A stretch of DNA of 64,000 nt from Gaiellales bacterium. GTDB taxonomy: Bacteria > Actinomycetota > Thermoleophilia > Gaiellales > JAICJC01. Within the stretch, counting starts at the first letter, position 1, and each line of letters begins with the position of its first letter. The stretch spans positions 1 to 64,000 of the forward strand of contig DASUHM010000008.1 in NCBI GenBank assembly GCA_036273515.1, written 5' to 3'. The notes beneath the pieces are model-generated. The model saw only the letters and a program-made list of their open reading frames with translations, was not told the DNA's origin and searched no databases. The position numbers and the translations under genes were made by a program. Positions 1 through 64,000 of the stretch are shown here, one piece after another.

Positions 1-276
1 CTCACAGGTGTTGTCGGAGATCACAAACGAGCCAACCACGAAGTCGCCAGGCTTGACCGTCTTTACCTCGCTGCCGATCTCCTCGACGACTCCGACGTAC
101 TCGTGTCCCATCAACAGATGATCGACATCCTCGGCACCGCGGTACGGCCACAGGTCTGACCCGCAGATGCAGGTCGCCGCGAGCTTGATGACCGCGTCAG
201 TTGGTTCGATGATCTTTGGGTCTTCTCGCTCCTCGATGCGGACGTCGCCGGGGGCGTACATGATTGCTCCACGCAT
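1..276 (-). CDS. Zinc-dependent alcohol dehydrogenase, N-terminal 92 codons (runs off the window)
   Basis: Partial gene; only the GroES-like N-terminal half-domain is present. The product starts MRGAIMYAPGDV and shows the MDR hallmarks: a CGSD segment carrying the first catalytic-zinc cysteine, a GHEYVG motif with the second zinc ligand pair, and the start of the structural-zinc loop (DNTCE) where the window ends. Family members oxidise alcohols or polyols with NAD(P)+. It is the last visible gene of a minus-strand cassette behind the SDR gene (23-bp gap), so it probably shares their promoter. Substrate cannot be read from this fragment. Confidence 0.88.
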   Translation of the reverse strand, partial: MRGAIMYAPGDVRIEEREDPKIIEPTDAVIKLAATCICGSDLWPYRGAEDVDHLLMGHEYVGVVEEIGSEVKTVKPGDFVVGSFVISDNTCE

Positions 277-298
277 GGTGGTGTCCTTTTCGGTCGGG

Positions 299-1066
299 TT
301 ACTGGGCGGTGTATCCGCCGTCGATGGGCAGCGCGACGCCGACTACGAAGCTCGCGCCGGGGCTGCACAGCCAAAGCACGGACTGGGCGATCTCCTCGGC
401 GGTCCCCAGCCGCGCGATCGGCTGGTTCGCCTCGGCAGCGTCACGGTGAAGGTCACCCGTGTCCAGCATGTGGGTGACCATCGGCGTCTCGATGGTGCCC
501 GGGCAGATCGCGTTGATCCGAACGCCGCGCGGCGCGTACTCGATCGCCGCGCTGCGGGTCAGGCCGATCACGCCATGCTTGGAGGCGTGGTAGGCGGCGC
601 GACCCGGAAGGCCGACCAGGCCGCCGAGCGAGGAGCAGTTGACGATCGCGCCGGAGCCCTGGCGGCGCATCTGGCCGAGTTCGTGCTTCATGCTCGCCCA
701 GATACCACGCAGGTTGATCGCGTTCACCCGGTCGAACAGCTCCGCAGGCTCATCTGCGGCATCGGTCACCGGCGATTGGATTCCCGCGTTGTTGTAGGCC
801 ATATCGAGACTGCCGAACGACTCAACCGTCCGTGCCACGGCCCCGGCAATCTGCGCCTCGTCGGAGACGTCGCACTGCACGGCGAGCACCCCGCGCCCCG
901 CGTCGCGTAGCTCCTTCTCCGCCGCCGCCAGCGTGTCGGCATCAACGTCTGCGAGCGCGACGGCCGCGCCCGCCTCGGCGAACGCCCGCGCGGTGGCGAG
1001 GCCCATCCCCGAGCCGGCGCCGGTGACAAAGGCGACCTTCCCGGTGAAGTCGTAGGCGGGGTTCAT
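299..1066 (-). CDS. Short-chain dehydrogenase/reductase (SDR family)
   Basis: A 255-residue classical SDR, cytoplasmic, full length. It has the cofactor motif TGAGSGMG (residues 15-22), NNAG (92-95), a serine pair near 145-146 and the catalytic YHASK (Tyr159, Lys163). Acidic residues after the second beta strand (Asp40, Asp42) suggest NAD(H) preference. The ATG at 1066 overlaps the stop of the cupin gene by 4 bp (ATGA), which indicates translational coupling and fixes the start. Together with the downstream zinc dehydrogenase it suggests oxidation or reduction of a small alcohol or carbonyl compound. The exact substrate is not recognisable. Confidence 0.9.
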   Translation of the reverse strand: MNPAYDFTGKVAFVTGAGSGMGLATARAFAEAGAAVALADVDADTLAAAEKELRDAGRGVLAVQCDVSDEAQIAGAVARTVESFGSLDMAYNNAGIQSPVTDAADEPAELFDRVNAINLRGIWASMKHELGQMRRQGSGAIVNCSSLGGLVGLPGRAAYHASKHGVIGLTRSAAIEYAPRGVRINAICPGTIETPMVTHMLDTGDLHRDAAEANQPIARLGTAEEIAQSVLWLCSPGASFVVGVALPIDGGYTAQ

Positions 1067-1470
1067 TCCGCAACCGCCTTGGCATACTGCTCGTCGCTCA
1101 CGTGGTCGCCCCAGGTGACGGGGCTGCCGGTCTCGTCTGCCTGCTGGATGGCGATGTGGGTCATGAACCTGGTCGGAGCGGCGCCGTGCCAGTGGTTCTC
1201 GCCCGGTTCGAAGAACACCCGATCCCCGGGCCGGATCACCTCGATCGGACCGCCGTCGCGCTGGCAGCGCCCCACGCCTTCGGTGACCCAGATCGTCTGG
1301 CCGTGCGGATGCGTGTGCCACGCGGTACGGGCACCCGGGGTGAAGTGCACCGCGGCAGCGCCGACCGCGCTCTGAGCTCCGGGCGTGGCGATCGTGTCGA
1401 CGAAGACCGAGCCCGTGAACCAGTCGGCGGGGCCGGCATCACTCTTGAGCGTATTCCTTGTGATCTGCAT
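1063..1470 (-). CDS. Small cupin protein, related to Mn-cupin hydroxynitrile lyases
   Basis: 135 residues, single cupin barrel. Metal site: WHTHPHGQT (His52, His54 and a nearby Gln) and a later HWHG. Overall pattern (GPADWFTG near the start, EPGARTAW-type turn, HWHGAAP, a DEQY tail) resembles the small cupin family that includes the Granulicella tundricola hydroxynitrile lyase; most members have no proven role, so the reaction here is unknown. The start at 1470 is chosen over a 55-codon upstream extension because it has a strong GGGAGGGG Shine-Dalgarno directly upstream and matches the family N-terminus. First gene of the cupin-SDR-ADH operon, divergent from the regulator. Confidence 0.85.
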   Translation of the reverse strand: MQITRNTLKSDAGPADWFTGSVFVDTIATPGAQSAVGAAAVHFTPGARTAWHTHPHGQTIWVTEGVGRCQRDGGPIEVIRPGDRVFFEPGENHWHGAAPTRFMTHIAIQQADETGSPVTWGDHVSDEQYAKAVAE

Positions 1471-1624
1471 GGTTCCCCTCCCGTGGTCGCGGCGCTCTCG
1501 CACCAGGAAGAAGAGTGCTCGCTCCAGCTCGCGGCAGCTAGGGAGAGTTGTTCCTGGGGACACTCTGCCTAGGACGATCTCTCCTACCCCGATCGCGAAC
1601 GCGTCGGCAAGAATGAACGCAGCC
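1471..1624. promoter_or_regulatory. Divergent promoter/operator region between cupin operon and MmyB-type regulator
   Basis: 154-bp non-coding interval that must carry both promoters. It contains an imperfect dyad with arms AGAGT (1544-1548) and ACTCT (1562-1566) around a CC/GG core, and a CCTAGG palindrome at 1568-1573. Either could be the operator of the adjacent regulator, since MmyB-type regulators usually control the gene next to them. No convincing -35/-10 pair was seen. Confidence 0.4.
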
Positions 1625-2479
1625 ATGAACTCCACCAGCGACGCCTACAACGAGCTCAGCGCATTTCTACGCACGCGCCGCTCGGAGTTGAGTCCGAGCG
1701 ATGTAGGGCTTCCCGAAGGTGGCACACAGCGACGCGTCGCCGGGCTTCGCCGCGAGGACGTCGCACAACTCGCAGCTATCTCGATCGACTACTACACCCG
1801 GCTCGAGCAGGGACGGATGCAGCCCTCGGCGCCCGTGCTCGCCTCGCTCGCCCGCGTGCTTCGCCTCGACGACGATCAGCGCGCCTACATGCATGAGCTC
1901 GCTGGCACACCCGCGAAGTCACGGCGGCGTGCACCGCAGAAGGTCAAGCCCTACCTCCAGCGCATCCTCGACCACCTCGACACCCCCGCCATCGTGATGA
2001 CCCCCACCCACGACATCCTCGCCTGGAACCCGCTGGCCGCCGCGCTGATGGTCGATTTCGGTGAGATCCCCGAGCGGGAACGGAACTTCGTCCGGCTGTT
2101 GTTCACCGACCCCCGCCTCCGCTCGCTCTACCCCGAGTGGGAAGAGCTTGCCCGTTCGGTCGTCTCCTACCTACGGATGGAAGCAGCCCGCAAGCCCGAC
2201 GATCCCCGACTCGCCGAACTCGTCGGCGAGCTCTCGATCCGCGACGCCCAGTTCCGCCAATGGTGGGCCGGCACCCACGTCGCCGCAAAGAGACGCGGCA
2301 CGCGCAGGTACAACCACCCCATCGTGGGTGAGATCACGCTCGAGTGGGACGCCCTCACCTCCGACGCCGAACCCGACCAACAACTCGTGATCTACACAGC
2401 CGAGCCGGGCTCTCCGTCCGCAAATGCGCTGCTCAAGCTCGACGCTTGGGCCGCCGACCACGCTGGCGCCGCCAGCTAA
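1625..2479 (+). CDS. XRE-family regulator with MmyB-like ligand-binding domain
   Basis: 284 residues. N-terminal helix-turn-helix (about residues 10-75) has the standard LRTRR, GLRREDV, ISIDYYTRLEQGR pattern; the C-terminal half (about 95-280) is the PAS-like MmyB ligand-binding domain, with AIVMTPTHDILAWNPLAAAL and the RRYNHPIVGEITLEW region typical of it. Known relatives bind small hydrophobic ligands and act on a neighbouring oxidoreductase gene. It is divergent from the cupin-SDR-ADH operon, the likely target. Start at 1625 matches family spacing; an in-frame ATG at 1613 is the alternative. Confidence 0.9.
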   Translation: MNSTSDAYNELSAFLRTRRSELSPSDVGLPEGGTQRRVAGLRREDVAQLAAISIDYYTRLEQGRMQPSAPVLASLARVLRLDDDQRAYMHELAGTPAKSRRRAPQKVKPYLQRILDHLDTPAIVMTPTHDILAWNPLAAALMVDFGEIPERERNFVRLLFTDPRLRSLYPEWEELARSVVSYLRMEAARKPDDPRLAELVGELSIRDAQFRQWWAGTHVAAKRRGTRRYNHPIVGEITLEWDALTSDAEPDQQLVIYTAEPGSPSANALLKLDAWAADHAGAAS

Positions 2480-2810
2480 CTCGTCCTCCCGCCTGCCTAA
2501 CCTCCCCGCCCGGGTCAGCCGCCCCCGCTGACGATTCCGACCCACACACCTCCGTTCTGTCCCCGGGGGCGCGCTCGGTGGCGGAGACCCGCGTGGTCCG
2601 ACTTGTTGAACCAAGCCCACCCGGCTTTGGCACGCGGCACCAATGGCAGGCGGGCCAGCGTGGCTCTTGCGCGATACCAGGCGAGGCTCCGCGGGCTGCT
2701 ATGGTCGACCACGCCGAGCGTGTGGAGGCACCGCAGGAGAATCGAACCGGATTCGATTCCTCGTGCGGTGTGACATACGGCACGAACCGTTCTTGGCTTA
2801 ACCAAGCCGA
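2480..2810. other. Non-coding interval with a tmRNA-end-like hairpin
   Basis: 331 bp between the regulator and the 3' end of ssrA with no supportable gene. The open frames here have no domain character and run into ssrA. Its one clear structure is the hairpin at 2729-2770, listed separately. A smaller CTTGG/CCAAG stem lies at 2792-2806, immediately downstream of the tmRNA 3' end, without a T tract. Confidence 0.6.
2729..2770 (-). repeat. Long hairpin, possible ssrA terminator or att-site remnant
   Basis: Inverted repeat with 18/19-nt arms (CACCGCA outer, GAATCGAA inner; one mismatch and one bulge) around a 5-nt loop, 41 bp beyond the tmRNA 3' end. Read on the minus strand, 2723-2748 holds GGTTCGATTC followed by GCCTCCA, the same blocks that close the tmRNA T arm and acceptor stem (GGTTCGATTC...GCCTCCA), but with different spacing. 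It could terminate ssrA transcription, though no U tract follows, or be a decayed copy of the ssrA 3' end left by an integrative element. Confidence 0.55.
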
Positions 2811-3164
2811 TGGAGGCGGCGGGAATCGAACCCGCGTCCACGATCGCACGAAGAGAGCGTCTACAAGCGTATTCCGGGATTTCGATTCGCCCGGGGGGCT
2901 GCCCCCGGACGGGCCACCTCTCGGGCTAGCCCCTCTTTGATGTCCCGGTCGGCGGCGGAGGCGTTCCCCCTTCCGGCTAGCCCGCTGGATGACACCGGCG
3001 GTCCCTCCCGCGGGCTGGAGGGGCCGGCGCGCTGCCTAGTTCTTAGGCGGCGAGTGCGAGATCAGATTCCGCACTTGCGGTTTCCAGGGGATTTACGAGG
3101 CCACCTGGAACCTCGGCTTGCAACTCTCCCCGACAGTCGACCATGTCGAAACCAGGTCGCCCCC
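2811..3164 (-). ncRNA. ssrA: Transfer-messenger RNA (tmRNA)
   Basis: 354-nt one-piece tmRNA. The 5' end GGGGGCGACC and the 3' end CGCCTCC plus discriminator A form a 7-bp acceptor stem with the diagnostic G-U at the third pair; CCA is not encoded. The T arm is GCGGGTTCGATTCCCGC. The tag frame lies at 3043-3078: GCA resume codon, then tag peptide ASAESDLALAA and TAA, ending in the LAA degron expected for ClpXP. A TTCCAGG/CCTGGAA pair upstream of the resume codon fits pseudoknot 1. It rescues stalled ribosomes together with SmpB, encoded 2.2 kb away on the same strand. Confidence 0.96.
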
Positions 3165-3248
3165 GAGGTGAAGTTCGCTACCATGGTACCGGATCTGACG
3201 GAGGGCCGACCCGGGGCAGACGGGCCGGCAGATCGGGGTTTTGGGCTG

Positions 3249-3782
3249 GTGAGCGTGGTTGAGACATTCGCGGTCGCGGTGGTGGGCGGCTTCACCGGGA
3301 GCGCGTGCGGGGCCGGCATTCTCATGTGGGCGCGCCGCCGCGAGCGCGAGCTCGATCTCGACGAGCGCCACCAGGAGGAGATGGCCGCCGAGGCGAACAC
3401 GTTCGCCGGGGCAGCCGCCGTGGCGCAGAGCATGCTGACCGCAGCCAAATGGGAAGGCGTGCGCAACAACAATGGCAAGGACTTCTTCGCGCGCATGATG
3501 GAGCGCCACGACGAGATGGCGATGCGCCTGCCCCGCATCCACACCGCCTTCGGCGCCCACTCCGAGGCGTCGACGGCCGCGGTGCGCGTGAACGAGGAGC
3601 TCGAGGCCTGCCTACGGCGCCTCTCCGGCGTCTACTCCGCTCTCCAGAACGGCGAGGACGTCGACGAGGAGTGGGACCTGCTCGAGGCCGAGGAGCGCGA
3701 GCTCTCGGCCTGGCGGATGCACTTCGGCGAGGCCGCCCGGGCGGAGCTCATGGCCAACGGCAACGCCCGCGTCCGGGTCTAG
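3249..3782 (+). CDS. Hypothetical membrane-anchored protein
   Basis: About 177 residues from the GTG at 3249. An N-terminal hydrophobic segment (about 5-28) ends in WARRRERE, so the rest is probably cytoplasmic; it is strongly charged and helical, rich in Glu, Ala and Arg, with coiled-coil character (SEASTAAVRVNEELEAC, then EEWDLLEAEEREL). No family recognised. An upstream in-frame ATG at 3183 exists, but the extra residues are low complexity and that start would sit in the ssrA promoter region. The stop overlaps the convergent gene by 4 bp. Confidence 0.6.
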   Translation: MSVVETFAVAVVGGFTGSACGAGILMWARRRERELDLDERHQEEMAAEANTFAGAAAVAQSMLTAAKWEGVRNNNGKDFFARMMERHDEMAMRLPRIHTAFGAHSEASTAAVRVNEELEACLRRLSGVYSALQNGEDVDEEWDLLEAEERELSAWRMHFGEAARAELMANGNARVRV

Positions 3783-4153
3783 GAGTACCAGGCGGGCGGG
3801 TCGGTGCCCGGCGCCGGCGGCTCTGCCGGCTGGCCGCCGCCGTACTCGGCCCGGCCGGTCGTCGCGCACCACACCGTGGCCCGCTCGAACCGCTCGGCCA
3901 GCAGCCGCGCGGTGACGTCCTGCATCGCGACGTCCGCCGCCGAGGCCTGCCCGTCCGTCTCGATCAGGAGCAGGCCCTCGCCGCCGTCGGGAAAGTAGGT
4001 CGCGCGCACGCCGGTCCCCGACAGAGGCAGCTTGCGCCAGTGGAAGCCGATCCCTTCGAGCTCCGGCCCCCACTCGAACCGGAAGCCGAGCGGCTCGAGG
4101 AAGGCGCGCATGCCCTCGACCGGGACGGCCTGAAATCGCACCTCAAGCCGCAC
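3779..4153 (-). CDS. Hypothetical protein (124 aa)
   Basis: Compact 124-residue protein starting MRLEVRFQAVPVEGM, soluble, with an alternating strand/helix pattern (for example VRATYFPDGGEGLLLIET) and a proline-rich tail after residue 105. I do not recognise the family. It is the last gene of the minus-strand run that begins at the GcvT-like gene, 24 bp after its neighbour, so it is probably cotranscribed with smpB. Its stop overlaps the stop of the convergent plus-strand gene. Confidence 0.6.
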   Translation of the reverse strand: MRLEVRFQAVPVEGMRAFLEPLGFRFEWGPELEGIGFHWRKLPLSGTGVRATYFPDGGEGLLLIETDGQASAADVAMQDVTARLLAERFERATVWCATTGRAEYGGGQPAEPPAPGTDPPAWYS

Positions 4154-4177
4154 GGCCGCTCCCAGAATCCGTGTCCT

Positions 4178-4465
4178 TCACTCGGGGCGCGCCTCGTCCC
4201 GCGGATCTCTCTGCGGCCGGCGTTCGGGAACTCCGATTACCTCCACATCCCGCAGATCGCCGTTCTCGTCGTAGGTCGCGATCACGCTGACGGCTGACCA
4301 CGACGGCTGCCAGTCGCCCCGCTCGCCGCTCCCACGGTCGACCGTCCTGCTCGCAGGAGACGCCAGATCGACGCTCCGTCCCCGGCCGGCTTCCTCGACC
4401 CGGCCGAACCGGGCGAAGACGAGCCCGTCCTCACTCACGAAATACGCTTGGGTCGCCGGCTTCAC
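4178..4465 (-). CDS. Hypothetical small protein (95 aa)
   Basis: 95 residues, starting MKPATQAYFVSEDGLVFARF and ending in an Arg/Glu/Pro-rich tail. A central stretch (SVIATYDENGDLRDVEVIG) looks like a beta hairpin. No family recognised and no membrane segment. The ATG overlaps the stop of the ASCH gene by 4 bp, which supports both the start and its place in the operon. Confidence 0.55.
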   Translation of the reverse strand: MKPATQAYFVSEDGLVFARFGRVEEAGRGRSVDLASPASRTVDRGSGERGDWQPSWSAVSVIATYDENGDLRDVEVIGVPERRPQRDPRDEARPE

Positions 4466-4902
4466 CCGCGGCCGCCCCAGACGAGGTCGAACCGCTCGAG
4501 CACGACGGGCGTCGCCTCGTCGAGCGGGGTGCCCTGCGTCTCGAAGAAGCGGATGTGAGCCTCACGCCAGTACGCCAGCGACCGGTCGCCCTCGCCCTCC
4601 GTCCAGGCGAACTCCTCGTCGACCTCGCCGAACGCGCGCACCTCGACGGCCGTCGTGCGGACGACGCACAGCGGCTCGCCGTCGCCGTCGAGGACGACGC
4701 CGAGGTCGCCCGGGACGGGCATCGGCTCGTCGGCGGCGTAGCTCGAGACGAGGCTCGCAGTCGCCCGCTTGGGGCCGTCGCGCACGAGCAGGCCGAGCTC
4801 GGTCGCCTGCTCCGGGCTCGAGCCGAACCCCCACGCCGTGTACGGGCCGTCGATCCTGGTCGCGGCCACGAACCGGCGCCAGAACTCCTCGACGTCAGCC
4901 AT
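4462..4902 (-). CDS. ASCH domain protein
   Basis: 146 residues. The order of features (an N-terminal helix with VEEFWRRF, KRATAS, the VPGDLGVVLDGDGEPLCVV strand pair, then AWTEGEGDRSLAYWREAHIRFF) is that of the ASCH/PUA-like fold. The fold binds RNA or nucleosides; some family members hydrolyse modified nucleosides, others are of unknown role. The start overlaps the end of the GNAT gene by 8 bp, so it is translated from the same message. The neighbourhood with smpB and tmRNA makes an RNA-linked function attractive, but that is inference. Confidence 0.82.
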   Translation of the reverse strand: MADVEEFWRRFVAATRIDGPYTAWGFGSSPEQATELGLLVRDGPKRATASLVSSYAADEPMPVPGDLGVVLDGDGEPLCVVRTTAVEVRAFGEVDEEFAWTEGEGDRSLAYWREAHIRFFETQGTPLDEATPVVLERFDLVWGGRG

Positions 4903-5323
4903 GCGCGCCCGCCAGCGGCTTCAGGAAGTGCTCCGAGACCTGGCCGTAGCCCGCCTCGCGGTAGAACGCGTGGGCGCTGGCGCGGTGAAGCGCGCTCGTC
5001 ACCTCGATGCGCGCGCACCCGTGGCCGCGGGCGATCGCCTCGGCCTCGGCCACGAGCGCCCGCGCCAGGCCGCGCCGGCGGGCGCGGCCGGCGACGACGA
5101 GCATCGTGATCCGGCACCAGTCGCCGGGCTCGTGCAGGACGGGAACCATGCCCAGCGTGAGGACGCCGGCGACCTCGCCGTCCAGCTCGGCCACGAGGGC
5201 GGCCGGGCGCTCCATCCCCTCCAGGCGCCGCTCGAGGTCCGCCGGCGCCGTCCGGTAGCCGAGCTCGGCGAGCAGGCCGGCGATCGCGGCCGCGTCGGCC
5301 GCCACCGCGCTGCGGACGCTCAC
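4895..5323 (-). CDS. GNAT family N-acetyltransferase
   Basis: 142 residues with a complete GNAT fold: VRSAVAADAAAIAGLLAELG at the N terminus, the strand LVVAGRARRRGLARALV carrying the acetyl-CoA pyrophosphate loop (R-R-G-L-A pattern, about residues 75-90), and a C-terminal RASAHAFYREAGY segment typical of motif B. Substrate unknown. The GTG start at 5323 overlaps the smpB stop (GTGA), indicating coupled translation. Ribosomal-protein acetyltransferases are one possibility given the context; small-molecule acetylation is equally possible. Confidence 0.85.
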   Translation of the reverse strand: MSVRSAVAADAAAIAGLLAELGYRTAPADLERRLEGMERPAALVAELDGEVAGVLTLGMVPVLHEPGDWCRITMLVVAGRARRRGLARALVAEAEAIARGHGCARIEVTSALHRASAHAFYREAGYGQVSEHFLKPLAGAHG

Positions 5324-5790
5324 CGGCGCTGCCGCTCGAACCCCCGGATCGCCCGGTCCATCTGCCGCTGGGCGTCGCGGGCGGCGATCGCGTGGCGCTT
5401 GTCGACGCCCTCCTTGCCGCGGGCCAGGCCGAGCTCGAGCTTGACCTTGCCGTCGACGAAGTAGAGCTGCAGCGGGACGATCGTCATCCCCCGCTCCGCC
5501 ACCTGGCGGCCGAGCTGCTCGATCTCGCGCCGGTGGAGCAGCAGCTTGCGCTCGCGGGTCGGCTCGTGGTTCTGGAGGTTGCCCTGCCGGTACGGCGCGA
5601 TGTTCGCGCCGACGAGGAACACCTCGCCGTCGTGCAGCTGGGCGTAGGCCTCGCGGATGTTGCCGCCGCCGTCGCGCAGCGACTTCACCTCGGTCCCGGT
5701 CAGGGCGATGCCGGCCTCGATCCGCTCGAGAATGTGGTAATCGTGGCGCGCCTTGCGGTTCTCGGCGATGGGCTTGCGGGTCGAGGCCAT
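5320..5790 (-). CDS. smpB: SsrA-binding protein SmpB
   Basis: 156 residues, the usual SmpB length. Recognisable landmarks: AENRKARHDYHILERIEAGIAL near residue 10, LTGTEVKSLRDGG, the RERKLLLHRREI central helix, VPLQLYFVDGKVKLELGLARGK, and a basic C-terminal tail (DKRHAIAARDAQRQ) that enters the mRNA channel. It binds the tmRNA tRNA-like domain and delivers it to stalled ribosomes. It follows the GcvT-like gene by 9 bp and overlaps the GNAT gene; ssrA lies downstream on the same strand, so both trans-translation partners are in one neighbourhood. Confidence 0.97.
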   Translation of the reverse strand: MASTRKPIAENRKARHDYHILERIEAGIALTGTEVKSLRDGGGNIREAYAQLHDGEVFLVGANIAPYRQGNLQNHEPTRERKLLLHRREIEQLGRQVAERGMTIVPLQLYFVDGKVKLELGLARGKEGVDKRHAIAARDAQRQMDRAIRGFERQRR

Positions 5791-5799
5791 CGCGGAATT

Positions 5800-6987
5800 C
5801 TAGGTGCGCCGGCGTTCGAGATCGAGGAACGGCAGATCGACCGCGGTCGCCCGGACGCGGCCGCGCTCCCCCTCGACCGACCACTCGATCTCGAGCGGCG
5901 CGCCCGTGCGCACGCCCGCGTCGAGCGACGCGAGCGCGATCATCTTCTTGAGCGTCGGCGACCAGCAGGTGCTCGTCGCCTTGCCCACCTGGCCGCCGGC
6001 GTAGAACACGGGGACCGGGTCGCGGTTCACGGTCGCCTGCACGGCCGGCGCCAGTCCGTGGCGGGCGAACGCCTCCTCGATCCCGGGCCAGTCGAGCTCG
6101 ATCCCGGCCAGCCGCCGGCCCGGCCCGCCGGCCTCCTGCTCGCGCGCGAGCGCGCGGCGGCCGACGAAGTCCGCCTTCGAGAAGTTGACCAGGCGGTCGA
6201 GGCCGATCTCGAACGGCGAGTACTCGTGCTCCGGCGTGAGCGCCGTGCGCGCGCTCGTGTAGTCCACCTCGATCAGGATCAGGCCGGCCTCGACGCGGGC
6301 GACGTCCATCGCCCGGATGCCGCACGGGCGCAGGCCGTGATCGTCGCCGGCGGCAACCACGGCGTCCCACAGGGCGGGCGCCTGCTCGGCGGCCACCCAC
6401 AGCTCGTAGCCGAGGTCGCCCGTGTAGCCGGTGCGGGTGACGTCGAGCTCGATCCCGGCGATGGTCGCCGCCCGGCGTCGGAAGTAGCGCACGTCCGACC
6501 AGTCCTCGCCGGTCGCCGCCTCGAGCACCGCGCGGGCGCGCGGTCCCTGCAGCGCCAGCGCCCCGATGTCCTCGGAGACGTCGCGCACGTCGACGTCGAG
6601 CCCGCCCGCGTTCAGGCGGATCCAGCGGTAGCAGGGGTCGGCGGCCGTCCACCGGTACGCGGTCTCGTCGAGCCGGGAAACGGTGCCGTCGTCGATCACC
6701 TTGCCGCGCTCGTCGCACCACGGCGTGTAGAGCACCTGGCCGACGGCGAGCCTGGTCGCATCGCGGGTGATGACGCGGTCGACGAGCCGCTCGGCGTCGG
6801 GGCCGGAGACGATGTACTTGTAGAGCGGCGAGACGTCGATCAGCGCGGCCGACTGGCGGATCGCGTTGTACTCGATGTCGTGGTGGTCGGCGTACGCGGC
6901 GGCCGAGTGATAGCCGGCCCAGTCGCCCCAGGTCAGCTTGCGGTTGAGCGGCGCGGTGCGCTCGTGGAAGGGGCTGCCGACGCTCAC
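5800..6987 (-). CDS. GcvT-like folate-dependent aminomethyltransferase family protein
   Basis: 395 residues with both GcvT folds: the folate-binding barrel (about 20-270, including GYTGDLGYELW near 205) and the C-terminal GCV_T_C domain (about 290-390, EIEWSVEGERGRVRAT). True GcvT sits with gcvH and gcvP, which are absent here, so this is more likely one of the GcvT-superfamily demethylases (dimethylglycine, sarcosine or DMSP type) or a related enzyme of unknown substrate. It is divergent from two FAD oxidoreductases that could supply or consume methyl-group equivalents. The GTG start lies 7 nt from a TAGACT box, so the transcript is probably leaderless. Confidence 0.82.
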   Translation of the reverse strand: MSVGSPFHERTAPLNRKLTWGDWAGYHSAAAYADHHDIEYNAIRQSAALIDVSPLYKYIVSGPDAERLVDRVITRDATRLAVGQVLYTPWCDERGKVIDDGTVSRLDETAYRWTAADPCYRWIRLNAGGLDVDVRDVSEDIGALALQGPRARAVLEAATGEDWSDVRYFRRRAATIAGIELDVTRTGYTGDLGYELWVAAEQAPALWDAVVAAGDDHGLRPCGIRAMDVARVEAGLILIEVDYTSARTALTPEHEYSPFEIGLDRLVNFSKADFVGRRALAREQEAGGPGRRLAGIELDWPGIEEAFARHGLAPAVQATVNRDPVPVFYAGGQVGKATSTCWSPTLKKMIALASLDAGVRTGAPLEIEWSVEGERGRVRATAVDLPFLDLERRRT

Positions 6988-6994
6988 GCCGCGC

Positions 6995-7000
6995 AGTCTA
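6995..7000 (-). promoter_or_regulatory. -10 box TAGACT, leaderless start of the GcvT-like gene
   Basis: TAGACT on the minus strand ends 7 nt before the GTG start at 6987. With a -10 box in this position transcription would begin at or next to the start codon, and no Shine-Dalgarno is visible. Confidence 0.55.
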
Positions 7001-7042
7001 CGGCCCCGGCGCGCTCGGCCGGTTAGCATCGGCGCCACTGCG

Positions 7043-7528
7043 ATGGACGACACGACGCCGATTGCATCCTTCCGCACGCCGGATGCCGCCGACGCCGCGG
7101 CCGAGCTCCTGCGCGCCAACGCCATCAGATGCGCGGTCGCCGACGCGCCGCTGCCGCCGGTGGATCCGCTGTCCCCGGGGCTGCCCCAGGGCGAGGGGCA
7201 CACGGTCGTGGTGGCGAGCGAGGACGCCGAACGCGCCCGCGAGGCGCTCGACGGGTTCCTCGACGCAGCCTGGTTCCTGCGGGCCCGCGACGGGCGCCGT
7301 GTGCACGCCTTCGAGACCGCGGCCGCCGAGCGCCTGCGCCGCCACGCCGCGACCGAGGCCGACCCTGACGGCTGGGCGGCGCGCGACTGCGCGCGGCTCG
7401 CCGACCTGCTCGACGCCGCCCGCGCGCCGCAGGTCGCGGCCCTCTTCCGCCACGAACCCGAGGTCGAGGGGCGGACGCTGGCCGAGTGGGCGCACGCCTG
7501 CGGGTGCGAGCCGGTGGAACGGGCCTGA
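7043..7528 (+). CDS. DUF2007-like signal-transducing domain protein
   Basis: 161 residues. The first 75 residues have the DUF2007 pattern: IASFRTPDAADAAAELLRANAIRCAV, a variable loop, then HTVVVASEDAERAREALDGF, a small ferredoxin-like fold annotated as a putative signal-transducing domain. The C-terminal half (AWFLRARDGRRVHAFETAAAERLRR onward) is helical and unrecognised. A TAGCAT box at 7024-7029 precedes the ATG by 13 nt. Start chosen at 7043 because upstream frame sequence would enter the divergent promoter. It is followed by the FAD oxidoreductase gene 19 bp later. Confidence 0.6.
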   Translation: MDDTTPIASFRTPDAADAAAELLRANAIRCAVADAPLPPVDPLSPGLPQGEGHTVVVASEDAERAREALDGFLDAAWFLRARDGRRVHAFETAAAERLRRHAATEADPDGWAARDCARLADLLDAARAPQVAALFRHEPEVEGRTLAEWAHACGCEPVERA

Positions 7529-7533
7529 TCATC

Positions 7534-7539
7534 TAGCAT
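7534..7539 (+). promoter_or_regulatory. -10 box TAGCAT before FAD oxidoreductase gene
   Basis: TAGCAT ends 8 nt upstream of the ATG at 7548. The same box, within ttagcatcg/ctagcatcg, also precedes the DUF2007-like gene at 7024-7029, so both genes can be transcribed separately, the second one without a leader. Confidence 0.5.
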
Positions 7540-7547
7540 CGCCCGTC

Positions 7548-9158
7548 ATGGCGGAGCGATACGACGCGATCGCGGTCGGCGGCGGGCACAACGGGCTGGT
7601 GACGGCCGCGTACCTCGCGCGCGCCGGCATGCGCGTCTGCGTGCTCGAGCGGCGCGACGTGCTCGGCGGCGCCGCGGTGACCGAGGAGATCGTTCCCGGC
7701 TTCCGCTTCAGCGTCGCGTCGTACGTCGTCTCGCTGCTGCGCCCCGAGATCGTGCGCGAGCTGGAGCTGCCCCGGCACGGCCTCGAGATCCTCCCGCTCG
7801 ACGGGACGTTCACGCCGCTCGACGGCGACTATCTGTGGCGGCTGAACGACCACAGCCGGACGGTGCGCGAGCTGCGGCGATGGTCGCTCTCGGACGCCGA
7901 GGCCTACGACGAGTACGGCATCGCGATGGCCCAGATGGCCCGGTTCGTGAAGCCGATCCTCTCGGCGGTGCCGCCCGACCAGGGCCGCATCGACCCGCGC
8001 CAGTGGCTGCCGCTGCGGACCCTGGCCAGCAGCTTCGCGGAGCTGCCGCGGCGGCTGAAGGACGCATTCATCCAGCTGATGACGATGAGCGCCGCCGACT
8101 TCCTCGACCAGTGGTTCGAGACCGACCCGCTGAAGGCGACGATGTCGGCGTCGGGGATCATCGGCACGTTCCAGGGCGTGCGCTCGCCCGGCACCGCCTA
8201 CGTGCTGCTGCACCACTACATGGGCGAGATCGACGGCGCCTTCCGGGCCTGGGGTATCCCCCGCGGCGGCACCGGCGGCGTGAGCCTCGCGATCGCCTCG
8301 GCGGCGCGCGCGCTCGGCGCCGAGATCCGCACCGAGGCCGAGGTGGCCCGGATCGACGTGTCCGGCGGCCGGGCGACGGGGGTGACGCTCGCCTCCGGCG
8401 AGACGATCGAGGCCGGCGCGGTGCTCTCGAGCGCCGACCCGCGGGTGACGTTCACGGGCCTGCTCGAGGAGGGCGTGCTCGATCCCGAGTTCACCGCCGA
8501 CCTGGCTCGCTACAAGTTCCGCGGCTCGTCGGGCAAGGTCAACCTGGCCCTCGACGGGCTGCCCGACTTCACCTGCCTGCCTGGCCGCGGCGAACACCTG
8601 CGCGGCGCGATCAGCTTCTCGCCGTCGGTCGACTACATGGAGCGGGCCTACGACGACGCCAAGTACGGCCGCTTCTCGGCCCGGCCCTACGTCGACATGA
8701 TCATCCCGACGCTCGTCGACCCGGCGATGGCGCCGCCCGGCAAGCACGTCATGAGCTGCTTCGTCCAGTACGCGCCCTACCACCTGGCGGAGGGCGCCCA
8801 GTGGGACGACGCCGCCCGGGAGCGGTTCGGCGACACGGTGATCGACACCATCGCCGAGCGGGCGCCGAACATCCGCGACCTGATCGTCGGCCGCCAGGTG
8901 CTGACCCCGCTCGACATCGAGCGGCGGATCGGGCTCACCGAGGGCAACATCTTCCAGGGCGAGCTGTCGCTCGAGCAGCTGTTCTTCAACCGGCCGGTGC
9001 CCGGCTGGGCGCGGTTCCGCACGCCGGTCGAGGGCCTGTGGATCTGCGGCTCGGGCGCCCATCCCGGCGGCGGCCTGATGGGCGCGCCGGGCCGGATCGC
9101 GGCGCTCGAGCTGCTGCGCGACCGAGGCCGGAGAAAGGGCGTGCGTGCCCGACTATGA
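7548..9158 (+). CDS. NAD(P)/FAD-dependent oxidoreductase, PYROXD2/CrtI-like
   Basis: 536 residues, full length for the phytoene-desaturase-like/PYROXD2 group. N-terminal FAD dinucleotide motif GGGHNGLVTAAYLARAG and the acidic end LERRDVLGG (residues about 10-42); C-terminal FAD motif WICGSGAHPGGGLMGAPGR. Substrate-binding middle part carries GTFQGVRSPGTAYVLLHHYMGE and the GGTGGVSLAIASAA helix. Family members desaturate or oxidise lipophilic or amine substrates; function of this clade is not settled. Paired with the next gene, a paralogue, and divergent from the GcvT-like enzyme, suggesting a shared catabolic pathway. Confidence 0.86.
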   Translation: MAERYDAIAVGGGHNGLVTAAYLARAGMRVCVLERRDVLGGAAVTEEIVPGFRFSVASYVVSLLRPEIVRELELPRHGLEILPLDGTFTPLDGDYLWRLNDHSRTVRELRRWSLSDAEAYDEYGIAMAQMARFVKPILSAVPPDQGRIDPRQWLPLRTLASSFAELPRRLKDAFIQLMTMSAADFLDQWFETDPLKATMSASGIIGTFQGVRSPGTAYVLLHHYMGEIDGAFRAWGIPRGGTGGVSLAIASAARALGAEIRTEAEVARIDVSGGRATGVTLASGETIEAGAVLSSADPRVTFTGLLEEGVLDPEFTADLARYKFRGSSGKVNLALDGLPDFTCLPGRGEHLRGAISFSPSVDYMERAYDDAKYGRFSARPYVDMIIPTLVDPAMAPPGKHVMSCFVQYAPYHLAEGAQWDDAARERFGDTVIDTIAERAPNIRDLIVGRQVLTPLDIERRIGLTEGNIFQGELSLEQLFFNRPVPGWARFRTPVEGLWICGSGAHPGGGLMGAPGRIAALELLRDRGRRKGVRARL

Positions 9159-10662
9159 CGTGATCGTGGCGGGCGGCGGCCACAACGGCCTGGTCTGTGC
9201 CGCCTACCTGGCCCGGGCCGGCAGCCGGGTCGCCGTGCTCGAGCGGCGAGCGGCGGCGGGCGGGCTCGCCGAGGTGTTCACCACCGCCGGCCGGCTCCAG
9301 CGCGCGGTCGTCGACGATCTCGACCTGCCCGCCCACGGGCTCGAGCTGATCCGCCCGGACGTGCGCATGGTCTCGCTGCGCGAGGACGGGCCCGCGCTCA
9401 CCTTCTGGGCCGACGCCGACCGCACGGCCGAGGGGCTGCGGGCCGTCTCGGCCGCCGACGCCGATGCCTACCCGCGCTTCGACGGCCACGTCCGCGAGCT
9501 GGCCGTGTTCGTCGCCGAGGTGCAGGCGTCGATCCCGCCGCGCCTCGACAAGGCGGCGATCGGCGACGCCGCGGCCGGCCTGCGGCTGGCGCGGGCGTAC
9601 CGGCGCCTCGGCGCCCGGGCCGCCCGCGAGCTCACCCGCGTCCTGCCGATGGCGGTTGCCGACCTCGTGGGCGAGTGGTTCGCCGACGACGGCATCCGCG
9701 GGGCGATCGCGGCCCGCGGCACCCAGTTCACCGCGATGGGGCCGTGGTCGGCGGGGACGGCGCTCGTGCTCGTCTCCGACTCGGCCGGCAACGACGGCGG
9801 GGCCGCCGGCCAGACCGCCTTCGCCCGCGGCGGCCCCGACGCGCTCGGCCAGGCGCTCGTTCGCGCTGCCCGCGCGGCGGGCGCCGACGTCCGCACGGCC
9901 GCCGAGGTCGTACGGGTCACCACCCGCGACGACCGCGTCGAGGGCGTCGAGCTGGCCTCGGGCGAGCAGATCACGGCGCCCGCCGTCGCCTGCGCCGTCG
10001 ATCCCAAGACCGTGCTCGTGGGCTGGATCGACCCGGTCGTGGCCGGGCCACGGCTGCGCTGGCGGGCCGGCAACATCCGCACCCCCGGCGCGACGGCGCG
10101 GGTCGACCTGGGCCTGTCGGCACTGCCGGCCTTCGCGGGCGTCGACCCGGAGGCGCTGCAGGGCCGGATCGTGCTCGCGCCCGGGGTCGACGCCGTCGAG
10201 CAGGCGTTCGACGCCTGGAAGTACGGCGAGATGAGCGACCGGCCCTACCTGGAGGCGACGATCCCCACCCTGCTCCATGGCGGCGAGGACGGCCACCGCA
10301 TGACGGCCCTCGCACAGTGGGTGCCCTACGCCGCCGATCCCGGCGACGTCGGCAAGCGGGTCGTCGCGGCGCTCGAGCGGGTCTCGCCCGGCTTCGCCAA
10401 GCTGGTCACGTCGACCGACGTGCTGACGCCGGCCGGCATCGAGCGGGAGTACGGCCTCTCGGGCGGCCACCTCTACCACGCCGAGCCCGCCCTCGACCAG
10501 TTCTACGCCTGGCGGCCGGTGATCGGGCTCGCCCGCCACCGGCTGGGCATCCGCGGGCTCTACCTGGCGGGCGCCGGCGCCCACCCTGGCGGCGGCATCA
10601 CCGGCGGCCCGGGCCGGAACGCGGCCCGGGAGATCCTGCGCGACCTGCGCCGGGCCGGGTAG
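9145..10662 (+). CDS. NAD(P)/FAD-dependent oxidoreductase, PYROXD2/CrtI-like (second paralogue)
   Basis: 505 residues, starts at GTG 9145 inside the end of the previous gene (14-bp overlap), so translation is coupled. FAD motif GGGHNGLVCAAYLARAG at residues 9-25 and C-terminal GAGAHPGGGITGGPGRNAA. It is shorter than its neighbour mainly in the region after the N-terminal FAD motif, and has ARGTQFTAMGPWSAGTAL in place of the GTFQG segment. The pair probably arose by duplication and may act as a heteromer or on successive substrates. The 3' end overlaps the convergent DUF1028 gene by 65 bp. Confidence 0.86.
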   Translation: MPDYDVIVAGGGHNGLVCAAYLARAGSRVAVLERRAAAGGLAEVFTTAGRLQRAVVDDLDLPAHGLELIRPDVRMVSLREDGPALTFWADADRTAEGLRAVSAADADAYPRFDGHVRELAVFVAEVQASIPPRLDKAAIGDAAAGLRLARAYRRLGARAARELTRVLPMAVADLVGEWFADDGIRGAIAARGTQFTAMGPWSAGTALVLVSDSAGNDGGAAGQTAFARGGPDALGQALVRAARAAGADVRTAAEVVRVTTRDDRVEGVELASGEQITAPAVACAVDPKTVLVGWIDPVVAGPRLRWRAGNIRTPGATARVDLGLSALPAFAGVDPEALQGRIVLAPGVDAVEQAFDAWKYGEMSDRPYLEATIPTLLHGGEDGHRMTALAQWVPYAADPGDVGKRVVAALERVSPGFAKLVTSTDVLTPAGIEREYGLSGGHLYHAEPALDQFYAWRPVIGLARHRLGIRGLYLAGAGAHPGGGITGGPGRNAAREILRDLRRAG

Positions 10663-11551
10663 CGGGCGCACGGCCCCAGCCCTCCAGCCGGGGACGCACG
10701 GGCTCGAGCTCGAGCAGGTCGGCCAACGCCGGGAAGCGGCGGACGAAGTCGAGCCAGCGCGGCTGCGAGGCGACGGCACGATCGAGATGGGCGCGGGCGG
10801 CCTCGGCGTCGCCGTTCTGGGCAGCCGCGACCAGCGCCGCGACGAGCGCATGGCCGTCCTCGAGACCGGCCTCGCGGGCGGCCGCGGCCGCCTCCTCGGC
10901 GGTGAGCGACGGATCCGGCCCCCAGGCCGCGCGCAGGGCCTGGCCCCGCTCGACGAGCCGGCGCAGCTCGGCCACCGGCTCGGGATGGTTGTCGACGCGC
11001 ACGTCGCAGACGACGTCGTTCCAGGGCATGCCGCTGGGCTCCCCGGCGACGACGAGCACGCGCCCGGCCTCCTGTCCGCGCCAGTCGCCGCCGACGGCCT
11101 GAGCCGCCTCGAGCGCCACGAGCAGCCGCTCGGCCATCGTCCCCGAGGCGGCCTGATAGGCGTCCATCATCGCCGGCCAGACGTCGATGCTCGCCATCAT
11201 GTTGGCCTGGCAGGCGACGCCGCGGCGGTGGACGTGCCCGGCCTCGGCGACGCACGCGCTGCCGGTGAACGCAGCTGCCGTGCCCGCGGCAGAGACCACG
11301 CCGACCTGGCGGTAGGGGGACATCTTGTCGCGCCTGGTCGCGCCGGCGAGGGCGGCCGACGCGGTGGCGCCGGTGCGCAGCGCCAACAGGCAGATCGGGC
11401 CGTAGGACGGGTCGCTGAACGACTGTGAGGCGACCGCGCCGACGCCCGCCTCGACCCACAGCGTGTGCGCGCCCGCCCGGAACGCCGCTGACTGGATCGC
11501 GGCCCCGAGCTCCCCCGTCTCCGCGTCGCGCGCGACGATCGAGTACGTCAC
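10598..11551 (-). CDS. DUF1028 family protein (Ntn-hydrolase fold)
   Basis: 317 residues. The N-terminal 220 residues match DUF1028: MTYSIVARDAETGELGAAI, VGAVASQSFSDPSYGP, then GRVLVVAGEPSG and DVRVDNHPEPVAELRRL. The family is often found next to peptidases or amidohydrolases and is thought to be an Ntn-type hydrolase. The C-terminal part holds a helical repeat-like stretch and a Pro/Gly/Arg-rich tail that lies over the convergent oxidoreductase gene; the true stop may be as given, but the last 25 residues have no family support. GTG start 7 nt after a TAGGCT box. Confidence 0.8.
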   Translation of the reverse strand: MTYSIVARDAETGELGAAIQSAAFRAGAHTLWVEAGVGAVASQSFSDPSYGPICLLALRTGATASAALAGATRRDKMSPYRQVGVVSAAGTAAAFTGSACVAEAGHVHRRGVACQANMMASIDVWPAMMDAYQAASGTMAERLLVALEAAQAVGGDWRGQEAGRVLVVAGEPSGMPWNDVVCDVRVDNHPEPVAELRRLVERGQALRAAWGPDPSLTAEEAAAAAREAGLEDGHALVAALVAAAQNGDAEAARAHLDRAVASQPRWLDFVRRFPALADLLELEPVRPRLEGWGRAPATRPGAGRAGSPGPRSGPGRR

Positions 11552-11558
11552 GGAAACG

Positions 11559-11564
11559 AGCCTA
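11559..11564 (-). promoter_or_regulatory. -10 box TAGGCT, leaderless start of DUF1028 gene
   Basis: TAGGCT lies 7 nt upstream of the GTG at 11551 on the minus strand, with no Shine-Dalgarno in between. It overlaps the last codons of the upstream glyoxalase-like gene. Confidence 0.45.
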
Positions 11565-12173
11565 CCCGAACGTCGCCGCGTCGATCGTGACGGTGCCCGC
11601 GGCGGCGCGCAGGACGATGCGCTCGATCGCCGCCGGGCCGGGCCGCACGGACACCGGGAGGCCGGCGCCGCCGAGCCACTCCGCCAGCCGGCCGGCGTCG
11701 CCTCGCACCTCGACGCGCTCGACCTCGATGCCCGCGCCGCCCGCGCCCGGGAACGGCGTGCCCGGCTCCCAGGCGATGAAGAACGGCAGGCAGGGCTCCA
11801 TTGCGGCGTGCTCGACGCCGGCGGTGCGCCAGCGCAGCGTGCGGCCGTCGGCCGCCTTCCGCGAGCCCGGCACGACGGCGAGGCCGAGCCGGCGCGCGGT
11901 CGCCTCGACGTCGCCGGGGCTCACGGCCCAGCCCATCGGCCCGGGCGGGGCAGCCGCGACCCAGCTCCCGAACCCGCTCGTCGCCGCCTCGGCCTGGTCG
12001 ACGACGGCGACGAGCTCGAGGTAGGCGGCGCCCAACGGGACGATCCGGTTGGCCGTGCCCCAGCCGGGGTGGCGGCCGCCGGCCGCGACCGGGAGCCCGA
12101 GGCCCTCGGCCGCGGCCGCCGCCGCATCCAGGTCGGCCGTCGCGATCAGCAGGTGGTCGACGGCGACGGTCAT
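11562..12173 (-). CDS. Glyoxalase-like (VOC superfamily) protein
   Basis: 203 residues. Starts MTVAVDHLLIATADLDAAAAAAEGLG, the first VOC beta-alpha unit with His at position 7, followed by HPGWGTANRIVPLGAAYLELVAV, the pattern of the glyoxalase-3-like family. A second unit runs from VERVEVRGDAGRLAEWL. Metal-dependent small-molecule binding or lyase/dioxygenase activity is possible; the substrate is unknown. The start overlaps the MFS transporter stop by 4 bp, so it is translated with that gene; this pairing could reflect resistance to, or handling of, the transported compound. Confidence 0.78.
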   Translation of the reverse strand: MTVAVDHLLIATADLDAAAAAAEGLGLPVAAGGRHPGWGTANRIVPLGAAYLELVAVVDQAEAATSGFGSWVAAAPPGPMGWAVSPGDVEATARRLGLAVVPGSRKAADGRTLRWRTAGVEHAAMEPCLPFFIAWEPGTPFPGAGGAGIEVERVEVRGDAGRLAEWLGGAGLPVSVRPGPAAIERIVLRAAAGTVTIDAATFG

Positions 12174-13366
12174 GCGGCCACCGTCGCCGCCGCGTCCTCG
12201 CCGGCCGCGTCGAGGCCGGGCAGGCGCTGCGACGCGATGAACAGTGCCGCTCCCACCAGGATCAGCGCTCCGCAGAGCGCGAACCCGAGCCGGTAGCCCT
12301 CGTGCTGGATCACGTAGCCGGTGAGCGGGAAGAGCCACAGCATCTGGATCGAGAAACAGCCTTCGGCGATCGACATGGACGTGGCCCGGTACTCGGAGCG
12401 GGTGTTGTGCTGGAGGTAGGTCGAGAGCGTCACGTAGACGAGCTCCGGCGCGCCCGAGATCACCATCAGCAGCACGACCGGCACGGCCAGCCCGGGCACC
12501 GTGACGCCGGCCACGAGCCCGACGACCATCGCCAGCGACCCCAGCCCCACCGACAGCGTCAGCGGCACGCGCTCGCCGATCCGCCCGCCGATCCACGAGC
12601 AGCCCGACCCGACCAGCATGGCGCCGCCCAGCACGAATCCGAGCAGGGCGGCGGAGGCGCCCCGCTCCTGGAAGAGCGGCGCGGCGTAGAACCACCAGCT
12701 CGTGACCGCCGCCCAGTAGACGCTCCACGCCAGGGTGAGCGTCCCCAGACGGGGCGAGCGGCGCAGCGCGCGCAGGCCCCGGGCGGCCACCCGCACGCCG
12801 TGCGCGGCCTTGCCGCGGCGATCGTCGGGCAGGCGGGTCGCGATGGCGCTCGCGGCGAGCGCGCAGGTCGCCGTGAGCCAGAACGCGAGCGGCTGGGAGT
12901 AGGTGGCGATCAGCCCGCCGGCCATGAACGAGATCGCGCCGGCGAACTGGAACACGGCCCACAGACCGCCGAGCATGCGCGGGAACTGGGCCTGGGCGTC
13001 GTCATGGGCGAGCGAGTCGAACAGGTACGCCTCGTCCGCGCCGGTGCGCAGGGCGAAGGCGATGCCGTGGATGCCGCCCGCGACGCAGATCAGCGCGAAG
13101 CCCGGCGCGTAGACGTAGCCGAGCTCGGCGATCGCCGTGAAGAACCCGGCCCCGACCAGCAACCGCCGCCGGCCGAGCGCATCGGCCAGCGCCCCCGTCG
13201 GCACCTGGGCGATCAGCATGCCGACGTGGAGGGCGGCCTCGACGATCCCGAACTGGGTCAGCGAGAGGCCGCGCGAGAGCAGGAAGACGGCCCAGATCGG
13301 GCCGGAGAAGATGATGCCGTTGAAGAGCTGGTAGAGCCGAAAGACGGTGAGCGTACGAGCGTTCAT
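12170..13366 (-). CDS. MFS transporter, 12-TM exporter-like
   Basis: 398 residues. Hydrophobic segments throughout agree with 12 transmembrane helices, and LADALGRRRLLVGAGF after the second to third helix is the MFS motif A loop. Best described as a drug-efflux-like or permease member of unknown substrate. The start is set at 13366 (MNARTLTVFRLYQL), preceded by CGCGAGGA; 22 upstream codons are Arg/Pro-rich and not family-like. Upstream lies a possible leader peptide and two stem-loops, which suggests translation-linked control. The stop overlaps the glyoxalase-like gene. Confidence 0.85.
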   Translation of the reverse strand: MNARTLTVFRLYQLFNGIIFSGPIWAVFLLSRGLSLTQFGIVEAALHVGMLIAQVPTGALADALGRRRLLVGAGFFTAIAELGYVYAPGFALICVAGGIHGIAFALRTGADEAYLFDSLAHDDAQAQFPRMLGGLWAVFQFAGAISFMAGGLIATYSQPLAFWLTATCALAASAIATRLPDDRRGKAAHGVRVAARGLRALRRSPRLGTLTLAWSVYWAAVTSWWFYAAPLFQERGASAALLGFVLGGAMLVGSGCSWIGGRIGERVPLTLSVGLGSLAMVVGLVAGVTVPGLAVPVVLLMVISGAPELVYVTLSTYLQHNTRSEYRATSMSIAEGCFSIQMLWLFPLTGYVIQHEGYRLGFALCGALILVGAALFIASQRLPGLDAAGEDAAATVAA

Positions 13367-13408
13367 GGGTTCCTCGCGGAGGATCGGACGACGGCGACCG
13401 GAGCGTGA

Positions 13409-13463
13409 GGGAGGGCGCCGTTTTGGGCGCACCTCTCCCGTCAGGGGGCCGTGTCAGCCCTGA
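13409..13463 (-). promoter_or_regulatory. Candidate attenuator stem-loops upstream of the MFS gene
   Basis: Two inverted repeats lie between the candidate leader peptide and the MFS start: TCAGGG/CCCTGA (13441-13463, 11-nt loop), covering the end and stop of the leader frame, and a GC-rich stem (about 13409-13437: GCGCC/GGCGC extended by GAGG/CCTC past a bulge) ending about 43 nt before the start codon. The order leader, stem, stem, gene is that expected for ribosome-mediated attenuation; no U tract is present, so any control could act by sequestering rather than terminating. Confidence 0.35.
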
Positions 13464-13552
13464 ACGCGGGCGATGCAGTGGCGCAGGAGCCAGAGGACCT
13501 GGCGCGTCGAGTCGACGTTCTGGGTGCGCGTCTGCTGCATGGCGGCGGCCAT
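13454..13552 (-). CDS. Candidate 32-residue leader peptide upstream of MFS gene
   Basis: Short frame starting MAAAMQQTRTQNVDSTRQVL and ending LRHCIARVQG, rich in Gln, Arg, Leu and Thr, unlike the Ala/Pro/Gly/Arg composition of random frames in this genome. A second ATG at 13540 would give 28 residues. GAGG lies 10-14 nt upstream. It lies in the same orientation as the MFS gene, 87 nt before it, and its stop falls in a stem-loop. Function is inferred from position only. Confidence 0.35.
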   Translation of the reverse strand: MAAAMQQTRTQNVDSTRQVLWLLRHCIARVQG

Positions 13553-13576
13553 GGTAGCAGAGCCTCGGTGAGGCGA

Positions 13577-13607
13577 GGGGCCTGGCCCCGAAACGGGGCC
13601 AGGCCCC
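13577..13607. terminator. Perfect GC hairpin downstream of the PBP gene
   Basis: 14-bp perfect arms (GGGGCCTGGCCCCG and its complement) around an AAA loop, 12 bp after the PBP stop. No U tract follows on the minus strand, so it is either an L-shaped (U-less) actinobacterial terminator for the secA-to-PBP side or an mRNA 3' stabiliser. It also isolates the MFS leader region downstream. Confidence 0.6.
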
Positions 13608-13619
13608 GGTCCCGGCGCT

Positions 13620-15338
13620 CTACTGCTGGAGGGCGGCCTCGAGCACCGCGCGGGCGATCGGGGCGGCCACGTCGCCGCCCACGCCGCCCCGCACCACCAG
13701 CACCGCGACGGCCACCTTCGGCGCGCCGACGGGGGCGAACGCGATGAACCAGGCATCGGTGGGGACGTCGGGGCCGCCGATCTCGGACGTCCCCGTCTTC
13801 CCGGCGACCGTCACGCCCGGGATGGCGGCGCTGCGGCCTGTGCCCTCGGTGACGACGGCCTCCATCATGGTGGTCACCTCGCCCGCGACCTGGTGCGAGC
13901 ACGCCCGGGTCGGCGTGTGCGGCTCGCGGTCGGCCAGCGGCCGCCGGATCAGGAACGGCGGCTTGAAGGTACAGCGCGCCCCGATCGTCTGCGCCACGGA
14001 CGCCATCTGCAGGGGCGTCGCTTCGACGCCGCCCTGGCCGATCCCGGCAACGCCGAGGTCGAGCGGGCTCGTCAGCTCCTTCACCGGCGGCGTGACGCTC
14101 TCGGGCACCGGGTAGGCGACCGTGGGCGTCTTGTTGAACCCGAACGCGTTCGCCATCGCCACCAGCTTCGGCCCGCCCACCTGGACGGCCAGCGGCCCGA
14201 ACACCGAGTTGCAGCTGACCGCGAACGAGAGCACGAGCGATCCGCCGCAGTCCTCGTGGTGGAAGTTGTGCAGCTTCCACCCGTTCAGGAGCGCGAAGCG
14301 GGCGTACGGGTAGACGGTGTCGAGCGTCGTCTTGTGCGCCGTCAATGCCGCGGCCGAGGTGATCGTCTTGAACGACGACCCCGGCGGCTGCAGCGCGTCC
14401 ATGCCCAGGCCGGCGCTGGCCTCGACCGCGCCGGTGCGGGAGAGCACGACCACCCCGCCGTAGCGGCCGCCGAGGGCGTTCGAGGCCGCCTCCTGGATCG
14501 GCACGCGCAGCGTCGTCGTGACGTTGCGCGGCGGCACGCCGGGCTTGACCGCGAGCACGCGCCTCCGGCCGCTCGCCGAGACCGCCCGCAGCACGAACCG
14601 GGGCGACCCGGCCAGGATCGAGTCGAGCGAGCGCTCGAGGCCGCCCTGGCCGTACGGCTCGGTGGCCGGCCAGCCGGCCCGCTCGCGGGCTGCGACATCG
14701 CTCGGCGCCGGCGCCTTCACGTACCCCGTGACGAGCGCGAATGCCGACCCCTGCGGGTAGACCCGCGCCGTCGCCGGCCCTTCCGCCAGCACGTGGCCGG
14801 TGAAGTCCAGGACCTTGCCCCGGCCCTGCGGCACGACCACGCGGCTCACGAGCTGCTCGCCGGGCTCGAGCCCGGGGAACGCGAGCGCCCGCGTCCAGGC
14901 GATGCGCTGGCCGCGTCGGGTGTGGACGACCGGCACGGACATGCGCTGGATGACGCGGCCGTACGTCCGTGTCGCCGCGGACATCGGCACGGTGACGATG
15001 TCGCCGTGGCGCCGCGCCGTCCCCACCTGGTGCAGCCCGCGCATGGTCGCAACCTTCGCGGCGTCCCTGTAGAAGGCGACGAAGCGGGCGTACGGCACCC
15101 GGGCGCGATCGCGCGGCGAGATCAGGGCGTACATCCCCTGGTAGTTGCCCTCATGCCAGTCGGTGACGAACTCGGGCACCGGCGCCGTCGGGTCGGGTTT
15201 GGGCCCTCCGCCGCCCTCCTCGAGGCTGGCCGCCGCGCCCGTCAGGACCACGACACCGATCGCGCCTCCGGCGGCGACCACAGCCGCGAGCACGATCCCG
15301 CGCGTGACCCAGACTCGCTTCCCCCGCCCAACTGACAT
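13620..15338 (-). CDS. Class B penicillin-binding protein (transpeptidase) with MecA-like N-terminal domain
   Basis: 572 residues. One membrane anchor (about 12-34), a Pro/Gly linker, an NTF2-like MecA_N domain (about 52-165), a dimerisation region, then the transpeptidase domain from about 285. Active-site motifs are complete: SSFK (Ser321, Lys324), SCN (375-377) and KTGT (514-517). It cross-links septal or side-wall peptidoglycan outside the membrane; PBPs with this NTF2-like domain include low-affinity beta-lactam-resistant types, so reduced affinity is possible but not shown. It follows the RNase gene by 15 bp at the end of the S41-RNase-PBP operon. Confidence 0.93.
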   Translation of the reverse strand: MSVGRGKRVWVTRGIVLAAVVAAGGAIGVVVLTGAAASLEEGGGGPKPDPTAPVPEFVTDWHEGNYQGMYALISPRDRARVPYARFVAFYRDAAKVATMRGLHQVGTARRHGDIVTVPMSAATRTYGRVIQRMSVPVVHTRRGQRIAWTRALAFPGLEPGEQLVSRVVVPQGRGKVLDFTGHVLAEGPATARVYPQGSAFALVTGYVKAPAPSDVAARERAGWPATEPYGQGGLERSLDSILAGSPRFVLRAVSASGRRRVLAVKPGVPPRNVTTTLRVPIQEAASNALGGRYGGVVVLSRTGAVEASAGLGMDALQPPGSSFKTITSAAALTAHKTTLDTVYPYARFALLNGWKLHNFHHEDCGGSLVLSFAVSCNSVFGPLAVQVGGPKLVAMANAFGFNKTPTVAYPVPESVTPPVKELTSPLDLGVAGIGQGGVEATPLQMASVAQTIGARCTFKPPFLIRRPLADREPHTPTRACSHQVAGEVTTMMEAVVTEGTGRSAAIPGVTVAGKTGTSEIGGPDVPTDAWFIAFAPVGAPKVAVAVLVVRGGVGGDVAAPIARAVLEAALQQ

Positions 15339-15353
15339 CTTCGGGATTGTGCA

Positions 15354-17051
15354 CTAGGGAGCATGCGATGCGCGAATGCGCACCCGCCCGGCGGCCCGGT
15401 CGACGGCCCTGACGGCGACGTCGATGGGATCGCCCAGGCGCAGCCGGCGGCCGCTGCGGCGGGCGACGAGGGCGACGCCGAGCGGGTCGAGATCGACCAG
15501 CTCGCCGGCCCACGCGCGGCCCGGCAGGTAGCCCTCGAACAGCGTGCCGAAGCGGACGAACGCCCCCGAGTCGATCACGCCGACGACCTCGCCGGCGAAC
15601 GTCGCGTCCCAGCCCTGCTCGTACAGCTCGCCCTCGAGCAGGAAGGCCGCGCAGATGTCGTCGGCGGTGCGCTCGAGCACCTCCGCCTCGCGCTCGGCCG
15701 CGGAGTCGTGGGCGGCCGCGTTGGCGACGGCCGCCGGCTCGGGCGGCGGCGTCGAGAGCGCGCCCAGGTGGCGCAGGAGCGCACGGTGCACGAGCAGGTC
15801 GGGATGGCGCCGGATCGGCGACGTGAAGTGGCAGTAGGCCGGGCTGGCGAGGCCGGCGTGGCCGAGGTTGCGGGGGTCATAGCGGGCCTTTCGCAGCGCC
15901 CGCAGCACCATCGCCGGGTAGGCCGAGCGGCCCCGCCCCGACGCGGCCACGTAGCGCGAGACGGACTGGCTGACGAGCCCCGCGAACCGGGCCGCCTGCT
16001 CGGGCGTCGGCAGCGGCGGCTGCGGCGGCGTCGGCACCTGCAGCGCCTCCAGCCGCTGGGCGAGCACGTCCAGGGCGCCTGCCTCGGGCGGCTCGTGCAC
16101 GCGGAAGGGCATCGCGGCGCCGGCCGCCGCGAGCTCGGCGGCGACCGCCTCGTTCGCGGCCAGCATCAGCTCCTCGACGAGCGCGTGCGCCGGGCCAGAG
16201 CGGCGGACGGCGCCCGACACGACCGCGCCGCCCTCGAGCCGAAAGGAGCGCTCCCGCGTCTGGACCGCCACGCCGCCTCGCGCCAGCCGGGCGGTCGCCC
16301 GCTCGCGGGCGATGCCGTCCAGCCGGCGCAGGGCGCCGACGAGCTCGGGCGGGCCCTCGCCGGAGGCGAGCATCGCCTCGGCTTCGTCGTAGGTGAGGCT
16401 GTGGTCGCTGCGGATCAGGCTGCGGTAGGCGCGCAGCGGGCCGCGGCCGATCTCGATGGTGACGGCGAACCGGTCGCGGCCGGGCAGGAGGCTGCACAGC
16501 CCCGAGGAGAGCTGATCGGGCAGCATCGGATCGACCCGCCCCGGCAGGTACACCGACGTCGCCCTCCGGGCCGCCTCGCGGTCGATCGCGCCGCCCTCGG
16601 GCACGAACGCCGCCACGTCGGCGATGTGGACGAGCACGCGCTCGCCGTCCGCCGAGAGCGCGTCGTCGTGGTCGCCGGCGTCGGCGGGGTCGATCGTGAA
16701 GGTGGGGACGGCGCGCAGGTCGACCCGGCCTTCCCCCGCGGCCGGGTCGCGCGGCAGCCGGGCCGCCTCGGCCTCGACGTCGTCGGGCCATGCCGCGGCG
16801 ACACCCGCCTCGATCGCCAGCCCGTGCACGACCGCCGAGGCGTCGGTGACGAGCCCGAGCCGCTCGGCGACGAACCCCCGCCCCGGCCCGGTCACCTCGA
16901 CGGCGACGAGGTCACCGGCAGCGGCATCGACACCGCCCACCCGGCCCAGCGTGAGCGGCGGGCCAGGCTCGAAGAACGGCTCCCCCACCACCGCCCGCGC
17001 CCGCAACGACACCTCGCAGACGACCGGCGGCCGCGCCGGCGGCAGGCTCAA
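15354..17051 (-). CDS. RNase II/R family 3'-5' exoribonuclease
   Basis: 565 residues, shorter than typical RNase R (about 700-800) because the N-terminal helix-turn-helix and most of the cold-shock region are missing. The RNB catalytic domain starts near residue 110; its metal-binding aspartates are in DPADAGDHDD (121-130). The region HFTSPIRRHPDLLVHR is the conserved end of the RNB domain, and an S1 domain (GEVVGVIDSGAFVRFG) closes the protein. Processive decay of mRNA and, in other bacteria, of tmRNA-tagged messages. Start ATG overlaps the S41 gene stop by 4 bp. Confidence 0.9.
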   Translation of the reverse strand: MSLPPARPPVVCEVSLRARAVVGEPFFEPGPPLTLGRVGGVDAAAGDLVAVEVTGPGRGFVAERLGLVTDASAVVHGLAIEAGVAAAWPDDVEAEAARLPRDPAAGEGRVDLRAVPTFTIDPADAGDHDDALSADGERVLVHIADVAAFVPEGGAIDREAARRATSVYLPGRVDPMLPDQLSSGLCSLLPGRDRFAVTIEIGRGPLRAYRSLIRSDHSLTYDEAEAMLASGEGPPELVGALRRLDGIARERATARLARGGVAVQTRERSFRLEGGAVVSGAVRRSGPAHALVEELMLAANEAVAAELAAAGAAMPFRVHEPPEAGALDVLAQRLEALQVPTPPQPPLPTPEQAARFAGLVSQSVSRYVAASGRGRSAYPAMVLRALRKARYDPRNLGHAGLASPAYCHFTSPIRRHPDLLVHRALLRHLGALSTPPPEPAAVANAAAHDSAAEREAEVLERTADDICAAFLLEGELYEQGWDATFAGEVVGVIDSGAFVRFGTLFEGYLPGRAWAGELVDLDPLGVALVARRSGRRLRLGDPIDVAVRAVDRAAGRVRIRASHAP

Positions 17052-18199
17052 CGGTGGCTCAGAGCCCGCAGTGCGGCCGCGAGGACGCGGTCGGTCGGCC
17101 CCGGCCGCGGCATGACGTACTTGTCGGGGGCGACCCCCCGGTCCTCGACGACGGTGCCGCCGGGGAGCCGGAACCCGGCCACCGTCAGCTTCAGGGCGCC
17201 GCCGCCCGCCAGCGGCTCGACCGCCTGCACGGTGCCCTTGCCGTAGCTGCGCCGCCCGATCACGATCGCCCCCGCATCGGCCCGCAGTGCCCCCGCGACC
17301 ACCTCGGCGGCGCTGGCCGTGCCACCGTTGATCAGGACGGCGATCCGCAGCGGCCCGACGGAGGTGCCGTCGGCGACGAACTCACGCGGCGGCTCGTGGC
17401 GGCCTTGCGTCGTCACGACGACGCCCTTGTCCGCGAACACCCGCACGACGGCCACGGCCTGCGACAGCAGGCCGCCCGGGTTGCCGCGCAGGTCGAGGAT
17501 CACGGCCTCGTGCCTGCGGGCGGCGCGGGCGGCGATCTCGCGCACCTTCGCGGCCGCGGTCGCCGGGAAGCTCAGGAGCCGGATCATGCACACCTTCATG
17601 CCGCCCGAGTGGATCACCCGGCTGGCGATGTAGGGGAGCGTGATGGGCCGGCGCACGAGCGTCAACGACATCGGATCGCGGCGGCCGGTGCGCATGATCT
17701 CAAGGTGCATCGCGGAGCCGACGCGCCCGCCGATCAGGTCCAGCGCGCGCCGGTAGGAGAGGCTCGCGAGCGACGCCCCGTCGATCGTCGTGATCACGTC
17801 GCCGGGGCGGATGCCGGCGGCGCGGCCGGGCAGGCCCGGGATCGACGCCGTCACGAGCAGGCCGCGGTGGGCGCGGTGCAGGGCCAGGCCGACGCCCGGG
17901 TAGGTGCCCGCCTCGGCCGCCTTGAGCTGCGTGTAGGCCACCGGCGGCAGATAGCGCGTGTACGGATCGCCCAGACGCAGCAGCATCGCCTTCACGTTCC
18001 GGGCGCGGTACACGCGCCCCGGCAGCGGCCGGTAGTAGTACGCCTCGAGGTCGTCCAGCACCTGCGAGCGCAGCGACGACGGCGGCGGGGGCGGCTTCGG
18101 CTCCGCGAGCGATTGCGTCCGCAGCTCGAACCCGAGCGCAAATGACGCGATCAGCGTCACGGCGGCTACGGCCGGCACGAGTAGTCGGTGCCCCTTCAC
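17048..18199 (-). CDS. S41 family C-terminal processing protease (CtpA-like)
   Basis: 383 residues. N-terminal signal anchor (about 6-26) exports the protein; the PDZ domain (about 98-185) has GVGLALHR and IRPGDVITTIDG. The peptidase domain carries DLRGNPGG and the Ser/Lys dyad: Ser296 in GGTASAAEV and Lys321 in RSYGKGTVQ. It would trim exported or cell-envelope proteins. GTG 18199 is taken as start; a TTG at 18202 is adjacent and in frame. A TACAAT box lies 9 nt upstream, suggesting a leaderless message separate from ftsEX. Overlaps the RNase gene. Confidence 0.92.
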   Translation of the reverse strand: MKGHRLLVPAVAAVTLIASFALGFELRTQSLAEPKPPPPPSSLRSQVLDDLEAYYYRPLPGRVYRARNVKAMLLRLGDPYTRYLPPVAYTQLKAAEAGTYPGVGLALHRAHRGLLVTASIPGLPGRAAGIRPGDVITTIDGASLASLSYRRALDLIGGRVGSAMHLEIMRTGRRDPMSLTLVRRPITLPYIASRVIHSGGMKVCMIRLLSFPATAAAKVREIAARAARRHEAVILDLRGNPGGLLSQAVAVVRVFADKGVVVTTQGRHEPPREFVADGTSVGPLRIAVLINGGTASAAEVVAGALRADAGAIVIGRRSYGKGTVQAVEPLAGGGALKLTVAGFRLPGGTVVEDRGVAPDKYVMPRPGPTDRVLAAALRALSHR

Positions 18200-18208
18200 C
18201 AACTGGTG

Positions 18209-18214
18209 ATTGTA
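18209..18214 (-). promoter_or_regulatory. -10 box TACAAT before the S41 protease
   Basis: TACAAT on the minus strand, 9 nt before GTG 18199 (6 nt before the alternative TTG). It allows the S41-RNase-PBP operon to be transcribed independently of ftsEX with little or no 5' leader. Confidence 0.55.
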
Positions 18215-18252
18215 TCCGTTGTGGCGGGCGGCGGGTGTGACGGCCGAGGGAT

Positions 18253-19131
18253 CTAGACCCGCAGGAACCGGCGCAGCGTGATCCCGGAGCCGAACGCGCC
18301 CAGGAGCAAGCCGAACGCGGACAGCATGGCGACCAGGAGTGGAACGCCCACGAGCCGGGCCGGGTCGGTCAGGCCGCGGTCGTAGCCGTTCAGGGCCACG
18401 TAGACGACCGTGAGCAGCACCAGGGCGCCGATCGCCCCCAGGAGGCCCGTCAGCATGCCCTCGAGCATGAACGGAAGCCGCACGAAGGCGTTCGTCGCCC
18501 CCACGAGCTTCATCACCTCGATCTCACGCCGCCGCGAGAAGATCGAGAGCCGGATCGTGTTCTGGATCAGCACGACCGCCGCGATCCCGAGCAGCAACAT
18601 CAACCCGAACACGAAATACAGGATGTACTTGAGCGTGTTCAGCACCCGGTCGGTGATCTTCTTCCCGTAGGTCACGCAGGGTGGGCTGCCGCAGTTGTGC
18701 ACCGCCGAGATCTTCTGCGCCGCCGCCGCGGTCGCAGACGCCTGGTTCGCGTCGGTCAGCTTCACGTAGAAGGCGGGCGGAAGCGGGTTCGACGGGAGCG
18801 ACCTGATGGCGTCGCGCGCGGACGGCGACATCTGCTTCAGCGCCTCCTCGGGCGACACGTACTCGAACGACTTCACGTAGGGCAGGGTCTTCACCTGGTT
18901 GTAGACGGCGCCGCGCTGGGTCGCGTTGGTCGCGTACGAGTCGGGCAGGTAGAGCTTCACCGTGACCTCGTTGCGGACGCCGACCGCGTAGTGGTAGACC
19001 CACCACGCGGTGGTGACGAAGATCCCGAGCAGGAAGGTGACGATCAGGACGGTCACGGTCGCCGCGACGGTGGTCGCCGCATTCGACCGGATGGAGGCCA
19101 GCGCCTCCCAGAAGAAGAACCGCCACCTCAC
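18253..19131 (-). CDS. ftsX: Cell division protein FtsX
   Basis: 292 residues. Topology as expected for FtsX: one N-terminal membrane helix (about 20-45), a roughly 130-residue extracellular domain with VKLYLPDSYATNATQRGAVY and EYVSPEEALKQM, and three C-terminal membrane helices (about 168-190, 220-245, 262-285) with the cytoplasmic ISIFSRRREIEVMKLVGAT-type coupling segment. With FtsE it transmits ATP hydrolysis across the membrane to activate peptidoglycan hydrolases at division. Start overlaps the ftsE stop by 4 bp. Confidence 0.95.
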   Translation of the reverse strand: MRWRFFFWEALASIRSNAATTVAATVTVLIVTFLLGIFVTTAWWVYHYAVGVRNEVTVKLYLPDSYATNATQRGAVYNQVKTLPYVKSFEYVSPEEALKQMSPSARDAIRSLPSNPLPPAFYVKLTDANQASATAAAAQKISAVHNCGSPPCVTYGKKITDRVLNTLKYILYFVFGLMLLLGIAAVVLIQNTIRLSIFSRRREIEVMKLVGATNAFVRLPFMLEGMLTGLLGAIGALVLLTVVYVALNGYDRGLTDPARLVGVPLLVAMLSAFGLLLGAFGSGITLRRFLRV

Positions 19132-19919
19132 CGTTCGTAGCCGCCGCGGCGATCGTCGCGGACGACCCGGCCGCCCTCGAGCTGGATCACGCGCCGGCGC
19201 ATCTTGTCGACCATCTCGCGGTCGTGGGTCGCCATCACGACGGTGGTGCCGGCCCGGTTGATCCGGTAGAGCAGCTGCATGATGCCGACCGACGTGTCCG
19301 GGTCGAGGTTCCCGGTGGGCTCGTCGGCGATCAGGAGCGGCGGGTGGTTCACGAACGCGCGCGCCACCGAGACGCGCTGCTGCTCGCCGCCGGAGAGCTC
19401 GTGCGGGTAGCGGTCGCCCTTGTCGGCGAGGCCGACGAGTCCGATGATGTCCGGCACCTTCTTGCGGATCTCGGCCCGCGACTTGCCCTGCACCTGCAGG
19501 GCGTAGGCGACGTTCTGGTAGACGGTGCGGTTCGGCAGGAGCTTGAAGTCCTGGAACACGCAGCCGATGTTGCGGCGCAGGATGGGGATGCGGGAGCGCT
19601 TCAGCTTCGGCAGCGAGCGCCCGCCGACGATCAGGTTCCCCGTGGAGACGTCGAGCTCCTTCAGGAGGAGCTTGATGAACGTCGACTTGCCCGAACCGGA
19701 CGGGCCCACCAGGAACACGAACTCGCCCTTGTCGATCTGCAGCGAGACGTCGTCCAGGCCGATCACGCTGGGCCCGTACGACTTGGTCACGCCGTCGAAG
19801 ATGATCATCGCCTGGGCCGACGCGCGGGGCGCGTCGGGCGGCGGCGGCGCCACGGCCGTCTCGAACGCCGGCGGCGGCACGTCGGAGACGGCCTGGTGAA
19901 CTCGGATCTCGTTGTTCAT
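19128..19919 (-). CDS. ftsE: Cell division ATP-binding protein FtsE
   Basis: 263 residues. Complete ABC ATPase: Walker A GPSGSGKST (about 72-80), Q-loop FQDFKLL, signature LSGGEQQR, Walker [14 protein letters not shown]-loop MATHD. It energises FtsX. Odd point: with ATG 19919 the protein has a 37-residue Pro/Ala-rich extension before MIIFDGVTKSYG, where FtsE normally begins; starting at that ATG (19808) is the alternative, but neither start has a clear Shine-Dalgarno. It lies 137 bp after prfB, and a REP palindrome sits in the gap. Confidence 0.93.
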   Translation of the reverse strand: MNNEIRVHQAVSDVPPPAFETAVAPPPPDAPRASAQAMIIFDGVTKSYGPSVIGLDDVSLQIDKGEFVFLVGPSGSGKSTFIKLLLKELDVSTGNLIVGGRSLPKLKRSRIPILRRNIGCVFQDFKLLPNRTVYQNVAYALQVQGKSRAEIRKKVPDIIGLVGLADKGDRYPHELSGGEQQRVSVARAFVNHPPLLIADEPTGNLDPDTSVGIMQLLYRINRAGTTVVMATHDREMVDKMRRRVIQLEGGRVVRDDRRGGYER

Positions 19920-20043
19920 GGGCGGCTTCGGATCGCCCAGGCAGGCGATTGGTGCGTCACCAGGGTACCGGTGCGGCCGGACAGGTGCAAACGGGAGGTC
20001 GCGCGTTCCCAGCGTTTGCCAAATCCATCCACGCGTCCTGCCC

Positions 20044-20074
20044 GCACCAAAAGGGGTCAGACCCCTTTCGGTGC
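20044..20074. repeat. REP-like palindrome, solo copy A at the prfB stop codon
   Basis: 31-nt palindrome with 15-bp arms (GCACCAAAAGGGGTC against its complement, one mismatch) around a single central base. The same sequence occurs twice at 47.2 and 48.0 kb, flanking the RAYT gene. It supplies the last five codons (APKGV) and the TGA stop of prfB. Confidence 0.85.
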
Positions 20075-21189
20075 AACCGCTGCGCGGCGCAGGAGCTCGG
20101 CCCGGATGAGCTCGTCGAGGTCTCCGTCGAGGACGCCCTGGGCGTTCCCGACCTTCACGTTCGTGCGGTGGTCGTTCACCATCGTGTACGGGTGCAGGAC
20201 GTACGACCGGATCTGGCTCCCGAAGGAGATGTCCTGGGCCTCCCCGCGCTCCTTGGCGAGCGCCGCCTCGCGCTCCTCGTGCTCCCGCTCGAGCAGCCGC
20301 GACTTCAGGATCCGCATCGCCTGGGCCTTGTTCTGGAGCTGCGAGCGCTCGTTCTGACACTGGACGACGATCCCCGTCGGGATGTGCGTCAGCCGCACGG
20401 CCGAGTCGGTCTTGTTGACGTGCTGGCCGCCGGCGCCCTGCGAGCGATACGTGTCGATGCGCAGGTCGGCCTCGTCGATCTCGACGTCGACGTCGTCGTC
20501 GACGAAGGGCGACACCTCGACCTGGGCGAAGCTCGTGTGGCGGCGGTGGGCCGAGTCGAACGGCGAGAGCCGCACCAGCCGGTGGACGCCCTTCTCGGCC
20601 TGCATGATGCCGTAGGCGTTGTCGCCGGTCAGCGTGAAGGTGGCGCTCTTCAGGCCCGCCTCCTCCCCCGGCGTCGCCTCGAGCAGCTCGGCCTTGAAGC
20701 CGCGCGCCTCCGCCCAGCGCAGGTACATGCGCAGCAGCATCTCGGCCCAGTCCTGGCTGTCCGTGCCGCCGGCGCCCGCGTGCACGCCGACGACGGCCGG
20801 GCCGGTGTCGTACTCGCCCGTGAACAGGGCCTCCTCCTGGAGCCGGCCCAGATCGCCTTCGAGCGCCGCCAGCGACCCCTCGAGCTCGGCCTTCCAGTCG
20901 GGATCGTCCGCGGCCATCTCGAGCATCCCGTCGAGCTCGCGCGTCTCGGACTCCAGGCGCTCGAACATGTCAAGGTTGCGCTGCGTCCTGGCCAGCTCGG
21001 ACGAGGTGCGGGCCGCCCGCCGCTGGTCGTCCCAGAACCCGGGCTGCACGGTCTCGCTCTCGAGCTCGGCCTTGCGCGCGCTCAGCGAATCCGGGTCAAA
21101 GGTAATCACGAACCCAGTGCAGCTGGGCTCTGATCTCCTCGACCGCCGCGCGCAGGTCGTCCAGCGAGCGCGGCTCGGGCGCGTGGCCG

Positions 21190-21200
<11 letters not shown>
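20057..21200 (-). CDS. prfB: Peptide chain release factor 2, with programmed +1 frameshift
   Basis: RF2 of 380 residues made from two frames. Translation starts at ATG 21200 (inside the end of secA), runs 34 codons to CTT TGA C at 21101-21095, then shifts +1, skipping base 21098, and continues from GAC 21097 to 20055-side stop at 20057. The junction reads WVRDYL then DPDSL, matching RF2 across the shift. Key motifs: SPF ([10 protein letters not shown]), which reads UGA/UAA, and GAGGQHVNK, the catalytic GGQ. Terminates at UGA and UAA. The extreme C terminus (APKGV) comes from a REP palindrome. Low RF2 raises frameshifting, giving autoregulation. Confidence 0.95.
21090..21112 (-). promoter_or_regulatory. 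prfB: prfB programmed +1 frameshift site
   Basis: Minus-strand sequence reads GATTAC CTT TGA CCC: the slippery CTT (21101-21099) followed by in-frame TGA (21098-21096) and C, identical to the classical CUU UGA C core. The stimulatory Shine-Dalgarno that normally lies 3 nt before CUU is weak here: only TGGG about 10 nt upstream. The zero-frame product would end at 34 residues. Confidence 0.9.
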
Positions 21201-23796
<2,596 letters not shown>

Positions 23797-23864
23797 CCCG
23801 AGGGATGGTACCGAACGGGCACGCGCGCCCCGGAGGGCGCCCGGCCGTCCTCCCCCGCGGCCCG

Positions 23865-24152
23865 TCAGGGCAGCGAAGCCGCGGCCTCGACGCCGCTCGG
23901 CGTCAGCCGCACCTCCCGCTGGAACAGCTCGCTGTCGGGCGTGCTCGGGCTCGGCCCGCGGCCGCCGTCGGCGTACTCCGCCAGGCCGAGATGCACGAGG
24001 TGGTCGACGTTCTCGGCGATCTGCTCCTTGAGCGTGTCCGGCTCGTCGCCCCTGGCCGTGACGACGTCCGCCAGCTCGTCGATCGACGCGGCGTCGCCCT
24101 TGTGCAGGCCGCGCAGGATGTCGTCCTGCCACGGAAAGCGGTTGATGCTCAT
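23865..24152 (-). CDS. Small hypothetical protein, winged-helix-like
   Basis: 95 residues starting [16 protein letters not shown], with AAAGGAG 7 nt upstream. Helices around [13 protein letters not shown] and [21 protein letters not shown] followed by a REVRLTPSG strand resemble a winged-helix fold, but no family is recognised. It lies 68 bp before secA on the same strand and is divergent from cydA, so it could belong to either regulatory setting. Confidence 0.6.
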
Positions 24153-24394
24153 GATGCGGCTCCTTTCCGGCCGCGCACCCGCCGGCCACGGTCGGCAGGA
24201 TGCTCCGCCCGCGCTCGGCCGCCCGTCGTCATCCCGAGCGCATGAAACGCCGCAAACCCGGGGACGGCGCGATTCACCCCATCCGGGGGACGGGCCGCCG
24301 GGCGAGCGGTGGCATTCATCCGGACCGACGCTCGAGCCGGACGGGGGGTCTCACTCGAGATGCGTGGACGGAGCAACCGGAGGGGTGCGCGGCG
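24153..24394. other. Divergent intergenic region before cydA
   Basis: 242 bp separating the small minus-strand gene from the plus-strand cyd operon; no gene supported. It should contain the cyd promoter and any redox-responsive operator, but I see no clear -10/-35 pair or long palindrome. GGAGGGG at 24379-24385 is the cydA Shine-Dalgarno. Confidence 0.5.
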
Positions 24395-25822
24395 GTGATT
24401 CCGGTCGCCGTGAGCACGGTCGACCTGGCGCGGATCCAGTTCGCGACCACGTCGCTCTACCACTTCCTGTTCGTCCCGCTGACGCTCGGGCTGGCGCCGC
24501 TGGTCGCGGTGATGCAGACGCTCTGGCGGCGCACCGGCGACGACGACTGGCTGCGCCTGACGCGCTTCTTCGGGACGCTGCTTCTGATCAACTTCGCGAT
24601 CGGCGTGGCGACCGGCCTCGTGCAGGAGTTCCAGTTCGGGATGAGCTGGTCGGTGTACTCGAACTACGTCGGGGGCGTGTTCGGCGCGCCGCTCGCGATC
24701 GAGGGCCTGGCGGCGTTCATGCTCGAGGCCACGTTCCTGGGCCTGTGGATCTTCGGCTGGGGCCAGCTGTCGCCGCGGCTGCACCTCGCGACGATCTGGA
24801 TCGCGGCGCTCGCCACCTGGCTGTCCGCGTACATGATCCTGGTCGCGAACTCGTGGATGCAGCACCCGGTCGGCTACACCGTGGTGGACGGCAAGGCCGA
24901 GCTCACGAGCGTGTGGGCGCTGCTCTCGAACGAGTTCGCCGTCATCGCCTGGATCCACGTCATCCTGGCGGGTCTCATCTTCGGCTCGATGGCGATGTTC
25001 GGGATCGCCTGCTGGCACATGCTGCGCGGCCGCAACGTCGGGCTCTTCCGGCGGGCGGCCAAGCTGGCGCTGATCGTCGCCGTGCCGGCGACGCTGGTGC
25101 AGCTGTCCGTCGGCAACCGCTTCGGCGAGGCCGTCACGTCGGCCCAGGGGATGAAGATCGCCGCGTCTGAGGCGCAGTGGAACACCTGCCAGCCGTGCGG
25201 CTTCTCCCTGTTCCAGATCGGCGGGTTCTCGGCGCAGGACCCCACCCCCCGCTTCGCGATCACCATCCCCAGGCTCCTGTCCTGGATGGCCACCGGCTCG
25301 TTCGACGGCAAGGTGGACGGGCTGAACCAGCTCCAGCACCAGGAGCGGCGCTCGTTCGGGCGCGGCAACTACGAGCCGGACGTCCGGCTGATGTACTGGT
25401 CGATGCGCGTGATGGCGATGCTCGGGGTCGCCATGTTCCTGATCGCGGCCATCGGAGCGTGGCTGTACCGCCGCCGCACGCTCGAGAAGACGCGCTGGTT
25501 CCTGTGGATCGGGGTGGTCGCCATCGCCTTTCCCTACATCGCAGCGACCGCGGGCTGGATCCTGACCGAGATGGGCCGCCAGCCCTGGATCGTGCAGGGC
25601 CTCCTGAAGACCTCCGCAGCCGTGTCGACCGGCCTCGGCACGAGCACCATCGCGGCCAGCCTGGCCGTCTTCCTCGCGCTCTACACCGTCCTCGGCATCG
25701 TCGACTTCGTGCTGATGCGCCGCTACGCCCGGCTCGATCCACCCCCGGCCGGAGAGCTCCCCGGCGTCGCCCCGCCGGTCGCGGACATGCCCCAGCCGAG
25801 CGTCCCCACGGGAGGCGGCTAG
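24395..25822 (+). CDS. cydA: Cytochrome bd oxidase subunit I
   Basis: 475 residues, membrane protein with nine expected helices. Haem ligands are visible: His23 in TTSLYHFLFVPLT (b595/d side), His in NSWMQHPVGY, and Met in TEMGRQPW. The Q-loop region after GLNQLQHQ is short, as in non-enterobacterial bd oxidases. Reduces oxygen with quinol at high affinity. GTG 24395 is chosen for its GGAGGGG Shine-Dalgarno; GTG 24410 is possible. First gene of cydABDC. Confidence 0.96.
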   Translation: MIPVAVSTVDLARIQFATTSLYHFLFVPLTLGLAPLVAVMQTLWRRTGDDDWLRLTRFFGTLLLINFAIGVATGLVQEFQFGMSWSVYSNYVGGVFGAPLAIEGLAAFMLEATFLGLWIFGWGQLSPRLHLATIWIAALATWLSAYMILVANSWMQHPVGYTVVDGKAELTSVWALLSNEFAVIAWIHVILAGLIFGSMAMFGIACWHMLRGRNVGLFRRAAKLALIVAVPATLVQLSVGNRFGEAVTSAQGMKIAASEAQWNTCQPCGFSLFQIGGFSAQDPTPRFAITIPRLLSWMATGSFDGKVDGLNQLQHQERRSFGRGNYEPDVRLMYWSMRVMAMLGVAMFLIAAIGAWLYRRRTLEKTRWFLWIGVVAIAFPYIAATAGWILTEMGRQPWIVQGLLKTSAAVSTGLGTSTIAASLAVFLALYTVLGIVDFVLMRRYARLDPPPAGELPGVAPPVADMPQPSVPTGGG

Positions 25823-25823
25823 C

Positions 25824-26870
25824 GTGAGCCTCGAGGAGTTCTGGTTCGTCCTGATCGGCGTCCTCTGGAGCGGCTACTTCGTGCTCGAGGGCTTCGACTT
25901 CGGCGTCGGCATGCTCTTGCCGTTCCTGCCCCGGGACGAGCGCGAGCGGGGCCTCATGTTCCAGTCGATCGGCCCGGTCTGGGACGGCAACGAGGTCTGG
26001 CTCGTGGTCGCAGCGGGGGCGACGTTCGCGGCCTTCCCGGCGTGGTATGCGACCCTCTTCTCGGGGTTCTACGTCGCGCTGCTCGCGATCCTCGTGCTGC
26101 TCATCGTCCGGGTGGTGTCCTTCGACTGGCGCGAACGCCACGATGGCGAGCGCTGGCGCGTGACCTGGCTGTGCGCGAACAGCATCGGCAGCTTCGGGGC
26201 GTCGTTCCTGTGGGCGCTGACGCTGGCCAACCTCGTCCAGGGCGTCCCGCTCGACTCCTCGCACGTCTTCACGGGCGGGATCGTCGATCTGTTCTCGCCC
26301 TACACCGTCTTCATGGGCGTGGCCGTGGTGGCCCTCTTCGCCCTGCACGGGGCGACCTACCTGACCCTGCGAACCAGCGGCGCCCTGCGCCGGCGGGCGG
26401 CGGCGACGGCGCGCCGGCTGGCGCCGCTCGCCGCCGTGCTCGCCGCCGGCGGGGTCGCCTGGACGGTCGTCGTCGCGCACCAGAACAACCAGCGGGCCGC
26501 ACTGCCGGTCGCAATTCCCGCCGTCATCACCGGCGTACTCGTGATCGCCGCCGCCGTGCTGACCGCCCGCGGGCGGCCGGCCTGGGCGTTCGCCTCGACG
26601 GCCCTGGCGGCGATCGGCGTCGTCGCCACGATCTTCACGGGCCTCTATCCCCGCGTGCTCGTCTCCGACCCGTCGTTCGGCAACAGCCTGACGATCTCGA
26701 ACGCCGCGTCCGGGCACTACGCGCTCGAGGTGATCACCGTCGTCGCGGTCATCTTCACCCCGGTCATCCTGCTCTACCAGGGGTGGACGTACCACGTGCT
26801 CCGGGCCCGGCTCGGCGGCGGCGCGGGCCCCGCGCCGGCGGAGCGGCCGGGCGAGCCGCAGGCCGGCTGA
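25824..26870 (+). CDS. cydB: Cytochrome bd oxidase subunit II
   Basis: 348 residues, starting MSLEEFWFVLIGVLWSGYFVLEGFDFGVG, the typical CydB opening with its conserved GFDFG turn, followed by PVWDGNEVWLV. About eight membrane helices. It forms the quinol oxidase with CydA. GTG start one base after the cydA stop, with GGGAGG in the end of cydA. Confidence 0.96.
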   Translation: MSLEEFWFVLIGVLWSGYFVLEGFDFGVGMLLPFLPRDERERGLMFQSIGPVWDGNEVWLVVAAGATFAAFPAWYATLFSGFYVALLAILVLLIVRVVSFDWRERHDGERWRVTWLCANSIGSFGASFLWALTLANLVQGVPLDSSHVFTGGIVDLFSPYTVFMGVAVVALFALHGATYLTLRTSGALRRRAAATARRLAPLAAVLAAGGVAWTVVVAHQNNQRAALPVAIPAVITGVLVIAAAVLTARGRPAWAFASTALAAIGVVATIFTGLYPRVLVSDPSFGNSLTISNAASGHYALEVITVVAVIFTPVILLYQGWTYHVLRARLGGGAGPAPAERPGEPQAG

Positions 26871-26874
26871 GCGC

Positions 26875-28551
26875 GTGCGCCCGCTCGACACCCGGCTCCT
26901 CGCCCGCGCACGCGCCGCCCGCACGCTCCTCGTGCTCGACGTGGCGCTCGGCCTGGCCATGGCGCTGCTCGTGCTGGCCGGGGCGACCCTCCTCGCCCAC
27001 GCCGTCGCGCGGGCGTTCGCCGGCGCGTCGCTCTCGGCGATCGCCCCGTCGCTGGTGCTCCTCGGGCTCGTGTTCGTCGCCCGGGGAGGGATCGCCTGGG
27101 CCTTCGAGGTGGCCGGCAGCCGGGCCGCGGCCGGGACGCTCTCCGACCTGCGGCTGGCGCTCGTCGATCACCGCCTGCGCAGCCATCCCGCCGCCCTCGA
27201 CGGCGCCGAGGGAGGCGAGATCGCGGCCGCCGCCGTGCAGGGCGTCGACGGCCTGGCCGCGTACTTCGGCAGCTACCTGCCGCAGCTGGCGCTGGCATGC
27301 ATCGTCCCGCCCGCCGTCCTCGTCTGGGCGGCCGTGATCGATCCGGAGTCGGCGCTCCTGATGGCCGCGACCGTCCCGCTCGTGCCGGTCTTCATGTGGC
27401 TGATCGGCCGCTACGCCGCGGAGCGCAGCCGGGCCCGCTGGGCCGAGCTGCGCGGGCTTTCCACGCACTTCCTGGACGTCGTCCGCGGCCTCTCGACGCT
27501 GCGCGCGTTCAACCGTTCCCGGACACAGGCCGCCGCGCTGGCCGAGGTCGGCGACCGCTACCGGCGGGCGACGATGGCCACCCTGCGGCTGAGCTTCCTC
27601 TCGGGATCGGTGCTCGAGCTGGCCGCGACGCTCGGCGTCGCGCTGGTCGCGGTCACGGTGGGCGTGCGGCTGGTGGACGGCGGAATCGGCCTGGAGGCGG
27701 GGCTGACGGTGCTCGTGATCGCGCCTGAGCTGTATCTGCCGCTGCGCCGGCTCGGAGCGCAGTTCCACGCCTCCGCCGACGGGCTTGCCGCAGCGGAGCG
27801 GATCCTGGCGCTGCTCGACGCGCCGGCGGGCGCCGTCGCCGGGGGCAGCCGGGCCGCACCGTCGCCGGCGGTCGCGGCGGTGCGGCTGGCGGGCGTGACG
27901 TTCTCCTACCCGGCCCGGCCGGGGCGCGTCCTCGACGGGGTCGACCTCGAGCTGCGGCCGGGGGAGACCGTTGCGCTGGTGGGGCCGAGCGGCGCGGGCA
28001 AGAGCACGATCGCAAGCCTGCTGCTGGGCTTCGCCGAGCCGACGGCGGGACAGGTGACGGTCGGCGGGTTCGACCTGGGCGGCTGCGACCTGGCCGCATG
28101 GCGAGCGTCGACCGCGTGGGTGCCGCAGCGGCCGACGATGTTCCGGGCGACCGTGGCGGACAACATCCGGCTCGGCGCGCCGGACGCGACCGCCGACCGC
28201 GTCCATGCGGCGGCGGCTCGGGCTGGCGCCGACGGGTTCGTGCGCGGCCTGCCGGAGGGCTACGCGACGCTGCTCGGCGACGGCGGGCGTCAGCTCTCCG
28301 CCGGCGAGCGGCGCCGGATCGCGCTCGCGCGGGCCTTCCTGCGCGATGCGCCGCTCGTGATCCTCGACGAGCCGACCGCCGACCTCGACAAGCGCAGCGC
28401 GGCGATCGTCGCCGCCGCGGTCGAGCGGTTGCGCCATGGGCGGACGGTGCTCGTGATCGCCCACCACGCCGGCGTCGTCGGCCCCGCCGACCGGGTCGTC
28501 GTCCTCGAGCGGGGACGGGCCACCGAGCTGCCGCGGAGCGCGGTCGCATGA
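26875..28551 (+). CDS. cydD: ABC exporter CydD (cytochrome bd assembly)
   Basis: 558 residues: six-helix exporter domain (about 1-310) then ATPase with Walker A GPSGAGKST, signature LSAGERRR, Walker B LVILDEPTADLD and H-loop IAHH. With CydC it exports glutathione/cysteine or acts as a haem-linked exporter needed for bd oxidase assembly. GTG start 4 bp after cydB. The signature has Ala for the usual Gly, as often seen in CydD. Confidence 0.92.
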   Translation: MRPLDTRLLARARAARTLLVLDVALGLAMALLVLAGATLLAHAVARAFAGASLSAIAPSLVLLGLVFVARGGIAWAFEVAGSRAAAGTLSDLRLALVDHRLRSHPAALDGAEGGEIAAAAVQGVDGLAAYFGSYLPQLALACIVPPAVLVWAAVIDPESALLMAATVPLVPVFMWLIGRYAAERSRARWAELRGLSTHFLDVVRGLSTLRAFNRSRTQAAALAEVGDRYRRATMATLRLSFLSGSVLELAATLGVALVAVTVGVRLVDGGIGLEAGLTVLVIAPELYLPLRRLGAQFHASADGLAAAERILALLDAPAGAVAGGSRAAPSPAVAAVRLAGVTFSYPARPGRVLDGVDLELRPGETVALVGPSGAGKSTIASLLLGFAEPTAGQVTVGGFDLGGCDLAAWRASTAWVPQRPTMFRATVADNIRLGAPDATADRVHAAAARAGADGFVRGLPEGYATLLGDGGRQLSAGERRRIALARAFLRDAPLVILDEPTADLDKRSAAIVAAAVERLRHGRTVLVIAHHAGVVGPADRVVVLERGRATELPRSAVA

Positions 28552-30275
28552 CGCTCGCCGTCGGCAGGCTGACGCGCTTCGCGGCTGCGCCCCCGATGAT
28601 CGTCGCCGGGGCGGTGGCGCTCGGCGCCGTGACCGTCCTGCTCGGCGTCGGCCTGATGGCGACGGCCGGGTACCTGATCTCGCGCGCAGCCGAGCAGCCG
28701 CCCATCCTGTCGCTGACCGTCGCGATCGTCGGCGTGCGCGCCTTCGGGCTGACGCGGCCCGTGGCGCGGTATCTCGACCGGCTCCTGAGCCACGACCTCG
28801 CCCTGCGGGCGCTCGGCCAGGCCCGCGTGCACGCCTACGAGCGGATCGAGCCGCTCGCGCCCGCCGGGCTCGAGGAGTACCGCGACGGTGACCTGCTCGC
28901 GCGCATGGTCGCCGACGTGGACGCCCTCCAGGGGCTCTACCTGCGTGGCCTCGGCCCGCCGCTCGTCGCACTCGCCGCCGGCACGGCGGCGGTCGTCGTC
29001 GCGGCGCTCGTGCTCCCCGCGGCGGGGCTCGTCCTCGCCTGCGGGCTCCTCGCGGCCGCCACCGTCGTCCCGCTCGCGGCCGCAGGGATCGGTCGGGCCG
29101 GCAGCCGCAGGCAGGCCCGGGCGGGGGCCGATCTGACCGCCGACCTCGTCGAGCTCATGCGCGGCGCGCCCGAGCTGGTGGCGAACGGGCGGGCGCAGGA
29201 CCGGTTCGACGGCATACGCGAGCGCGACCGGCGGCTCGTCCGCCTCACCCGCAGGGCTGCGCTCGCCGACGGCCTCGGCAACGGCCTCTGCCTGGTCGTG
29301 ACCGGCGCGACCGTGGCGGGCGTGGTCGCGGTCAGCGCCGCCGCGCACGACGCCGGACGGCTCGACCGCATCTCGATCGGCATGCTCGGCCTGCTCGCGC
29401 TCGCCTCCTTCGAGGCCGTCCAGCCGCTCCCGAACGCCGCCCGGGAGCTGGTCGCGACGGTGGCCGCCGGCCGGCGCCTGCTCGACCTCACCGACGCCGA
29501 GCCGGCAGTCACCGACCCGGGCGACCCCGCGCCGCTCCCGAGCGGGCCGGTCACGGTCGCACTCGAGGGCGTCTCGGCTCGATACCGGCGAGGCGAGCGG
29601 CCGGTGCTCGTCGATGCCGGCCTCGTGCTCGAGCCGGGCCGGCGGGTTGCCCTCGTCGGCCCGAGCGGCGCGGGCAAGACCACCGTGGCGAACCTGCTCA
29701 TCCGCTTCCTCGATCCGGAGCGCGGCCGGGTGACGCTCGCCGGCCGCGACCTGCGCGAGTACCGCCAGGAGGACGTCCGCCGCGTGATCGCCGTCGCGGG
29801 TCAGGACGCTCACATGTTCTCGGCCAGCATCCTCGAGAACGTCCGCCTGGCCCGGCCGGACGCAGGCGACGGCGAGATCGAGACGGCGCTCCGCCTGGCC
29901 GGCGCGCTCGAGTGGGTGCGATCGCTGCCGGAGGGCTGGCACACGCCCGTGGGCGAGGAGGGCCGCGAGCTCTCCGGCGGTCAGCGGCAGCGGGTCGGCG
30001 TCGCCCGCGCCCTGCTCACCCGGGCCCCGGTGCTCGTCCTCGACGAGCCGACCGCGCACCTCGACCGCCCGACGGCCGAGGCGCTCGTCCGCGACGTGCT
30101 CGCGGCGGCCGGCGACCGCGCCGTGCTCCTCATCACCCACCGCGCGGAGGGGCTCGCGGCGATGGACGAGATCCTCGAGCTCGATGCCGGGACGATCAGG
30201 CGAGCGGATCGCGGCGGGCGCGGCGGCGGTCGAACACCCACCCGACGCCCAGCAGGATCACCGCGAACGCGATGA
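28548..30275 (+). CDS. cydC: ABC exporter CydC (cytochrome bd assembly)
   Basis: 575 residues, overlapping cydD by 4 bp (ATGA). Exporter domain with VALGAVTVLLGVGLMATAGYLIS and GLTRPVARYLDRL, ATPase with GPSGAGKTT, LSGGQRQR, VLVLDEPTAHLD and ITHR. Partner of CydD in a heterodimer. The last 28 residues after LELDAGTI are Arg/Gly/Thr/Pro-rich and lack family support; they lie over an opposite-strand hydrophobic frame, so a stop may have been lost by mutation there. Confidence 0.92.
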   Translation: MTLAVGRLTRFAAAPPMIVAGAVALGAVTVLLGVGLMATAGYLISRAAEQPPILSLTVAIVGVRAFGLTRPVARYLDRLLSHDLALRALGQARVHAYERIEPLAPAGLEEYRDGDLLARMVADVDALQGLYLRGLGPPLVALAAGTAAVVVAALVLPAAGLVLACGLLAAATVVPLAAAGIGRAGSRRQARAGADLTADLVELMRGAPELVANGRAQDRFDGIRERDRRLVRLTRRAALADGLGNGLCLVVTGATVAGVVAVSAAAHDAGRLDRISIGMLGLLALASFEAVQPLPNAARELVATVAAGRRLLDLTDAEPAVTDPGDPAPLPSGPVTVALEGVSARYRRGERPVLVDAGLVLEPGRRVALVGPSGAGKTTVANLLIRFLDPERGRVTLAGRDLREYRQEDVRRVIAVAGQDAHMFSASILENVRLARPDAGDGEIETALRLAGALEWVRSLPEGWHTPVGEEGRELSGGQRQRVGVARALLTRAPVLVLDEPTAHLDRPTAEALVRDVLAAAGDRAVLLITHRAEGLAAMDEILELDAGTIRRADRGGRGGGRTPTRRPAGSPRTR

Positions 30276-30368
30276 ATCCGCCCAGAAACGGGGCGACCGG
30301 CGGGGATCGTCCACATGGGATGACGGCCGGAACCGGACGCTGGCTAGCGTGGGAGCCGGGGGGAAAAC

Positions 30369-31640
30369 TTGGCCGATACTGATCACGCCCAGGGGCATCG
30401 GCGGCGTGTCCTGATCCTCGGCGGCGGCTTCGCAGGGATCGGTGCAGCGCGCAAGCTGAAAGACGCGGACGTCGACGTCGTCCTGGTCGACCGCAACGAC
30501 TACCACACGTTTCAGCCGTTGCTGTACCAGGTCGCGACCGACCTGCTCGAGCCCGCATCGGTCGGGCATCCGCTCCGCGACCTGTTCCACGACCAGTCGA
30601 ACGCCGCCGTCCACCAGGCGACGGTGACGGCGATCGATCCCGAGACGCGCGAGGTGCGGTTCGAGGAAATGACGCCGATCCGCTACGACCATCTCGTCCT
30701 CGGACTCGGGGCCCAGGTCAACTTCTTCGGCGTCGCGGGCGCGGCGGAGCACGCGTTCCCGCTCTACACCCTCGCGGACGCGGTGCGTCTGAAGGAGCAC
30801 ATCCTGCGCAGATGGGAGGCCGCCGACCGCGACCCGGGACTGATCGACGACGGCGCGCTCAACATCGTGATCGTGGGCGGCGGGCCAACGGGCGTCGAGT
30901 CCGCCGGCGCCCTGGCGGAGCTGTACCACTCGAACTTCGCCGACGACTACCGCGGCATCCCCCAGGAAGCCGCCCACCTGACGCTGGTCGAGGCGGGGCC
31001 GGTGCTCTTCTCGATGTTCAAGCCGGACATCCGCACGTACACCGAGAAGGCCCTCGCCAAGCGCGACGTGGAGGTTGCCCTCGGCGAGATCGTCGCCTCC
31101 GTCGAGCCCACCCGGGTCACGCTGAAGTCGGGGAAGTCGATGCCGGCACACACGCTCGTCTGGGGCGCCGGGTTGCAGGGAAACCCCATCCTGGGGTCGC
31201 TCGGCGTCGACCTGCAGAAGGGCAATCGCATCGGCGTCGGGCCGGACCTTCGGGTCCCCGAGCACCCCGAGATCTTCGCCGTCGGCGACGCGGCCTGGAT
31301 CATCGACGCCGAGACGGGCGAGGTGCTGCCCCAGCTCGGGTCGGTCGCGCTGCAGGCGGGCGAGCAGGCGGGCGAGAACATCGCCCGGTTGCTGGCCGGA
31401 CGGCAGACGCACCCCTTCCGATACCACGACAAGGGCACGATGGCCACGATCGGCCGCGGCGCCGCCGTGATCCAGCTGCGGCGCGGAAAGACGATCAAGG
31501 GGAAGTCCGCCGCGCTCGCATGGGGTGCGGTGCACCTCGCCCTGCTCTCGACCGGCGAGGACCGCGCGAAGGCCGTCGTCGACTGGACATGGGCCGGCTT
31601 CACGCACGAGCGCTCGGCCCGCATCAGCGTTCCGACCTGA
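30369..31640 (+). CDS. ndh: Type II NADH dehydrogenase
   Basis: 423 residues. FAD motif GGGFAGIGAARKL (19-31), NAD motif VGGGPTGVESAGAL, and the C-terminal FAD segment GDAAWI with LPQLGSVALQAGEQAGENIARL, plus a C-terminal amphipathic region near AALAWGAVHLALL for membrane attachment. Non-proton-pumping NADH:quinone oxidoreductase; with cytochrome bd upstream it completes a short respiratory chain. TTG start preceded by a GGGGGGA Shine-Dalgarno 5 nt before it. Confidence 0.9.
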   Translation: MADTDHAQGHRRRVLILGGGFAGIGAARKLKDADVDVVLVDRNDYHTFQPLLYQVATDLLEPASVGHPLRDLFHDQSNAAVHQATVTAIDPETREVRFEEMTPIRYDHLVLGLGAQVNFFGVAGAAEHAFPLYTLADAVRLKEHILRRWEAADRDPGLIDDGALNIVIVGGGPTGVESAGALAELYHSNFADDYRGIPQEAAHLTLVEAGPVLFSMFKPDIRTYTEKALAKRDVEVALGEIVASVEPTRVTLKSGKSMPAHTLVWGAGLQGNPILGSLGVDLQKGNRIGVGPDLRVPEHPEIFAVGDAAWIIDAETGEVLPQLGSVALQAGEQAGENIARLLAGRQTHPFRYHDKGTMATIGRGAAVIQLRRGKTIKGKSAALAWGAVHLALLSTGEDRAKAVVDWTWAGFTHERSARISVPT

Positions 31641-31661
31641 ACCTGACCTGAGGAGCACCGG

Positions 31662-33098
31662 ATGAGCACCACGGCGACACGACCCAGGACGAGCCGGACG
31701 GCGGCGACGAAGCCGCAGCCGGCCGACGTCCTCGTCATCTTCGGCATCACCGGCGACCTGGCGAAGGTGATGACGTTCAGGTCGCTGTACCGGCTGGAGC
31801 GGCGCGGGTTGCTCAACACGTCGATCATCGGCGTCGCGATCGACGACTGGTCCGACGACCAGCTGCGCCAGCGCGCACGCGACTCGATCGTGGGGACGGG
31901 CGAGCAGCTGGACCCCAAGGTGTTCGACCGCCTGGCCGCGCGGCTCTCGTACGTCCAGGGATCGTTCGACGACTCGGCCACCTTCGACCGGGTCGGCGAC
32001 GCCATCAAGGGCGCCGAGCTGCCGGTCTTCTACCTGGAGATCCCGCCGTTCCTGTTCGGCACCGTCGTGGAGGGACTGAGTGCGGCCGGTCTCACGAAGA
32101 CAGCGCGGATCGTGGTCGAGAAGCCGTTCGGCCACGACCTCGAGTCGGCGCGGGAGCTCGCCGCCGAGCTGCACCAGTACGTGCTCGAATCCCAGCTCTA
32201 CCGCATCGACCACTTCCTCGGCAAGATGGGGCTCGAGGAGCTGCTCTACCTGCGGTTCGGAAACACGATGCTCGAGCCGCTCTGGAACCGCAACTACCTC
32301 GAGTGCGTCCAGATCACGATGGCCGAGGACTTCGGCGTCGAGGACCGTGGCCACTTCTACGATCCGGTCGGGGCGCTCCGCGACGTCGTCGTCAACCACC
32401 TGATGCAGGTGGTCGCCGCGTCCGCCATGGAGGCACCCGCCGGGGGCGATCCGGAGACGCTCCAGGGCGCCAAGCTGAACCTGTACCGCGCCATCGCGAC
32501 GGCCGACCCGGCCGACTACGTGCGCGGCCAGTACGACGGCTACCGGAAGATCGACGGCGTCGCCCCCGACTCGACCACCGAGACCTATGCCGCGCTGCGG
32601 CTGGACATCGAGAACTGGCGCTTCGCCGGCGTGCCGTTCTTCATCCGCACGGGCAAGCTCCTGCCGCACACGCTGACCGAGATGCGGCTCGTCTTCAAGC
32701 ACCCGCCCAAGCTCGGCTTCCACATGACGGACGGGCGCCACCCGGAACCGGATCAGCTGGTGATCAAGCTCGACCCGAGCACGGGCGTCCGGTTCACCCT
32801 CGACGCCCACCGTGCGGATGCCCCCGAGCCCGAGGCGATCACGCTCGACATGGAGTTCGCGCAGGAGGGCGGCGAGGGGCCGACGCCCTACGAGGTGCTT
32901 CTGAACGCCGCCATGCAGGGCGAGAGCAGCCGCTTCACGCGCCAGGACGGCGTCGAGCAGACCTGGCGGATCATGGGGCGCTTGCTGGACTCGCCACCCC
33001 CGGTGCACCCGTACGCGCCGGGCTCGTGGGGCCCCGCCGCGGCCGATGAGCTCGTCGCCGGCCACGGCGCGTGGCACCACCCATGGGTGACGGCGTAG
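31662..33098 (+). CDS. zwf: Glucose-6-phosphate 1-dehydrogenase
   Basis: 478 residues. NADP site FGITGDLAK (28-36; Ile replaces the usual Ala), EKPFG (153-157) and the substrate-site signature RIDHFLGK (181-188), all in place. First step of the oxidative pentose phosphate pathway, cytoplasmic. A GAGGAGC Shine-Dalgarno lies before ATG 31662. Neighbours (GMC oxidoreductase, aldose epimerase) suggest a glucose-oxidation role beyond basic NADPH supply. Confidence 0.95.
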   Translation: MSTTATRPRTSRTAATKPQPADVLVIFGITGDLAKVMTFRSLYRLERRGLLNTSIIGVAIDDWSDDQLRQRARDSIVGTGEQLDPKVFDRLAARLSYVQGSFDDSATFDRVGDAIKGAELPVFYLEIPPFLFGTVVEGLSAAGLTKTARIVVEKPFGHDLESARELAAELHQYVLESQLYRIDHFLGKMGLEELLYLRFGNTMLEPLWNRNYLECVQITMAEDFGVEDRGHFYDPVGALRDVVVNHLMQVVAASAMEAPAGGDPETLQGAKLNLYRAIATADPADYVRGQYDGYRKIDGVAPDSTTETYAALRLDIENWRFAGVPFFIRTGKLLPHTLTEMRLVFKHPPKLGFHMTDGRHPEPDQLVIKLDPSTGVRFTLDAHRADAPEPEAITLDMEFAQEGGEGPTPYEVLLNAAMQGESSRFTRQDGVEQTWRIMGRLLDSPPPVHPYAPGSWGPAAADELVAGHGAWHHPWVTA

Positions 33099-33110
33099 GA
33101 AGGGGGCCCC

Positions 33111-34661
33111 ATGGAGAACTACGACGTCATCATCATCGGCACCGGCGCGGGCGGCGGGACGCTCGCCCGCCACCTGGCGCCTTCGGGCAAGCGCGTCCTG
33201 GTGCTCGAGCGCGGCGACTGGCTGCCGCGCGAGCCGCAGAACTGGCTGGCCCAGGACGTGTTCGTCGACAACCGCTACGTCTCGGCCGACACCTGGTACG
33301 ACGGCAACGGGAAGCCGTTCCAGCCCCAGATCCACTACTTCGTCGGCGGCGCGACCAAGCTGTACGGCGCCGCGCTCTACCGGCTCCGCAGCGAGGACTT
33401 CGGCGAGCTCAAGCATCACGACGGCATCTCGCCGGCATGGCCGATCTCCTACGACGAGATCGAGCCGTACTACACCATGGCGGAGACGATGTACGAGGTG
33501 CACGGCGCCCGCGGCGAGGACCCCACCGAGCCGCCCGCGAGCGCCCCGTACCCCTTCCCCGCGGTCACCCACGAACCGCGCATCCAGGCGCTCTCGGACG
33601 ACCTTGCCAAGGCCGGGTACCACCCGTTCCACGCACCGTGCGGCGTCCGCCTGAACCAGGCGGACATGCCACACAGCGCCTGTGTCCGCTGCCAGAACTG
33701 CGACGGGTTCCCGTGCGCGGTCCACGGCAAGTCCGACGCCGAGGTGCTCGGCATGCGGCCCGCGCTCGAGCACCCGAACGTCACCCTGCTCACGAACGCG
33801 ATGGCGACGAAGATCGAGACGAACGACTCCGGAACCGTCGCGACCGAGGTGGTCGTGCAGCAGAACGGCTCGTCCGACCGGTACCGGGGCGACCTGATCG
33901 TGCTCGCGTGCGGCGCGGCGAACACGGCCAAGCTGCTGCTCACCTCCGCGAACGACCGCCATCCCAAAGGCCTCGCCAACGGATCCGACCAGGTCGGCCG
34001 CAACTACATGTTCCACAACAGCCAGGCGGTGCTCGCCCTCTCCCGCGAGGAGAACCCGACGGTCTTCCAGAAGACCCTCGGGCTGAACGACTTCTACTTC
34101 GGCAGCGACGACCACGACTACCCGCTCGGCAACATCCAGATGGTCGGCAAGTCGCAGGCACCCATGTACCGGGGCGAGAAGCCGGGCGAGACGCGGCTGG
34201 CGCCCGAATGGACGCTCGAGCGGGTCGCCAGGCACGCGATCGACTTCTGGCTCTCGACCGAGGACCTGCCGCGGGCGGAGAACCGCGTCACGGTCGACGG
34301 CGACGGCCGGGTCACCCTGCGCTACACGCCGACCAACGACGTGCCCAAGCAGGAGCTCTACGGCAAGCTGCGGTCGATGCTGGGGCACCTGAACATGCAC
34401 TCAGACCACCTGCTCCACCGGTTCGCGTACATGAAGAACGAGATCCCGGTGGCGGGGGTGGCGCACCAGGCGGGCACGTGCCGCTGCGGGGACGAACCGG
34501 CCACGTCGGCCGTGAACCGCGACTGCCGCGCGCACGAGCTCGACAACCTCTACGTCGTCGACACGAGCGTCTTCCCCAGCATCGGGGCCGTGAACCCGGC
34601 GCTCACGGCGATGGCCAACTCGCTGCGCGTCGGCGACCACCTGCTCGCGCGGATGGGCTGA
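33111..34661 (+). CDS. GMC family FAD oxidoreductase, glucose/sugar dehydrogenase-like
   Basis: 516 residues. FAD motif GTGAGGGTLARHLA (10-23), the Cys cluster CVRCQNCDGFPC (Cys191, 194, 197, 202), C-terminal catalytic His in VAHQAGTCRCG and Asn in SIGAVNPALTAMANS. The cysteine cluster occurs in the GMC group that includes 3Fe-4S FAD-glucose dehydrogenases, so an iron-sulfur cluster is possible. No signal peptide, so probably cytoplasmic. Located between zwf and aldose 1-epimerase, it may oxidise glucose or gluconate-type sugars; the exact substrate is not proven. Confidence 0.87.
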   Translation: MENYDVIIIGTGAGGGTLARHLAPSGKRVLVLERGDWLPREPQNWLAQDVFVDNRYVSADTWYDGNGKPFQPQIHYFVGGATKLYGAALYRLRSEDFGELKHHDGISPAWPISYDEIEPYYTMAETMYEVHGARGEDPTEPPASAPYPFPAVTHEPRIQALSDDLAKAGYHPFHAPCGVRLNQADMPHSACVRCQNCDGFPCAVHGKSDAEVLGMRPALEHPNVTLLTNAMATKIETNDSGTVATEVVVQQNGSSDRYRGDLIVLACGAANTAKLLLTSANDRHPKGLANGSDQVGRNYMFHNSQAVLALSREENPTVFQKTLGLNDFYFGSDDHDYPLGNIQMVGKSQAPMYRGEKPGETRLAPEWTLERVARHAIDFWLSTEDLPRAENRVTVDGDGRVTLRYTPTNDVPKQELYGKLRSMLGHLNMHSDHLLHRFAYMKNEIPVAGVAHQAGTCRCGDEPATSAVNRDCRAHELDNLYVVDTSVFPSIGAVNPALTAMANSLRVGDHLLARMG

Positions 34662-34677
34662 CACGGACGCGCCGCCG

Positions 34678-35616
34678 GTGGCCCTCGAGGCACGACCCCT
34701 CGCCCCGTCGGGGACCCAGATCGAGCTCACATGCGGCGACCGGCGCGCCGTCGTCACCTCGGTCGGCGCGGGGCTGCGCGCGCACTCGGCCGGGGGCCGG
34801 GACGTCGTCGCCGGATACGGGGCGGACGAGATGAGCCCCGGCGGCCGCGGCCAGCTCCTGATCCCCTTCCCGAACCGCGTGCAGGGCGGCCGCTACGAGT
34901 TCGGTGGCCGCGGCCACCAGCTCCCGCTGAACGAGCCCGAGGCGGGAAACGCGATCCACGGACTGACACGCTGGGCGGAGTGGATGCTCGTCCGGGCCGA
35001 GCCCGATTCGGTCGTGTTCGAGCACCTCCTCCATCCCCGGCCGGGCTACCCGTTCTCGCTCGCGCTGCGGGTCGAGTACCAGCTCGACGCCGCCGGCCTC
35101 GCGGTGTCGACCAAGGCGACGAACGTCGGGGCCGAGCCCTGTCCGTACGGGTGCGGGGCCCACCCCTACCTGACCGTCGGGACGGCGACGGTCGACACGG
35201 CGATCCTCCAGGTTCCCGCCCGCACCGTGCTCCACTCCGATGCGCACGGCATCCCGGTCGGCAGGGAGCCGGTCGAGGGCACGGCGTACGACTTCCGGCA
35301 GCCGCGGCCGATCGGGCCGGTTCGGCTGGACAATGCGTTCACCGACCTGGAGCGGGACGACGACGGGATCGCCCGCGCCGAGCTCCGCGATCCCGACGGG
35401 CATGCCTCGGTCGTGCTCTGGGTCGATGCGGCGCACTCCTACCTGATGGTGTTCAGCGGCGACACGCTGCCGGATGCGGAGCGCCGCCGCAGCCTCGCCG
35501 TCGAGCCGATGACGTGCCCGCCCAACGCCTTCTGCACGCGCGAGGCGGTCATCACCCTCGATCCGGGCCAAGCCTTCACGAGCCGGTGGGGTATCGCCGC
35601 GGACGGCGCCGCGTGA
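34678..35616 (+). CDS. Aldose 1-epimerase family protein
   Basis: 312 residues, GTG start. Galactose mutarotase-like beta-sandwich: LIPFPNRVQGGRYEFGGRGHQLPLNEPEAGNAIHG near the N terminus, the catalytic His region CGAHPYLTVG, and a late Glu in AVEPMTCPPNAF. It interconverts alpha and beta anomers of aldoses, which fits a partner for the preceding sugar oxidoreductase. 16 bp after the GMC gene and overlapping clc (GTGA). Confidence 0.9.
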   Translation: MALEARPLAPSGTQIELTCGDRRAVVTSVGAGLRAHSAGGRDVVAGYGADEMSPGGRGQLLIPFPNRVQGGRYEFGGRGHQLPLNEPEAGNAIHGLTRWAEWMLVRAEPDSVVFEHLLHPRPGYPFSLALRVEYQLDAAGLAVSTKATNVGAEPCPYGCGAHPYLTVGTATVDTAILQVPARTVLHSDAHGIPVGREPVEGTAYDFRQPRPIGPVRLDNAFTDLERDDDGIARAELRDPDGHASVVLWVDAAHSYLMVFSGDTLPDAERRRSLAVEPMTCPPNAFCTREAVITLDPGQAFTSRWGIAADGAA

Positions 35617-36920
35617 TCGCAGCACCCGAGCAGGACACCCCGCGGCCTCTCGCCCAGCAACGGGGGTTCTGGGTGCTGCTGGCGTACGCCGTGGTGCTGG
35701 GAGTGTTCGGGGCGTTTGCCGGCCTGATCTTCGTGGGCGCGATCACGGGCGGAGGCAAGTGGTACAGCGATTCCGAGCCGGGCTGGTTCGGCGGGCACTG
35801 GTGGTGGGTGGCGGTCGGCGCGGCAGCGGGTGTCGGGGTCGGATTGATGCGCCGCGTGACGAGCCTGCCGTGGCAGACGCCCGGGCTGTTCGACGACCTG
35901 CAGACCCAGGAGGTCGAGTGGCGGATCGTGCCCGGGCTCACGGCCGTGTCTCTGGTGTCGCTGATCGGCGGAGCCAGCCTCGGCCCGGAGAAGGCGCTGG
36001 GGTCGATGGGCGGTGGGATGGGAGGGTGGCTCTCCGGGAGGCGAGGGCTCGCGAAAGAGGACGGCCAGGTGAACACCCTGGCCGGCTTCGCAGGTGCCTA
36101 CGGGGGCCTGTTCTCGAGCACCGTGATCGTGGTGATGCTGATCATGGAGGTCGCCCGCCCGGGCGGCCAGAAGTTCCGCAAGGCCCTGACCGCCCAGATC
36201 GTCTCTTCGAGCGTGTCGTTCGCCATCTACTTCGTCATCGCCGGCGCCGTCTTCCTGGACGAGTACGACATGCCGAGATACACGTTCCACGATTGGCAGC
36301 TCCTCGCGGCCGTCCCCCTCGGCCTGTTCGCTGCCGTGGTGGTGACCGCGCTCGCGCTGTTCACGTTGGCGGCTGCGCGGCTGTTCGGACGGCTGAAGAT
36401 CCCGGACATCGGCAAGTCGGTGCTGGGCGGGGTGACCTTCGCGATCGTCGGCGTGGCGCTGCCGCTGACCATGTTCAGCGGCGGCGACCAGCTGAAGACC
36501 GAGCTGGACCATGCCGGGACCCTTGGCCTGGGCCTCCTCGTCGCGGCGCTCATCGGGAAGATGCTCACCTTCGGCGTCAGCCAGGGCAGCGGCTTCGTGG
36601 GCGGGCCCATCTTCCCGTCGCTGTTCATCGGCGGAACCGCCGGGGTCATCGTCCACCACGTCATCCCCGGCGTGCCGCTCGGGCTGGCGTTCACCTGCAT
36701 GCTCGCGGCCGTTCCGGGGGCGCTGGCGGCGGCGCCGTTCTCGATGGTGCTGATGGCCGCCTTCCTGACGCAGATCGGCGTCCTGCAGACCGCTCCCATC
36801 CTGATCGCCGTCATCACGGCCTTCCTCACCATGGAAGGCGTGAAATACGTCATCGCCAGCCGCAAGCACGCCCGCGCAGCGGCGGCGGACGCAGCCGAGG
36901 CGGCGGCCGAACCCGCCTGA
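35613..36920 (+). CDS. CLC family chloride channel/antiporter
   Basis: 435 residues with about ten to twelve hydrophobic segments. CLC signatures: GASLGPEKAL (the GREGP-type motif with the gating glutamate), and GSGFVGGPIFPSLFIGG (the GxFxP selectivity-filter motif). Transports Cl- (possibly coupled to H+). GTG start overlaps the epimerase stop by 4 bp, so it is the last gene of the ndh-zwf-GMC-epimerase operon. Its end is 12 bp from the convergent hpf gene. Confidence 0.9.
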   Translation: MIAAPEQDTPRPLAQQRGFWVLLAYAVVLGVFGAFAGLIFVGAITGGGKWYSDSEPGWFGGHWWWVAVGAAAGVGVGLMRRVTSLPWQTPGLFDDLQTQEVEWRIVPGLTAVSLVSLIGGASLGPEKALGSMGGGMGGWLSGRRGLAKEDGQVNTLAGFAGAYGGLFSSTVIVVMLIMEVARPGGQKFRKALTAQIVSSSVSFAIYFVIAGAVFLDEYDMPRYTFHDWQLLAAVPLGLFAAVVVTALALFTLAAARLFGRLKIPDIGKSVLGGVTFAIVGVALPLTMFSGGDQLKTELDHAGTLGLGLLVAALIGKMLTFGVSQGSGFVGGPIFPSLFIGGTAGVIVHHVIPGVPLGLAFTCMLAAVPGALAAAPFSMVLMAAFLTQIGVLQTAPILIAVITAFLTMEGVKYVIASRKHARAAAADAAEAAAEPA

Positions 36921-36932
36921 CCTCGGGCCGGA

Positions 36933-37493
36933 TCAGCCCTCGTCGTCGCGCGAGGGCTCGATCAGGCCGTAGTTGCCGTCGCGGCGCTTGTAGATCACGT
37001 TGACGTCGTCGGAGTCGGCGTTCACGAACACGAAGAAGTCATGGCCGATCAGCTCCAGCTGGAGCATCGCCTCCTCGGGAGGCATCGGCTTCATGTTGAA
37101 CTGCTTCGACTTGACGATCACCGCGTCCTCCTCATCCGGCAGCGCCGCCTCGGCAGGCGGCGGCGCGACGTGGCTGGCGATGTGCTGCGCGCCCTTGCGG
37201 GTGCGCTTGTTGCGGTAGCGCTTCACCTGGCGCTCGAGCTTGTCGGCCACCAGATCGATCGACGCGTACATGTCGGTGGACGACTCCCGGGCCCGCAGCA
37301 CCGGCCCCTTCGTCCACACGGTCGCCTCGGCGACCTGCTTCTCGTTGATCGACGGGTTGTGCTCCACGGCGAGCTCGAGCTCGCACCGGCTCTCGTCGGA
37401 CAGATGCCGAGCAAGCCTGCCCAGCTTGCGCTCCGAATACGCAAACAGCGCATCGGTCACGTCCACGTTGCGGCCCTTGACCTGCAAGTTCAT
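36933..37493 (-). CDS. hpf: Ribosome hibernation promoting factor, long form
   Basis: 186 residues: N-terminal S30AE/RaiA domain (1-100; MNLQVKGRNVDVTDALFAYSERKLGRLARH) and C-terminal dimerisation domain (about 130-180; VIVKSKQFNMKPMPPEEAMLQLELIGHDFFVFVN). Dimerises 70S ribosomes into 100S in stationary phase. Start at 37493 has AAAGGAG 7 nt upstream; 12 extra upstream codons are not family-like. Located 58 bp beyond comF, as in other actinobacteria, but separated from secA by a 13-kb plus-strand block. Confidence 0.95.
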   Translation of the reverse strand: MNLQVKGRNVDVTDALFAYSERKLGRLARHLSDESRCELELAVEHNPSINEKQVAEATVWTKGPVLRARESSTDMYASIDLVADKLERQVKRYRNKRTRKGAQHIASHVAPPPAEAALPDEEDAVIVKSKQFNMKPMPPEEAMLQLELIGHDFFVFVNADSDDVNVIYKRRDGNYGLIEPSRDDEG

Positions 37494-37551
37494 CTGCGGC
37501 TCCTTTGGACGGAGGAGTGCCGGAAACATACCCGCTCGAAATCGGATTCAC

Positions 37552-38220
37552 CTAAATCCGCACGACGCGGGCGAGCGTGACCGCCGCCACCGACCGGGCG
37601 CCGCCCTTGCGCAGCGCGGCGGCGCAGGCCGAGAGCGTCGCGCCCGTCGTGAACACGTCGTCGACGACGACGATCCGCGCCCCGCCGAGCTCGCCGGCGG
37701 CGTGGAAGGCCCCGCGCACGTTGCGCCGCCGGGCGACGTGGTCGAGCCCGCGCTGCGGGCGCCGGATCGGCGCGGCGGCGAGCAGCGGCCGGGCCGGGAC
37801 GCCCCATCGGTCGGCCAGCCCCACCGCCAGCTCGCGGGCCGGGTGGTAGCCGCGCCGGAGCGTGCGCCAGCGGTCGCCCGGCACCCACGTCAGCGCGTCG
37901 CATTCCGGCGCCGGGCAGACGGTCGCGACGACGCCGGCGGCAGTCGCCGCCAGGCCACGTAGGCCGCCGTCCTTGAACCGCAGCACGAGGTCGCGGCCGC
38001 GCCCCTCGAAGGCGACGGCCGCCACGGCCGCCTCGAACCCGAGGCGGCGGCCGCGGCACTCGCGGCAGTCGGCCACCGCCGCGACGGTGGGCTTGCCGCA
38101 GCGGGCGCAGGCCGGCCCGCCGAGCAGGGGCAGCGCCCGCACGCAGGCCGCGCAGACGGGCTCGCCGCCGCGACCGCACAGGGCGCAGCAGGCGGGCAGG
38201 AGCAGGTCGAGCAGGCGCAT
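37552..38220 (-). CDS. comF: ComF family phosphoribosyltransferase-like protein
   Basis: 222 residues. N-terminal zinc-ribbon cysteines (CCALCGRGGEPVCAAC, then CARCGKP and CREC) and C-terminal PRT fold with the PRPP-loop motif VVVDDVFTTGATL. ComF is associated with DNA uptake in competent bacteria, while homologues are widespread in non-competent species; a role here is not certain. ATG 38220 follows a TAGCGT box by 7 nt, suggesting a leaderless message running into hpf. Confidence 0.93.
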   Translation of the reverse strand: MRLLDLLLPACCALCGRGGEPVCAACVRALPLLGGPACARCGKPTVAAVADCRECRGRRLGFEAAVAAVAFEGRGRDLVLRFKDGGLRGLAATAAGVVATVCPAPECDALTWVPGDRWRTLRRGYHPARELAVGLADRWGVPARPLLAAAPIRRPQRGLDHVARRRNVRGAFHAAGELGGARIVVVDDVFTTGATLSACAAALRKGGARSVAAVTLARVVRI

Positions 38221-38227
38221 CCTCGAG

Positions 38228-38233
38228 ACGCTA
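38228..38233 (-). promoter_or_regulatory. -10 box TAGCGT, leaderless start of comF
   Basis: TAGCGT on the minus strand, 7 nt upstream of ATG 38220. GAGG immediately before the ATG is too close to work as a Shine-Dalgarno, supporting leaderless initiation. Confidence 0.45.
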
Positions 38234-38277
38234 CGGCCGGGCGGGTCACACGTGTGTGACAGGCCGTGCCGGTCCGG

Positions 38278-39663
38278 TCAGGAGAGCGTGAACGGCGCGT
38301 CGACGACCGTGCCGGCGGGCACCCGGCGGGCCAGCTCGGCGGGGTCGGCGGCGACCAGCGGGCCGAGCTCGATCGGCACGGCGGCGCCGCCGTCCGGCCG
38401 TCGCGAGACCGCTGCGCCGGCCCGCTCCAGCACCTCGGCGGCGGCGTCGCTCAGCCGCTGGCGCACCGTCTCGGGTGACGACGGGCCCTCGGCGTTCTTC
38501 AGCGGCTCGAACTCGCCCTGACGGCTCGTCTCGAGGACGAGCGAGCGGCGCGCGAGCGGCAGCGTGTCGAAGATGAACTGCTCGAACTTGACGGCGTTCG
38601 GCTCGTCCGGCTCGACGCGGCGTCCGCCGTCGTCGAGGTACGGCACCCGCTTCAGCGCCCGGTGGAAGGGCAGCTCGGCGGTGGCCGCAACCCGGTCGAC
38701 GAAGTCGCGCGAGAAGATGTGCAGGGCGATGCTCCCGGCGGCGAAGGCGAGCCCGCCGTCGGGGCGGCGCTGCTCCGCCAGCCGGTCGGGCAGGTCGGAG
38801 TACTCGATCACGAGCTGGCGGCCGTCACGCGCCGCCACGACGCCGACCTTCTCGGCCGGGTCGGTCTTGCGCACGACCTTCGACGACACCTCCGCCCCGG
38901 CCAGCCGGTGCGCGCCCACGAAGCCGGGGTCGCCGACCGCGATCAGGGGGTTGTCGACCTGCAGGTAGAAGATCGTCTCGATCCCGCGCTCGCGCATGTC
39001 GTCGAGACATCCGGTGCGAAGGAGCGCGCGCAGCGTGCCGCCGTGGCCGTCCGGGCTGAGCGCGACGCGGTCGGGGGCGGCGAGCAGCACCGCGCCGCTC
39101 TCCGCCTCGACCGCCGGCATCGTGCCCTGGCGGAAGAGCCGCAGGTGCTCGAGCCCGAACCAGTCGTGCCCGGCCAGGAAGGCTTCCGTGGCGGCGTGGT
39201 TGTCCTCGCTCGTCATCACGTAGAGCGGCGGAGTCGTGCCGTACAGGCGCCCCAGCGCGGCGACCTTCTCGCAGTGGATCTGGAAGAGCGACCGGTCGGT
39301 CACGGGGCCGATCGGGTAGCAGCCCTTGGGCCCGTCGAAGCCGAGCCGGGTGCCCTGCCCGCCGGCGACGATCACGACCGCCACCGCCCCGCGGGCCAGC
39401 GCGTCCTCGCCCTCGGCGATCGCCTCGGCCGACGGCGCCGGGTCGGGCTCGACCGGCTCGATCCCCCCGACGTCGGCCGGCTCCTCGTCGCCGCGCACGA
39501 GCGTCTCGATCAGGCGGTCGAGCAGGTCGAGGTCGAGCGAACGCAGATCGCGCTCGAGCCGCTCCCGGCCGCCGGCGTCGAGGCCGTCCCAGAAACGGAG
39601 CAAGGCCTCCTGGCCGTGCTCGGCCAGGGTCGCATGCAGCTCACGGTAGCCCTCGTCGCCCAT
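38278..39663 (-). CDS. UDP-sugar pyrophosphorylase, eukaryotic UAP1-type
   Basis: 461 residues. The nucleotide-binding motif GGQGTRLGFDGPKGCYPIG (about 98-116) is that of the UDPGP family, closest in pattern to UDP-N-acetylhexosamine pyrophosphorylases of eukaryotes rather than bacterial GlmU or GalU. Other landmarks: VMTSEDNHAATEAFL, FRQGTMPAVE, APDRVALSPDGHGG, EYSDLP, and NAVKFEQFIFDTLP. It makes UDP-GlcNAc or a related UDP-sugar from UTP and sugar 1-phosphate. With PGI/PMI, nucleotidyltransferase and UGDH nearby it probably feeds surface-polymer synthesis. TAGGGT box 6 nt before the ATG. Confidence 0.88.
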   Translation of the reverse strand: MGDEGYRELHATLAEHGQEALLRFWDGLDAGGRERLERDLRSLDLDLLDRLIETLVRGDEEPADVGGIEPVEPDPAPSAEAIAEGEDALARGAVAVVIVAGGQGTRLGFDGPKGCYPIGPVTDRSLFQIHCEKVAALGRLYGTTPPLYVMTSEDNHAATEAFLAGHDWFGLEHLRLFRQGTMPAVEAESGAVLLAAPDRVALSPDGHGGTLRALLRTGCLDDMRERGIETIFYLQVDNPLIAVGDPGFVGAHRLAGAEVSSKVVRKTDPAEKVGVVAARDGRQLVIEYSDLPDRLAEQRRPDGGLAFAAGSIALHIFSRDFVDRVAATAELPFHRALKRVPYLDDGGRRVEPDEPNAVKFEQFIFDTLPLARRSLVLETSRQGEFEPLKNAEGPSSPETVRQRLSDAAAEVLERAGAAVSRRPDGGAAVPIELGPLVAADPAELARRVPAGTVVDAPFTLS

Positions 39664-39669
39664 CCGCCT

Positions 39670-39675
39670 ACCCTA
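39670..39675 (-). promoter_or_regulatory. -10 box TAGGGT, leaderless start of UDPGP gene
   Basis: TAGGGT on the minus strand 6 nt upstream of ATG 39663, within 34 bp of the mtnA stop. Confidence 0.4.
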
Positions 39676-39697
39676 CCCGCCTGCCCCGCCCTGATCC

Positions 39698-40738
39698 CTA
39701 GCCGAAGGTGTAGGGCGGCCTGCGCACGCCGTGCTCGGTGATGATCGCGCTGATGTTCGCGGCCGGGGTGACGTCGAACGCCGGGTTGTAGACGCCGAAG
39801 CCCGCGGGCACGGCGGCCCCGAGCTCGTCCGGCCGGCGGTGCTCGATGGGGATGTCCTCCCCGGTGGCGATCGCCGGATCGATGGTCGACGTCGGCGCGG
39901 CCACGTAGAACGGCAGGTGGTGGGCGCGGGCGAGGATGCTGAGCGCGTACGTCCCGATCTTGTTCGCCGCGTCGCCGTTTCGGGCGATGCGGTCGGCGCC
40001 GGTGATGACTGCGTCCACCTTTCCCTGCGCCATCAGCCAGCCGGCCGCCGAATCGGTCAGGAGCGTCGCCGAGATGCCCTCTTCGCGCAGCTCCCAGGCC
40101 GTCAGCCGGGCGCCCTGGTTCAAGGGCCGGGTCTCGTCCACCCACACGTGCAGCGAGGGGTCGCGCCGGTGGGCCGAGCGGATCACCCCGAGCGCCGTGC
40201 CGTAGCCCGCGGTCGCGAGCGCGCCGGCATTGCAGTGGGTCAGCACCTGCGCGCCGGCCCGCAGGAGCTCCGCGCCGTGGCCGCCGATCTGCTGGCAGCG
40301 GGCGACCTCTTCCTCGTGCAGCGCCTCGGCCTCGCGCCGCAGCGCCTCGCGCTGCGAGGCGGCGTCGCGGTGGGGCGCGTCGGAGCGGGCCCGCATGCGG
40401 GTGAGCGCCCAGGGCAGGTTCACGGCCGTCGGCCGGGTGAGCGCGAGGCCGGTGCAGGCGCGGGCCACGTCGTCGCGGAGCGTCTCGACGTCGTCGGCAT
40501 TGCTCCGCGCCGCCGCCAGGGCGACGCCGTAGGCGGCCGCGATCCCGATGGCCGGAGCGCCGCGCACGACCATCCCGCGGATGGCGTCGGCGACCTCCTG
40601 CCACGTCTCCAGGCGCACCTCGACGGTCTCCGCCGGAAGCCGGGTCTGGTCGAGCAGGACGACCGCACCGTCCTCGATGCGGGCGATCCGATGGGGCGCG
40701 AGAACGGACGTGCGGGGAGGCGCGATCACCGGGGCCAC
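39698..40738 (-). CDS. mtnA: S-methyl-5-thioribose-1-phosphate isomerase
   Basis: 346 residues. Catalytic Cys169 in THCNAGALATAGYGT and Asp249 in ITGADRIARNGDAANKIG are both present; MVVRGAPAIGIAAAYG is the family N-terminal signature. It converts methylthioribose 1-phosphate to methylthioribulose 1-phosphate in methionine salvage. The remaining salvage genes are not in the window; metH is at 48-51 kb. GTG start at 40738. It is preceded by a strong promoter overlapping two palindromes (40768-40814), so it is independently regulated. Confidence 0.95.
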   Translation of the reverse strand: MAPVIAPPRTSVLAPHRIARIEDGAVVLLDQTRLPAETVEVRLETWQEVADAIRGMVVRGAPAIGIAAAYGVALAAARSNADDVETLRDDVARACTGLALTRPTAVNLPWALTRMRARSDAPHRDAASQREALRREAEALHEEEVARCQQIGGHGAELLRAGAQVLTHCNAGALATAGYGTALGVIRSAHRRDPSLHVWVDETRPLNQGARLTAWELREEGISATLLTDSAAGWLMAQGKVDAVITGADRIARNGDAANKIGTYALSILARAHHLPFYVAAPTSTIDPAIATGEDIPIEHRRPDELGAAVPAGFGVYNPAFDVTPAANISAIITEHGVRRPPYTFG

Positions 40739-40767
40739 TATATCGCCGCCTTCTCGGCGCGAACCTC

Positions 40768-40814
40768 GCTATATACCATGCATGCTATATAGCAGCCTGA
40801 CCCGGTCAGGTCAA
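40768..40814 (-). promoter_or_regulatory. mtnA: mtnA promoter with two overlapping palindromes
   Basis: Minus strand: -35 TTGACC (40814-40809), 17-nt spacer, -10 TATATA (40791-40786), start codon 48 nt further on. The spacer contains CCTGACC-C-GGTCAGG (40796-40810) and the -10 lies in a 26-bp AT-rich palindrome (40768-40793) with arms GCTATATA and a central ATGCAT, one mismatched pair. Two dyads in a consensus promoter suggest repression by a dimeric regulator. The -35 overlaps the stop codon of the PGI/PMI gene. Confidence 0.8.
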
Positions 40815-41798
40815 GGCGCTCTTGAGCACGTCGATGTTGCGCACCGGGGTCGGATCGACGCCCCGCCTGACGGCCGCGCCGTAGCTGGCCCAGTCGCCGT
40901 GGGCGACGAGCGAGAACGCCCGGGCGGCCGGCGTGTCGCCGCGCGCCTCGACGGTCTCGACGAGCGCCGCCCGCCCGGCGATCAGGTCGGCGGTCGCCTC
41001 GATGCTCCTGCGCACGGCGTCGGGCTGGCCCGGATCGGAGAGGAACACGGCGGCGAACCGGCCCGGGACGGTGCCCTCCCAGCCGACGATCTCGTTGTGC
41101 GCGAGCTCGGGCAGGGCGTGGCTGAACGCGTGCATCTTGGCGTTCTCGTTCAGCTGCGTCTTCCAGCGGTAGGCGACGGCGCCCATCGGCCCGGCCCCGT
41201 AGATCAGCGGCACCGTCGGCGCCAGCCGCTCCCCCAGCTCCCGGGCCGGCCCGCCCTCGGCCAGCTCGACGCCCTCGGCGGCGGCCGACGCGATGCCCTC
41301 GGACGCGAGCCCGCAGGCGCCGAAGGCGCCCGCCATCGCGCCGAACAGGTAGCCGAGCGCCGCCCGCGGCTGGCCGGTGGCGACCGCGTCCGGCACCTCC
41401 GCGGAGGCGGCGCCCCACTCGCGGGCGCGCTCGAGAAGCGTGCCGCCCGAGCCGACCACGAGCAGGTTCGCGCCCTGGCGGTGGGCCTGCTCGGCGCAGG
41501 CGAGCGTCTCCTGGGTCTCACCCGAGTAGCTGACGCACATGACGAGCGTCCCCGGCCCGGCCCAGTGGGGCACGCGGAAGCCCCGCACACGCGTGATCGG
41601 GACCGGGCACTCGCCGGCGACGAGGGCGCGCAGCAGTTCGCCGCCCATCGCCGAGCCGCCCATCGCGGCGATCACGACGGCGCCCGGGAGGGCGACGCGG
41701 GCGCCGACCTCGGCGCCGACCCGCTCCCCCTCGCGCAGCTGGTGGGCCATGCCGGCGATGGCGCTCGCCATCCCGGAAGGGTCCACGGCCGCTACCAC
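40806..41798 (-). CDS. Bifunctional phosphoglucose/phosphomannose isomerase-like SIS protein
   Basis: 330 residues. SIS domain with AAMGGSAMGGELLRAL and SYSGETQETLAC, and the C-terminal ENAKMHAFSHALPELAHNEIVGWE segment that carries the catalytic Glu and His of archaeal/bacterial PGI/PMI enzymes. Interconverts glucose 6-, fructose 6- and mannose 6-phosphate. GTG 41798 chosen because GGGGAG lies 5 nt before it; it overlaps the nucleotidyltransferase stop. GTG 41786 is the alternative. Last gene of the LCP-UGDH-nucleotidyltransferase operon. Confidence 0.88.
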   Translation of the reverse strand: MVAAVDPSGMASAIAGMAHQLREGERVGAEVGARVALPGAVVIAAMGGSAMGGELLRALVAGECPVPITRVRGFRVPHWAGPGTLVMCVSYSGETQETLACAEQAHRQGANLLVVGSGGTLLERAREWGAASAEVPDAVATGQPRAALGYLFGAMAGAFGACGLASEGIASAAAEGVELAEGGPARELGERLAPTVPLIYGAGPMGAVAYRWKTQLNENAKMHAFSHALPELAHNEIVGWEGTVPGRFAAVFLSDPGQPDAVRRSIEATADLIAGRAALVETVEARGDTPAARAFSLVAHGDWASYGAAVRRGVDPTPVRNIDVLKSALT

Positions 41799-42661
41799 AC
41801 AGGCTCCCCGTCGCCGGCCATCACGAGATTCTCCACCGTCCGCCCCGCCGCCACAACCGCACCCTCCAGGAGCACCGATCCGGACACCGTCGCGCCGGCC
41901 TCCACCCGGCAGCCCGGGCCGACGACGGAGCCGGTCACGGTGGCGTCCGGATCGACCCGCGCGGAGGCGTCGACGAGCCCGTCCGCGGGCATCCGCTCCA
42001 GGTTGGCGGCCAGGTAGCTCTCGGGCGTGCCGATGTCGCGCCAGTATCCGTCCGAGCTCTGCGCGTAGAGCCCGGCGCCGACGAGCAGCGGGAACACCTC
42101 GTACTCGACCGACACCGCCCGCCCCGGCGGGATCAGGCCGAGCACGTCCGGCTCGACGACGTAGGTGCCGGCGTTGATCGTCGATGCGGCGGCGGTGCCC
42201 GGCGGCGGCTTCTCGACGAAGGCGGTGACCGCGCCGTCCGCGGCCGTCACGACGACGCCGTAGCGGCTGGGGTCGTCGACCGGATGCAGGGCGAGCGTCA
42301 TCCGGGCCTCGCGGTCGCGGTGGAAGCGCACGAGCGCCGACAGGTCGAGGTCGGTGAGCACGTCGCCGTTCGCGACCACGAACGTCTCCGTGAACGTCCG
42401 CGCGGCATAGGCGATCGCGCCGCCCGTCCCCAGCGGCGCCGGCTCGACCACGTACTCGAGCTCGGCGCCGAAGTGGGCCTGGATCGCGTCGGGCCGGTAG
42501 CCGCAGGCGAGCACGATCCGGTCGATCCCGTGCGCGCGCAGATGCGCCACCTGGTGCTCGAGGAAGGGGCGGTTCGCGATCGGCAGCATGGGCTTTGGGG
42601 TCGTGCACGTGAGCGGGCGCAGGCGGGTGCCTTCGCCGCCGACGAGGACGACGGCGATCAC
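41792..42661 (-). CDS. Sugar-phosphate nucleotidyltransferase (mannose-1-phosphate guanylyltransferase-like)
   Basis: 289 residues. N-terminal Rossmann-like domain with VLVGGEGTRLRPLTCTTPKPMLPIA (5-29), VVANGDVL and FVEKPP, then a short left-handed beta-helix (SARVDPDATVTGSVVGPGC onward). It makes an NDP-sugar, most likely GDP-mannose or an NDP-glucose; the base and sugar cannot be fixed by motif. GTG start overlaps the UGDH stop (GTGA) and its end overlaps the PGI/PMI start, so coupled translation is expected. Confidence 0.88.
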   Translation of the reverse strand: MIAVVLVGGEGTRLRPLTCTTPKPMLPIANRPFLEHQVAHLRAHGIDRIVLACGYRPDAIQAHFGAELEYVVEPAPLGTGGAIAYAARTFTETFVVANGDVLTDLDLSALVRFHRDREARMTLALHPVDDPSRYGVVVTAADGAVTAFVEKPPPGTAAASTINAGTYVVEPDVLGLIPPGRAVSVEYEVFPLLVGAGLYAQSSDGYWRDIGTPESYLAANLERMPADGLVDASARVDPDATVTGSVVGPGCRVEAGATVSGSVLLEGAVVAAGRTVENLVMAGDGEPVW

Positions 42662-44016
42662 CGAGCTGCGATGTCGGCGTCGGCCGTCGTCCGCTGGGCA
42701 TCTGCGGCGGGGGCCGACGGCCGCCCGACCGACTCGTAGGCGAACCCGGCCGCGCGGGCCCGGGCCGGGTCGAGCAGGTTGCGCCCGTCGACCACGAGCG
42801 GCGTCCGCATCGCCTCGCGCACGGCCCGGGTGCACACCTGCCGGAACTCGCCCCACTCGGTCACGATCACGGCGGCATCGGCCCCCGTGACCGCCTCGAG
42901 CATCGAGCCGGCCAGCTCGACCTCGTCGCCGAGCAGCTCGGCCGCGTTCTGCATGGCCACCGGGTCGTAGCCGACGACGGTCGCGCCCTCCGCCCGCAGC
43001 CGGGCGGCCAGCACCAGGCTCGAGGCCTCGCGCATGTCGTCGGTGTCGGCCTTGAAGGCGAGCCCGAGCAGGGCGATCCGCGTCCCCCGCAGCGAGCCGA
43101 GGTGGCGCTCGAGCTTCCCCACCACCCGCCGCTTCTGCAGGTCGTTCACCTCGATCACCGAGGTGAGCAGCTGGAAGTGGTAGCCGGAGTTTCCGGCCAG
43201 CTGCTTGAGCGCCTTCACGTCCTTGGGGAAGCAGCTGCCGCCGTACCCGATGCCCGGGCGCAGGAAGTGGCTGCCGATGCGGGCGTCGAGGCCCATCCCC
43301 TGGGCGACGACGCCGACGTCCGCGCCCATCTCCTCGCACACGTTCGCGATCTCGTTGATGAACGAGATCTTCGTGGCCAGGAACGCGTTCGACGCGTACT
43401 TGATCATCTCGGCGCTGGCGACGTCTGTGGTGATCACGGGCGCCCGCACGCCGGCGTAGAGGCCGGCGACCGCGCGCGCGTCGGCGTCGGCGAACGCCCC
43501 GATCACGATGCGGTCGGGCTCGAGGAAGTCGGCGACGGCCCGGCCCTCGCGCAAAAACTCGGGGTTGGACACGTAGCCGACGTGGCCGACGCCACGGGCG
43601 TCGAGATCGTCGCGCAGCTTCTCCCCCGTGCCGACGGGGACGGTGCTCTTCATGACGATCACCAGCCGCTCGCCGGTCTCGGGCAGGCTGTCGATGACCG
43701 CGCGCACGCGGGAGAGATCGGCGTCGCCCGAGGCGGTGGCGGGCGTGTCGACGCACACGAAGGCGATCCGGCACGACCCCACCAGATCGTCGAGGTCGAG
43801 CGTGAACCGCAGCCGTGCGCGGTTGCGGGCCAGCAGGCGGTCGACGCCGGGCTCGTAGATCGGCACGGTGCCGTTTCGCAGCGCCTCGATCCGCGCCTTG
43901 TTCACGTCGAGGCAGACGACCTCGTGGCCGAGCTCGGCGAAGCACGCCGCCGTGACCAGGCCGACGTAGCCGACGCCGATGACGCCGACCGGGCGCGTGT
44001 TCCCGTTGCCCTTCAT
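42658..44016 (-). CDS. UDP-glucose/GDP-mannose dehydrogenase family protein
   Basis: 452 residues. NAD motif GVIGVGYVGLVTAACFAELGHEVVC near the N terminus, substrate-site FLREGRAVADFLEPDRIVIG, the catalytic cysteine in GYGGSCFPKDVKALKQLA, and C-terminal NAD-fold ALLGLAFKADTDDMREA. It oxidises UDP-glucose to UDP-glucuronate or the equivalent GDP-mannose reaction. ATG overlaps the LCP gene stop by 4 bp. A tail of about 20 residues rich in Ala/Asp is not part of the fold. Confidence 0.93.
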   Translation of the reverse strand: MKGNGNTRPVGVIGVGYVGLVTAACFAELGHEVVCLDVNKARIEALRNGTVPIYEPGVDRLLARNRARLRFTLDLDDLVGSCRIAFVCVDTPATASGDADLSRVRAVIDSLPETGERLVIVMKSTVPVGTGEKLRDDLDARGVGHVGYVSNPEFLREGRAVADFLEPDRIVIGAFADADARAVAGLYAGVRAPVITTDVASAEMIKYASNAFLATKISFINEIANVCEEMGADVGVVAQGMGLDARIGSHFLRPGIGYGGSCFPKDVKALKQLAGNSGYHFQLLTSVIEVNDLQKRRVVGKLERHLGSLRGTRIALLGLAFKADTDDMREASSLVLAARLRAEGATVVGYDPVAMQNAAELLGDEVELAGSMLEAVTGADAAVIVTEWGEFRQVCTRAVREAMRTPLVVDGRNLLDPARARAAGFAYESVGRPSAPAADAQRTTADADIAAR

Positions 44017-45950
44017 GGCACGGGGTGCAGCGACTTCGCGATCGCGATCATGTCCCCGTTCGAGAGGTCGTCCAGGAGCGTGTTCTGCACCCAGTAGGCG
44101 GTGCTGCTCTGCGTGAAGGCGATCATGTGGATGTGGCTGCCGTTGAAGTAGAAGCGGTAGGTGCGGTGGCCGATCTTCCGCGTCGCGCTCGGGTCGGCCA
44201 GGATCGGCGCGTCGGTGAAGCGGGTCTCCTCGATCCCCCAGCTCGCCCCCGGCCGGCTCGGCATGTCGAAGTATGCGTAGAGCGAGCTCCAATGGTGCCC
44301 GGCGTTGGGGATGTGGTACGCCCGGATCGGGTCGGTCGACGGCACCTCGGAGCTGTCCTGGGTCACCGTCGGATAGAGCAGCGGGAAGGTGACCTTGCCC
44401 CGCATGGCGCGGAACTCGGTCAGGTAGGCCTGGCCGTCCGGCGTGATATCGGGCGGGAGCGCGTTCGTCGTCGACGCCTTCGGGGCGGCGATCGCGAGCT
44501 TGCCGCCGAAGTCGTTCCCGACCACCACGACGACGTCCTCGGCCGAGGCGATCGTGGACGGCATCGGCGCGGTGGGCGCGTTGCCGCCGATGATGTGCGC
44601 GACGTCGGCGGCCGCCTTCGTGTTGCCCGGCGCGTAGTAGACCCAGGTCTGGTTGTAGGTCTGCGTGGGCGCGTTCCCCGACGAGGTCTTGTAGCCGAAC
44701 TTCGCCAGCCCCTGGGCGGTCGAGGCGGCCTCACCGGTCTTGAGCGTGCCGTTCAGCACCGAGATCGAGACCGTCGTCGGGTCGACCACGGGCGCGAACT
44801 TGTGCTTCTTGTGCTTCGGCTTGGTGGGCGCGCTGGGCAGCTGGTTCGTGGGCGAGGGCACGTCCTGCGGATGGGTGAACGCGAAGACGGCCTGGTGGAT
44901 CGCCTGCGGCGTCGCCTCGACCACCGACGCGGCGCCGATCATGCCGGTCGTCGCCTGCAGGCGCGACGCGATGATGTGCTTGCTCGAGTAGGCCAGCGTC
45001 GCGTAGTTCAGCATGGTGTGCAGGCCGATGCCGCCGTTCGCGCCGGCGATGTCGACGTTCGAGGCAATGGTGTGGATGATGTCCTTGATCGCGCCGAGGT
45101 CGCTCAGGGAGATGCCGTGGAAGCGCTGCGCCGCCTTCTGCTCGAAGGCGTGCAGGAACGTCTGCTGGCGGGCGTTTCGGTAGAAGTCCGAGTCGGTGTG
45201 GCGGAAGCGCGAGAAGGCGAGCGCGTTCTTCCCCGTGAGCAGCTGGTAGCCCGGCAGGACGTTGATCACCGACCAGCGCTCGCCCTCCGGCAGGGCCTCG
45301 TTCTCGGCCTGGGTGTGGACGTAGGCCTGGTCGACCGGGACGTAGACGCCGCCCATGTCGTTCACGAGGCTCGTGAAGCTGTGGAAGTTGACGCCGATCA
45401 GGTAGTTCACCTTCAGACCGGTGAGCTGCTTGACGGTCTGCACCACCGTCTTCGGCCCGCCGTCCGAGAAGGCGGCGTTGATCTTGTCCTGGCCGAAGCC
45501 GGGGATGTCGACCCACAGGTCGCGTGGCAGCGAGAGCAGCGAGATCAGGTGCGTGCGCGGGTCGATCCGCACCAGCATCAGGGTGTCGGAGCGGGCCGGC
45601 GCGGAGCCGTCGGTGTAGCGGTGGTCGGAGCCGATCACGAGGGCGATCGCCGGGGCGTTCGCCTCGGGCAGGAGCGGGTCGATGCTCTGCTCCGCCTGCA
45701 CGAACGCCTTCGGCGGGCTCGTGAGCTTGTTGTAATCGCCGTAGAACATGTAGAAGAGGGCCGCGGCGACCACCAGGAGCACGACGAAGATCGTCCCGAC
45801 GGTCCAGAGCGCAATGCGCAGCCAGCGGCGTTTGCGGCGGCGCGGACGGCGTGGCGGGGCGCCTCCGCCGTACACCGTCATCCTGGGGCGGGGCGGCCTG
45901 CTGCCACCTCCTCCGTCGCGCGGCGTGGTTGGCGGAGTCTGGGTTGCCAT
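44013..45950 (-). CDS. LytR-CpsA-Psr (LCP) family glycopolymer ligase with LytR_C domain
   Basis: 645 residues. Cytoplasmic Pro/Arg-rich N terminus, one membrane helix (about 45-68), then the LCP domain (about 100-300) with the arginine and aspartate-rich motifs SDTLMLVRIDP, SLPRDLWVDIPGFGQDKINAAF and LAFSRFRHTDSDFYRNARQQ. A LytR_C domain follows (about 395-475; VSISVLNGTLKTGEAASTAQGL). It attaches teichoic-acid-like or other polymers to peptidoglycan outside the membrane. First gene of the sugar-nucleotide operon, with TATACT 42 nt upstream. Confidence 0.92.
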   Translation of the reverse strand: MATQTPPTTPRDGGGGSRPPRPRMTVYGGGAPPRRPRRRKRRWLRIALWTVGTIFVVLLVVAAALFYMFYGDYNKLTSPPKAFVQAEQSIDPLLPEANAPAIALVIGSDHRYTDGSAPARSDTLMLVRIDPRTHLISLLSLPRDLWVDIPGFGQDKINAAFSDGGPKTVVQTVKQLTGLKVNYLIGVNFHSFTSLVNDMGGVYVPVDQAYVHTQAENEALPEGERWSVINVLPGYQLLTGKNALAFSRFRHTDSDFYRNARQQTFLHAFEQKAAQRFHGISLSDLGAIKDIIHTIASNVDIAGANGGIGLHTMLNYATLAYSSKHIIASRLQATTGMIGAASVVEATPQAIHQAVFAFTHPQDVPSPTNQLPSAPTKPKHKKHKFAPVVDPTTVSISVLNGTLKTGEAASTAQGLAKFGYKTSSGNAPTQTYNQTWVYYAPGNTKAAADVAHIIGGNAPTAPMPSTIASAEDVVVVVGNDFGGKLAIAAPKASTTNALPPDITPDGQAYLTEFRAMRGKVTFPLLYPTVTQDSSEVPSTDPIRAYHIPNAGHHWSSLYAYFDMPSRPGASWGIEETRFTDAPILADPSATRKIGHRTYRFYFNGSHIHMIAFTQSSTAYWVQNTLLDDLSNGDMIAIAKSLHPVP

Positions 45951-45992
45951 AGGCTCGAAAAGCGCTCGGGCCCGCTCCGGCAGGCCCGGATG

Positions 45993-45998
45993 AGTATA
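45993..45998 (-). promoter_or_regulatory. -10 box TATACT for the LCP operon
   Basis: TATACT on the minus strand, 42 nt before ATG 45950, in the 79-bp gap after the M20 peptidase gene. No good -35 at 17 nt; the adjacent sequence is GC-rich. Confidence 0.45.
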
Positions 45999-46029
45999 GA
46001 CCGCGGTCCCGGCCGAACCTGTGGGGTGG

Positions 46030-47133
46030 CTAGGCCGCGGGCGGGGTCGCCAGGGCCTGCGCGAACTCGACGAGGATGCGCCGGTAGGTGGCGAGCGAGG
46101 CGATCTCGACGTGTTCGTCGGGGCCGTGGTGGCCGGCGCCGGACGGGCCGAATTCGACGCACGGGATGCCCCGTTCGAGGAAGAGCACGGCGTCGGACGC
46201 GCCGTGGCGACCGACCCCGATCGCGCGGCCCTCGCGGTGGCCGCGGACGACGTGCCGCAGCAGCTTCACGTGGTCGTGGTAGGGGTTCAGCTGGGCGGCG
46301 GGCACCTGATAGAGCAGCTGGGGCTCGGCGTGCAGGGTGCGCAGCTGGCGCATCACCTCCTGCGGATCCTGTGTCGGCAGGTGGCGGATGTCGACGTCGA
46401 TCCGGCAGGTGTCCGGGACGGCGTTCACCGCCTTGCCGCCGGCGATGCGGCCGAGGCTGACCGAGGGGCCGTCGAAGAGCTCGGAGCGCTCCGAGGCGAA
46501 CGGCAGGTCGCCGATGCGGCGGTAGAGGTCGATGGCCTTGAGGACGGCGTTCTCGCCCAGCCAGGGGGTGCTGCCGTGAGCGGCGCGGCCGTGCACCTCG
46601 AAGCGGACGACGAGCGCGCCCTTGGCCTGGACGCCGATCTGGAGGTCGGTCGGCTCGCCGCAGATCGCGAACTCGCCCAGGTTGCCGGCGTCCGCCAGGC
46701 GGGCGGTCGCCTTCGTGTTCAGCGTCGCGGCGTCGGACTCCTCGTCCGGGGCGATCAGGAGCTTCACGCGCATGCCCTGGAGCCGCCGTGGCGCCCCGGC
46801 GAGGTCGACGAGCGCGCCGAGCATCGCGGCCAGCGCGCCCTTCATGTCGTACGCGCCGCGGCCGTAGAGGCAGGCGTCGTCGCGGCGCGGCTCGAACTGG
46901 GCCGGATCGCCGGGGACCACGTCGACGTGCGCGCTCAGGATGAGCGTGCGCGGCCCCTCCCCGACGGTCGCCACGACGGCCGGCCGGCCGTTCACCTCCG
47001 TCACCTCGTGCCGGATCGCCTGTCCCTCGAGCCACCCGAGCAGGAACCCCACCGCCCCCCGGATCCCCTCCTCGGTCGAGGTGTCGAACCCGATCAGCCG
47101 CTCGGCCAGGGCAAGATCGTCGACACCGCTCAC
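46030..47133 (-). CDS. M20 family metallopeptidase/deacylase (ArgE/DapE-like)
   Basis: 367 residues. Zinc-site motifs of the M20 family: SAHVDVVPGD (His), GRGAYDMKGALAAML (Asp bridging), APDEESDA (Glu pair), and a late His in EFGPSGAGHHGPDEHVEI. The dimerisation domain lies between about 175 and 290. Candidates are acetylornithine deacetylase, succinyl-diaminopimelate desuccinylase or a general aminoacylase/carboxypeptidase; no neighbour decides this. GTG 47133 is used; upstream codons come from a REP palindrome and are not family-like. Confidence 0.85.
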   Translation of the reverse strand: MSGVDDLALAERLIGFDTSTEEGIRGAVGFLLGWLEGQAIRHEVTEVNGRPAVVATVGEGPRTLILSAHVDVVPGDPAQFEPRRDDACLYGRGAYDMKGALAAMLGALVDLAGAPRRLQGMRVKLLIAPDEESDAATLNTKATARLADAGNLGEFAICGEPTDLQIGVQAKGALVVRFEVHGRAAHGSTPWLGENAVLKAIDLYRRIGDLPFASERSELFDGPSVSLGRIAGGKAVNAVPDTCRIDVDIRHLPTQDPQEVMRQLRTLHAEPQLLYQVPAAQLNPYHDHVKLLRHVVRGHREGRAIGVGRHGASDAVLFLERGIPCVEFGPSGAGHHGPDEHVEIASLATYRRILVEFAQALATPPAA

Positions 47134-47154
47134 GCCCCGATTGTGGCACTGCAA

Positions 47155-47187
47155 CGCACCAGGCGGGGTCAGACCCCTTTTGGTGCG
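47155..47187. repeat. REP-like palindrome copy B, upstream of RAYT gene
   Basis: 33-nt imperfect palindrome with CGCACC/GGTGCG outer arms and a GGGGTC-A-GACCCC core. In reverse complement it is almost identical to copy C at the other end of the transposase (one base different over 31), so the two flank the gene as inverted repeats. Confidence 0.85.
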
Positions 47188-47253
47188 CACTCGTAACTGA
47201 GCTGCGACACCAAGCCTCTATCCCCGTTACGCCCGTCTGAGTACGGTGATCGG

Positions 47254-47976
47254 GTGCCGCGAGCGGCCCGTATCCGAAGCTCGGATTGCCTGTACCACGT
47301 AACGGCTCGTGGGAACGGGCGCATTCCGATTCTTGCGACAGACGCGGACCGCCGGGTACTCCTGGCGACGCTCAGAGACGCTGTAGGCGAGTTCGGCTGG
47401 CGCTGTCATTCGTATTGCGTCATGAACACCCACTACCACCTGCTGCTCGAGACGCCGAAAGTGAATCTGCCCGAGGGCATGCAATGGCTTAACGGCACGT
47501 ACGGGACGCGATTCAACTCGGCACACGACCGCTCGGGGCACGTGTTCCAAGGCCGCTACGACGCGCGCCTGATTCGCGGCCACGAGCACGCGCTCGAAGT
47601 CAGCCGCTACATCCCCCTAAACCCGGTCCGGGCAGGAGGGTGCACAGATCCCTCTCAGTGGCCATGGTCGAGCTTCCGGGCGACGATCGGTATGGCACCG
47701 GTCCCACCGTTCCTTTCGACTGGGTCGGTGCTCAGGTGGTTCGGTGAAGGGGCCGCGGCGCGCGCCGCCTATCGCGCGTTCGTTCTTGAAGGGATCGGCG
47801 TCCGCGATCCTCGGAGCGCAGCGCTGGCAAGAATCCTCGGAGGGTCGACGTCGGACCGCATCCGGTACGCCCATGAGGAGTGCGGATACCCCCTGCGCGA
47901 GATCGCCGACCACATCGGCGTACACCACACCACCCTCATGAGGCGGCTTCGAGCGGACGCACCAAAAGGGGTCTGA
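47254..47976 (+). CDS. REP-associated tyrosine transposase (RAYT, Y1_Tnp) with C-terminal HTH
   Basis: 240 residues. HUH nuclease core: YHVTARGNGR near residue 14, the metal-binding NTHYHLLLE (His60, His62), and the active-site tyrosine in SRYIPLNPVRAG (Tyr119). The tail (RIRYAHEECGYPLREIADHIGVHHTTLMRRL) is a helix-turn-helix. RAYTs bind and cut single-stranded REP hairpins and are thought to spread them. The GTG start is 12 nt after TACGCC. The last codons (APKGV and TGA) lie inside palindrome copy C, so the gene ends within its own substrate. Confidence 0.92.
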   Translation: MPRAARIRSSDCLYHVTARGNGRIPILATDADRRVLLATLRDAVGEFGWRCHSYCVMNTHYHLLLETPKVNLPEGMQWLNGTYGTRFNSAHDRSGHVFQGRYDARLIRGHEHALEVSRYIPLNPVRAGGCTDPSQWPWSSFRATIGMAPVPPFLSTGSVLRWFGEGAAARAAYRAFVLEGIGVRDPRSAALARILGGSTSDRIRYAHEECGYPLREIADHIGVHHTTLMRRLRADAPKGV

Positions 47977-47992
47977 CCCCGCTTGGTGCGTC
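47956..47992. repeat. REP-like palindrome copy C, overlapping RAYT and metH stop codons
   Basis: 31-nt core palindrome at 47959-47989 (arms GCACC..., core GGGGTC-T-GACCCC), extended by GAC/GTC to 37 nt. The RAYT TGA stop lies in its centre, and the metH stop codon (47993-47991) overlaps its right edge. Convergent genes therefore end in one palindrome, which could also serve as a bidirectional terminator. Confidence 0.85.
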
Positions 47993-50900
47993 AGTCACCC
48001 GCGCGGATGCCGCGGCGGGCGGAGAAGTAGACCGCCTGCGGGTGGTGGATCACGATCGCGGCGGTCGTTTGCTCCGGGATGAACTGGTAGGCGGCGGAGA
48101 GCTCGATGCCCAGTTCGGCGGCGGGCGGGAGCAGCCGGAGCACCAGCTCGTGCTGCTCGAGGTCGGGGCACGCCGGGTAGCCCCACGAGTAGCGGCGGCC
48201 GCGGCCCACCTCGAGGCCGAGCTCGCTCAGGATGCGGCGGTGGACGTACTCGGCCAGGCCCTCCGCGGCCTCCACGGCCAGCCCGTGGGCGAAGTACGCC
48301 TCGCCGTACTCGCCCGCCGCCTGGAGCGCGTCGACGTGCGCCGTCGCCTCCGGCCCCGCGGTCACGATCTGCACGGCGATCACGTCGCCGCCGTCGCCCG
48401 CCTCGCGCAGGTAGTCGGAGATGCAGAGCCGGTCGTGGCGGTCCTGGCGCGGGAACTCGAACCGGCCCAGCTCGTCGCCCGCCTCGTCGAGCACGACCGT
48501 GTCGTCGCCGTCCGCAACCGCCCGGAAGAACCCGTACACCGCCCGCGGCACGATCCAGCCCTGCGAGACCGCCTCGGCCTGCATGCGCGCCCGGCGCGGG
48601 CGAAAGTCGTCGGCCAGCAGCCGCTCCCACTCCTCGCCGCGAACGCCCTTCCCGCCCCACGAGAGCTTGTACAGCGAGCGCTCGTCCATGAGCGCGAACA
48701 CGGCCGCCGGGTCGATCGCGTCGAGCGTCCGCGCCCCCTCGAACGGCGGCTCCGGCACCTCCACGTCGCGCCGCAGCGAGTCGCGCCCGGCCCGGGCGGG
48801 AGCCGGCTCGGGCGGAGGCGCCGGCTTGGGCGTGTCGCGCTCGGCGATCGCCTCGGCCCGCCGCTCGGCGATCACCCCACCGCGCAGCTCCCCGTCGCTC
48901 AGCCGGTCCATGACGCCCAGCCCCTCGAACGCGTCCTTGCAGTAGAAGACGCCCGGCTCGTACATGCGGCCGTCGTCGAGGAACGCGATCCGGCGGCCGA
49001 ACGCGCGGTTGATCGCCGCACCGCCGACCAGCACCGGCACCCGCAGGCCGCGGTGGTCGAGCTCGTGCAGCGCGAGCGGCATCTGCCGCGACGTCGACAC
49101 GAGCAGCGCCGAGAGCCCGACGGCGTCGGCCCGCTCGGAGACGGCGCTGTCCATGATCACGTTCAGCGGCACCTGCCGGCCCAGGTCGACGACCTTGTAG
49201 CCGTTGTTCGAGAGGATCGTGCCGACCAGGTTCTTGCCGATGTCGTGCACGTCGCCGAACACGGTCGCGAGCACGACGGTCGCCTTGGCCTGGCCCTCGA
49301 GCCGGTCGAGATACTGCTCGAGGTGCGCCACCGAGCGCTTCATCACCTCGGCCGACTGGAGCACGAACGGGAGGATCAGCTCGCCGGCGCCGAAGCGGTC
49401 GCCGACGTCCTTCATCGCCGGCAGGAGCACGTTGTTCAGGACGTCGACGGCGCGGTCGTTGTCGCGCCCGCCGCGCTCGTCGAGGGCCGTGTCGATGTCG
49501 TCCTCGACGCCCTCCTTCGTCCGGTGCAGGATCTTGGCGTGCAGTCGCTCGTCCGTCGTCATCCCGGCGAACGGATCCTCCTGCGGGGCGGCGATGACAT
49601 CGGCGTCCTCGAAGTGGGCGATGCAGCGCTCGAGGGCGTCCGGGCGGCGGTCGAAGATCAGGTCGTCGGCCAGCTCCCGCTCGACGTCCGAGATCTCGTA
49701 GATCGGACGCACGTGGGTCGGGTTCACGATGGCGGCGTCGAGCCCCGCATCGATGGCGTGGTGCAGGAAGACGGAGTTGAGGACGGCCCGGGCCGCCGGG
49801 TCGAGGCCGAACGAGACGTTCGAGACGCCGAGCACCGTCCACACGCCCGGCAGCTCCACCTTGACCGCCCGAATGCCCTCGATCGTCTCGACTGCGCTCC
49901 GGCGGAACTCGTCCTGGCCGGTCGCGAGGGTGAACGTGAGCGTGTCGAAGATCAGGTCGCCCGGATCCATCCCGAACTCGCCGACGCAGACGTCGTGGAT
50001 GCGGCGGGCCACGTCCAGCTTGCGCTCGGCCGTCTTGGCCATCCCGTCCTCGTCGATCGTAAGCGCCACGCAGGCCGCGCCGTGGCGCACGGCGTGCGGC
50101 ACCACCGCGTCGATCCGCTCGCGCCCGTTCTCCATGTTGATCGAGTTGATCAGGGCGCGGCCGGGATACGTCTCGAGCGCGCGGGCGACGACGGCGGCGT
50201 CGGTCGAGTCGAAGACGAGCGGCATCTCGACCCCCATCGCGAGCCGCTTCACGAGCGTCGCCATCATGTCGGCCTCGTCGGCGCGCTCGGTCAGTGCGAC
50301 GCACACGTCGAGCGCGTGCGCGCCGCCCTCGACCTGGTCGCGCGCGATCGCGACGGCGCCGTCGTAGTCGTCGTCCAGCATCACCTGCTTGAACGCGCGG
50401 CTGCCCTGCGTGTTCACCCGCTCGCCGATCAGGAGCGGCTTCGGCTGCTGCTCGAGCGCGGAGGCGGTGATCGCGCTCGCCAACGACCGCTCGAAGACGA
50501 CCTGGCGCGGCGCCCGGCCGGCCCCCGACACCGCCTCGCACAGCGCCACGATGTGCTCCGGGGTGCTGCCGCAGCAGCCGCCCACGACCGGCGCGCCGAG
50601 CTCCGAGACGAACTGGCCCAGCTCGCGGGCCATGTCGGCCGGGCCGAGCGGGTAGGTGGCGACGCCGTCGACGTTCTTCGGCAGCCCCGCGTTCGGGATG
50701 ACCGAGACGGGAGCCGGGGCGTGCTGGCACAGGTAGCGCACCGGCTCGCGCAGGTGCTCGGGGCCGACCGAGCAGTTGACGCCGATCACGTCGGCCCGCA
50801 TCCCGTGCAGGATTGCGAGCACCGCGCCGACGTCCGTGCCGAGCAGCATCCGCCCGGTCACGTCGAGCGCCACCTGCACCTGCAGCGGCACCGACCGGCC

Positions 50901-51464
50901 CAGCTCCCGGAACGCCGCCCGGGCGCCGTCGATGGCCGCGCGCGTCTCGAGGATGTCCTGCTGCGTCTCGATGATGATCAGGTCCGCCCCGCCCTCGACG
51001 AGCGCGGCCGCCTGCTCGCAGAACGCCTCCGACAGCCCGGAGAACGAGATCCCCGACAGCGCCGGATCGTCGCTCGACGGCAGCATCCCGCTCGGCCCGA
51101 TCGAGCCGGCCACGAACCGCGGCCGCGACGGGGTCGAATAGGCGTCGGCGGCCTTGCGGGCGATCCGGGCCGCGCACAGGTTGATCTCGCGGGTGTGGTC
51201 GCCCACCCCCCACTCGGTCATCCGGATCCGCGACGCCTGGAAGCTGTTCGTCTCGACGACGTCCGCACCCGCCTCCAGGTAGGCCAGGTGGATACCCTCG
51301 ATCGCGTCGGGCCGGGTGACCGAGAGGTGGTCGTTGTTGCCGAGCTGGCGGTCGCCGCCGAAGTCGGCGGAGGTCAGGTCGAGCGCCTGGATCTGCGTGC
51401 CCATGGCGCCGTCGAAGACGACGGCACGGCGCTCGATCAGCTCCAGATACGGGTGGCCGGCCAC
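47991..51464 (-). CDS. metH: Cobalamin-dependent methionine synthase
   Basis: 1157 residues, all four modules: homocysteine-binding (1-310; zinc cysteines C231, C297, C298 in GGCCGS), folate-binding (about 340-610), cobalamin-binding (about 640-880; DVHDIGKN with the axial His740), and activation domain (about 920-1150). Transfers a methyl group from methyltetrahydrofolate to homocysteine. The inter-domain linker after residue 880 is Pro/Ala-rich. GTG start lies 6 nt after TAGCAT, with no upstream leader long enough for a cobalamin riboswitch. 15 bp after the DUF4389 gene. Confidence 0.96.
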   Translation of the reverse strand: MAGHPYLELIERRAVVFDGAMGTQIQALDLTSADFGGDRQLGNNDHLSVTRPDAIEGIHLAYLEAGADVVETNSFQASRIRMTEWGVGDHTREINLCAARIARKAADAYSTPSRPRFVAGSIGPSGMLPSSDDPALSGISFSGLSEAFCEQAAALVEGGADLIIIETQQDILETRAAIDGARAAFRELGRSVPLQVQVALDVTGRMLLGTDVGAVLAILHGMRADVIGVNCSVGPEHLREPVRYLCQHAPAPVSVIPNAGLPKNVDGVATYPLGPADMARELGQFVSELGAPVVGGCCGSTPEHIVALCEAVSGAGRAPRQVVFERSLASAITASALEQQPKPLLIGERVNTQGSRAFKQVMLDDDYDGAVAIARDQVEGGAHALDVCVALTERADEADMMATLVKRLAMGVEMPLVFDSTDAAVVARALETYPGRALINSINMENGRERIDAVVPHAVRHGAACVALTIDEDGMAKTAERKLDVARRIHDVCVGEFGMDPGDLIFDTLTFTLATGQDEFRRSAVETIEGIRAVKVELPGVWTVLGVSNVSFGLDPAARAVLNSVFLHHAIDAGLDAAIVNPTHVRPIYEISDVERELADDLIFDRRPDALERCIAHFEDADVIAAPQEDPFAGMTTDERLHAKILHRTKEGVEDDIDTALDERGGRDNDRAVDVLNNVLLPAMKDVGDRFGAGELILPFVLQSAEVMKRSVAHLEQYLDRLEGQAKATVVLATVFGDVHDIGKNLVGTILSNNGYKVVDLGRQVPLNVIMDSAVSERADAVGLSALLVSTSRQMPLALHELDHRGLRVPVLVGGAAINRAFGRRIAFLDDGRMYEPGVFYCKDAFEGLGVMDRLSDGELRGGVIAERRAEAIAERDTPKPAPPPEPAPARAGRDSLRRDVEVPEPPFEGARTLDAIDPAAVFALMDERSLYKLSWGGKGVRGEEWERLLADDFRPRRARMQAEAVSQGWIVPRAVYGFFRAVADGDDTVVLDEAGDELGRFEFPRQDRHDRLCISDYLREAGDGGDVIAVQIVTAGPEATAHVDALQAAGEYGEAYFAHGLAVEAAEGLAEYVHRRILSELGLEVGRGRRYSWGYPACPDLEQHELVLRLLPPAAELGIELSAAYQFIPEQTTAAIVIHHPQAVYFSARRGIRAGD

Positions 51465-51470
51465 CCGTGG

Positions 51471-51476
51471 ATGCTA
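51471..51476 (-). promoter_or_regulatory. metH: -10 box TAGCAT, leaderless start of metH
   Basis: TAGCAT on the minus strand 6 nt before GTG 51464, identical to the boxes at 7024 and 7534. It lies directly downstream of the DUF4389 stop. Confidence 0.5.
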
Positions 51477-51479
51477 GAC

Positions 51480-52094
51480 CTAGACCGCGGCCGGCGGCCC
51501 GGTCCAGGGAGCCGGATCGGCCAGCGTCTCCTCCTGGAACCACGGGTAGACGTCCGTGACCAAGCACGCGTACGCCGTGAAGCGGCAGCCGTAGCGGACG
51601 GGCAGCTCCATCACTTCAAAGAGCCCTGCAGGGAGCCGCCCGATCACGACGATGATGAACCATGCGACGAACGCCAGCAGTTCCAGGAGCAGCCCCAGCA
51701 CGTACACGATGAAATACGCCGGGATCAGCATGATCGAGCGAAAGAATGTGGTCAGCCGCGACAGCCGCTCCGGCTCGTCGATACCAACCTGCACCGGATA
51801 CCCATCCCCGTATGACCCTCCGCCGAACTGCGGGAAGCGGTCGGTCACGAGGAAGGTATATGCGTTCACCTGCGTGTAGTAGCGGATGAACCCCGCCATG
51901 AACCCGAACATCCCGCTGGGGTAGCGGCCGGTGAAGAGGATCGCGAACCAGGCGATGAAGACCACGACGAACGCCGCGATCGCGTAGAAGAACAACACGA
52001 TCTGGTGCGGGATGACGAGGATGAGCCGGAAGAACGTCGAGAGCCGCGAGTAGCGCTCCTGATGCTCCACCTCGAAATGAACCGGGTACGCCAT
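51480..52094 (-). CDS. DUF4389 membrane protein
   Basis: 204 residues, two related halves. Each half has a charged lead-in (PVHFEVEHQERYSRLSTFFRLIL; PVQVGIDEPERLSRLTTFFRSIM), two hydrophobic segments and an aromatic turn (FTGRYPSGMFGFMAGFIRYY; VIGRLPAGLFEVMELPVRYG), so it is an internal duplication with about four membrane helices. This matches the DUF4389 family, function unknown, common in actinobacteria. TAGTGT box 9 nt before the ATG. Lies between atpC and metH on the same strand. Confidence 0.85.
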   Translation of the reverse strand: MAYPVHFEVEHQERYSRLSTFFRLILVIPHQIVLFFYAIAAFVVVFIAWFAILFTGRYPSGMFGFMAGFIRYYTQVNAYTFLVTDRFPQFGGGSYGDGYPVQVGIDEPERLSRLTTFFRSIMLIPAYFIVYVLGLLLELLAFVAWFIIVVIGRLPAGLFEVMELPVRYGCRFTAYACLVTDVYPWFQEETLADPAPWTGPPAAV

Positions 52095-52103
52095 CGCGGG
52101 CGG

Positions 52104-52109
52104 ACACTA
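52104..52109 (-). promoter_or_regulatory. -10 box TAGTGT before DUF4389 gene
   Basis: TAGTGT on the minus strand 9 nt before ATG 52094, in the 31-bp gap after atpC. Confidence 0.4.
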
Positions 52110-52125
52110 GCCGCCCCTGCGGATA

Positions 52126-52539
52126 TCAGCCAGCCGCGGTCTTGACCAGCGCCTCGGCGAACCCGACCTCGCGCCGGGCGGCATAGACATCGCCGTCGCC
52201 GTCGTTGGCCCGCTCGAGCGCCGCCCGCGCCTCGTCCAGCCGCCGATTGGCATCCGACGCGTCGATCGACTCGGCGTCGACGGCCTCGCCCACGAGCACG
52301 AGCGTCTGGTTCTTGCGCACCTGCACGAAGCCGTCGTCGGTGGCGTAGCGGCGCACCGTGCCCTCGGCATCCGTGACCCGGGTCTCGCCGGGCTGGAGCA
52401 GCGAGATCAGCGGGGCGTGGTTGGCCAGGATGCCGAGCTCGCCGGCGGCGCCGGGCACCACCACGCGCTCGGCGTCGCCCGAGAACACGATGCCCTCGGG
52501 CGTGACCAGCTCGACCGGGTACGGCGTGAACTCGGGCAT
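52126..52539 (-). CDS. atpC: ATP synthase epsilon subunit
   Basis: 137 residues. N-terminal beta-sandwich (FTPYPVELVTPEGIVFSGDAERVVVPGAAGELGILANHAPLIS pattern, residues 3-46) and C-terminal helical hairpin (ANRRLDEARAALERAN). Part of the F1 central stalk; inhibits ATP hydrolysis. Two bp after atpD and probably cotranscribed with it. Confidence 0.96.
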   Translation of the reverse strand: MPEFTPYPVELVTPEGIVFSGDAERVVVPGAAGELGILANHAPLISLLQPGETRVTDAEGTVRRYATDDGFVQVRKNQTLVLVGEAVDAESIDASDANRRLDEARAALERANDGDGDVYAARREVGFAEALVKTAAG

Positions 52540-52541
52540 GG

Positions 52542-54275
<1,734 letters not shown>

Positions 54276-54452
54276 GGTTGATTCCACGCCCCCGCGCGCC
54301 TGGACGTCAGGCTGTTGGCGGGGGCGTCGGGTCGTCGGTGGGGCTGCGCCTCGGTCGCGCGCCCATATTTCTGCCCGGTATGAACGCGTTCTGCGTCCTT
54401 GCGCTGCTCGGTCCGCAACCGCCCAGGACATCACGGCGGCATGGGATCAACC
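54276..54452. repeat. MITE-like repeat, copy 1 (177 bp)
   Basis: Bounded by GGTTGATTCCAC and its near-complement ending GATCAACC. Interior contains GCCTGGACGTCAGGC and CTGCGTCCTTGCGCTGCTCGG. It is closely related over its whole length to copy 2 at 55419-55597, which is in inverted orientation. No transposase inside, so it is non-autonomous. It begins 2 bp after the zf-HC2 stop codon. Confidence 0.85.
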
Positions 54453-54454
54453 AT

Positions 54455-54985
54455 CTACACCAGGACGCTGCGCACGTGCGGGGAGTGCACGCGCGGCGGC
54501 GGCAGGACGAGCAGCAGCTTGCCCTCGCGAATGCTGCGGAACTGGTGGTCGAGCGGGGCCAGCTCGGCGAGCGTCGTCGGCTGCTTCACCTGGGCGGTGG
54601 TGCGATGGCCCTGCGAGGCGACGAGCGCGCCGGCGCCCGCCGCGGCCGCGGCGGCCGTGATCGCGACCGCCGTCGCGGCGATCCGGTGGCGCGTGCGGCG
54701 GGCCGGCCGCCGTCGCAATTGGCGCTCGGCTCGGATGTCAATTGCCTGAGCTTGCACGTGCATGTGCGCGACCACGTCCGCCGGCGCCGGATCCATCGGC
54801 ACGGCCGTGCGCACGCGCTCGGTGATCTCCCCCATCGCCGCGGCCACCTCGGCGCACGCGGCGCACTCCTGCAGGTGCGCGCGCAGGCTGCCCAGGTCGA
54901 ACTCGGCCAGGTCGCCGTCGAGGCTCCTCGAGGCGAGCTCGCGGGCGCGGTCACAATCGCTGCGGTTGGGAAATCCGAGGTACAT
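54455..54985 (-). CDS. Zf-HC2 anti-sigma-like membrane protein
   Basis: 176 residues. N-terminal zinc-finger motif (Cys at residue 11, then SLRAHLQECAAC with His and two Cys), a linker, a membrane helix (about 105-128), and a short Leu/Pro-rich C terminus. Zf-HC2 proteins hold ECF sigma factors at the membrane, but no sigma gene is adjacent. A GAAGGGG Shine-Dalgarno precedes ATG 54985. The gene and its upstream neighbour are enclosed by two inverted MITE-like copies. Confidence 0.75.
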   Translation of the reverse strand: MYLGFPNRSDCDRARELASRSLDGDLAEFDLGSLRAHLQECAACAEVAAAMGEITERVRTAVPMDPAPADVVAHMHVQAQAIDIRAERQLRRRPARRTRHRIAATAVAITAAAAAAGAGALVASQGHRTTAQVKQPTTLAELAPLDHQFRSIREGKLLLVLPPPRVHSPHVRSVLV

Positions 54986-55018
54986 CTGACCCCTTCTGAC
55001 GAGGCCACCGCGTGAATG

Positions 55019-55402
55019 TTAGGCCAGCGGATGGCGGCCGTCACACAGGAGGCCGAAGAGGACGAGCACGAACCCGAGCGCCACGAAGACCGCGGAGCTT
55101 GCCAGCGAGTCCTGCCGCTCGTCGGTCGTGGCGAACCGGACCGGCCCGCTCCCGAACACCCCGAACAGGCCACCGACCGCCCCGGAATCGCCCTCCTGGC
55201 GCACCGGCGGCCGGATGCCGAAGAAGACGCCGAGCGAGATGCTGAGGCACGCCGCCAGGTAGAAGCCGACCGACAGCGAGCGGTTCACGGAGTCACCGAC
55301 CAGGAGCCCGAGGCCGAGCGAGACGATCGCCGTGCCGGCGATCACCGTGACGGCCACCTGCACGAAACGGCGGAGGCCGTTCCAGAGCTCGGCCTTCGTC
55401 AC
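55019..55402 (-). CDS. Hypothetical three-helix membrane protein
   Basis: 127 residues from GTG 55402. Hydrophobic segments at about 12-35, 43-65 and 100-122, joined by a hydrophilic loop with RPPVRQEGDSG and RFATTDERQD. No family recognised. It lies 33 bp upstream of the zf-HC2 gene on the same strand. The start was placed after the MITE-like repeat, whose edge is 17 bp upstream; an earlier in-frame start would translate the repeat. Confidence 0.55.
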   Translation of the reverse strand: MTKAELWNGLRRFVQVAVTVIAGTAIVSLGLGLLVGDSVNRSLSVGFYLAACLSISLGVFFGIRPPVRQEGDSGAVGGLFGVFGSGPVRFATTDERQDSLASSAVFVALGFVLVLFGLLCDGRHPLA

Positions 55403-55418
55403 GCGCGCAGCCTGAGAT

Positions 55419-55597
55419 GGTTGATTCCACTCCCTGCGATGTCCTGGGCGGCTGCGAACCGAGCAGCGCAAGGACGCAGGGAGCGTGCATAGCTGGCCCT
55501 ATGGGCGCGACGCGACGGTTCGCAGCCGCAGCCCCGCCAACGACCCAAACCCCCACCACGGCCTGACGTCCAGGCGCGCAGAGGTGTGGAATCAACC
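55419..55597. repeat. MITE-like repeat, copy 2 (179 bp, inverted)
   Basis: Same element as copy 1 in opposite orientation, with GGTTGATTCCAC at one end and GTGGAATCAACC at the other (perfect 12-bp terminal inverted repeats). It lies 3 bp after the stop codon of dppF. Shared interior blocks include GCGCGCCTGGACGTCAGGC and CTGCGTCCTTGCGCTGCTCGG in reverse orientation. Confidence 0.88.
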
Positions 55598-55600
55598 ATC

Positions 55601-56635
55601 TCAGCCCGTGGAGGCCCCGCTGGGCAGGCGCAGGTCGCTCATCGGCCAGGTCTCGAGCGGGAAGTGGCATGCCTTGAGGTGGCCGTCGTCGCCGCCCGGC
55701 TCGAGCAGGGGCTCGTCGACGTCGCACGTGCCCGGCTGGAAGCGCGGGCAGCGGGGGTGGAACCGGCAGGCGCTGGGCGGGTTGATCGGGCTCGGCACGT
55801 CACCCTCGAGGACGATTGGCTTGCGGGCGCGGGCCACATCGGGGTTCGGGATCGGGATCGCCGAGAGCAGCGCGCCCGTGTACGGATGCAGCGGATGGTC
55901 GTAGAGCTCGTCGCCCTTGCCCAGCTCGACCATCTTGCCCAGGTACATCACGGCCACGCGGTCGGAGATGTGGCGGACGACGTCCAGGTCGTGGGCGATG
56001 AACATGTAGGTCAGGTCGAACTCCTGCTGGAGCCGCTTCAGCAGGTTCAGGATCTGCGCCTGCACCGACACGTCGAGCGCCGACACCGGCTCGTCGCACA
56101 CGATCAGCTTCGGCCGGATGGCGAGCGCCCGGGCGACGCCGATGCGCTGGCGCTGGCCGCCGGAGAACTCGTGCGGGAAGCGGTTGTAGTGCTCCGGGTT
56201 CAGGCCGACGACGTCGAGCAGCTCCTGCACGCGGCGCTTGTTCTCGGCCGCCGTGCCGATCTTGTGCACGTCGAGGGCCTCGCCGATGATGAAGCCGACC
56301 CGCTTGCGCGGGTTGAGCGACGCGTACGGGTCCTGGAACACCATCATCATCTCGCGCCGCATCCGCATGAGCGACGAGCCCTTGAGCTTGGTGATGTCCA
56401 GGCCGTCGAACACGATCGATCCTCCGGTCGAGTCGAGCAGGCGCATGACGCAGCGGGCCATCGTCGACTTGCCGCAGCCGGACTCGCCGACGACGCCGAG
56501 CGTCTCGCCCTTCCTGATCGTGAAGGAGACGCCGTCGACCGCGCGCACGCGCGCGACCTCCTTCTGGAAGATGATCCCGCGGGTCACCGGGAAGTGCTTC
56601 TTAAGATCCTGGACGGCGAGAAGCTCTTCAGCCAT
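55601..56635 (-). CDS. dppF: Peptide ABC transporter ATP-binding protein, DppF/OppF-type
   Basis: 344 residues. Walker [11 protein letters not shown]-loop [11 protein letters not shown], signature FSGGQRQR, Walker [14 protein letters not shown]-loop FIAHD, and the C-terminal oligopeptide domain with cysteines ([15 protein letters not shown] and KACH) that may bind a 4Fe-4S cluster as in DppD/F of mycobacteria. Energises uptake of di/oligopeptides. Last gene of the operon dppC-SBP-dppB-dppD-dppF; 6 bp after dppD. Confidence 0.93.
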
Positions 56636-56641
56636 CGGTTC

Positions 56642-57664
56642 CTAGCCCGTCGACGCCATCGTCTCGGCCACGAGCGTCTCGGCCTCCCGCTTCTTGGTGG
56701 CCTCGTCGAGATGGCAGGCGGCCCGGTGAGCTTCCGTGCCCTCGACCGACGCGAACTCCGGCTCGGTCGTGCGGCACACCTCCATCGCGTACGGGCAGCG
56801 CAGGTGGAAGCGGCAGCCCGTCGGCGGCCGCAGCAGCGACGGCGGCGATCCGGCGATCGGCCGGAGCTCCTGCCCGTGCTGGGCGAGCCGCGGCAGCGAC
56901 CGCATCAGCCCCCACGTGTAGGGGTGATGGGCGTGGTAGAAGATGTCGGAATAGGTGCCCTGCTCGGCCGGCTTGGCCGCGTACATCACGAGCACCTCGT
57001 CGGCCGTCTCCGCGACGACGCCCAGGTCGTGCGTGATCATGATGATCGCGCTGCCGAAGTCGCGCTGGAGGTCGTTCATCAGCTTCAGGATCTGGGCCTG
57101 CGTCGTCACGTCGAGCGCGGTCGTCGGCTCGTCGGCGATCAGGAGGTCGGGGTTGTTGATGAGCGCCATCGCGATCATCACCCGCTGGCGCATGCCGCCC
57201 GAGAACTGGTGCGGGTAGTCCTCGAGCCGCGTCTCGGCCCGGGGGATGCCCACTGCCTTCAGCATCTCGAGCGCCCGCTTCGAGGCGGCCGCCTTCGTCT
57301 CCTTGTTGTGCAGCTGGATCGCCTCGCGCAGCTGCTTCCCGATCGAGTGCACAGGATTCAGCGACGTCATCGGATCCTGGAAGATCATCGAGATCTCGTT
57401 CCCGCGCACCTTGCGCAGCTCCGACGGCGGCAGCTCGAGCAGGTTCCTGCCCTTGAAGATCGCCTCGCCCGTCGAGATCGTCTTCGCCCGCGGGTTCAGG
57501 CCGAGGATCGTCAGGCAGGTGACGCTCTTGCCGCACCCGGACTCGCCCACGATGGCGAGCGTCTTGCCCGGGTCGACCGAGAACGACACCCCGTCCACCG
57601 CGCCGACGATGCCGTCGTCCGTGCGGAACTGGGTCTTCAGGTCGCGGACTTCGAGAAGTGCCAC
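56642..57664 (-). CDS. dppD: Peptide ABC transporter ATP-binding protein, DppD/OppD-type
   Basis: 340 residues. [44 protein letters not shown], and C-terminal cysteine cluster [14 protein letters not shown] plus AACH. Pairs with DppF. 23 bp after dppB. Confidence 0.93.
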
Positions 57665-57687
57665 GGATTCAGTCTACCGAGCCGGCG

Positions 57688-58659
57688 CTACGCGAGCCGG
57701 ATACGTGGGTCGATCCATGCGTAGAGCAGGTCGACCAGCAGGTTGAAGCCGATGACGAGCACCGAGGCGAAGACGGTCACCCCGACGATCTTCGGTAAGT
57801 CGAACTGGTAGACCGACTGGATGGCCAGGTCTCCCAGCCCGGGCAAGCCGAAGACTTCCTCGATCAGGACCGCGCCTCCCAGCGCGATCGCGATGTCCAT
57901 GCCGAGCATGGTGACGACGGGCAGCATGGCGTTCCGAAGGACGTGCCGGCGCATCACGATCGACTCGGGCGCGCCCTTGGCACGGGCCGTGCGCACGTAG
58001 TCCTCGTTCAGCGTCTCCATCACATTCGCGCGGATCATACGGACGTAGATGGCCGCGTAGAGGACGGCGAAGACGATCCACGGCATCAGCATGTGCGTGA
58101 ACCAGTCGACCGGCCCGCCGCAGATCTGGCCCGCCGCACCTCCCCGCAGGTTGCAGTAGCCCTGGATCGGGAGCAGGTTCAGCTTGTACCCGAAGATGTA
58201 GGACGCCATCAGGCCGATCCACACCGGATGGGCGGAGATGCCGCAGAGCACGCCCACCATCGCGGAGCGGTCGAGCACCGAGCGCGGCTTGAGCGCCGAG
58301 AGGATGCCGATGGGCACGGCGATCAGCATCCACACCACCGCACCGCCGAGGACGAGCGAGGCGGTCACCGGCGCCGCCGAGAAGATCGAGGAGTTCACGC
58401 TCTGGCGGTCGTTGAACGAGTAGCCGAGGCTGCCGTGGAACACCAGCTGGCCCAGGAAGTGCAGGTACTGCTGGTAGATCGGCCGGTCGAGGTAGAGCCG
58501 GTGCGCCACCGCCTTCACCTCCTGCGGCGTCGCCGACTTCCCGGCGGCGAGCCTCGCCGGGTCGAGCGGGATCATGAAGAAGATGACGTACGTGACCACC
58601 GTCACGGCGATGAAGAGGACGACAGCCCAGAGCAGGCGCCGAATCACGTAGCGAACCAT
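57688..58659 (-). CDS. dppB: Peptide ABC transporter permease, DppB-type
   Basis: 323 residues, six membrane helices, starting MVRYVIRRLLWAVVLFIAV as DppB permeases do. EAA loop DYVRTARAKGAPESIVMRRHVLRNAMLP contacts the ATPases. A cysteine-containing loop (YCNLRGGAAGQICGG) faces outside and is longer than in E. coli DppB. Follows the SBP gene after a hairpin. Confidence 0.93.
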   Translation of the reverse strand: MVRYVIRRLLWAVVLFIAVTVVTYVIFFMIPLDPARLAAGKSATPQEVKAVAHRLYLDRPIYQQYLHFLGQLVFHGSLGYSFNDRQSVNSSIFSAAPVTASLVLGGAVVWMLIAVPIGILSALKPRSVLDRSAMVGVLCGISAHPVWIGLMASYIFGYKLNLLPIQGYCNLRGGAAGQICGGPVDWFTHMLMPWIVFAVLYAAIYVRMIRANVMETLNEDYVRTARAKGAPESIVMRRHVLRNAMLPVVTMLGMDIAIALGGAVLIEEVFGLPGLGDLAIQSVYQFDLPKIVGVTVFASVLVIGFNLLVDLLYAWIDPRIRLA

Positions 58660-58690
58660 GCCGTTTCTCCCGGTGGTCGAGGTTTGAGCG

Positions 58691-58719
58691 GGGCGCCGGG
58701 TGGTTCCCCCGGCGCCCCG
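58691..58719 (-). terminator. Stem-loop between the binding-protein gene and dppB
   Basis: 10-bp perfect arms (GGGGCGCCGG/CCGGCGCCCC) with a 9-nt loop, about 33 nt after the SBP stop and 32 nt before dppB. No U tract. Such stem-loops after binding-protein genes usually stabilise or partly terminate the message so the binding protein is made in excess over the membrane parts. Confidence 0.65.
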
Positions 58720-58751
58720 CGTGCAGCTACTGCAGCGAGTCTACTCCCTCG

Positions 58752-60473
58752 CTACTTCCTCAGGCACATCGTGGTCAGATCCATGATGTACGAGGGGGTA
58801 TCGACCGTGCATCCGACCTTGGGGCCGAAGAAGTCGATGTTGTTCGTGTACAGCCACGGCGCCCACGGCGGGTTGTTCTTCATCATGTCCGTCGCGATGC
58901 TGCCGTACTCCTGATACCGAGCGTTGCCGCTCAGCGTGTTGGCGTGATCCATCTGCTGGTTGTACTTCGGTACGTTGAAGTACGAGAAGTTGTTCCCACC
59001 AGTCTTCGGGATGTTGTCGCCGGAGAGCAGGATGTTCATGAAGTCGTACGGATCCGGGTAGTCCTCGATCCAGCCTTCATTCGCGATGTCCATCGCGACA
59101 CCCTTGGTGCCCTCGTTCTGGAACTGCAGAGCACGCGTGAAGTACTTCGGCTTCACGGTGATCCCGATCTTGGCGAGGTTCGCCGTCAGGACGGCGTCGG
59201 CCTGGCTGACCGACGGCGTGCCGGCGGTCGAGTACTCGATCGCCGTCAGGGGCGTCTTCACCCCTGCCTGCTTGATCAGCGCCTTGGCCTTGGAGATGTC
59301 CTGGGCGGTCGGGCTGGTCACGGGATACATGCTCTTCTCGAACTGCGATCCAGGCAGAGCGGGCGGCAGGATCTTGTCGCCCGGCGTGCCGTAGCCGTAA
59401 CCGTACGGCTTCTCGATCGCCGGCCGGTCGATCGCCCAGTTGACCGCCTGACGCACGAGCGGGTTCTGGAAGGTCGGCCGCGCCGTGTTGAGCGCGAAGT
59501 ACGAGATGATCGCAGCCGGGGTGATGAAGAACCGCTGGTTCCCCGTCTGCTTCGTCGACGAGCCGTCCGGGCCGAACTCCTGGTTCAGCTGGAAGTTCTG
59601 GCTACCAGGGACGCAGTCCGGGCAGTAGTCGAGCTGGCCGTTCTTCAGCTCCAGGGTGCCCTGCTGCTGGTCGATCGTCAGCTGCGTGTAGTCGATCGAG
59701 TCCAGGTAGTGCGGGCGAGGACCCTTGTAGTACGGGTTCTTCTTCAGCACGAGCGAGCGGTGCTGGACCCAGTTGGCGATGTAGAACGGGCCGGCGCCTG
59801 CGATCGACTGGACGCCCTTGCTGTTCACCGGGGTGTCCTTGGGGATCGCGCAGGCGAACGGCGTGGCCACCTTGGACAGGAAGCCGGCGTCCTTCTCGGT
59901 CAGGGTGATCGCGAGCTTGTCGCCCGTGACCTTGATGCCCGAGACGTGGGCCGGGAGGCCCTTGTAGCCCGAGGCGCCCTGGATGTCGGTCAGGAACGTG
60001 GCGCCGAAGTACGACGCCTGCTTCGGCGAGAGGTCGCGCTCCAGTGCGTGCTGGAACGTCGCGGCCGTCACGGGCTCACCGGTGTTGAACTTGTACTTCC
60101 CGGCCGGCACCGTGAAGGTGTAGGTCTTGCCGTCCGCGGAGACGGTCGGCATGGCGGACGCTGCTTCCGGCGTCAGCACCTTGCCGGCGTCACCCGACTT
60201 GTCGGGGTAGTTCAGGAGCTTCACGCACGTCGCGTACTCGACCTGCCACGACGTCTGGTAGTACGCCAGCGCCGGGTCGATGAAGTCGATGTCGCCGTGC
60301 GCGGCGACCTTGAGCGTGCCACCGTTGACGTGCGGCACATTGCTCTGGCCGCCCGGTGCGCTCGAGCCCACGCTTCCGCTGCCGCCGCTGGAGCTACCGC
60401 AGCCAGCTGCGCCGAGAAGCACGATGCCCGCGGTGAGCGCCCCCACCGCAAGCCATAAACCCGGTCGTTTCAT
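58752..60473 (-). CDS. Peptide ABC transporter substrate-binding lipoprotein (family 5)
   Basis: 573 residues. Lipoprotein signal with lipobox LGAAGC (Cys25), Ser/Gly linker, then SBP family 5: GGTLKVAAHGDIDFIDPALAY, the KTYTFTVPAGKYKFNTGEPVTAATFQHALER helix region and the VRQAVNWAIDRPAIEK motif. Binds peptides outside the membrane. Start at 60473 has GAGGGG 6 nt upstream; an upstream extension of 15 codons would spoil the signal peptide. Follows dppC by 96 bp. Confidence 0.94.
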   Translation of the reverse strand: MKRPGLWLAVGALTAGIVLLGAAGCGSSSGGSGSVGSSAPGGQSNVPHVNGGTLKVAAHGDIDFIDPALAYYQTSWQVEYATCVKLLNYPDKSGDAGKVLTPEAASAMPTVSADGKTYTFTVPAGKYKFNTGEPVTAATFQHALERDLSPKQASYFGATFLTDIQGASGYKGLPAHVSGIKVTGDKLAITLTEKDAGFLSKVATPFACAIPKDTPVNSKGVQSIAGAGPFYIANWVQHRSLVLKKNPYYKGPRPHYLDSIDYTQLTIDQQQGTLELKNGQLDYCPDCVPGSQNFQLNQEFGPDGSSTKQTGNQRFFITPAAIISYFALNTARPTFQNPLVRQAVNWAIDRPAIEKPYGYGYGTPGDKILPPALPGSQFEKSMYPVTSPTAQDISKAKALIKQAGVKTPLTAIEYSTAGTPSVSQADAVLTANLAKIGITVKPKYFTRALQFQNEGTKGVAMDIANEGWIEDYPDPYDFMNILLSGDNIPKTGGNNFSYFNVPKYNQQMDHANTLSGNARYQEYGSIATDMMKNNPPWAPWLYTNNIDFFGPKVGCTVDTPSYIMDLTTMCLRK

Positions 60474-60569
60474 ATGACAACCCCTCGCGTCGGATTTCAG
60501 GTCCGCAGGCGGACGCAATCCGCCCGGTCCCCTCGCTACGACCCTAAGACGCTCGTGCCGGGGAGGAAG

Positions 60570-61607
60570 TTAGAGCGTCGAGCGCGGGTCGATCGCGTCG
60601 CGCAGGCCGTCGCCGAGCAGGTTGAAGGCGAGCGTCGTGATCAGGATCGCGACGCCCGGCCAGACGATCAGCCACGGCTGCACCGTGTACCAGTTGACGG
60701 CGTCGGAGAGCAGGTTGCCCCAGCTGGCGTTCGGGGGCGGCAGGCCCACGCCCAGGTACGACAGGGCGGCCTCGAACAGGATGTTCGTGGCCACGGTCAG
60801 CGTGCCGTAGACGATGATGGTGCCGACCAGGTGCGGCAGCAGGTGCGACCGCATGATGCGGAAGTTCGAGCAGCCGACCATCTTGGCCGCCTCGACGTAC
60901 TCCTTCTCGCGCAGCGACAGCACCTGCGCCCGCACGATGCGGGCGGGGTAGTACCACGAGAACACGCTGATGATGATGATCAGCGTGACGATTCCGGGCA
61001 CGAATATCCCGAACATCGTGTAGGAGTTGAGCCGGTCGCCGACGGTAGCCGCGATTCCGATCGCGAACAGGAGCAGCGGGAACGCCATCACGATCTCGGT
61101 CATGCGCGACACGACGGTGTCCATCAGGCCGCCGTAGAAGCCGGCGAGGGTCCCCAGGACGACGCCGATGAAGACGCCGATGATGGTCGCGAAGATCGCG
61201 ACCTCGAGCGACACGCGAGCGCCCGAGAGCACGCGCAGGAGCTCGTCGCGGCCGACGGCGTCGGACGCGCCCAGCACGTAGAGGCTCGAGCCCGTCCCGT
61301 CGAGGTTCTTGACCGTCGTCCACGGGCCGGCCGGCGCGAAGTTGATGACCGCGTTCGAGTTGATGTCGTTCGGCCCGTGGCCGAGGACGTGGGCCGCGAT
61401 CGGCGCGCCGATGAAGGCGACCAGCACGATCAGGATGATCACGACGCCGCTGGCCACGGCGACGCGGTCGCGCCTGAAGCGAATCCACGCCTGCTCCCAG
61501 TAGCCGCGGGCGCGGATCGCGTCGCCGGAGCCCTCGACCTCTCCGGAGACGCTGGTGCCGCCGACAGCAGCTGCCCCGGGGACGAGTGTCGTACGTTCGG
61601 ACGCCAT
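60570..61607 (-). CDS. dppC: Peptide ABC transporter permease, DppC-type
   Basis: 345 residues, N-terminal cytoplasmic segment (1-45) then six membrane helices. The EAA loop (KEYVEAAKMVGCSNFRIMRSHLLP) and ALSYLGVGLPPPNASWGNLL are typical of DppC. First gene of the operon; this order (dppC, SBP, dppB) differs from the usual SBP-dppB-dppC. Confidence 0.93.
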   Translation of the reverse strand: MASERTTLVPGAAAVGGTSVSGEVEGSGDAIRARGYWEQAWIRFRRDRVAVASGVVIILIVLVAFIGAPIAAHVLGHGPNDINSNAVINFAPAGPWTTVKNLDGTGSSLYVLGASDAVGRDELLRVLSGARVSLEVAIFATIIGVFIGVVLGTLAGFYGGLMDTVVSRMTEIVMAFPLLLFAIGIAATVGDRLNSYTMFGIFVPGIVTLIIIISVFSWYYPARIVRAQVLSLREKEYVEAAKMVGCSNFRIMRSHLLPHLVGTIIVYGTLTVATNILFEAALSYLGVGLPPPNASWGNLLSDAVNWYTVQPWLIVWPGVAILITTLAFNLLGDGLRDAIDPRSTL

Positions 61608-61663
61608 CGGACTGGATCAGGATAACCGCAAGCGGTTGCCCCGGCAACCGCGGCGCGTACCTG

Positions 61664-62236
61664 CTAGGGCTGGGCCGCCGGGACGGGCGGGTTCACGCCC
61701 CGCGGGGTGAAGTTCTGGACGAGCCAGCCGTGGCTGCTCGGGACGAGCTCGAGGAAGTCGGCGATCGGCGCCACGCCGAGCTTGTGGGAGGTCAGGAGCA
61801 CCTCGAGCAGGACGTCGCGCTCGCGGTGGCGGTCGATCTTGAACTTGGCGCCGCCGAACTTCTCGCGCGGGTACGGGACGACCGGGATGTTCCCGGTGTT
61901 CCACTGCGCCCGGGTGAGGCCGGCGCGCACGTGCGGGGTGACGAGCGGCCACGCCGCGCCCACGTCGTTTCGCAGCACCGCCGTCTGGATGAACTTCTGG
62001 GCAGTGCGAAGCGCCGACTTCGGCATCGCGATCTCCGGCCCGTACAGCTGCTCCGGCGTCTTCGTCTGCGCGAGCGCCGAGCCGGGCACGTCTGCGACCT
62101 TGGCGCCGTCGCGCGAGCTCACGTACACCACGAGTCCTGCGACGAGCACGATCACGGAGACCGTCGTGAAGACCGCCCGCACGACGGAGCGGTCCCACAT
62201 CTGACCTACGCGTTCCACTGGTGAAAGTGTAGCCAC
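61664..62236 (-). CDS. Hypothetical single-pass membrane protein
   Basis: 190 residues. Membrane anchor at about 20-40 (FTTVSVIVLVAGLVVYVSS), then an extracytoplasmic domain with SALRTAQKFIQTAVLRNDVGAAWPLVTPHVRAG and HGWLVQNFTPRG, a helix/strand order like NTF2-type or DUF4878 proteins. Function unknown. It lies 3 bp after atpG, so it is probably cotranscribed with atpAG, and sits just before the peptide transporter operon. Confidence 0.65.
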   Translation of the reverse strand: MATLSPVERVGQMWDRSVVRAVFTTVSVIVLVAGLVVYVSSRDGAKVADVPGSALAQTKTPEQLYGPEIAMPKSALRTAQKFIQTAVLRNDVGAAWPLVTPHVRAGLTRAQWNTGNIPVVPYPREKFGGAKFKIDRHRERDVLLEVLLTSHKLGVAPIADFLELVPSSHGWLVQNFTPRGVNPPVPAAQP

Positions 62237-62239
62237 CCG

Positions 62240-63115
62240 TTATTCGAGTGCGTCTGCACCCGCGACCACCTCGAGGATCTCCTGGGTGATCTCGGCCTGG
62301 CGGGCGCGGTTCATCTCGAGGGTCAGCGAGTCGATCAGGTTGGAGGCGTTCTCGGAGGCGTTGCCCATCGCCGTCATGCGGGAGCCGTGCTCGGAGGCGG
62401 TCGATTCGAGCAGCGCCCGGTAGATGGTCACCTCGACGTACGTCGGCAGCAGCCTGGCCAGGATCTCGGAGCGGTCCGGCTCCTCGAGGTAGGCGCCCTC
62501 GATCAGCTCGACCTCCTCCCCGGTCAGCACCTCCTCGGGGACGGGCAGCACCTCGACCGTCTCCAGGCGCTGGGTCAGGGCCGAGACGAAGCGGTTGTAG
62601 ACCATCACGACGAGGTCGACCTGGCCCTCGACGTAGAGCTCGGCGACGCGTTCGGCGATCGCGCTCGCGTCCGAGTACTTCGGCCGGTCGGTGATCCCCG
62701 TGTACGAGGCCTCGATCTCCTGGCCACGGAAGCGCAGCGAGGAGCCGCCCTTGCGCCCCACAGCCAGCCAGTGCACCTCGCGACCCTGACCGCGCTGCTC
62801 GGCGGCGACGGCCAGCGACCGCCGGATCACGTTCGCGTTGAACGCGCCGGCGAGGCCGCGGTCGGCCGTCAGCGCCAGCACCGCCACGCCCTTCACCTCG
62901 CGCTTCTCGAGCAGCGGCTGGCCATGGGCCCGCGACGTCACCGCGGCCACCTCGACCGTCAGCTGCTGCAGGCGGTCGGCGTAGGGCCGCAGGCCCTCGA
63001 TGCGGGCCTGGGCGCGCCGCAGCCGGGACGCGGCCACGAGCTCCATCGCCTTGGTGATCTTGCCGGTGTTGCGCACCGACCGGATGCGGCGCGCGATGTC
63101 CTGCTGCGTTGCCAT
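62240..63115 (-). CDS. atpG: ATP synthase gamma subunit
   Basis: 291 residues. N-terminal helix IARRIRSVRNTGKITKAMELVAASRLRRAQ and C-terminal helix SENASNLIDSLTLEMNRARQAEITQEILEVVAGADAL form the rotor coiled coil; VLALTADRGLAGAFNANVIR lies in the central domain. Stop of atpA is directly adjacent. Normally followed by atpD; here a hypothetical gene and the peptide transporter follow instead. Confidence 0.97.
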   Translation of the reverse strand: MATQQDIARRIRSVRNTGKITKAMELVAASRLRRAQARIEGLRPYADRLQQLTVEVAAVTSRAHGQPLLEKREVKGVAVLALTADRGLAGAFNANVIRRSLAVAAEQRGQGREVHWLAVGRKGGSSLRFRGQEIEASYTGITDRPKYSDASAIAERVAELYVEGQVDLVVMVYNRFVSALTQRLETVEVLPVPEEVLTGEEVELIEGAYLEEPDRSEILARLLPTYVEVTIYRALLESTASEHGSRMTAMGNASENASNLIDSLTLEMNRARQAEITQEILEVVAGADALE

Positions 63116-64000
63116 CTATGCGGCGGTGCCGGCCGCGTCCTTGTCGCCCTCGACGAAGAAGCTGTCCTTGAACGTGTCGAGGTGCTTGCGCAGGCTCTCG
63201 ATCGTCTCGTCGGTGAGGTCGCGGGACTCGTCGATCGCGCTCAGGATCGAGCCCTCGGCCCGCAGCGACTCCACCAGCTCGTCGTTGAACCGGGACACGT
63301 CCTCCACGGGGATCGAGTCGACGTAGCCGTTCGTGACCGACCAGATCACGACGACCTGCTCGGCCACCGGCCACGGCGCGTGCTGCGGCTGGTTCAACGA
63401 CGCCACGACGCGCTCGCCGCGGGCGAGCTGGTTCTGGGTGGCCTGGTCGAGCTCGGAGCCGAACTGCGAGAACGCCTCCAGCTCGCGGTAGGCGGCCAGG
63501 TCGAGGCGCAGGCGCCCGGCGACCTTCTTCATCGCCCGGATCTGGGCGTCGCCGCCGACGCGGGACACCGAGATGCCGGCGTTGATGGCGGGCCGCACGC
63601 CCGAGTAGAACAGGTCGGACTGCAGGAAGATCTGGCCGTCGGTGATCGAGATGACGTTCGTCGGGATGTAGGCCGACACGTCGCCGGCCTGGGTCTCGAT
63701 CACGGGCAGCGCCGTGAGCGACCCGGCGCCGAGCTCGTCGGAGAGCTTCACCGCCCGCTCCAGCAGGCGCGAGTGCAGGTAGAAGACATCGCCGGGGTAG
63801 GCCTCGCGGCCGGGCGGCCGGCGCACGAGCAGGGACATCTGCCGGTAGGCGTCGGCGTGCTTGGACAGGTCGTCGTACATGACCAGGGCGTGCTTCCCGT
63901 TGTAGAGGAAGTGCTCGCCCATGGCGCAGCCGGCGTACGGGGCCATGAACTTGATCGGGGCGGCCTCGGTCGCCGACGCCGAGACGATGATCGTGTAGTC
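63116..64000 (-). CDS. atpA: ATP synthase alpha subunit (C-terminal part, runs off the window)
   Basis: The last 294 codons of atpA. The frame continues to the window edge ([19 protein letters not shown] precedes MAPYAG), so the Met at 63946 is internal, not a start. Landmarks: [41 protein letters not shown] (the alpha Arg finger region), and the C-terminal helix bundle. Non-catalytic nucleotide-binding F1 subunit, followed without gap by atpG. Confidence 0.97.

What the first reader, a model, noticed from the sequence alone, without database searches (positions are those of the whole stretch)
47155..47992. RAYT transposase bracketed by inverted palindromes: a complete REPtron-like unit
A 240-aa RAYT with intact HxH and Tyr lies between copies B (47155-47187) and C (47956-47992) of the same 31-nt palindrome, in opposite orientation and differing at one base. 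A third copy lies 27 kb away at 20044. Known RAYT/REP systems (mostly from proteobacteria) pair a transposase with its palindromes like this. An actinobacterial-type version with a C-terminal HTH and such strong, T-poor palindromes may be undescribed.
Basis: partly seen in the sequence, partly recalled or inferred. Interest (0 to 1): 0.72.

Follow-up and report, generated by a model that had tools for sequence, protein, structure and literature searches.

The report
Transposase gene with its hairpin population
An actinobacterium carries a small single-strand DNA transposase gene bracketed by two mirror-image hairpin sequences whose 13-base core occurs about 265 times in the genome, nearly always between genes; this is a known kind of system (RAYT/REP), but in a branch of the transposase family where such genome-wide hairpin populations had not been reported, and with a core that also recurs in unrelated phyla.

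Summary
A 240-aa HUH/Y1 transposase (47254-47976) lies between inverted copies of a 31-nt interrupted palindrome (47156-47186, 47959-47989). The core GGGGTCNGACCCC occurs 265 times in the 4.07-Mb genome; the same pattern read backwards occurs 0 times. Copies are extragenic and cluster near stop codons. A second RAYT (C8:68943) is bracketed by its own subtype. Comparison with a sister species gives two natural experiments. At RAYT locus 1 the bracketing stem differs (GCACC vs CCCGCC), and the CCGCC subtype is about 10-fold denser in the sister (3 vs 30 per Mb). At locus 2 the bracketing core differs (GGGGTC vs GGGGAC), and the GGGGAC core is about 7-fold denser (10.5 vs 70 per Mb). Relatives without a RAYT match rarely have the core. 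So this is a REPtron-like unit, but not a classical GTAG REPtron: no GT[AG]G foot, guide-contact residues partly replaced, C-terminal HTH. It best fits the TIRYT / TnpAREP subclass 2.1 type, for which REP-like sequences were reported as not found. New here: a large population in this actinobacterial order, a fixed core with a co-evolving outer stem, and recurrence of the core across phyla. Mobilisation by the transposase is inferred, not shown.

The parts
47156..47186 (-). Upstream bracketing palindrome (copy B), 31 nt, type A: GCACCAAAAGGGGTCTGACCCCGCCTGGTGC on the minus strand; core at 47165-47177
47254..47976 (+). RAYT coding sequence, 240 aa, GTG start, HUH/Y1 transposase; by reading HYH = codons at 47431-47439, Tyr119 = 47608-47610, NPVRAG follows
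   Evidence: motif positions read directly from the translation
47884..47952 (+). C-terminal helix-turn-helix-like stretch (residues 211-233)
   Evidence: HTH_38 E 1.6e-4, 21.8 bits, below cut-off 27; the G002 orthologue passes the cut-off with 27.4 bits
47959..47989 (+). Downstream bracketing palindrome (copy C), 31 nt, type A, inverted relative to copy B; core at 47968-47980
47974..47976 (+). RAYT stop codon TGA, supplied by the core of copy C
   Evidence: read directly
20044..20074 (.). Third copy of the palindrome in the window; its core supplies the TGA stop of a gene called at 20057-21109 on the minus strand
46030..47133 (-). Left neighbour gene, divergent to the RAYT (by eye an M20/ArgE-DapE-type hydrolase, not tested); the same neighbour lies beside the RAYT in G002
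47991..51464 (-). Right neighbour gene, convergent with the RAYT (by eye cobalamin-dependent methionine synthase, not tested); its stop abuts copy C

Best explanation
This is a REPtron-like unit of the TIRYT / subclass 2.1 kind. The resident HUH-Y1 transposase recognises hairpins formed by its own flanking palindrome on single-stranded DNA, cuts beside them with Tyr119 and joins them elsewhere. Over time this has seeded the genome with non-autonomous copies of about 31 nt while the gene itself stays put. The inner core GGGGTC-N-GACCCC is kept and the outer stem (GCACC, CCCGCC, GTGAA and others) changes together with the protein, so each RAYT amplifies its own subtype. Selection leaves copies mainly between genes and near stop codons. 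Shown here: copy number, bracketing, covarying stems, extragenic placement, matched differences between RAYT brackets and genome populations at two loci, and presence/absence of single elements between species. Inferred: cleavage, strand transfer, the single-strand substrate, and that this protein is the agent.
For: 265 core copies against 0 of the reversed control. Two RAYTs, each bracketed by inverted copies of its own subtype. CCGCC subtype 4 in 1.24 Mb of G000 vs 30 in 0.98 Mb of G002 (p 1.9e-7), matching the brackets of the G002 RAYT at the same left neighbour; GGGGAC core 13 vs 69 (p 1e-13), matching the brackets at the second orthologous locus. Outer-stem positions 5-9 are 0.77-0.84 Watson-Crick against shuffled means of 0.40-0.69. 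Single-hairpin presence/absence sites. Core presence associated with a RAYT match in the order, p 1.5e-4. Placement 82 of 96 intergenic against 9.5% of sequence. The general scheme (inverted flanking REPs, fast RAYT evolution at fixed loci, co-evolving REPs) is established for proteobacterial RAYTs (PMC2817692), and E. coli TnpAREP cuts and joins single-stranded REPs in vitro (PMC8266576).
Against: No biochemistry. GCACC elements are as dense in G002, whose known RAYT brackets are CCGCC, so older populations persist without an obvious cognate RAYT. In G001 the commonest sampled stem (GCAAC, 7 of 19) was not found around the RAYT loci I looked at, and the predicted stem made up only 6 of 19. 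Four RAYT-negative genomes still have five or more cores, although these are incomplete assemblies of 66-73%. Three core-rich genomes of other phyla gave no RAYT-family match.
Confidence: 0.82

Rival explanations
1. The palindromes are host elements kept for their function (bidirectional terminators or mRNA 3'-end stabilisers), and the transposase merely sits beside two of them.
For: They lie close to stop codons (median 32 nt), are over-represented between convergent genes and depleted between divergent ones, form stable hairpins, and are often retained at the same place in two species (25 of 32 placed sites).
Against: No Rfam match. The core is absent from RAYT-bearing genomes of the sister genus G003 and G004, and other RAYTs in the order are bracketed by other palindromes. 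The subtype that is abundant differs with the bracket of the local RAYT at two loci. A secondary terminator role is not excluded.
Confidence: 0.12
2. RAYT plus both palindromes is an ordinary insertion sequence that transposes as one unit, and the scattered palindromes are remnants of it.
For: The gene is framed by inverted repeats, as in a typical transposon.
Against: Only two RAYT matches against 265 cores in the genome, the two are just 46% identical, and in G002 a RAYT sits beside the same left neighbour gene. Presence/absence sites involve a single hairpin.
Confidence: 0.03
3. Much of the present variety arises not by fresh insertion but by conversion of one palindrome by another through the shared core, perhaps started by RAYT nicks.
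For: The same intergenic site can carry different outer stems in the two species, in G002 CCGCC and GCACC elements often lie side by side, and one G002 element (C158:18963) joins a CCGCC arm to a GGTGC arm.
Against: Only one hybrid was counted among 91 G002 elements, and clean single-element presence/absence sites exist. Different stems at one place could also be independent insertions into the same short intergenic space.
Confidence: 0.2

Closest known systems
TIRYT / TIRtron (Di Nocera 2013, PMC3733652), equated with TnpAREP subclass 2.1 by PMC6006769
   Same: HUH-Y1 protein with a C-terminal HTH-like extension; inverted flanks holding GGGGTCAG, which fits the reported GGGGWSAS motif; flank overlapping the 3' end of the gene; no GT[AG]G foot.
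   Different: The flank is itself a strong hairpin with 265 core copies in the genome. TIR families were described as only moderately abundant, subclass 2.1 as lacking REP-like sequences, and Actinobacteridae as carrying only subclass 1.1. Here the host is called actinobacterial.
Classical RAYT/REP system or REPtron (Nunvar 2010, PMC2817692; E. coli and Stenotrophomonas models, PMC8266576)
   Same: Two inverted palindromes around a fixed, fast-evolving Y1 gene with the NP(L/V)(R/K)xG motif; hundreds of extragenic copies; palindrome and protein change together; internal mismatches in the stem, as in E. coli REPs.
   Different: No GT[AG]G foot; W94 and E100 of the E. coli GTAG pocket are replaced (read from the alignment); HTH extension.
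REPIN (REP doublets; Bertels and Rainey 2011, PMC3116915)
   Same: The second RAYT's subtype (GTTC-GGGGTC) is mostly in close pairs, usually inverted and 50 bp apart (29 of 42 in pairs); the G002 GGGGAC elements form doublets mostly 15-21 bp apart.
   Different: The window RAYT's own subtype is mostly solitary (26 of 32 not in a close pair), which suggests that a single hairpin can be the unit.
IS200/IS605 (TnpA of IS608, ISDra2)
   Same: Y1/HUH catalytic fold by sequence (Pfam Y1_Tnp) and hairpin substrates.
   Different: RAYT signature motif present, HTH extension, gene not multiplied as a unit, hundreds of separate hairpins.

Membership tests
RAYT (REP-associated tyrosine transposase) | HUH motif plus one catalytic Tyr (Y1 transposase) | tested here: met
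   Y1_Tnp E 3.8e-11; HYH 60-62 and Y119 by reading
RAYT (REP-associated tyrosine transposase) | NP(L/V)(R/K)xG motif next to the catalytic Tyr and conserved N-terminal Thr (PMC2817692) | tested here: met
   NPVRAG at 123-128 and T17 in YHVTARGN, read from the translation
RAYT (REP-associated tyrosine transposase) | Score above the curated NCBIfam cut-off for REP_Tyr_transpos | tested here: not met
   73.6 bits, cut-off 80; 15 of 17 matching cross-phylum genomes also fall below it
REPtron | Gene flanked by two inverted copies of one palindrome | tested here: met
   also the second RAYT and several others in the order
REPtron | Many dispersed, mostly extragenic copies of the cognate palindrome | tested here: met
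   265 copies; 82 of 96 sampled are intergenic
GTAG REP (classical REP) | GT[AG]G at the 5' foot of the hairpin | tested here: not met
   4 of 72 feet in G000 (4.1 expected) and 8 of 110 in G002 (4.4 expected)
GTAG REP (classical REP) | Residues of E. coli TnpAREP that contact GTAG (W94, Q95, E100, H101, R104) | tested here: inconclusive
   Q95 and R104 kept, W94, E100 and H101 replaced, in a weak alignment to 4ER8 (E 0.0071)
TIRYT / TnpAREP subclass 2.1 | C-terminal HTH-like extension | tested here: met
   HTH_38 21.8 bits, below cut-off, in the window protein; 27.4 bits, above cut-off, in the G002 orthologue. The second RAYT lacks it
TIRYT / TnpAREP subclass 2.1 | GGGGWSAS motif in the flanking inverted repeats | tested here: met
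   GGGGTCAG in both flanks
TIRYT / TnpAREP subclass 2.1 | Grouping with the published subclass 2.1 proteins in a tree | not tested
   The published sequence set was not at hand; only RAYTs fetched here were used
TIRYT / TnpAREP subclass 2.1 | Absence of REP-like hairpins near the gene, as reported in PMC6006769 | tested here: not met
   The flanks are hairpins with hundreds of genomic copies. This is a reported finding rather than a definition of the group
RAYT (REP-associated tyrosine transposase) | Cleavage and joining of the cognate single-stranded hairpin | not testable with these tools
   Needs biochemistry

The most novel reading that the evidence does not exclude
GGGGTC-N-GACCCC is a recognition module shared, by descent or repeated convergence, by TIRYT-type transposases in several phyla. 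The outer stem acts as a fast-evolving address that ties each transposase to its own hairpin population, and orthologous loci can switch address within a genus.
Probability: 0.35. Interest if true: 0.75.

Novelty: new variant of a known kind. Interest (0 to 1): 0.55.

Why it matters
[quoted passage not shown] This genus offers two orthologous RAYT loci whose brackets and genome populations differ together, in one case by one core base pair (T-A against A-T). That makes specificity directly testable by swapping protein and hairpin. It also shows that REP-like systems are common in this actinobacterial order, and raises the question why one 13-nt core recurs in distant phyla.

Tried and rejected
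(1) A first gene-calling attempt, trained on the longest ORFs, called antisense frames. It was discarded and redone with an amino-acid prior, which recovers the expected neighbours. (3) Scanning the 116 cross-phylum contigs for nearby RAYTs with a profile of my own found only three; part of that profile's input had been taken on the wrong strand and was dropped. A whole-genome family search was more informative. (4) In some searches the upstream/downstream labels for minus-strand loci are swapped; this does not affect the inverted-repeat result. (5) No paper in the library holds the core string. The domesticated-transposase paper 10.1093/gbe/evx146 is not held, so its RAYT groups could not be compared. 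(6) No Rfam match. (8) About 30 chance hits of the 17-mer are expected in 257 Gb under uniform composition (own estimate), so single hits prove nothing; only whole-genome counts with their control were used.

Full report
Observation. The window lies at G000:C8:1-64000 of a 4.07-Mb, 98-contig genome. A 240-aa ORF (47254-47976, GTG start) encodes a Y1/HUH protein with H60-Y-H62, Y119 and NPVRAG. It matches the NCBIfam REP-associated tyrosine transposase model at 73.6 bits, just below the cut-off of 80, and weakly the one solved relative found by sequence, TnpAREP 4ER8 (E 0.0071). Its flanks are 97% complementary inverted arms holding a 31-nt interrupted palindrome. As 31-mers the two copies differ at one base, and a third copy is at 20044-20074; none is expected by chance. 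Both strands of both copies fold better than shuffles (z -4.2 to -5.5). The RAYT's last codons and its TGA stop are inside the downstream palindrome, which abuts the stop of a convergent gene at 47991-51464.

Genome population. The core GGGGTCNGACCCC occurs 265 times in the genome and the same pattern read backwards 0 times. In about 456 kb of fetched sequence it is by far the commonest palindrome with 6-nt arms and a one-base loop (36; next 14). Around the fixed core the outer parts fall into subtypes: A (GCACC/GGTGC), C (CGTTC, mostly inverted doublets 50 bp apart), a GTGAAT-like type and others. Type A is mostly solitary (6 of 32 in a close pair) and type C mostly paired (29 of 42). Among elements other than type C the outer stem covaries strongly (offsets 5-9: Watson-Crick 0.77-0.84, shuffled means 0.40-0.69), while the position next to the core keeps an A.G mismatch.

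Location. With a self-trained gene caller, 82 of 96 cores in 1.24 Mb are intergenic, although intergenic sequence makes up 9.5%. Thirteen lie in the last 60 nt of a gene, and nine of those genes use the core's own TGA as stop codon. Convergent junctions are over-represented (36 of 82 against 18%, p = 7e-8) and divergent ones depleted (9 of 82 against 30%); G002 gives the same picture.

Pairing of transposase and palindrome. The genome has two RAYT matches, the second 46% identical at C8:68943-69410 and bracketed by inverted type C elements. In the sister species G002 a RAYT lies beside the same left neighbour gene. An alignment running through that neighbour into the RAYT is 85% identical at first count and 81% in a gapped realignment, with the neighbour clearly better conserved than the RAYT, whose protein is only 54% identical. 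The G002 brackets are CCCGCC...GGCGGG. The right neighbour differs in G002. CCGCC elements number 4 in 1.24 Mb of G000 and 30 in 0.98 Mb of G002 (p = 1.9e-7), while GCACC elements are equally dense. At the second locus the G002 orthologue (syntenic flanks; sister in the tree) is bracketed by GGGGAC doublets, and that core counts 13 in G000 and 69 in G002 (p = 1e-13). A third species, G001, was used for a prediction noted beforehand. Of 19 sampled cores, by my reading 6 carry a stem like that of its best RAYT, 7 a second stem (GCAAC) and none the GCACC or CCGCC stems; I count this as partly met. In the order, 61 of 98 genomes with a RAYT match have the core against 7 of 31 without (p = 1.5e-4). 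RAYT-bearing relatives without this core can have another palindrome, e.g. GGTGCCGGGCACC around the G003 RAYT.

Movement. Flank comparison places 32 G000 sites in G002, 25 of them occupied there too. Among unshared sites the cleanest, G002 C117:170 and C74:4806, show one hairpin of about 31-39 nt with no clear target duplication. Shared sites often carry different outer stems in the two species, and one G002 element is a hybrid of two stems, so conversion between elements may also occur.

Breadth. Of 396 genomes sampled from the phylum, 11 hold five or more copies, scattered over several families (tallied from the table). A 17-mer scan of GTDB contigs led to genomes of other phyla with many copies and almost none of the control: a Planctomycetota MAG 372, an Omnitrophota MAG 221, Aquibacillus albus 163, Clostridiales VE202-21 139, Salipaludibacillus 96, Lachnoclostridium An76 67, Faecalicatena orotica 62. 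These genomes were chosen because they held the 17-mer, so they say nothing about frequency. Of 20 such genomes 17 have a RAYT-family match. The RAYT is bracketed by the core on both sides in Lachnoclostridium An76 and has it on one side in VE202-21 and Olsenella stercoravium. Other RAYTs in these genomes are bracketed by different palindromes, and three core-rich genomes gave no RAYT match, so the cross-phylum link is suggestive, not shown. On a tree of 51 RAYTs the GGGGTC label needs nine changes, at least five forced by well-supported branches: common descent with repeated switching and convergence both remain open.

Comparison with the known. Nunvar 2010 (PMC2817692) described inverted flanking REPs, fast RAYT evolution at fixed loci and co-evolving REPs; all are seen here. 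The GT[AG]G foot is not, and W94, E100 and H101 of the GTAG pocket are replaced in a weak alignment. The C-terminal HTH and GGGGTCAG flanks match the TIRYTs of Di Nocera 2013 (PMC3733652), equated with TnpAREP subclass 2.1 in PMC6006769. Those papers report TIR families as moderately abundant, subclass 2.1 as lacking REP-like sequences, and Actinobacteridae as carrying only subclass 1.1. The present case extends that group: its flanks are high-copy hairpins. The second RAYT lacks the HTH yet has its own population, so the HTH is not needed for the pairing.

Verdict. Known in principle, a new variant in detail. The association is well supported; mobilisation by the protein is inferred from anatomy and comparison. 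The host is called actinobacterial because its RAYTs group with those of Solirubrobacter in the tree; the tools did not name it.

Noticed in passing
G000:C8:68943-69482 (L017), outside the window: Second RAYT, 180 aa, without the HTH extension, bracketed by inverted copies of a different palindrome subtype and ending on the core's TGA; only about 22 kb from the first.
   Followed up: yes
20044-20074 in the window: The third palindrome supplies the stop codon of a neighbouring gene (20057-21109, minus strand). Nine of 96 sampled cores in G000 and five in G002 do this for some gene.
   Followed up: partly
G002 stretches, e.g. L296:6032-6064: A second palindrome family, GGGGACNGTCCCC, mostly in doublets 15-21 bp apart, 69 copies in 0.98 Mb of G002 against 13 in 1.24 Mb of G000.
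   Followed up: yes
G137 (Omnitrophota MAG), G130 (Acidobacteria MAG), G147 (Vicinamibacteria MAG): 221, 57 and 53 copies of the same core without any match to the RAYT family model; unexplained.
   Followed up: no
L021, L022, L026, L032, L042, L230: Other RAYTs are bracketed by a different inverted motif, GGGGTCAGGTCTTGC or a close variant, in two separate lineages.
   Followed up: no
L214 (Faecalicatena orotica), L231 (Lachnoclostridium An76): RAYTs framed by terminal inverted repeats of roughly 90 nt containing GGGGACGTA...TACGTCCC, shared in type between two Lachnospiraceae genomes.
   Followed up: no
G002 C158:18963: A hybrid element with a CCGCC arm on one side and a GGTGC arm on the other, hinting at conversion between subtypes through the shared core.
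   Followed up: partly
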